This document shows, piece by piece, positions 1-22,489 of a stretch of 22,489 nt of DNA. Made by a program: the position numbers and the translations under genes. The notes under the pieces were generated by a model that made no database searches, was not told the DNA's origin, and saw nothing but the letters and a program-made list of their open reading frames with translations. The number at the start of each line of letters is the position of its first letter. Positions within the stretch are counted from its first letter, which is position 1. Origin of the DNA: a virus; IMG/VR virus record IMGVR_UViG_3300005824_000058, positions 1 to 22,489 of that record; one strand, given 5' to 3'.

Positions 1-22
1 CCCCCATGCCCGGCCCCCGCGC

Positions 23-50
23 TTTACCCAATAAAAACAACGGCTTGCGA
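23..50. repeat. Direct repeat copy 1 (AATAAAAACAACGG type)
   Basis: This copy and the one at 63-90 match at 26 of 28 positions. They share the core CCAATAAAAACAACGGCTTG and have a 40-base period, about four helical turns. The core is AT-rich within a GC-rich region. It could be a protein-binding iteron or a duplicated operator; I saw no third copy in the window. Confidence 0.8.
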
Positions 51-62
51 CGGCGGCCCCAA

Positions 63-90
63 TTTATCCAATAAAAACAACGGCTTGCAA
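63..90. repeat. Direct repeat copy 2 (AATAAAAACAACGG type)
   Basis: Second copy of the 28-base repeat. It differs from copy 1 only at C/T (fifth base) and G/A (second-last base). The 12 bases between the copies are G+C rich, so the AT-rich cores stand out and could be a binding or melting site. Confidence 0.8.
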
Positions 91-116
91 TGTTCATGAT
101 CTGTTCTCGGCACTGC

Positions 117-131
117 GCCCGGCAACCGGGC
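117..131. other. Perfect short hairpin
   Basis: GCCCGG at 117-122 and CCGGGC at 126-131 form a perfect 6-bp stem with loop CAA. No T-run follows, so it does not look like an ordinary terminator. Confidence 0.5.
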
Positions 132-200
132 ACCCCCTACCCACACGGGACCGAACCTGCTATACGAAGAACCATTGACCGATCATCGGGGGACGAAATG

Positions 201-268
201 TTACTTTGGAGACTCAGCCCGTCCCAAAAATTTCTTACTTTGGGAACCCAGCCCGTTCCAATTTTCGC
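201..268. repeat. Tandem 34-base repeat with internal dyad
   Basis: Two adjoining 34-base units lie at 201-234 and 235-268. Both begin TTACTTTGG and share CAGCCCGT followed by CCAA. Each unit contains an imperfect inverted repeat (TTTGG.GA with TCCCAAA in unit 1, GGAAC with GTTCC in unit 2), so each could fold into a small hairpin or bind a dimeric protein. It lies just upstream of the promoter-like site at 301, where an operator would fit. Confidence 0.7.
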
Positions 269-300
269 AGGCCATCAGAACCCCCCGGTTAGCAATCCTC

Positions 301-329
301 TCGACAATGTGCTACAGTGGGTCTATCTC
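301..329 (+). promoter_or_regulatory. Candidate promoter P1
   Basis: TCGACA (301-306), a 17-base spacer and TATCTC (324-329). It points at the gene starting at 418 and has the same geometry and -10 type as the sites at 1110, 8118 and 14513. Its spacer is the least similar of the four. Confidence 0.5.
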
Positions 330-417
330 TCAGGATCAGGCAGGGCAGAGAAGACCTCGCTGGGCTTGAGTAGGCACCACCGGAACCTATCGAGCCGAAC
401 CGGAACCGGAGCCTGAC

Positions 418-906
418 ATGGTTTACAAAAAGATGACATGGACCTTGAACGCATTGGCATTTGGCGCGGTCGCAATGCTGATCGTGCTGCCAGACCCTTT
501 TGAACTCCGAGCGGCTTTCGAGTATGGCCGAGACCACCGAACCATCAAGATCATAGATACCCCCACATCATCGGTGATAGAGGTCGAGCCGACGATGGCT
601 CTCGAACCTCTCTCAGTCAGGATTACCACCACCGATCTGGAAGACTGCTTGTCGCGATCTGATCTGAAAGCGCCTGAAGCCATAAAGACTTGCCTGCCGA
701 AAGAGGTCCAAGGGATAGTCAACTACGATCTCTCTGCCGAGCGCAGAAAGCAGGCAGGATACTCCGTTCATCCGAACCCCGACATCGAGAAAAAACGGGC
801 CGAGGTCGTAAAGCTGTGCCGGGCCAGATGGTCAGGGCAGAACATCAGCGATAAGACCCCTGAGATCACAGCTTGCGCCACAATCATCCAACCTGTTGCC
901 TACTGA
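418..906 (+). CDS. Hypothetical protein with N-terminal membrane segment or signal
   Basis: 162 residues, family not recognised. The start is preceded by GGAG. Residues about 7-26 are hydrophobic (LNALAFGAVAMLIVLP) after two lysines, so the protein is probably exported or anchored by its N terminus with the rest outside the cytoplasm. Four cysteines follow, in the stretches EDCL, KTCL, KLCR and TACA; in a periplasmic protein they could form two disulfides. An alternative start is the Met at residue 6. It stands alone between promoter P1 and a hairpin-rich gap, so it is probably its own transcription unit, perhaps an early or moron-type gene. The secretion call is inference from the N terminus only. 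Confidence 0.7.
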   Translation: MVYKKMTWTLNALAFGAVAMLIVLPDPFELRAAFEYGRDHRTIKIIDTPTSSVIEVEPTMALEPLSVRITTTDLEDCLSRSDLKAPEAIKTCLPKEVQGIVNYDLSAERRKQAGYSVHPNPDIEKKRAEVVKLCRARWSGQNISDKTPEITACATIIQPVAY

Positions 907-928
907 ACCTTTTCGCGCTATGTCTTAG

Positions 929-1015
929 CCTGTCAGGAGACAGGTGGTCCCATACCATCGCATCTGGGGGCAGGTTCAGATTGGGGGTTGGTCTCCCTGA
1001 AACGAATCTGCCCCC
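929..1015 (+). terminator. Tandem hairpins after the first gene, possible terminator
   Basis: A perfect 6-bp hairpin CCTGTC-AGGA-GACAGG lies at 929-944. A 12-bp stem follows, GGGGGCAGGTTC (966-977) with GAATCTGCCCCC (1004-1015), containing one G-T wobble and a 26-base loop. There is no clear T-tract, so termination would be weak or factor dependent. The position between the gene ending at 906 and the promoter at 1110 fits a transcriptional boundary. Confidence 0.45.
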
Positions 1016-1109
1016 TACGTTTCACTGAATCCCAAAAAACGAATCATGAGCGGACGTTTGGCCCAAAGCTGAGCGACTGAGGTCGAGCGACATTTCTGAA
1101 ATAGCAGGG

Positions 1110-1138
1110 TTGATTGTAAACCACAGGTATCCTATGTC
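1110..1138 (+). promoter_or_regulatory. Candidate promoter P2
   Basis: TTGATT (1110-1115), 17 bases, TATGTC (1133-1138). The spacer begins GTAAACC, identical to the start of the spacer in the 14513 promoter. It would drive the block starting at 1187. Confidence 0.6.
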
Positions 1139-1186
1139 TTGGGGGCGGGGATGATTCTCCTCTCTCTGACAAAGGACCACAGACCA

Positions 1187-1813
1187 ATGACCACCGGAAC
1201 AAAAGACCTCGTAGGCGAATGGCTTATCGCTTTTAAGCGGACCAGCCCAACGCGGGACCACGCCCTGATCGCGGAATCCCGGTATCAGATTTTGCGCGGC
1301 TACCTTGACGCCAAGGGGAAAGAGACCGTGGCGGAACTGTCCTACCCTGAGCAGATCGCCTTCTGCAAGGCAGTCGGGATCGAGGTCCCCCGGACAGTCA
1401 TGGTTGACTACATGACCATGCCCAAGATGCAGCCATACGTTCGCAACGGCATGACCGCCGCAGAACCAATTCGCCCTGTAGGTTCGTCCCCGAAGGATCG
1501 CCTCGAAGCCAAGCGGGAAGAACTGCGGCAGAAGCATCTCGACCGTCTCGAAGCCCAGAACCGGGCCGACGAGCGTGGCGAACTGTGGACCGCTATGGCC
1601 GCGTACAAGCCAGAGGGATGCTTCATCGTGCTCAAGAAGGGCCGCATGGACGCAAGCTGGGAAGAAGCGTTCCGGTCGCAGCACATGGATTCCTTCATGA
1701 CGCTTGAACCGACCGCAGTAATCGGCAAGCTGAGCGAGGCCCGGTCATACGCCGCGAAGCACTTCGCTGGCAGCGCCAAGGGCGACGTAACCATCCGAGT
1801 AATAGGAGACTGA
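1187..1813 (+). CDS. Hypothetical protein
   Basis: 208 residues, family not recognised. I chose the ATG at 1187, preceded by AAAGGA (1171-1176), over a TTG 48 bases upstream that lies too close to the promoter at 1110-1138. The middle (about residues 100-135) is rich in Arg, Lys and Glu and predicted helical (RLEAKREELRQKHLDRLEAQ). The flanks look globular and no catalytic motif is evident. It is the first gene of the compact plus-strand block and ends two bases before the next start, so it is likely co-transcribed with the genes that follow. Confidence 0.75.
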   Translation: MTTGTKDLVGEWLIAFKRTSPTRDHALIAESRYQILRGYLDAKGKETVAELSYPEQIAFCKAVGIEVPRTVMVDYMTMPKMQPYVRNGMTAAEPIRPVGSSPKDRLEAKREELRQKHLDRLEAQNRADERGELWTAMAAYKPEGCFIVLKKGRMDASWEEAFRSQHMDSFMTLEPTAVIGKLSEARSYAAKHFAGSAKGDVTIRVIGD

Positions 1814-1814
1814 G

Positions 1815-2033
1815 ATGAAAGACGAACTGAACCTCATCCGGGCTTCTCTGGCGAGCAGCAGCGACACGCTGCTGTCCGTCAGCAGGGGCAAGAACCACAC
1901 GCCTGAGCAGGCCAAAGAGGCCCTGTCGGACGTAGCCAAGGACCTGTTCCATCTCGCCAAGGAACTGCTCGTGTTGTCTGGTGTCCCTGCCGAGAACCCG
2001 ATCAAGGCCATGCCCGCCGAGGGAGAGGACTGA
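1815..2033 (+). CDS. Small hypothetical protein
   Basis: 72 residues, family not recognised. AGGAGA precedes the start, one base after the upstream stop. The sequence is predicted helical and acidic, with a heptad-like segment (ALSDVAKDLFHLAKELLVLS, about residues 36-55), so it may dimerise. It is placed within the co-oriented early block. Confidence 0.7.
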   Translation: MKDELNLIRASLASSSDTLLSVSRGKNHTPEQAKEALSDVAKDLFHLAKELLVLSGVPAENPIKAMPAEGED

Positions 2034-2035
2034 AG

Positions 2036-2515
2036 ATGAGCACGTATTTCTTCGATGATGTTGCGCTCGATGAAGGCGACATGGGCATCCAATGGATTCC
2101 CGGCATAGGTTTCAGACCTGTGGACATCACCGAAGAGATGCCGGGCAAAGAACTCTGCGGTCAGATCGTGGGTGACAAAAGCTGTCACACAGGCAAGTGC
2201 CCTGAGAAGTGGGCGCTCACCGAAAAGTGGGAGCCGCCGCTTGAGTTCTGGCCTGAGCCGCCCGTCTACATCGCACCGCCAGTGTGGTATCCTAATACCC
2301 CACCGATCTGGGTGGGAACGCCAGTGTGGTTTAACGACCCGCCTGTCTACTGGTGCTGCGGGTCCTCGAACCCCCCGCCGCCGCCCCCGCTCTGCTGCAC
2401 TCATCAGCCGCCCTATGAACCCCCTCATGAGCCACCACCTGACGTGGTGCCCCTGCCCCCCAGCCTCTTCATGCTGCTGGCCGGGCTGCTGCTCCTGAAA
2501 CGAATTTCAGCCTGA
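2036..2515 (+). CDS. Pro/Trp-rich protein with VPLPA-CTERM-like tail
   Basis: 159 residues, with a good GGGAGAGGA site before the start. Residues 1-60 are acidic and contain Cys41, Cys50 and Cys55. Residues 66-107 repeat Pro-Pro/Thr-Pro-Val-Tyr/Trp units, followed by a CC pair, a six-proline run, another CC and PPYEPPHEPPP. The C terminus reads VPLPPS (138-143), a hydrophobic stretch (144-154) and KR (155-156), with three more residues. This is the layout of the VPLPA-CTERM protein-sorting signal known from Rhodobacterales: motif, transmembrane helix, basic end. No N-terminal signal peptide is visible, which normal substrates of that system have. It may therefore be a tail-anchored membrane protein that only resembles the signal. 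A small dyad (CTGAAA/TTTCAG, 2495-2510) overlaps the final codons. Confidence 0.75.
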   Translation: MSTYFFDDVALDEGDMGIQWIPGIGFRPVDITEEMPGKELCGQIVGDKSCHTGKCPEKWALTEKWEPPLEFWPEPPVYIAPPVWYPNTPPIWVGTPVWFNDPPVYWCCGSSNPPPPPPLCCTHQPPYEPPHEPPPDVVPLPPSLFMLLAGLLLLKRISA

Positions 2516-2543
2516 CGTTTACCCCTGACCCAAAGGACCAAAA

Positions 2544-3140
2544 ATGGCACGTATCAAGCACCAGAAAGCCCGCAAAGATTACCCGGACTCCGGGATCAAG
2601 AAGGGCGATATGTACTACTACACCAAGATCAAGACGGGGCCTCGTTCGAGCCGCGTCATGCGATCCCTGACCCCGTTCCGCCAGAGCCAGATCACCACCA
2701 GCCCGTTCAAGTCTGGCTGGTATGCTGCGCAAGAGGCGTGGGGCGAAGGAACCCACAGCATCGAGTTGCTGCAATCCGTTGCCGAGTCGATCCGCGAGAT
2801 CGGCCAAGAGGCGCAGGACAACTTCGACAACATGCCTGAGTCCCTGCAATACGGTTCAACCGGGGAAATGCTCGAAGAGCGGGCCAACAAGTGCGAAGAG
2901 GTCGCGGACGCCCTCGATGATCTGGTGAGCGAAGCCGAGGCACTGGAAGAACCCGAAAAGCCCGAAGAGGTTGCTGAACCCGATGACGACGAGGCCGAGG
3001 ACTTCCTCGCCAAGACGGACGCTTGGGAGACCTACCAAGACGACCTCGCAGATTACGAAGCCCTGCTGGAAGAGTACGAAGGGGACCTGCAAGGCATCTT
3101 CGATCAAGTCGATGACCACCTAGGAGACATGCCAGAATGA
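2544..3140 (+). CDS. Conserved phage-type hypothetical protein, basic head and acidic coiled coil
   Basis: 198 residues. The N terminus (KARKDYPDSGIKKGDMYYY) matches my memory of a recurring phage protein family of unknown function, in which a basic, aromatic 50-residue head is followed by RSQ/TSP and a helical region with 'DNMPESLQ'. All of these elements are visible here: RSLTPFRQSQITTSP at about 40-54 and DNMPESLQYGSTGEMLEER at about 94-112. Residues 115-198 are strongly acidic and helical (EEPEKPEEV, EPDDDEAED). The head could bind nucleic acid and the tail could mimic DNA or mediate partner binding; both are inference. AAAGGA precedes the start. Confidence 0.75.
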   Translation: MARIKHQKARKDYPDSGIKKGDMYYYTKIKTGPRSSRVMRSLTPFRQSQITTSPFKSGWYAAQEAWGEGTHSIELLQSVAESIREIGQEAQDNFDNMPESLQYGSTGEMLEERANKCEEVADALDDLVSEAEALEEPEKPEEVAEPDDDEAEDFLAKTDAWETYQDDLADYEALLEEYEGDLQGIFDQVDDHLGDMPE

Positions 3141-3373
3141 ACGACCCCCTGCCCCCGATGAGGTTCATGACGACCACCGTTGTGACGCTTGACGAGCGTG
3201 TGCTGGGGGCGTGGAACTTCGAGAAGGTCGAACGGCTACGAGAGGTCCTGCACAAACAGGCCAAGGCCGACGAGACATGCTGGTATCCCTGCGAACTGAC
3301 GATCACGTTCGAGGGCGTCGAGCAGAAAGAAGCCGCTGCGAGAGTAGCATTAGCCCTGAAGGCAATGACATGA
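3137..3373 (+). CDS. Small hypothetical protein
   Basis: 78 residues, family not recognised. The start overlaps the preceding stop as ATGA, indicating translational coupling. The fold appears mixed alpha/beta with one Cys-rich spot (ETCWYPCEL, about 46-54). A Met at residue 8 is an alternative start, but the ATGA junction favours 3137. The next gene overlaps its end in the same way. Confidence 0.7.
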   Translation: MNDPLPPMRFMTTTVVTLDERVLGAWNFEKVERLREVLHKQAKADETCWYPCELTITFEGVEQKEAAARVALALKAMT

Positions 3374-3966
3374 ACGAACTATACCCAGAAGCCTACCCGG
3401 ACGGCCCGCCATTCCCCAAACCTGTCCGTGTTCAAGTCGGGGGAGTTATCGTCTTCGACGTGATGCGGCCTTCCCGGACTGAGGTAGCCGAAATCTATCC
3501 TCACATGATGGACCGCCACAAACGCCTGCGCCGCTGGTCAGACCACCCCAGCGCCCTGACGGTTCACCAGCACAAGAAGCTGGTGGTCCGCTTGGTCGAG
3601 ATGTCCAAGATGGACTTCGACATGCCTGAGACGTTCCTTGAGGTCAAACAGTGGGCCGAGCACCACGACGACCACGAGGGGGTGACAGGCGACATCGTAG
3701 GTCCTCTGAAGACCCTGATCGGTAGGGAGACAGACATCCTCGACCGCCTTGAGAAAGTCTGGGACCAAGCGATCTGCCGCCACCTTGGCATCCTGTACCC
3801 CAGCGAGACCATCAAGGGCCTCGTCCACCGCTATGACAAGGCCGCTGAGACGTTGGAATGGATTCACGCCCTAGGCCAGCCCCGGATGTCGTGGAACCAT
3901 GCTGTGCCGCCCCATATCGAGCCTCACGGGCAACACCTGATCCAATGGGCTAGGCGGCTGGCATGA
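3370..3966 (+). CDS. HD-domain phosphohydrolase (YfbR-like)
   Basis: 198 residues. The stretch HHDDHEGVTGDIVGPLK (98-114) matches the metal-binding core of HD-domain nucleotide phosphohydrolases (HDxxExxxGDIxxPxK), with His99-Asp100 as the HD pair. His66 or His68 (VHQHKK) fits the first metal ligand and Asp156 (HRYDKAAETLEW) the last. Relatives of the YfbR type remove phosphate from deoxynucleotides. In a phage with NrdJ, ThyX and DUF550 this suggests a role in shaping the nucleotide pool, but the substrate cannot be read from sequence. The start at 3370 overlaps the upstream stop (ATGA), and a longer frame opening at 3211 has no support. Confidence 0.7.
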   Translation: MNELYPEAYPDGPPFPKPVRVQVGGVIVFDVMRPSRTEVAEIYPHMMDRHKRLRRWSDHPSALTVHQHKKLVVRLVEMSKMDFDMPETFLEVKQWAEHHDDHEGVTGDIVGPLKTLIGRETDILDRLEKVWDQAICRHLGILYPSETIKGLVHRYDKAAETLEWIHALGQPRMSWNHAVPPHIEPHGQHLIQWARRLA

Positions 3967-4193
3967 CGTGGGTTCTGAACGGGATCATCTGCGCTCATTG
4001 CGGAACCCTGATCCACGTCGAGCAGACGCTCGACCAGAAGATCAAGAGGTCCCGTCTGGAACGAATCGCTCGCCAGAACGGGGGGATAAAGCGCGGCGAT
4101 CTCTTCTTCTGCTCACGATCTTGCCGAACGGGCCATGAAATCAGCCCCGGAATTAAGTCGGGCACAACATCTTTGCCGTCACTGCTTGACTAG
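3963..4193 (+). CDS. Small zinc-finger-like protein
   Basis: 76 residues. CAHC (about 10-13) and CSRSC (about 50-54) form a four-cysteine pattern typical of a zinc ribbon or treble-clef knuckle. The region between is basic (KIKRSRLERIARQNGGIKRG). DNA or RNA binding is likely but not proven. The start overlaps the HD gene stop as ATGA. It is the last gene before nrdJ, and a possible -35 for nrdJ lies in its final codons. Confidence 0.7.
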   Translation: MTWVLNGIICAHCGTLIHVEQTLDQKIKRSRLERIARQNGGIKRGDLFFCSRSCRTGHEISPGIKSGTTSLPSLLD

Positions 4194-4215
4194 GACTACA
4201 GCTTGCGATTTTTAT
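4186..4215 (+). promoter_or_regulatory. Weak candidate promoter before nrdJ
   Basis: TTGACT (4186-4191) with an 18-base spacer and TTTTAT (4210-4215). The spacer contains ACTACAG, similar to GCTACAG in the site at 301. The -10 differs from the TATNTC type of the other four sites, so nrdJ may instead be read from upstream. Confidence 0.3.
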
Positions 4216-4247
4216 GGTCGCTATTGACCAACTCACAGGAGAAACCG

Positions 4248-6710
4248 ATGACATCGTTCGAGATGCCGATCTCAGAGCAAATCTGGGACATGAAATACCG
4301 CTTCAAAGACAACCTGACGGGCAAACCCATCGACATTACGGTCGAGGACACTTGGCGCAGGATTGCCGAGGCTCTGGCCGAGAAAGAAGAGGACGCGGGA
4401 TACGTCTCGGACTTCTACGAGGCTCTGGAAGATTGGAAGTACATTCCAGCCGGGCGGATCGTTGCAGGGGCAGGCACAGGCCGCGCCGTGACGCTCTTCA
4501 ACTGCTTCGTGATGGGCACCATACCGGATAGCATGGATGGCATCTTCTCGATGCTGCGAGAGGCCGCTCTGACCATGCAGCAGGGCGGCGGCATCGGCTA
4601 CGATTTCAGCCCGATCCGCCCAAAGGGGGCCTTGGTCAAGAAGCTGGGGGCCGACGCCTCTGGCCCGCTCACGTTCATGGACTGCTGGGACTCCATGTGC
4701 CGCACCGTCATGTCCGCAGGATCGCGCCGTGGGGCCATGATGGCGACGATGCGCTGTGACCACCCCGACATCATGGACTTCATCGACGCCAAGGCCGACC
4801 CGAACCGCCTGCGCATGTTCAATATGTCCGTGCTGGTCACGGATGAGTTCATGAAGGCAGTCAAGAAGGACGGGACGATCCGCCTGCGCCACATCGAGCC
4901 ACCCCGGATGATTGACGGCGAGCATCCCCGCAAGCTGAAGGACGGGACCTACGAGTACGGGACGATCAAGGCCCGTGAACTCTGGGAAAAGATCATGAGG
5001 AATACCTATGCCCATGCGGAGCCGGGGGTCATCTTCATCGACCGGATCAACGAGGCAAACAACCTTCGTTATGTTGAGCAGATTGCCGCCACGAATCCTT
5101 GCGGAGAGCAACCCCTGCCGCCCTACGGGGCCTGCCTGCTGGGTTCGATCAACCTTGCTCGCCTCATCGAGAATGAGTTCACCGACAAGGCCGGGATCGA
5201 CCGCAACGTCCTAGCGGCCCATGTCGCCACCGCCGTCCGTATGATGGACAACGTGGTGGACGTGTCGAACTTCCCGCTCGAAGCCCAACGCAAAGAGGCG
5301 CAGAACAAGCGCAGGATCGGTCTGGGGGTCACAGGACTTGCCGACGCTCTGGTGATGTGCGGTCTGAAGTACGGCAGCCCCGCCGCCGTCAAGCGCACCG
5401 ACGAGTGGATGCGTCTGATTGACGAGGCGGCCTACCGGGCCTCGGTCGAACTGGCGAAAGAGAAAGGGCCGTTCCCGCTCTTCGACGCCGATGAGTTCCT
5501 TGCCGATGGCACCCACGCTTCGCGCCTGCCCCTCGATCTGACTGACGACATCAGAGAGCACGGAATCCGCAACGCCCTGCTGACCAGTATTGCCCCGACC
5601 GGGACGATCTCGCTGTACGCCGGGAACGTGTCCTCTGGGATCGAGCCGATCTTCGCCTACGGCTACACCCGGAAGGTCCTGCAACCCGATGGCAGCAAGA
5701 CCGAAGAGCGCGTCGAGGACTACGCCGTCGCCAAGTACAGGGAATGGTGGAAGAAGAAGTGCGAGGACGAGGGCATCGAGCACAGAGAGATCACCTACGA
5801 AGAACTGCCCGATTACTTCGTCAGCGCCCAGACGCTCAGCCCGGAAGCCCATGTCGTCATGCAGGCCGCTGCCCAGCGGCATGTGGACTCCTCGATCAGC
5901 AAGACGATCAACGTCCCCGAAGACATCAGCTTCGAGAACTTCCAAGAGGTCTACATGCAGGCGTATGAGAGCGGCTGCAAGGGCTGCACCACCTACCGCC
6001 CCAACGATGTCACAGGCTCCGTCCTGAGCGTCGAGGAGAAGCCCAAAGTGGTCGAGGTCGAGGCTGAAGAGGAAGAGTACCCGACAACCCACCAGAACCT
6101 TGGTATCACAGCGGCGATGCCCGACAACATCCTTGAGGCTCTTCAGGACGCCTCTGAGGGGCTGCTGGAACGCCCGGATGAACTGGATGGCACCACCTAC
6201 AAGATCGAGATCGGCGGGCAGAAGTCGATCTACCTGACGATCAATGACATGGTTCTTTCTGACGGTACGGTTCGCCCCTTCGAGATTTTCCTGAGATCGA
6301 GCGACCCGACCCACGACGAGTGGATGCAAGCCATGTCCCGGATGATCTCGGCCATCCTGCGCAGGCCGCATGATGCCAGCTTCATCCCCCGGCAACTGAA
6401 GCGCATCCACAGCCCGGTGACAGGGGGCTTCGTGAAAGGCTGGCAGGGGCGTACCCCGTCGCTGGTCGCGGCCATCGGCACCAAGCTGGAACAGCACATG
6501 AAGATGAGCGCCCAGATGCGGGTCGAGTTCGAGATCGAGGAAGAGATCGAGACGCAGATCGACCCCGAACTGACCGAGTGGCCCGATTTCCCGGAGCACC
6601 CGCTTGAGAGCATGACGCTCACCACATGCCTGTCCTGCGGTAGCACCAACATGAAGAAAGAGAGCGGGTGTGAATCCTGCCTAGACTGCGGCGAGAGCAA
6701 ATGCGGTTGA
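4248..6710 (+). CDS. nrdJ: Adenosylcobalamin-dependent (class II) ribonucleotide reductase
   Basis: 820 residues. It reduces ribonucleotides to deoxyribonucleotides using a cobalamin-generated thiyl radical. Landmarks: FNCF with Cys86 (first redox cysteine), QQGGGIGYDFS, the active-site motif NPCGEQPL with Asn283, Cys285 and Glu287, GSINL, APTGTISL, and SKTINVPED followed by GCKGCTTYRPN. A TSCPD-type region follows (about 620-750, with GTTYKIEI, FEIFL and RRPHDASF). The C terminus has CLSCGS...CESCLDCGESKC, a zinc and shuttle-cysteine tail. This matches the long NrdJ form found in alphaproteobacteria and some of their phages. The start at 4248 has AGGAGA at 4237-4242; a TTG at 4203 lacks one. 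It supplies dNTPs for phage replication. No partner subunit is needed, and no thioredoxin or glutaredoxin gene is nearby. Confidence 0.97.
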   Translation: MTSFEMPISEQIWDMKYRFKDNLTGKPIDITVEDTWRRIAEALAEKEEDAGYVSDFYEALEDWKYIPAGRIVAGAGTGRAVTLFNCFVMGTIPDSMDGIFSMLREAALTMQQGGGIGYDFSPIRPKGALVKKLGADASGPLTFMDCWDSMCRTVMSAGSRRGAMMATMRCDHPDIMDFIDAKADPNRLRMFNMSVLVTDEFMKAVKKDGTIRLRHIEPPRMIDGEHPRKLKDGTYEYGTIKARELWEKIMRNTYAHAEPGVIFIDRINEANNLRYVEQIAATNPCGEQPLPPYGACLLGSINLARLIENEFTDKAGIDRNVLAAHVATAVRMMDNVVDVSNFPLEAQRKEAQNKRRIGLGVTGLADALVMCGLKYGSPAAVKRTDEWMRLIDEAAYRASVELAKEKGPFPLFDADEFLADGTHASRLPLDLTDDIREHGIRNALLTSIAPTGTISLYAGNVSSGIEPIFAYGYTRKVLQPDGSKTEERVEDYAVAKYREWWKKKCEDEGIEHREITYEELPDYFVSAQTLSPEAHVVMQAAAQRHVDSSISKTINVPEDISFENFQEVYMQAYESGCKGCTTYRPNDVTGSVLSVEEKPKVVEVEAEEEEYPTTHQNLGITAAMPDNILEALQDASEGLLERPDELDGTTYKIEIGGQKSIYLTINDMVLSDGTVRPFEIFLRSSDPTHDEWMQAMSRMISAILRRPHDASFIPRQLKRIHSPVTGGFVKGWQGRTPSLVAAIGTKLEQHMKMSAQMRVEFEIEEEIETQIDPELTEWPDFPEHPLESMTLTTCLSCGSTNMKKESGCESCLDCGESKCG

Positions 6711-6735
6711 ACCCGTAAAATCCCACAAAAATTGG

Positions 6736-6758
6736 GGGGCCAGATTCCGTTTGGCCCC
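6736..6758 (+). terminator. Hairpin after nrdJ, terminator or leader element
   Basis: GGGGCCA (6736-6742) and TGGCCCC (6752-6758) form a perfect 7-bp stem with a 9-base loop. It lies in the 78-base gap between nrdJ and the next gene. A T-run is missing (TCAGAAAATC follows), so it may instead protect or process mRNA. Confidence 0.45.
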
Positions 6759-6788
6759 TCAGAAAATCCTGACATTTTGGAGATTTCC

Positions 6789-7190
6789 ATGACTAAGCCT
6801 GACCCGGCAGACTTTGCCAGCGACAAGGACGCCAAGTTCTTCAAGCGCAACCCCGACCGTAACGCCTACATCCGTCGAGCCATACCGGGGGAGTTTGCCC
6901 CGCCGCCCGACTCCGTTCCGAAGCCCATCAACATGACGATGGGCAAGGCCATCATCCAACACGCTCAGATCGCGGCGGCGGCAGAAGCCGAGCGCGTCGA
7001 GAAACTTCCCCCCAACGTGAAACGCTACGTGGTGGTCGGGCAAGCGAAGCCGGGGCTGCGCTTCAGGATCGGCTTCACCTACACCAAGCTGAAGCTGGAA
7101 GGGATCACAGACCTGATGGCCCAACAGCTTTTCTGCGCAATGGCAGACGAGAACGTCCTAAAAATGATGGACGAATTTTCGCGGGAGTAA
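6789..7190 (+). CDS. Hypothetical protein
   Basis: 133 residues, family not recognised. TGGAGA (6778-6783) precedes the ATG at 6789, which I prefer to a TTG at 6732 inside the hairpin region. The N terminus reads FFKRNPDRNAYIRRAIPGEF (about 17-36), a basic, aromatic motif I associate loosely with small alphaproteobacterial proteins. An Ala-rich helix follows at about 53-70, then a beta-like region (KRYVVVGQAKPGLRFRIGFT). It converges on the minus-strand gene ending at 7198 with a 7-base gap. Confidence 0.7.
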   Translation: MTKPDPADFASDKDAKFFKRNPDRNAYIRRAIPGEFAPPPDSVPKPINMTMGKAIIQHAQIAAAAEAERVEKLPPNVKRYVVVGQAKPGLRFRIGFTYTKLKLEGITDLMAQQLFCAMADENVLKMMDEFSRE

Positions 7191-7197
7191 GGTTGAA

Positions 7198-7674
7198 TTA
7201 CCGCCCCAGCGGATCGGTTTCTTCTTCTGGCGGGGCGTCCGACTTGTCCTCAACATCGTCGGGCGCGTCGTCAGGCCGCTTGGTCGGCATCGGAACTGAG
7301 CCTGATTCTTTCTTGGAGTTCCGCATCATCTCCATCTGGTGCCCAGCTAAGGTCGCCCATCCACAGAGCCTCTGAAGGGAAGCCCGCGCATCCGCTAAGG
7401 TGATCTTGCCCGAATTGTGCAACTCGTGCCCGATCCAGCGCGGCAGTAATCCCATCAGTGCTTGCGAGGCACAGACATCCGCGTATTCCATATTCCCCAT
7501 CCGGTTCCCGGTCAGCATCTCGGCCAGACCCGCTTCCAGTGGCGATACAGTCGTCACATCCGCCGCTGCCGCAGCGAGGTCGGCCATAGCATCGTTGAGC
7601 CATTTGGGATCGGATGAGGTCGTGTCGAGCCGTGCTTGAATCTCTGCGATCTTCTCTTGGATGGTCTGGGTCAT
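7198..7674 (-). CDS. Hypothetical helical protein, downstream partner of the regulator
   Basis: 158 residues, family not recognised. AGGAG lies 7 bases before its ATG on the minus strand. It is predicted all-helical for about 125 residues (EKIAEIQARLD, DAMADLAAAAADV, ARASLQRLCGWATLAG), then has a disordered acidic tail (KRPDDAPDDVEDKSDAPPEEE). The protein-like composition makes this the likelier true frame of 7271-7674, over the regulator frame that runs through the same DNA. Being co-oriented with and directly downstream of the winged-helix gene, it may be co-expressed with it as a partner or anti-regulator; that is inference. Confidence 0.65.
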   Translation of the reverse strand: MTQTIQEKIAEIQARLDTTSSDPKWLNDAMADLAAAAADVTTVSPLEAGLAEMLTGNRMGNMEYADVCASQALMGLLPRWIGHELHNSGKITLADARASLQRLCGWATLAGHQMEMMRNSKKESGSVPMPTKRPDDAPDDVEDKSDAPPEEETDPLGR

Positions 7675-8038
7675 TCAGTTCGCTCCTGATTGAAGGATGC
7701 GGCGCATCCTTTTCCATGTAGTAGCCGCGCCCATAGGCGGTCTTGATCTCGCCGGGCCAGCCCGCTTGTCGCAGTCGCCTGCGCAATCTCTTGACGTGGC
7801 TGTCTACCGTCCGCTCAGCCACATGCACATTCGGGGCAAGGAACCTGTCTTGCAGGTAATCTCTGGTCACGATCCTGCCGCGCGCTTCCCAGAGGCTCAT
7901 CACGATCTTGGCTTCAGCCGTGGTGAGATCGGCCAGTTCGACACCCATGATCTGATCGACGCTCTCTTCGTGGACGCCCCGCCAATGCAAGACTTCCTCG
8001 ATCAACTGGTCGATGCTCATCTCTTCAGGATCGTTCAT
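7271..8038 (-). CDS. Winged-helix (OmpR/PhoB-type) regulator with overrunning frame
   Basis: The open frame is 255 residues, but only the first 110 or so look like a protein. Residues 37-108 form an OmpR/PhoB-type winged helix: LTTAEAKIVMSLWEA, then RIVTRDYLQDRF, the recognition helix ERTVDSHVKRLRRRL, and the wing IKTAYGRGYYM. No receiver domain precedes it, so it is a stand-alone DNA-binding protein, probably a phage regulator. After residue 110 the frame runs 404 bases through the next gene and becomes Gly/Arg/Asp/Ser-rich (CGSGGCDDC, GSGSGRDADREPDGE), like a shadow frame. One base of slippage near the AAAA at the GAAAAGG step would end the gene at a TGA at 7675-7677, directly before the next ATG. 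A hairpin (7693-7711) lies at this point. Sequencing error, mutation and programmed frameshift are all possible. No Shine-Dalgarno sequence precedes the start. Confidence 0.7.
   Translation of the reverse strand: MNDPEEMSIDQLIEEVLHWRGVHEESVDQIMGVELADLTTAEAKIVMSLWEARGRIVTRDYLQDRFLAPNVHVAERTVDSHVKRLRRRLRQAGWPGEIKTAYGRGYYMEKDAPHPSIRSELNDPDHPREDRRDSSTARHDLIRSQMAQRCYGRPRCGSGGCDDCIATGSGSGRDADREPDGEYGIRGCLCLASTDGITAALDRARVAQFGQDHLSGCAGFPSEALWMGDLSWAPDGDDAELQERIRLSSDADQAA
7693..7711. other. Perfect 8-bp hairpin at the regulator gene end
   Basis: AAGGATGC (7693-7700), loop GGC and GCATCCTT (7704-7711) form a perfect stem. On the plus strand it is followed by TT, making TTTT in all, which is terminator-like. 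On the minus strand it sits between the winged-helix domain codons and the ribosome binding site of the next gene, so it could affect translation or frame maintenance. Confidence 0.6.
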
Positions 8039-8087
8039 GTGGGGAAGATAACCTGAGCAATCACGGGTTGCCAGAAAGAAAAAATGC

Positions 8088-8097
8088 GGTCATGACC
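8088..8097. promoter_or_regulatory. Palindromic operator candidate
   Basis: GGTCATGACC is a perfect 10-base palindrome in the divergent gap between the winged-helix gene (minus) and DUF932 (plus), 20 bases before the -35 at 8118. A dimeric regulator, possibly the winged-helix protein itself, could bind here. Confidence 0.35.
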
Positions 8098-8117
8098 AAC
8101 TTTTTTCATTTAGGGGG

Positions 8118-8146
8118 TTGATTAGCAACCGCGAGTTTACTATCTC
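8118..8146 (+). promoter_or_regulatory. Candidate promoter P3
   Basis: TTGATT (8118-8123), 17 bases, TATCTC (8141-8146). The last seven spacer bases AGTTTAC are shared exactly with the promoter at 14513, and AACC is at the same spacer position as in the sites at 1110 and 14513. It drives DUF932. The leader contains CGGGA/TCCCG (8154-8169), and CTTGA/TCAAG (8185-8200) places the AAGGA in a loop. Confidence 0.65.
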
Positions 8147-8205
8147 TGGGTCACGGGAGACGAATCCCGGCAAATGCAGAACCCCTTGAAAGGACTCAAG
8201 CAACT

Positions 8206-9348
8206 ATGACTACCCTTATGCAATGCTCCGAACAGTGGATGAAGCGCCCGACCGACGAGCGTTTCCTGTCGCTTACCGAAATGGCCGCGAAGAAGCAGGC
8301 GATCCGCGACTCTTCTGTCGCCAACGTGGTCCCGAACCGTGCGCTGAAGTTCGCACCGCACCCCGGCAACCCTGACAAGGGCCTGACCATCGAGGGCTCT
8401 GACGGTGCCTACTACGATCCGACCAACTATGCTTTCGGCCAGATCGCCTCGCTCGCTGGTGCCCCTGCCGGATACCTCCGCTCGCTGCACCCCTCGCTGG
8501 TGGCCGACAACCTGAACTACGGCATGCGCTTCAACCGCGACATCCAAGAGGTTGGCGTCCTGCGCACTAAGGTCACTTCTGAACTGGTGACAGACTACAC
8601 TGGCGGCGACTTCCACGAGCACGTTGAACTCCGCGCTGCAACCGGCCCGAACTATGGCCGCGTCTGGGATGTGGACATCATCAACATGCTTCAGAAACGC
8701 TTCGGTGATGGCCGCACTGGCGACTTCCGGGTTCCGGGGGAATTTGGCCGGGACGTTCCGATCACCCGCGACAACACCACGCTCTACGCTTCGGATCGTG
8801 ACATGTTCGTCTTCCTCTGCGACGAGAACAACCGCGTCGAGATGAAGGATCGCCGGGACGGCAAAGGAGGCTCCCTCGCCCGTGGGTTCTTCGTCTGGAA
8901 CTCTGAGGTCGGCAGCCAGTCCCTCGGCGCGGCGTTCTTCCTCTTCGATTACGTCTGCATGAACCGGATCGTCTGGGGTGTGCAGGACTTCAAAGAGATT
9001 CGCCTGCGTCACTCTTCCGGTGCGCCCGAACGGTGGATGGACGGTGTGGTTCCGGTTCTCGAAGAGTATGCCCACAGCGCAGCCGCACCCATCGAAGAGA
9101 CGATCCGTATCGCGCAGGAGAAGAAGATCGACAACGATCTGGCTGACTTCTTCAAGAAGCGGAACTTCTCTGTGGCTGAGCGCAGGGTGGCTGAGGAAGC
9201 CCACATGCGCGAAGAGGGTCGTCCCATCGAGACTCTGTGGGACGCCGTTACAGGCGTGACCGCAGCGGCCAAGACCATCCGCAACCAAGACGACCGGGTT
9301 GCACTGGAACGCAAGGGCGGCAGCCTGCTTGACCTCGCGACTTTCTGA
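8206..9348 (+). CDS. DUF932 phage/plasmid-like protein
   Basis: 380 residues. The segment ARGFFVWNSEVGSQSLG, then FLFDYVCMNRIVWG (about 225-260), is the signature of the DUF932 family (phage/plasmid-like proteins), whose members usually have 'NSEVG' followed by a 'CxN' motif. The family is common on plasmids and phages, and its biochemical role is not established as far as I know. It is the first gene after promoter P3 and is set apart from the following genes by a hairpin and a tRNA-like element, so it is probably a well-expressed single-gene unit. AAGGA (8190-8194) precedes the start by 11 bases, a little far. A minus-strand open frame of 437 codons covers the same region and is a GC-driven shadow. 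Confidence 0.88.
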   Translation: MTTLMQCSEQWMKRPTDERFLSLTEMAAKKQAIRDSSVANVVPNRALKFAPHPGNPDKGLTIEGSDGAYYDPTNYAFGQIASLAGAPAGYLRSLHPSLVADNLNYGMRFNRDIQEVGVLRTKVTSELVTDYTGGDFHEHVELRAATGPNYGRVWDVDIINMLQKRFGDGRTGDFRVPGEFGRDVPITRDNTTLYASDRDMFVFLCDENNRVEMKDRRDGKGGSLARGFFVWNSEVGSQSLGAAFFLFDYVCMNRIVWGVQDFKEIRLRHSSGAPERWMDGVVPVLEEYAHSAAAPIEETIRIAQEKKIDNDLADFFKKRNFSVAERRVAEEAHMREEGRPIETLWDAVTGVTAAAKTIRNQDDRVALERKGGSLLDLATF

Positions 9349-9354
9349 AACCTT

Positions 9355-9383
9355 GGACGCCGAGTTGGATAGGCTTGGCGTCC
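9355..9383 (+). terminator. 10-bp hairpin directly after DUF932
   Basis: GGACGCCGAG (9355-9364) pairs with CTTGGCGTCC (9374-9383) with one G-T wobble; the loop is TTGGATAGG. It starts seven bases after the DUF932 stop and is followed by TTCCTCC, a weak pyrimidine tract. Its position fits a terminator, or a processing signal ahead of the tRNA-like element. Confidence 0.5.
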
Positions 9384-9390
9384 TTCCTCC

Positions 9391-9445
9391 GGGGGGCCGA
9401 GGGTATCGGTTGGCTACAGGGGTTCGACTCCCCTGCCTTCCACCA
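9391..9445 (+). other. tRNA-like acceptor/T-arm element ending in CCA
   Basis: The T-arm is canonical: AGGGG (9418-9422), loop TTCGACT, CCCCT (9430-9434). Directly after it comes an acceptor 3' strand GCCTTCC (9435-9441), discriminator A and encoded CCA (9443-9445). A matching 5' strand GGGGGGC lies at 9391-9397, pairing all seven positions with G-U wobbles at 3-70 and 4-69. Only 20 bases separate the acceptor from the T-arm, room for one short stem (CGA/TCG) but not for both D and anticodon arms. It could be a tRNA mimic, a degraded tRNA, or the 3' end of a host tRNA carried as an attachment-site core. No integrase is in the window to support the last option. Confidence 0.55.
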
Positions 9446-9495
9446 CCTTTCAAGCCCTCTTATCCCGGCGAAGAGCCGCCATTCTAGGAGACCAT

Positions 9496-9672
9496 ATGAC
9501 TTTCGAGATATTCGCCATGGCTCTTATCGTGCTTCCCACCGCGCTCTACCTGTTCGTCCTCGGGATTGCTCTGGTCCTTTTGCGGGTCGTCGTATGGTGC
9601 CGAAAATCACATAAGCGGACTGACGACGACTTCCAGCGCCGGTTCTTTGATTGGCGGGAGGGGTGCAAATGA
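9496..9672 (+). CDS. Small membrane protein
   Basis: 58 residues. TAGGAG precedes the ATG. Residues about 5-34 are hydrophobic (MALIVLPTALYLFVLGIALV), followed by a basic, polar tail (WCRKSHKRTDDDFQRRFFDW), so one transmembrane helix with the C terminus probably in the cytoplasm. Its stop overlaps the next start as ATGA. Function unknown; small phage membrane proteins of this kind often act on host membranes or exclude other phages. Confidence 0.65.
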   Translation: MTFEIFAMALIVLPTALYLFVLGIALVLLRVVVWCRKSHKRTDDDFQRRFFDWREGCK

Positions 9673-9932
9673 GCAAGATGCCTGAAGTGATGCCCTTCGA
9701 GCGCGTCGATGGAACCAACACCCGAGACTGCTTCTACAAGCGCATCGGGTTCGGAATCCCCCGCAAGGGTCAGTGGTATATCAGCGGGGCGATCCCGATG
9801 GCCTACCGCGCGCCGAACGATCTGAGAATCAGCTTCCTGATCGTCGAGCCGACCCACTTCGCCAAGCTGGTCACGCGCCAAGAGCGTGGTGATGCAGTTC
9901 CCATGAGCGCAGAGCAACGGAGAGCACCATGA
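9669..9932 (+). CDS. Hypothetical protein
   Basis: 87 residues, family not recognised. The start at 9669 overlaps the previous stop and has GGGAGG upstream; a TTG at 9651 is less likely. The composition is mostly beta-like with aromatic residues (CFYKRIGFGIPRKGQWYISG) and no known motif. Coupled at its end to the next gene by another ATGA. Confidence 0.65.
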   Translation: MSKMPEVMPFERVDGTNTRDCFYKRIGFGIPRKGQWYISGAIPMAYRAPNDLRISFLIVEPTHFAKLVTRQERGDAVPMSAEQRRAP

Positions 9933-10267
9933 CCCAAGGGACGATCTACCCAGATGGCCGGGTCCAATACTACGGATATGAGAAAATGGAATCTCGTGTT
10001 CTGGATGTAAGGAACGGCTTCATCACGATCCACCATGCCGGGGGCCGATATTGGGACAACGGGGGCGAGCACTATGTCGCAGCCCACGTAGAGGTCATGG
10101 AACTGGCCTACCTACGCCGGGGGAATGAGCCGGGCACATGGAACTTCAGGTTGGGCCAGAAACGGATCGCGGACTTCCACCCCACACCCAAGGAAGCGGT
10201 AAGGCTTGCCATGAACCGCCTCGAAAACCACGGCGAAAAGATGGGAGAGAGCCTTGACCAGCAATAG
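9929..10267 (+). CDS. Hypothetical protein
   Basis: 112 residues, family not recognised. Starts by ATGA overlap. The first 60 residues look beta-rich with many Gly, Tyr and His (QYYGYEKMES, ITIHHAGGRYWDNGGEHY), and the C-terminal 30 residues are helical (PKEAVRLAMNRLENHGEKM). It overlaps the next gene by 14 bases. Confidence 0.65.
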   Translation: MTQGTIYPDGRVQYYGYEKMESRVLDVRNGFITIHHAGGRYWDNGGEHYVAAHVEVMELAYLRRGNEPGTWNFRLGQKRIADFHPTPKEAVRLAMNRLENHGEKMGESLDQQ

Positions 10268-10463
10268 CACCGAGACCCGCAAGATTGACGGCTACCTGCG
10301 TAAGTGGCAGGAGCATGGCAAGACCCGTGTCGAGGTCAAGTGCCCTTTCTGCCAGAGCCGCATGACGGCCTACCTGTGGAGCCTCGCTGGTTCCGGTAAG
10401 AAGTGCTCCTGTGGTGCCAAGATGGACTCCACGGGGACCTTTGCAAAGGACATGACCAAATGA
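10254..10463 (+). CDS. Small zinc-ribbon protein (TTG start)
   Basis: 69 residues. CPFC (about 30-33) and CSCG (about 51-54) form a two-knuckle zinc ribbon. The N terminus is basic (KIDGYLRKWQEHGKTRVEVK). The start is a TTG inside the end of the previous gene, with GGGAGA just upstream; no ATG exists before the CPFC motif, so TTG is the best choice. A nucleic-acid-binding or small adaptor role is likely. Confidence 0.65.
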   Translation: MTSNSTETRKIDGYLRKWQEHGKTRVEVKCPFCQSRMTAYLWSLAGSGKKCSCGAKMDSTGTFAKDMTK

Positions 10464-10573
10464 GCATGATGCCAGACCTTCCGGGGCTACTGATCGGTGG
10501 CCTAAGCATCCTGATCCTCGTCGTGGTCTTCATCAAGGCTGACGACCTGTCGGACGGAAACGTAGGAGATTGA
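10460..10573 (+). CDS. Very small membrane protein
   Basis: 37 residues, coupled to the previous gene by ATGA. Residues about 8-26 are a clean hydrophobic helix (GLLIGGLSILILVVVFI), followed by a short acidic tail (KADDLSDGNVGD). One transmembrane segment; function unknown. AAAGGA lies upstream at 10445-10450. Confidence 0.55.
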   Translation: MSMMPDLPGLLIGGLSILILVVVFIKADDLSDGNVGD

Positions 10574-10576
10574 CCA

Positions 10577-10852
10577 ATGAGCGCAGTTTCAGAAAGAGTA
10601 GCCGAGCAGATGCGCGCTAATGGATGTTTCGTTGTAATGTGGTTGGACGGATGGATATTGGATCAAGTTGGCGACATGGTGAAGGTTAAGCGCGATCACC
10701 CTCTGAACCGAATGCGCGCCATTTTTTCTCACTTGGAGAGGTGCCACATGTTTGAGAAGCGCCGCATCCGAGGTGTCGATAGCCAGTGTCGGGAGCGTGT
10801 CGTCCGTGGGTTTCGTCTCAAGGATCAATACCACACAAAGGAGGCAAAGTGA
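10577..10852 (+). CDS. Hypothetical basic protein, in a lower-GC patch
   Basis: 91 residues, family not recognised. AGGAGA at about 10564-10569 serves the start. The protein is basic (HLERCHMFEKRRIRG, CRERVVRGFRLKDQYH) and may bind nucleic acid. Base use here is visibly more AT-rich than in the genes on both sides, with codons such as TTT, AAA and GTT that the neighbours avoid. The shift continues to about 11275, suggesting that this gene and the next two were acquired separately. Confidence 0.65.
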   Translation: MSAVSERVAEQMRANGCFVVMWLDGWILDQVGDMVKVKRDHPLNRMRAIFSHLERCHMFEKRRIRGVDSQCRERVVRGFRLKDQYHTKEAK

Positions 10853-11052
10853 TGGGTAAGTCTTTAAAGAAATGCCGTGTGTGCAGTGGTCGCGGATACT
10901 TCCATTGCGAATGCTGGCCAGGAGATTGCATCTGCGGCTCCGATGATGAGGATTGCGAGATTTGTGAGGCCACTGGATGGATTTATACAGAAGATGAAGA
11001 CGGTCTGTATGAGACAGAACCGGTTACACATCAGGAGGCGGATGATGCTTGA
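10852..11052 (+). CDS. DnaJ-type cysteine-rich zinc-finger protein
   Basis: 66 residues with nine cysteines. CRVCSGRGYFHCECWPGDC (about 8-26) starts with the CxxCxGxG motif of the DnaJ cysteine-rich domain, and CEICEATGW (about 39-47) gives the matching second knuckle. No J domain is present, so it is not a chaperone but a free-standing zinc module. A near-perfect AAAGGAGG precedes the ATG at 10852, suggesting strong translation. Lies in the lower-GC patch. Confidence 0.7.
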   Translation: MGKSLKKCRVCSGRGYFHCECWPGDCICGSDDEDCEICEATGWIYTEDEDGLYETEPVTHQEADDA

Positions 11053-11275
11053 TTGGATCACAATTCAATTAGATTTTGCGCGCGAATGTGGTGAATGCCC
11101 GATGTGCGAAACAGAGCAGCACTTGAGCCACGCCGTAGCTTGGTATTGCGGACCAACGCATGACGAGATTGGAAGTGTCACAACCGAATATACAGATGGC
11201 GGCGAGGTTGGCGGGATGTGCGTTTGCAAGGCGTGTCACGATAAACACTACCACGATAAGGGGAGCCGATTATGA
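11045..11275 (+). CDS. Small Cys/His-rich zinc-binding protein
   Basis: 76 residues. CGECPMC near the N terminus and CVCKACHDKHYHDK near the C terminus supply at least four cysteines plus histidines for metal binding. Two ATGs lie at 11042 and 11045; AGGAGG at 11033-11038 is better spaced for the second. It overlaps the previous gene by 8 bases and the next by ATGA. The last member of the lower-GC patch, with a second zinc protein next to it. Confidence 0.65.
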   Translation: MLDWITIQLDFARECGECPMCETEQHLSHAVAWYCGPTHDEIGSVTTEYTDGGEVGGMCVCKACHDKHYHDKGSRL

Positions 11276-11466
11276 GACAGACTGACCAACAACTGGCAGC
11301 CGGTCTTCACGACAAGATGGCAGAGGCTACGGACTACGCCAACGCCCTGTTCCTCCGAGGCTACAGCGTCTCGGTAGACATAGAAACGCTGACCCACAGG
11401 ACGCCTGAAGAGGACGTCACAACTGTCCGTATCACAGGCAAGGCCACAAGGACCGTCACGATATGA
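11272..11466 (+). CDS. Small hypothetical protein
   Basis: 64 residues, family not recognised. Starts in an ATGA overlap with AAGGGGAG upstream. A helical first half (QQLAAGLHDKMAEATDYANA) is followed by a beta-like second half (SVSVDIETL, VTTVRITGKA). Ends in ATGA with the topoisomerase-like gene, so it is translated just ahead of it and may be its partner; that is inference from position only. Confidence 0.6.
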   Translation: MRQTDQQLAAGLHDKMAEATDYANALFLRGYSVSVDIETLTHRTPEEDVTTVRITGKATRTVTI

Positions 11467-12371
11467 CCACTGAGACCTTCATCCATAAGTCCTTCCGCGC
11501 CGACACTCAGGCCGTGATCGACCAAGCCATCGAGATAATCGAGGACTACCAGCAGCAGGGCTTCACACTGACGCTGCGCCAGCTTTACTACCAGTTCGTC
11601 AGCAAGGACCTGATCCCGAACAAGGACAAGGAATACAAGCGCCTTGGCAGCATCATCACCGACGCCCGGCTGACCGGGCAGATCGGCTGGGACGCCATCG
11701 AGGATCGTGGCCGGGGCAAGAAGGGCTGGCTGATCGAAGAGGACATCGACCAGATACTCTGGGAACTTCCCGGTGCCTACGCTGCGGACTTCTGGGCCAG
11801 CCAAGACCGTTACATCGAAGTCTGGGTAGAGAAGGAAGCACTGGTCTCGGTCGTGCAGAAAGCCTGTAGCCCCTTCAGGGTGGGCTACATGGCCTGTAAG
11901 GGCTATCTCAGCGCCTCTGAGGCTTATGCAGCAGGCAAGCGCATGGAGCAGGCCCGAGACAACGGTAAAGAGCCTCTAGTGATCCATCTGGGCGACCACG
12001 ACCCGTCTGGGATCGACATGACCCGCGACAACACGGCCCGGCTTGAGATGTTCTCGTGGGGGGACGTGGAAGTCGAGCGGATCGCGCTGAACCGGGACCA
12101 GATCGACGCCTACAACCCGCCGCCGAACCCGGCCAAGATCACTGACTCCCGCGCCGATGGATACATCCTTCGCCATGGAAATCTTAGCTGGGAACTCGAC
12201 GCCCTGTCGCCTAGCATCTTGGTCGGCCTGATCCGGTCTGCTATCGAGCCGCACATCGACCAAGAAGCATGGGACGAGTGCAAGCAGCGCGAGATCGAGA
12301 ACAAGGAACTCCTGCGCAGGGTTCGGACCCGCTGGGCAGACGTGGAAGCACTTTTGAGAGAGGACGAATAA
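11463..12371 (+). CDS. Stand-alone Topo VI-A/Spo11-like protein (Mini-A type)
   Basis: 302 residues. TLRQLYYQF (37-45) matches the catalytic motif of topoisomerase VI subunit A and Spo11 (R-x-x-Y-Y), with Tyr42 or Tyr43 the DNA-attacking residue and Arg39 conserved. A Toprim domain follows: VEKEALV with Glu123 and Glu125, then LGDHDPSGIDM with Asp178 and Asp180 as metal ligands. The order, winged-helix/CAP domain first and Toprim second, is that of the A subunit. No ATPase B subunit (GHKL) is encoded nearby, so it resembles the short B-less 'Mini-A' proteins reported from mobile elements. It could break DNA by a 5'-phosphotyrosyl link during replication, recombination or attack on host DNA; activity is unproven. 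Confidence 0.75.
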   Translation: MTTETFIHKSFRADTQAVIDQAIEIIEDYQQQGFTLTLRQLYYQFVSKDLIPNKDKEYKRLGSIITDARLTGQIGWDAIEDRGRGKKGWLIEEDIDQILWELPGAYAADFWASQDRYIEVWVEKEALVSVVQKACSPFRVGYMACKGYLSASEAYAAGKRMEQARDNGKEPLVIHLGDHDPSGIDMTRDNTARLEMFSWGDVEVERIALNRDQIDAYNPPPNPAKITDSRADGYILRHGNLSWELDALSPSILVGLIRSAIEPHIDQEAWDECKQREIENKELLRRVRTRWADVEALLREDE

Positions 12372-12938
12372 ATGAAACTGGAACAGCACATCATCCGACA
12401 GATGGACTTCTCTGCCAACACCTTCGGGCCGGGGGATCGCTTCAAGGGTGTGACAGATCACGTCCAGAAGGAAATGGTCGAAATCCGCGAGGGTCGCGAC
12501 GACCCAGCCGAATGGGTGGACGTCTGGCTTCTCACCATGGACGGCCTGTGGCGCTGCCTGCGCCAGCAGTATGTCGAGATCACTGACCTCGAACTGGCCA
12601 CTATGATCGTGGAACTCCGGGACGCGGCGAAAGCGGGGATCGTGGACGAGTGTGTCAACGGGGCTGACCCCTTTGCCAAGCTGGCCGTTGAACTTGAACT
12701 GCTTCAGGACGGGGAGAACCATGACCACGCTTGGGTGCGCCTGAACCTCTGGGCTACCATGGGCCTCTACCGCTCCCTGCGCATCGAGGACATGACTCGC
12801 AGCGTCGATTCAACTCGTGCTCTGGCCGAGGCCATGATCGAGCAGAAGCAGGAGAAGAACGAGCGCCGGGTCTGGCCTGATTGGCGAACCCAGAGCCCCG
12901 ACAAGGCAATCGAACACAAGAAAGGAATCGAGGACTGA
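12372..12938 (+). CDS. dATP/dGTP diphosphohydrolase-like protein (DUF550, MazG fold)
   Basis: 188 residues. HIIRQMDFSANTFGPGDRF (6-24) followed by GVTDHVQKEMVEI and EWVDVWLLTMDGLWR is the signature of the DUF550 N-terminal domain, described as dATP/dGTP diphosphohydrolase. The MazG-type metal residues are present: Glu34, Glu37, Glu47 and Asp50 (ExxE...ExxD). Such enzymes split purine dNTPs to monophosphates and pyrophosphate. In the phage 2-aminoadenine pathway the related MazZ supplies dGMP, but DUF550 also occurs in phages without that pathway. GAGAGGA precedes the ATG, one base after the upstream stop. The C-terminal helical region (about 90-188) is of unknown role. Confidence 0.8.
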   Translation: MKLEQHIIRQMDFSANTFGPGDRFKGVTDHVQKEMVEIREGRDDPAEWVDVWLLTMDGLWRCLRQQYVEITDLELATMIVELRDAAKAGIVDECVNGADPFAKLAVELELLQDGENHDHAWVRLNLWATMGLYRSLRIEDMTRSVDSTRALAEAMIEQKQEKNERRVWPDWRTQSPDKAIEHKKGIED

Positions 12939-13237
12939 TGGACTACCTTCGCAGCATAGGGGAGTGGCTGCCCCTCATAATCGCAGCCTTAGTCATCGCT
13001 GTGGCCTACTTCGCCCGGTATGTCGTAGAGCGTCTGGAAAAGAAGCTGGCTGACGCGGACTACATCGCCGCCAAGTATCAGTTCTGCGCAGACCAAGTGA
13101 CCCGCGCCGGGCTGAAGATCAGGAAGTCGGACGGCATGATCGTCTGCGCCACCTGTGGCTTGATCAACTGTGGCCCGTGTGGCGATTCTAACCCCCTCGC
13201 AGGCCAAACCCTGCGCCAATACGTGGATTCAATCTGA
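12938..13237 (+). CDS. Membrane protein with zinc-knuckle-like C terminus
   Basis: 99 residues. Residues about 10-30 are a transmembrane helix (WLPLIIAALVIAVAYFARYV), followed by a short basic coiled coil (RLEKKLADADYIAAKYQ). Then comes a cysteine cluster (CATCGLINCGPCG, about 70-82) that could bind zinc. The ATG at 12938 overlaps the previous stop by one base; the earlier ATG at 12881 lies inside the DUF550 gene. It ends one base into thyX. A membrane-tethered metal-binding protein of unknown function. Confidence 0.65.
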   Translation: MDYLRSIGEWLPLIIAALVIAVAYFARYVVERLEKKLADADYIAAKYQFCADQVTRAGLKIRKSDGMIVCATCGLINCGPCGDSNPLAGQTLRQYVDSI

Positions 13238-14187
13238 TGCGACCAAGCAACCCAAACATGGACGCCGAGATCGGGCGTCAGCACAAGGTCCTCGACCACG
13301 GCATGGTCCGGGTCGTGGACTACATGGGTGACGACCCGGCTATCGTTCAGGCAGCGCGTGTCAGCTACGGCAGTGGGACCAAGACCCCCTCTGACGACCG
13401 CAGCCTGATCCGGTATCTCATGAGCCACCGCCACACCACGCCGTTCGAGATGTGCGAGATCAAGCTGCACGTCAAGCTGCCGATCTTCGTCGCCCGGCAG
13501 TGGATCAGGCACCGGACTGCAAGCGTCAACGAATACAGCGCCCGCTACTCGATCCTCGCGAACGAGTTCTACATCCCGGACGTGCAAGACATCCAGCCGC
13601 AGAGCACGACCAACAAGCAGGGTCGCGGCGGCGAGATGGACGAAGACGTGCGCCGGGCAATGGTCGAGACTATCCGCCAGCACAGCGAGGGCAGCTACCA
13701 GCTTTACGAGGAACTGCACACTGGCTGGCCGTGGTTCGATGAGGACGGGATGCTGCACTCTGAGGCCGACGAGGACATCAAGCAGGAGCGCGACGGGACA
13801 GATTGGCTGCAACCCCACAATCAGGGGCATGGCATGGCCCGTGAGACGGCCCGTATGGTCTGCCCACCGAACATCTATACCGAGTGGTACTGGAAGGTCG
13901 ATCTGCACAACCTGCTGCACTTCCTCTCGCTGCGGGCCGACCCTCATGCTCAGTATGAGATCAGGGTTTACGCCGAGGTCATCTGCGATATAGTTCGCCA
14001 GTGGTGCCCGGCAGCCTTCGAGGCTTTCGAGGACTACGTGATGAACGCAGTACGGTTCTCCGCTATGGAGATGGAACTGCTGCGTCAGATCATAAAGTCC
14101 CACGGCATATTGGGCGTGGCCCAAGCCACGGGCATGAGCATCCGGGAGCACCGGGAGTTCGAGAAGAAGCTGGGAGTAGATGGATGA
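13237..14187 (+). CDS. thyX: FAD-dependent thymidylate synthase
   Basis: 316 residues. The ThyX signature RHR-x7-S is intact: Arg91-His92-Arg93 to Ser101 within RHRTASVNEYSARY. The N-terminal strand carrying ARVSYGSGT and the C-terminal HNLLHFLSLRADPHAQYEI (substrate- and flavin-contact region, about 222-242) are also typical. The enzyme makes dTMP from dUMP using methylenetetrahydrofolate and NAD(P)H. The middle has a charged insertion of about 30 residues (DGMLHSEADEDIKQERDGTD), giving a length above the usual 220-260. With NrdJ it forms the dNTP supply route. The start overlaps the upstream stop as TGATG. Confidence 0.96.
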   Translation: MRPSNPNMDAEIGRQHKVLDHGMVRVVDYMGDDPAIVQAARVSYGSGTKTPSDDRSLIRYLMSHRHTTPFEMCEIKLHVKLPIFVARQWIRHRTASVNEYSARYSILANEFYIPDVQDIQPQSTTNKQGRGGEMDEDVRRAMVETIRQHSEGSYQLYEELHTGWPWFDEDGMLHSEADEDIKQERDGTDWLQPHNQGHGMARETARMVCPPNIYTEWYWKVDLHNLLHFLSLRADPHAQYEIRVYAEVICDIVRQWCPAAFEAFEDYVMNAVRFSAMEMELLRQIIKSHGILGVAQATGMSIREHREFEKKLGVDG

Positions 14188-14516
14188 ACCGCCAACAACG
14201 TCGAGCCTTGGATTCGATCCATAGGACGATAAAAAAGAAGCATACGCTACCGCCCGCCCGGCAGGACGGCAGGCCGCTGTTCTTCGACATCGAGAAGGGC
14301 CAGAAGGTCCCCTGCTACCACTGCGAGAAGATGGGCTTCGTCCAGACGTATGGTTTCCAGAAGGCTTTCCTGTGCGACCCGGCCAACAGCCCGGACGGAT
14401 CGCAGGACCTCTTCACGATCTGTCAGGCGCACCTGCCGAACGATGCCGTGATCTGGAACCAGCACGACAACTTCTGCCGCAACAAAGCAGACACGGAACG
14501 CTGGCGAGAAGGTTGA
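14184..14516 (+). CDS. Hypothetical protein with MNRQQRRA start
   Basis: 110 residues. The N terminus MNRQQRRA is a basic opening I have seen on many small phage proteins. Cysteines occur as CYHC (about 44-47), with further single cysteines at FLCDP, TICQ and NFCR, so metal binding is possible. The ATG at 14184 overlaps the thyX stop as ATGA. It is the last gene before the promoter at 14513, whose -35 lies in its final codons. Confidence 0.65.
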   Translation: MNRQQRRALDSIHRTIKKKHTLPPARQDGRPLFFDIEKGQKVPCYHCEKMGFVQTYGFQKAFLCDPANSPDGSQDLFTICQAHLPNDAVIWNQHDNFCRNKADTERWREG

Positions 14517-14541
14517 CAGTAAACCAACAGTTTACTATATC
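14513..14541 (+). promoter_or_regulatory. Candidate promoter P4 with embedded operator
   Basis: TTGACA (14513-14518), 17 bases, TATATC (14536-14541): a near-consensus sigma70-type promoter. The spacer is itself a perfect inverted repeat, GTAAAC (14519-14524), CAACA, GTTTAC (14530-14535), filling the whole gap between hexamers. A dimer bound there would block polymerase. It drives the group starting at 14642. Confidence 0.75.
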
Positions 14542-14559
14542 TTGAACTCGATCCCCCGA

Positions 14560-14621
14560 CACTCTGGGGAGAGTGGCGGCCCCCGGCAGTTTTCGTTGGT
14601 CTGTTTCCTGCTGGGGGCCGC
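14560..14621 (+). other. Structured leader: two adjoining hairpins
   Basis: Hairpin 1 is CACTCT-GGGG-AGAGTG (14560-14575, perfect 6 bp). Hairpin 2 starts on the very next base: GCGGCCCCCGGCAG (14576-14589) with CTGCTGGGGGCCGC (14608-14621), 14 bp with one G-T wobble and an 18-base U-rich loop. Both lie in the roughly 95-base leader between P4 and the ATG at 14642. No T-run follows hairpin 2, so it is not a standard terminator. It could stabilise the mRNA, be a protein-binding site or act as an attenuator. Confidence 0.65.
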
Positions 14622-14641
14622 GCGTTACAAAGGACCGATCA

Positions 14642-15091
14642 ATGACTTTCCGAAACGAGAACCCCAACCTTGGCCTAGGCAAGCAAGTAGGTGGGAACCA
14701 CTACCAAGGCGGCATCCAGCCCTTCCAGCTTAGCCATGCCAACGGCCATGACGGCTGCACCCATGCAATTCAGAAGTACCTCACGCGCTACCGCAAGAAG
14801 GCTGGCATCGAGGACCTGAAGAAAGCCCACCAGATATGCTACATCCGGGTGGACACGATCTCGATCTACGGTAAGTGGATACCGCCTGAGAAGCCGATGA
14901 TCCAGATGGGCGACTACCTGAGATCGAACAGCATCGACCCCATCACCGCCAGAGCAATGGTGGCGATGGAAAGTTGGTTCCGCAAAGTCGATACTGACGA
15001 TCTCCGCGAAGCCGACCTAGTGCGCAGTCTGATTCGCCAGTGCGCCGAAAACTTCTACAACAACGACTATCTGAGAGAGGACTTCATATGA
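14642..15091 (+). CDS. DUF3310 phage protein
   Basis: 149 residues. VGGNHYQGGIQPFQ (16-29) followed by HAIQKYLTRYRKKAGIEDLKKA (41-62) is the DUF3310 signature (VGGxHY...IKYxxRxxxKxGxxDLxKA). The family is widespread in phages, often next to nucleotide-metabolism genes, and has been linked by name to a nucleotide-kinase-like group; the function is unsettled. A second helical half (RAMVAMESWFRKVDTDDLRE) is specific to this protein. AAAGGA (14629-14634) is well placed. First gene after P4 and the structured leader. Confidence 0.85.
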   Translation: MTFRNENPNLGLGKQVGGNHYQGGIQPFQLSHANGHDGCTHAIQKYLTRYRKKAGIEDLKKAHQICYIRVDTISIYGKWIPPEKPMIQMGDYLRSNSIDPITARAMVAMESWFRKVDTDDLREADLVRSLIRQCAENFYNNDYLREDFI

Positions 15092-15720
15092 CGACCCCCC
15101 TGCAACCCTGTCTGCCTGAGACCTATGTGGTCGAGGTAAACCCGCAAGCCTCGGAAGGCTTCACCCGGACCCCTATCGTGGGCTGGATCATGGAAGACAA
15201 TCGACCGCTTCCCATGACCCTCAACGGCAAGCACACGCTTGTCGGTGGCAGCGCCGTGCTGTTCCCCGGTGGATACGTCGAGAACCCCAGCTTCGGCCTT
15301 GCTTTCGAGAGCACCGAGGCTTGGCTGGAATCCAACCCGACCGAACCGAAGCACCGGGCGGCCAATCTCGGCCCAGCCCAGAAGAGCCACAAGGTCGGAG
15401 AAGAAAAGCCGACCAAGACCGGATCGGCCTACCAGATCGACTTCTCTGGCAAGCCATTCAAGTCGAACTCGTGGTGGCACTACGACGATGGCGAGTATGA
15501 GTTCGTCTTCCAAGTCGATGGCGGGGAGAATACCCCGAAGCCGACCAAGAAGTGCGAGAAGATCAAGCGCGTGGACTTCCAAGACCTGAAGAAGACCCTC
15601 GACGTGCTCGACCTGTCGGACATCATCGACGGCCACCCCATCGAACTCGACAACGAGGACGAGGACTTCGAGGCCGACGAGGACGAGGACGAGGACGACG
15701 ATGGGGATGACCTGATCTGA
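15088..15720 (+). CDS. Hypothetical protein with poly-acidic tail
   Basis: 210 residues, family not recognised. The start at 15088 overlaps the DUF3310 stop as ATGA. Residues 1-95 look beta-rich (TYVVEVNPQ, RTPIVGWIME, GGSAVLFPGG), then a lysine-rich linker (about 100-115) and a second small domain with SNSWWHYDDGEYEFVFQVDG. The last 25 residues are almost only Asp and Glu. Acidic tails of this kind occur on DNA mimics and on proteins that recruit replication partners. Next to a GapR-type DNA-binding protein, either fits, but this is inference. Confidence 0.7.
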   Translation: MTTPLQPCLPETYVVEVNPQASEGFTRTPIVGWIMEDNRPLPMTLNGKHTLVGGSAVLFPGGYVENPSFGLAFESTEAWLESNPTEPKHRAANLGPAQKSHKVGEEKPTKTGSAYQIDFSGKPFKSNSWWHYDDGEYEFVFQVDGGENTPKPTKKCEKIKRVDFQDLKKTLDVLDLSDIIDGHPIELDNEDEDFEADEDEDEDDDGDDLI

Positions 15721-16034
15721 TGGCAAGCCTGTCTGACATAGACGCGCTGATGTCGGGGGACGATGACTCCCCCGGCAAAGGCGTTGACGCCTCGTACCGT
15801 GTCACGTCAGCGGAACTCAGGGCCTTTGTAGAACGCATCGAGCAGGTACAAGCCGAGAAGGCCGAACTGTCCGAGGTCGAGAAGGAGATCAAGGCCGAGG
15901 CCAAAGCCCGTGGCTATGATGTCAAGGTCATGAATACCGTCATCGCCATGCGCAAGCGGAACGCGGACGATCTGGCCGAAGAGGGGGCCATCCTAGAGAT
16001 GTACCTCGAAGCCTTGGGCATGAGCCTAGGATGA
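15720..16034 (+). CDS. gapR: GapR-family (DUF2312) DNA-binding protein
   Basis: 104 residues. Residues 28-100 match the DUF2312/GapR fold: VTSAELRAFVERIEQVQAEK, then EIKAEAKARGYDVKVMNTV, AMRKRNADD and EEGAILEMYLEALG. In Caulobacter, GapR is a nucleoid-associated coiled-coil protein that encircles overtwisted, AT-rich DNA and helps topoisomerases during replication. The family is nearly confined to alphaproteobacteria and their phages, which supports the host assignment. The 27-residue N-terminal extension is acidic (SGDDDSPGK). It starts in a TGATG overlap. A phage copy might serve phage replication or displace the host protein. Confidence 0.9.
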   Translation: MASLSDIDALMSGDDDSPGKGVDASYRVTSAELRAFVERIEQVQAEKAELSEVEKEIKAEAKARGYDVKVMNTVIAMRKRNADDLAEEGAILEMYLEALGMSLG

Positions 16035-16249
16035 CGGAGCGTGATCTCATAGCCGAGATCGAGGCTCTGGACGCGGATACCGTTTACTTCATCCGCCGTG
16101 GTGATGGGCAGTCTTGGGCTGCCCACATCAGACACAAAGGGGCCGGGCCTTCGCTGTATGCAGTTGCGGAATCTCCGACCTTGAGAGGGGCAATCCTAGG
16201 TGCTCTGGGAACCCCTGAAGAAGAGGACGATTGGAGAGATTTGATATGA
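16031..16249 (+). CDS. Small hypothetical protein
   Basis: 72 residues, family not recognised. ATGA overlaps at both ends. Predicted small alpha/beta fold (DTVYFIRRGDGQSWAAHIR, LYAVAESPTLRGAILGALG) and an acidic C terminus (EEEDDWRDL). Position between gapR and the methyltransferase suggests it belongs to the same coupled unit. Confidence 0.65.
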   Translation: MTERDLIAEIEALDADTVYFIRRGDGQSWAAHIRHKGAGPSLYAVAESPTLRGAILGALGTPEEEDDWRDLI

Positions 16250-16395
16250 GTTTTCTGGTGGTCTTTGCTTGGGGGCACCCACCCCAAATTGGTTGGGAAG
16301 AATCGACGCCTGAAGGCTTCGCTAAGGGCTGGCGAGAAGAGATACTGTGGCTGGGCTGGATAGGTCTGGTCTATGAGAAAAGGAAACTATACTGA
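16246..16395 (+). CDS. Very small Trp-rich protein
   Basis: 49 residues, family not recognised. Starts by ATGA and ends in a TGATG with the methyltransferase, so it is coupled on both sides. Five tryptophans (FAWGHPPQIGWEE, GWREEILWLGWIGL). The second half could be a short amphipathic or membrane-touching helix. Real because of its coupling; role unknown. Confidence 0.55.
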   Translation: MSFLVVFAWGHPPQIGWEESTPEGFAKGWREEILWLGWIGLVYEKRKLY

Positions 16396-17102
16396 TGAGC
16401 GACCATTGCCCGATCTGCGGGATCGTTGATCCTGACCGCTGCGGTACGCCAGAGGATGTCGAGGTATGTCCTCACATGCACTTGCAGAGCGGGCCGATGG
16501 CTGGCCTGAAGCTGAACCACTACGGTGTGATCTACGCCGATCCGCCGTGGTCCTATAAGACCTACTCGAACCGGGACCAAGGGACAGTGCCCCACCGCAC
16601 CGAGGAAGCCCCCTACGAGGCCATGACCGCAGAAGAGTTGCTGGCCCTGCCCGTCCACAAGGTCGCGGCCAAGGACTGCGTTCTGCATATGTGGACGATC
16701 TCGTCTCACTTCGATCAGGCCCTCGCTCTGGGGGCTGCGTGGGGCTTCACGTTCAAGAGCCTTGGCATGGTCTGGGTCAAGACCCAGAAGCACAACCCGG
16801 AAGTCCCGAAGATGGGCATGGGCAAGTGGTTCAGGCAGGAATGTGAGATCGCGCTGCTCTTCACATGCGGCAAGCCCAAGCGCGTGTCTGCCGGGGTGCG
16901 CCAGACGATCCTTGAGCCAGCCAGAGAGCACAGCAGGAAGCCTGACGTGGGCTACGATCTGGTCGAGGCCCTGTCGGCTGGCCCATACCTAGAGATGTTC
17001 TCTCGGTCGTCCAGAGCGGGCTGGGATGCAATGGGGGATCAAGTCGGGAAGTTCGACACGCTCGACCCCGCTGAAGAGGCCGAGATCGACGGGCTTATCT
17101 GA
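16395..17102 (+). CDS. MT-A70 family adenine methyltransferase with N-terminal Cys motif
   Basis: 235 residues. The catalytic motif DPPW (Asp49-Trp52, in IYADPPWSYKTYS) is that of MT-A70 N6-adenine methyltransferases. LHMWTISSHFDQAL, GMVWVKTQK and EIALLFTCGKP follow, and then EPAREHSRKPDVGYDLVE and LEMFSRSSRAGWDAMG, the usual SAM-binding C-terminal part. The N terminus has Cys5, Cys8, Cys16 and Cys25, a possible zinc finger. No restriction gene is adjacent, so it is an orphan enzyme, probably protecting phage DNA or mimicking host methylation. It ends inside the stop region of the convergent gene (8-base overlap). Confidence 0.9.
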   Translation: MSDHCPICGIVDPDRCGTPEDVEVCPHMHLQSGPMAGLKLNHYGVIYADPPWSYKTYSNRDQGTVPHRTEEAPYEAMTAEELLALPVHKVAAKDCVLHMWTISSHFDQALALGAAWGFTFKSLGMVWVKTQKHNPEVPKMGMGKWFRQECEIALLFTCGKPKRVSAGVRQTILEPAREHSRKPDVGYDLVEALSAGPYLEMFSRSSRAGWDAMGDQVGKFDTLDPAEEAEIDGLI

Positions 17103-17598
17103 CCGTGAAGACGTTGCTGTGATGGCGCGTCTGCTTCACGGGCCAATCGGGGATCGTCATGTCGCGGGTAAGCTGGATGCGATACTGGCCCGGTGGGATC
17201 GTACAGGGGCGTCCAAAGAACCACTCCCATGTGACCTCGTTGTCATTGCCCAGAACATCGTCAAGATCGTAGTCAGCGACCCCTGAGCCTGTGCAGTAGT
17301 TCTGGAAGACGCCTTCCCTACCGTCAGGATCGACCCGCTGCGCCTCGGCCACCCAGAAGCCCCTGTGAGCGACGTAGATGGCCCGGTCGTAGATCATGTC
17401 CGGGTTGGAGCCTTCGTCATGGTCCGGGACGTATATCTCGGCCAGTTCAAACCACGCCTCTGGCGGGACATCGGCCCGCTTGAGGGCTTCTCGATATTCG
17501 TACAGGGTCACGGCCACATAGAAGACCAGAAGAGCGATAGAAAGTTCCACCGCCCTGCTTACCCACCAGCGCCAGTTATAGATCGCAGCTACGTTCAT
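17095..17598 (-). CDS. Membrane-anchored hypothetical protein, end of lysis block
   Basis: 167 residues, family not recognised. Residues about 14-33 are a transmembrane helix (SRAVELSIALLVFYVAVTLY) with basic and aromatic residues before it, so the rest is probably outside. The remainder looks like a globular beta-type domain (GFWVAEAQRVD, WEWFFGRPCTIPPGQYRIQL) with two cysteines. It starts by ATGA overlap with the previous gene and is the last of the minus-strand block. The position suggests an envelope-directed late function such as lysis control or superinfection exclusion, which is inference. Confidence 0.7.
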   Translation of the reverse strand: MNVAAIYNWRWWVSRAVELSIALLVFYVAVTLYEYREALKRADVPPEAWFELAEIYVPDHDEGSNPDMIYDRAIYVAHRGFWVAEAQRVDPDGREGVFQNYCTGSGVADYDLDDVLGNDNEVTWEWFFGRPCTIPPGQYRIQLTRDMTIPDWPVKQTRHHSNVFTVR

Positions 17599-17873
17599 CT
17601 TCCGAAGCCTTTTATGAAGTCTAAGATCGAACCCTCTGTCGCTATCCAGATAGTGATGAAGAAGCCGATCAGGACCGCCGTGTTACGAATCGAACCTAGC
17701 AGCTTGAATGTGGATTCCCAAGTCTCATACCAATCCAGAGCGCGTTTAAGCATCTCGGATTGCTCCGGGTTGAGAGCCACAATATGACCTGTTTCAACCA
17801 TGCGTCGAAGCTGGCCGAGGGTTGTGATTTCCTCTTCGCCAAGCCGCGAAGTGTCGCCTTTACCCCACATCAT
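17595..17873 (-). CDS. Small one-helix membrane protein, possible holin
   Basis: 92 residues. A soluble, charged N-terminal part is followed by one hydrophobic helix at about 65-80 (TAVLIGFFITIWIATEG) and a short amphipathic end (ILDFIKGFGR). It follows the spanin genes directly (overlapping TAATG). A single-helix holin is possible from location and size, and no better holin candidate is in the window. However, the 60-residue leading domain is unusual, so I keep the call open. Confidence 0.6.
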   Translation of the reverse strand: MMWGKGDTSRLGEEEITTLGQLRRMVETGHIVALNPEQSEMLKRALDWYETWESTFKLLGSIRNTAVLIGFFITIWIATEGSILDFIKGFGR

Positions 17874-18160
17874 TATCGTGGTCCTTTTCCGCCGAGGTCA
17901 GCCCGGACCTCGTTGTATTGCTCGACCACGTTCTGATGCTTTTTGCGGCAGTCTGCAAGGGCAACCCGTGTTTCCCCTAGGGTGCTGATCGCTTCAGCCC
18001 CCACGCCGGGGTCGTAGCACTCAGCCTCATCGCGGGGATCGAGCGGCGGGGCCTTGACGAGCAGGGCGCTACTTGATGGCCCGCAGGCGATCAGCGAGAG
18101 CAGGATCAATAGGGCAAGAGCCAACAGCTTTACGTTGTTCAAGGTCTGTTTTGAGAGCAT
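17873..18160 (-). CDS. Rz1-like outer-membrane spanin lipoprotein
   Basis: 95 residues. The N terminus is a lipoprotein signal: hydrophobic LALALLILL and the lipobox LIAC with Cys26, then GPSSS. The mature part begins with a proline-containing spacer (KAPPLDPRDEAECYDPG), as in Rz1 proteins, and ends with a helical segment (TLGETRVALADCRKKHQNVVE). Its first 92 bases overlap the end of the Rz-like gene in another frame, the classic Rz/Rz1 layout. Together they fuse inner and outer membranes in the last step of lysis of Gram-negative cells. Confidence 0.8.
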   Translation of the reverse strand: MLSKQTLNNVKLLALALLILLSLIACGPSSSALLVKAPPLDPRDEAECYDPGVGAEAISTLGETRVALADCRKKHQNVVEQYNEVRADLGGKGPR

Positions 18161-18422
18161 CGTTTAACCTTCTCACTTCGGACATTTCTGACGCGGTAGT
18201 GTTAGCCCTTTTCCGTGCAGTGTCCGCGATCCGGTTCGCGATCTCAAGCTGTTCCTGCGCTGCGATCAGTTGTTTTTGCAATTCGGTGGCTTCACATTGG
18301 GCTGTAGCGTCCATTCTTTGATACAAGGTCCACGCGGCCAATGCTACCCCAAGTAGCAGAACCTTCCCGGCTGGGCCGAGAAGGAAAGAGAGCGCGCGGC
18401 CACCCAGAAGCCCGGCCAGCAT
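18069..18422 (-). CDS. Rz-like inner-membrane spanin
   Basis: 117 residues. Residues about 11-34 are an N-terminal membrane anchor (LSFLLGPAGKVLLLGVALAA), followed by a long periplasmic coiled coil (about 44-105: ATELQKQLIAAQEQLEIANR, then EMSEVRRLNDALKTDLEQR). This is the form of the i-spanin Rz. It overlaps the endolysin stop (ATGA) and contains the start of Rz1. A Cys43 near the anchor could make a dimer disulfide, as in Rz proteins. Confidence 0.8.
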   Translation of the reverse strand: MLAGLLGGRALSFLLGPAGKVLLLGVALAAWTLYQRMDATAQCEATELQKQLIAAQEQLEIANRIADTARKRANTTASEMSEVRRLNDALKTDLEQRKAVGSCPIDPALADRLRAIK

Positions 18423-19594
18423 CAGTTGCCACCGGGGTAGGGGTTTTTGCCTGTCCTGTGATCGTCTACACGGGATTTCTTAACAGACCATTGCTGGTAG
18501 ATCGTGTAGGCCCCCAGAGCAAGCAGCAGCCAGCCTGACATGCCTTCTACGGAGCCGAGCAGGCCATCTACCTGCCCTACCAGCCCGGTAAGGCCCGCGA
18601 CGTGCTCCTGAACGCCGCTCAGAGCGTCCGTAGCCGCCGTCAGAAGCCCACCTATGCCAATCAGGGCACCGACCCCTGTGGTCTTGTCCGCTGCCGTGAT
18701 GGTGCGGCTGCCAGCCTTGCGCAAGTCCTGCGCTGTGGTCGTGGCCCGGTCTTCCCCGATCTGCCGGGGCTTAGCCAGCATCAGAGCGGACATGAGATCG
18801 TCAGTCACACCCGGAACGAGGGGCAATCCGTTGTCAGCCCGGAACGCCAGAACGGCGGCCCGTGCCTTGGTGCCCCAGACGCCATCAGCCCAGCCGACCT
18901 CTTTGTATCCGAGTTCACCCAGCCGCCGTTGTATCGTCTTCAGTTCGTCTCCCATCGGTATCATGAACTCGATTCCTTCTTCCCCGGATTCCCATTCCAC
19001 GTCCGCGATCCCGCGCAGCTTGCGGAACTCTGCGGCCATCTTCTCGTCGTAGCGGTTCTTCTTGTAGCCCGGCCCGTTGTAGACCCGTGCCACGACATCC
19101 CAGCGTTCGGCCTTCATGTCGTCTGCGATCCCGGTCGCTAGGATGTACTTGACCATCGCCTCGACGTGCTCTTCCTCGTCGTCCATGAACCGGATGACCA
19201 TCTGCTCAGGCGTCTGGTAGCCGACCATCGCGTAGTTCTGGCCGAGTATCTGGGTCGATCCCCAAGAGGCCGACATGAGCGCCGCCGCCTTGTTGATCTT
19301 GATAGCCTGTGCCATCCGCTCGTAGCTGTCCTTGGGGTAGGGCTTCTCGCCCCACTTTGGATACGCCAACCCGGCCTTGACCGCCTCGTCCCGTTCCTTG
19401 CCATCGAGCAGGCGGTAGAAGATGTGCGGTTCAAAGAGCATCGCGGGCCGACCGTGACGGTCAAACCCCTGCGACCGGGACTCGACATTCAGGAAAGCCT
19501 GAAGGTGGTCTTGGCTGACATTGATCCGGTGCGCCAGCATCGGTATGTCAAATTCGTCTAGGGCTTTGGCAGCCCCCTTGAAGTCATTCATCAT
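18422..19594 (-). CDS. N-acetylmuramidase endolysin with peptidoglycan-binding domain and C-terminal membrane segment
   Basis: 390 residues. Residues about 11-195 match the phage N-acetylmuramidase family (PF11860 type): AFLNVESRSQGFD with Glu38 as likely catalytic acid, then AMLFEPHIFYRLL, ALMSASWGSTQILG, FMDDEEEHVEAMVKYI and VARVYNGPGYKKNRY. Residues about 215-272 form a PG_binding_1 domain (LKTIQRRLGELGY, DGVWGTKARAAVLAFRADNG). The C terminus has a Gly/Ala-rich hydrophobic region (305-325) and a transmembrane-like helix (353-366). No N-terminal signal is visible. GGGAG lies 7 bases before the ATG at 19594; a frame extension to 19714 runs into the upstream gene. It cleaves glycan strands during lysis, and the membrane tail is unusual for an endolysin. 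Confidence 0.88.
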   Translation of the reverse strand: MMNDFKGAAKALDEFDIPMLAHRINVSQDHLQAFLNVESRSQGFDRHGRPAMLFEPHIFYRLLDGKERDEAVKAGLAYPKWGEKPYPKDSYERMAQAIKINKAAALMSASWGSTQILGQNYAMVGYQTPEQMVIRFMDDEEEHVEAMVKYILATGIADDMKAERWDVVARVYNGPGYKKNRYDEKMAAEFRKLRGIADVEWESGEEGIEFMIPMGDELKTIQRRLGELGYKEVGWADGVWGTKARAAVLAFRADNGLPLVPGVTDDLMSALMLAKPRQIGEDRATTTAQDLRKAGSRTITAADKTTGVGALIGIGGLLTAATDALSGVQEHVAGLTGLVGQVDGLLGSVEGMSGWLLLALGAYTIYQQWSVKKSRVDDHRTGKNPYPGGN

Positions 19595-19605
19595 TGCGTA
19601 TCTCC

Positions 19606-21060
19606 CTATGCAATCTTGAAGGTTCTTATCTGTCGGACGCCCCATCCTGTGTCGCCTGATACCGTCAGCCGTGGTGTCCACGTCACGGCATCGTCGGAAC
19701 TGGCGAGAATCCAATCGGTCGGAGTGTTTGCCGAACTGGCCTCAGAACCGACTTGAACATAGGCAGGCGTGACGGGGGCAGCGAAGTCCATCTGGATTGT
19801 CAGGTTGCTGACTCCAGACCAGCGAATATCCGATTCCAAGGACCCATCGTTAATCAGGCTGAGCGTCCCAGACGTGACCGTAGGGGTGCTGGTGATCCCG
19901 CCACCAGTGGGGATGTCGATGGCGAACCCGTTCTCATCGAGAAGGTGCATAAGCCCGACTTGAATGTTGGCGCTTGCGCTGGAATCTACCTGCTCAAACC
20001 GCCAGTACCGGGCCGAGACCGCGTTCAGCGTTGCATCCGGGTTCTTGGCGCGGGCCATCATCCCGGTCGCCCAAGCTGACGTGGACTTGTCGGTAGTCGG
20101 CCCTGTCGTGAGGCTCCTGCTGGTGTGCCTGACGCCGGGGTTCGTCGGTGTCGTGAAGATCGGATTGCTGCGCACCACGGTGCTTGTGGGGAACTGAAGA
20201 CCGCAGGACGTAGTGTCTGCCGCGCCGCCTGTGAACGTGTCGATGATGCCCACGTACTGCCCGGCCAAGACCGTGACAGGGGTGTCCAGACTGACCGTGT
20301 TCTCCCCCACTATTGCCGTGAACGACTTGCGCGCCAGTATGCTGTCGATGTTCCAGTTCGTGCCGTTGTCCGACATGATCGCAACCACGGCTTCATGCGC
20401 CCCGGTGGACCCGCTGTGCCCGAAAGACACGCCGTTGATCTCGATGTCCACGTTGGCTTGGAAGACGCCGCCCTTACTGGCGAAAGCTGAAGTCGATGTG
20501 GAAAGCTGGCCGCTTCCGTCGATGCCTGAGACGTTGTACTGCCTGTCAGGCAGGGTGCTGGGCAGCGGAAAGTCATTTGTGGATGGGTTAGTGGGCATGA
20601 CTAGGCTTGGGAACTCTTTCAGCTTGTGCCATGTGACGCCATCGTCGGACACATCGTAACGAACCCTCTGAGGACCGTTGCCTAGGTACGCTGTTACCCA
20701 TTCCAGACGGATTTCCTTGACCTCTTGAACCACTCCGAAGTTCTGCGCCACCCAGCATCGACCGTAAGCCGCTGACCCTGCGCCGACGCCCACGTAGCGG
20801 CTGCCCGTGCTGTTGTCGAAGACGTTGTTCCCGTCGAAGCTGGCGCTGCTTTCCCCCTCGCCATAACCGTTGGCGAAGGTGGCTACATCTGCGCCACCCA
20901 GCGTCTCGTGCATCTCCATCTCGAACAGGCTGGGCTGCCCGCCCAGATGGCTGCTGCTGAGCAACAGGCGATGGTACTGCTTGACCGGAGATGCCCCGCC
21001 CGTTGGCGCTACGTTGAGCGCAGAGGCCGACACGGACCCCATAAGGTTCGAGCCAATCAT
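19606..21060 (-). CDS. Tail/receptor-binding-type protein with discoidin-like domains
   Basis: 484 residues, Ser/Thr/Gly-rich and beta-type throughout. Residues about 28-150 resemble an F5/8 type C (discoidin, galactose-binding) fold: RLLLSSSHLGGQPSLFEMEM, YGRCWVAQNFGVVQEVKEIR, then VRYDVSDDGVTWHKLKEF. A second partial copy near the C terminus has RYWRFEQVDS and VRQIRTFKI. The middle (about 185-310) looks like a jelly-roll adhesin part. Such domains bind cell-surface sugars and are typical of phage tail-tip or fibre proteins. The start overlaps the preceding gene by ATGA, and the endolysin begins 12 bases after its stop. Confidence 0.7.
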   Translation of the reverse strand: MIGSNLMGSVSASALNVAPTGGASPVKQYHRLLLSSSHLGGQPSLFEMEMHETLGGADVATFANGYGEGESSASFDGNNVFDNSTGSRYVGVGAGSAAYGRCWVAQNFGVVQEVKEIRLEWVTAYLGNGPQRVRYDVSDDGVTWHKLKEFPSLVMPTNPSTNDFPLPSTLPDRQYNVSGIDGSGQLSTSTSAFASKGGVFQANVDIEINGVSFGHSGSTGAHEAVVAIMSDNGTNWNIDSILARKSFTAIVGENTVSLDTPVTVLAGQYVGIIDTFTGGAADTTSCGLQFPTSTVVRSNPIFTTPTNPGVRHTSRSLTTGPTTDKSTSAWATGMMARAKNPDATLNAVSARYWRFEQVDSSASANIQVGLMHLLDENGFAIDIPTGGGITSTPTVTSGTLSLINDGSLESDIRWSGVSNLTIQMDFAAPVTPAYVQVGSEASSANTPTDWILASSDDAVTWTPRLTVSGDTGWGVRQIRTFKIA

Positions 21061-22489
21061 GCGAGTTGCCCGAACAGGGTGTAGGTGTTCGACCCCTTGG
21101 GCATCAGCGTCACCACCGCGTACTGCCCGGCGATGTCCAGCAGCCCACCGAAGCTGTTGATCGTGACGCCTGCGCCTGCCGCGAAGCTGACAACCCCCGC
21201 GCCCGTAGCCTCGACCACCAGAGGCCCGGTGGCACTCAGGGCAGGCGGGACCGTGATCGTCACGGCGCTGCCGCTGTTGACCTCGATGTACTCCGAACCG
21301 GACAACATCTCGTTGGTGACATCGAAGGATGCAGTCTCTTCGGACAGGGTGATCGGGACCTGCAAGCTGCCAGCATCCATGACCTCGAACTGAAGGTTAG
21401 AGGTAAAGGTTGTTGCGTCTATATCTACCGTGTTGTCGCCGCACCGGAAGAACAGTTCCAACGTATCGCCCGTGAAGACCTGCACCCATGAGGAAACTGC
21501 AAGAGTGTCCGCATTTGTGTTGTCGCTTGCTTTCTCGTTTGCAGCAAAGGTATTCCCGTTCTTACGGAAATAGATGTTGCTGTAGGTAGCCGAACTAGAG
21601 TTCGTGTAGACCTGCCCGGTCATCCTTACCCACTTACCGTTAAGGACGCTGGGCACCGTGAAGACCCCGGCAGCGGATGTGAGTCCGGTGTCTATCGCGT
21701 CTGCTGCCCGGTTGACGAAGGGTATGGTTTCGCCCGCAGTCCCGGTGGTCATTGCAAAGTCGCCAGCCAACTCGAAGCGATCCACGACAATCGCACCATC
21801 GCCGTTCGGAATTGCCGCGCCAAGCGTGTGCTCTACGGCCTCGATCTCGAACCAGCCGAGAAGATCGGCAGCCGACGAAGCCACATAGTAATGCAGGCTG
21901 AAGGTGTCGCCCTCGACGCAATCTATGACCCCGGAAACCATCGTGTCGCCGCCGTTCGAGTAGTTGTCCTGATCGACCTCCCCAACAGGGTTCCCATCGG
22001 CGCTGGAAATTGCAACGCCGTTCTTCCACAGCGACCATTGGTTGTTCATTACGCCGCCAGTGAGGCGGATGTACGCGATCAGCCTGACTCTCGTGACCCC
22101 CGCAGGGACCACGAACTCATTGGTGCCATCGAAGCCGTGGGTGTCCACAGTCGCCGCGCTCAATGTGGCCTTGACCCAAGAGGCGAAAGTTGAAGGCGTG
22201 ACTTGTGGCATCGGCTTTCGTGCGCCGACGAAGATCGGGCTGGGCGCTCCCGCGCCGCCGCCGCCGCCTGCTGAGAAGACTTCCCATGCCGCCCCGGTGT
22301 ACTTCAGCAACTCATCGGTCGCCTTGTCGTACATCAGCAGCCCCTCGTAGGGAGTGATCTCGACCCATGCCGCGTTGTCGTAGGCTTGGATCGACTGGTC
22401 GGTCACGGTTGCACCCCAATCGGTCGTAGCGATCACGATGTCGCCTTGCGTCGGGGCCCCCGGCGCTGCCGCTTCCCGGCTGTCCACGG
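21057..22489 (-). CDS. Tail fibre protein, 5' end outside the window
   Basis: At least 476 residues; the frame is open to the window edge, so the start is missing. A GTG at 22487 is the first possible start in view, but I think the gene continues. Residues about 10-72 resemble the DUF2793 phage tail domain (PTQGDIVIATTDWGA, NAAWVEITPYEGLLMYDKAT, YTGAAWEVF). A Gly-rich hinge (AGGGGGAGAPSP) follows, then two C1q/TNF-like beta sandwiches (about 100-220 with VKATLSAATVDTHGF, and 235-370 with IPFVNRAADAIDTGL). The last 100 residues are a repetitive beta region (SAVTITVPPALSATGPLVVE). Trimeric receptor-binding fibres are built this way. Followed by an ATGA overlap. Confidence 0.75.
   Translation of the reverse strand, partial: VDSREAAAPGAPTQGDIVIATTDWGATVTDQSIQAYDNAAWVEITPYEGLLMYDKATDELLKYTGAAWEVFSAGGGGGAGAPSPIFVGARKPMPQVTPSTFASWVKATLSAATVDTHGFDGTNEFVVPAGVTRVRLIAYIRLTGGVMNNQWSLWKNGVAISSADGNPVGEVDQDNYSNGGDTMVSGVIDCVEGDTFSLHYYVASSAADLLGWFEIEAVEHTLGAAIPNGDGAIVVDRFELAGDFAMTTGTAGETIPFVNRAADAIDTGLTSAAGVFTVPSVLNGKWVRMTGQVYTNSSSATYSNIYFRKNGNTFAANEKASDNTNADTLAVSSWVQVFTGDTLELFFRCGDNTVDIDATTFTSNLQFEVMDAGSLQVPITLSEETASFDVTNEMLSGSEYIEVNSGSAVTITVPPALSATGPLVVEATGAGVVSFAAGAGVTINSFGGLLDIAGQYAVVTLMPKGSNTYTLFGQLA

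Follow-up and report, generated by a model that had tools for sequence, protein, structure and literature searches.

What is a complete acceptor/T-arm minihelix, ending in an encoded CCA, doing between two genes of a phage? The window, by which we mean the whole stretch of 22,489 bases analysed, is a single IMG/VR phage record (IMGVR_UViG_3300005824_000058), and the 55-nt element at 9391-9445 on its plus strand lies in a 147-nt intergenic gap (9349-9495) between a DUF932 gene and a 58-aa ORF. The features of the locus are as follows.

8206-9348, plus strand: upstream gene for a DUF932 protein of 380 aa (PF06067, phrog_1362)
9355-9383, plus strand: strong hairpin (fold z −4.5; none of 200 shuffles folds as well)
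9391-9397, plus strand: acceptor 5' strand GGGGGGC, positions 1-7, 7/7 paired with 9435-9441
9397-9409, plus strand: small D-arm-like hairpin CCGA-GGGTA-TCGG, placed by covariance model R1 (below) in register with CCGTC-GGGA-GACGG of two phage contigs, L049 and L152
9410-9417, plus strand: linker TTGGCTAC, 8 nt, equal in length to CTGATCAG of L049/L152
9418-9434, plus strand: T-arm AGGGG-TTCGACT-CCCCT, 5 bp with consensus loop
9435-9445, plus strand: as read from the sequence, acceptor 3' strand GCCTTCC (9435-9441), discriminator A73 (9442) and encoded CCA (9443-9445)
9496-9672, plus strand: small downstream ORF read from the sequence, 58 aa, preceded by AGGAG

The element thus has the layout GGGGGGC-CGAGGGTATCGGTTGGCTAC-AGGGG-TTCGACT-CCCCT-GCCTTCC-A-CCA, with the T-stem formed by 9418-9422 and 9430-9434 around the loop at 9423-9429. 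The gap from acceptor to T-stem is only 20 nt, with no anticodon arm, and neither a tag reading frame nor pseudoknots are present in the element. On re-examination the coordinates and the anatomy given in the preliminary description (7-bp acceptor, T-arm, A73, CCA and 20-nt gap) proved right, as did the alanine identity set that it read from the sequence (G1-C72, G2-C71, G3-U70 and A73). It had passed over two details. The acceptor contains five Watson-Crick pairs and a second wobble, G4-U69, besides G3-U70, and the gap holds the hairpin at 9397-9409, which has 3 bp, or 4 bp when C9397, shared with acceptor position 7, leaves the acceptor. The GGG of the hairpin loop could form a D-loop/T-loop contact. 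With both strands scanned, no other T-arm plus CCA occurs in the window. No promoter-like site was found for it. The hairpin at 9355-9383, which has counterparts in the matching place in the related contigs L003 and L004, is probably a structure at the 3' end of the DUF932 transcript.

Such an arrangement is rarely produced by chance. A 5-bp T-arm with consensus loop and NCCA is expected 0.013 times per dinucleotide-shuffled window; given the T-arm, a 7/7 acceptor mate 12-36 nt upstream is found at 0.6% (plus strand) or 1.1% (minus strand) of positions, and the same mate with a 4-bp hairpin inside the gap at 0.2-0.35%. The product, with the internal hairpin counted, comes to roughly 3e-5 to 5e-5 structures of this kind per window, and T-arm plus acceptor was seen in 0 of 300 shuffled windows. 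We conclude that 9391-9445 is a real, non-random tRNA-like element. Its folding energy is unremarkable against shuffles (z −0.14), because G-runs fold easily.

We then asked which known RNA the element resembles. ARAGORN predicted no tRNA and no tmRNA, and an Rfam search at gathering thresholds reported no family. In a permissive Infernal-type search of 201 nt, as proposed in the preliminary description, the best family was tmRNA (RF00023), the bacterial RNA that frees stuck ribosomes, at 21 bits (E 5e-7), which is weak and far below the gathering score of 47, although no other member of its clan scores higher there. The alignment covers the model from its first position to its last, apart from 326 nt missing in the middle, suggesting a tRNA-like domain (TLD) without the mRNA-like domain. 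The tmRNA D-loop motif GG..UUCGAC is not reproduced; GG.UAUCG aligns only partly, and a hairpin occupies that place instead. A deleted tRNA-Ala was considered and rejected on the lack of any D-arm or anticodon match and the negative ARAGORN result.

The hairpin architecture is shared with two high-GC phage contigs, L049 and L152, which carry GGGGGG(C/T)-T-CCGTC-GGGA-GACGG-CTGATCAG-CGGGG-TTCGACT-CCCCG-(G/A)CCCTCC-ACCA, with a compensatory change between them at acceptor position 7. A covariance model built from these two alone (R1) recovered the window element at 41.5 bits (rough E 1e-8); the match spans all 58 positions and brings the hairpin and 8-nt linker of the element into register. The next match in the window scored 10.3 bits, ordinary DNA reached at most about 16 bits, and tRNAs and tmRNA pieces at 16 control loci reached a maximum of 30.4 bits. 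Across 794 bacterial genomes, searched with stricter filters, the top tRNA scored 35.8 bits and the top match overall, one full tmRNA, 37.1 bits. The comparison elements were gathered with a T-arm pattern modelled on the window element, so part of the likeness (GGGG, T-loop, YTCCACCA and in part G3-U70) is due to selection; the hairpin and the linker lie outside the search pattern. In a CM-guided alignment of the elements, both partners have changed in 11 of 17 pairs, and 0 of 500 shuffles reach the observed covariation score; this covariation leans towards the model since the alignment was fitted to it. Our conclusions rest on this CM-based alignment (A6); the MAFFT alignments A1 and A2 misplaced the 5' G-run.

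These results also bear on whether the element is a non-functional relic, that is, a decaying piece of tRNA or tmRNA acquired by the phage. Its absence from the close relatives S-ESS1, L003 and L004, the two acceptor wobbles and the low tmRNA score would all fit such decay. Set against this, all 12 of the 12 acceptor and T-arm stem pairs and the CCA are intact, and the layout is common to unrelated phages, so that we consider a relic unlikely. The degraded tRNA put forward in the preliminary description is likewise disfavoured by the intact 7-bp acceptor and the covariance match to independent elements.

The main objection to a TLD reading comes from predicted folds in context. Using ViennaRNA, the T-arm kept a pair probability of 0.98 in all flanked contexts tested, while that of the acceptor helix fell to near zero once flanks were added. 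A competing stem, 9391-9404 with 9444-9460, was favoured by 7.7 kcal/mol with 10-nt flanks and by 14.6 kcal/mol with 40-nt flanks. The site may accordingly encode a different structured RNA, a 3'-UTR or leader of the DUF932 region built on this longer stem, in which the T-arm likeness would be partly accidental. Minimum-energy folding in context does yield the longer stem (−34.1 kcal/mol, z −1.97; 8 of 200 shuffles fold as well), and other long-stem elements lie in the same gap of L003 (z −3.2) and S-ESS1, so this gap may host structured RNAs in general. However, the S-ESS1 element is no better than shuffles (z 0.11), G-runs pair readily with pyrimidine-rich flanks, and this explanation sits poorly with the end-to-end R1 match, far above ordinary DNA, and with the failure of shuffled windows to yield T-arm plus acceptor. 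We regard it as rather unlikely. Most comparison elements hold the TLD fold within 0-2.4 kcal/mol, the exception being L174 with 40-nt flanks, and the ViennaRNA model leaves out tertiary contacts, proteins and processing. Among relatives of the window phage, long-stem structures without T-arm or CCA were noted in the post-DUF932 gap at L003 4286-4386 and L002 4267-4349. The element is absent from 56 RNR-related contigs. Next after S-ESS1, phages of Roseobacter, Loktanella, Dinoroseobacter and Ruegeria hold the nearest named RNR homologues, which makes the Rhodobacterales setting assumed in the preliminary description plausible.

Phage attachment sites often hold tRNA or tmRNA ends, and the preliminary description had offered an attP core, with a host tRNA 3' end, as one explanation. 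It had suggested matching the 3' end to host tRNA genes. The sequence from T-loop to CCA has no match in 84,980 genomes, and a looser pattern without CCA gave 18 matches in genomes, 0 of them inside a tRNA or tmRNA gene. No integrase was found among the window ORFs searched (the window is a fragment) or in S-ESS1, L003, L004, L164, L049 and L036. Moreover, an attP would not need the 5' acceptor strand. With no host-identical 3' end in these genomes and no integrase in the ORFs searched, we reject an attP core for the window and consider its probability close to negligible. Likely attP sites do exist elsewhere, at L017 11980-12031 and L150 886-937, where a tRNA-like 3' end directly precedes an integrase-like ORF (judged by eye).

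A pattern scan of viral contigs (GGGG, short gap, T-arm, YTCCACCA, followed by pairing filters) yielded further elements, 54-64 nt long, at places where no ordinary tRNA lies; matches to a 7-bp-mate pattern that were ordinary tRNAs (e.g. L045 and L047) were dropped on ARAGORN evidence. The clearest, L095 3502-3565, is a 64-nt tmRNA from which the entire message part is absent, scoring 67.3 bits with the Rfam tmRNA model, above gathering. L174 also passes the gathering score (47.9 bits over a 72-nt form), and L036, L058 and L127 score about 43 bits. L164 scores 44.2 bits with R1; its phrog_6368 protein, with relatives in Schitoviridae of Ruegeria, Dinoroseobacter and Sulfitobacter, marks this contig as that of an N4-like roseophage. 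Longer versions are found in named phages. Microbacterium phages Armstrong (L195, about 2446-2539) and Franklin22 (L196, 2444-2534; 41.1 bits with the tmRNA model) carry unannotated TLD-like versions of about 90 nt in a tRNA/HNH end cluster. Ruegeria phage DSS3phi2 carries an unannotated 113-nt version near its right genome end (FJ591093.1 74434-74546; L307 5017-5129), GGGGATG...CATCTCCACCA, which combines the acceptor GGGGATG/CATCTCC and ACCA with an additional internal hairpin resembling a T-arm (31.4 bits, E 3.8e-9, tmRNA model). Phages V12, V14, V17 and V21 have this version too; it did not turn up in the matching regions of EE36phi1, V13 and vBDshPR2C. The Armstrong and Franklin22 forms score low with R1 and DSS3phi2 gives no R1 match; these longer forms are thus TLD-like by the tmRNA model and not members of the hairpin subtype. 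If real, such elements escape annotation because ARAGORN does not detect them and some score under the Rfam threshold. No exact copy of the window element was found in viral contigs, and BLAST of a 60-mer gave no match covering 80%, only short matches, many of them to T-arms of ordinary tRNAs or tmRNAs. Two more short-gap tRNA-like elements were noted at L191 5486-5542 and L328 2763-2823, the latter without an alanine-type acceptor. A T-arm resembling that of DSS3phi2 occurs in Aeromonas phages (PV190393.1 41279-41313, MK318083.1 64105-64138 and OP820700.1 69828-69861), annotated as tRNA-OTHER, tRNA-TERM or tRNA-Pyl.

Since similar mini-RNAs recur unannotated in several unrelated phages, the analysis suggests a TLD-only RNA acting as a decoy against ribosome rescue. 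Specifically, we propose that the site encodes a 55-nt TLD-type tmRNA-like RNA, an alanylatable decoy that damps trans-translation, a proposal to which we give an even chance. The RNA would be co-transcribed with the DUF932 region, after which RNase P would trim it, its CCA being already encoded, and it could be charged by AlaRS through the G3-U70, A73 and CCA seen in its sequence. It would then compete with host tmRNA for SmpB, EF-Tu and AlaRS, or alternatively enter stalled ribosomes and take the nascent chain without supplying a resume codon. The net effect, judging from the reported inhibition of tmRNA by TLD-only RNA, would be to damp trans-translation during infection. Among the three options of the preliminary description, a charged RNA or one sequestering CCA-dependent factors fits best; the link to tmRNA, the best Rfam family for an architecture that recurs in phages, had escaped it.

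A functional tRNA-like RNA might also work outside trans-translation, as a charged minihelix feeding alanine into some other reaction, or as a decoy that occupies RNase P or a defence nuclease cutting tRNAs. The sequence does combine the alanine identity set with an RNase P-type substrate shape, and similar elements adjoin tRNA genes in Armstrong and Franklin22. Against this, no suitable partner gene was seen in the window and the tmRNA model is the best match, and we think such a role very unlikely. Returning to the trans-translation decoy, a broader interpretation is that unrelated phages have repeatedly made or acquired TLD-only mimics against ribosome rescue, with the window, L049/L152 and L164 forming a distinct hairpin subtype; we put this forward tentatively, as a possibility. 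If the elements are real, TLD-only RNAs occur across phages of Rhodobacterales, Microbacterium and other hosts, which would point to trans-translation being targeted by phages via RNA mimicry. DSS3phi2 on Ruegeria pomeroyi DSS-3 offers a culture system holding the 113-nt relative, in which direct testing is possible.

How does the window RNA compare with known systems? With RF00023 tmRNA it shares the acceptor with G3-U70, the T-arm, A73 and CCA, whereas it is without pseudoknots, tag or a clear GG-UUCGAC motif. With the permuted two-piece tmRNA (RF04321) it has in common an acceptor piece with T-arm and CCA. A permuted tmRNA was rejected for the window, where neither a coding piece with a second acceptor 5' strand nor space for such a piece exists downstream. 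Genuine phage-encoded permuted tmRNAs are found in L089 (3928-4204) and L019 and were left out of the element set; an extra GGGGATG lies upstream of the acceptor piece and is able to base-pair with the 3' strand of the acceptor. The acceptor/T minihelix of tRNA-Ala is a laboratory construct with the AlaRS identity set; the window RNA has this set too, but is genome-encoded and adds a hairpin and a linker. CDS-less tmRNAs of about 65 bp, reported to be closer to Ochrophyta plastid tmRNAs, are described from Mallomonadaceae plastids (PMC11915505); they are alike in size class and in having no tag frame, and differ in being organellar. The closest precedent is Mycobacterium phage DS6A, which has a CDS-less (TLD-only) tmRNA; TLD-like RNA has been reported to inhibit tmRNA, perhaps through SmpB titration (PMC4131195, PMC11915505). 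The tmRNA database paper of 2025 puts the number of standard CDS-less sequences at 9 and names DS6A (PMC11915505). The TLD-only kind is therefore already known, and DS6A-like inhibition of trans-translation would, by analogy, be the best-supported mechanism for the window RNA. In the literature searched, one phage, DS6A, is known with a TLD-only tmRNA, and within that literature the hairpin subtype and the wider phage spread look new. Compared by description, the DS6A RNA is, like that of the window, phage-encoded, with little beyond the tRNA-like domain and no tag frame; the two differ in that the D region of the window RNA is closed into a small hairpin and its score falls far short of the tmRNA threshold.
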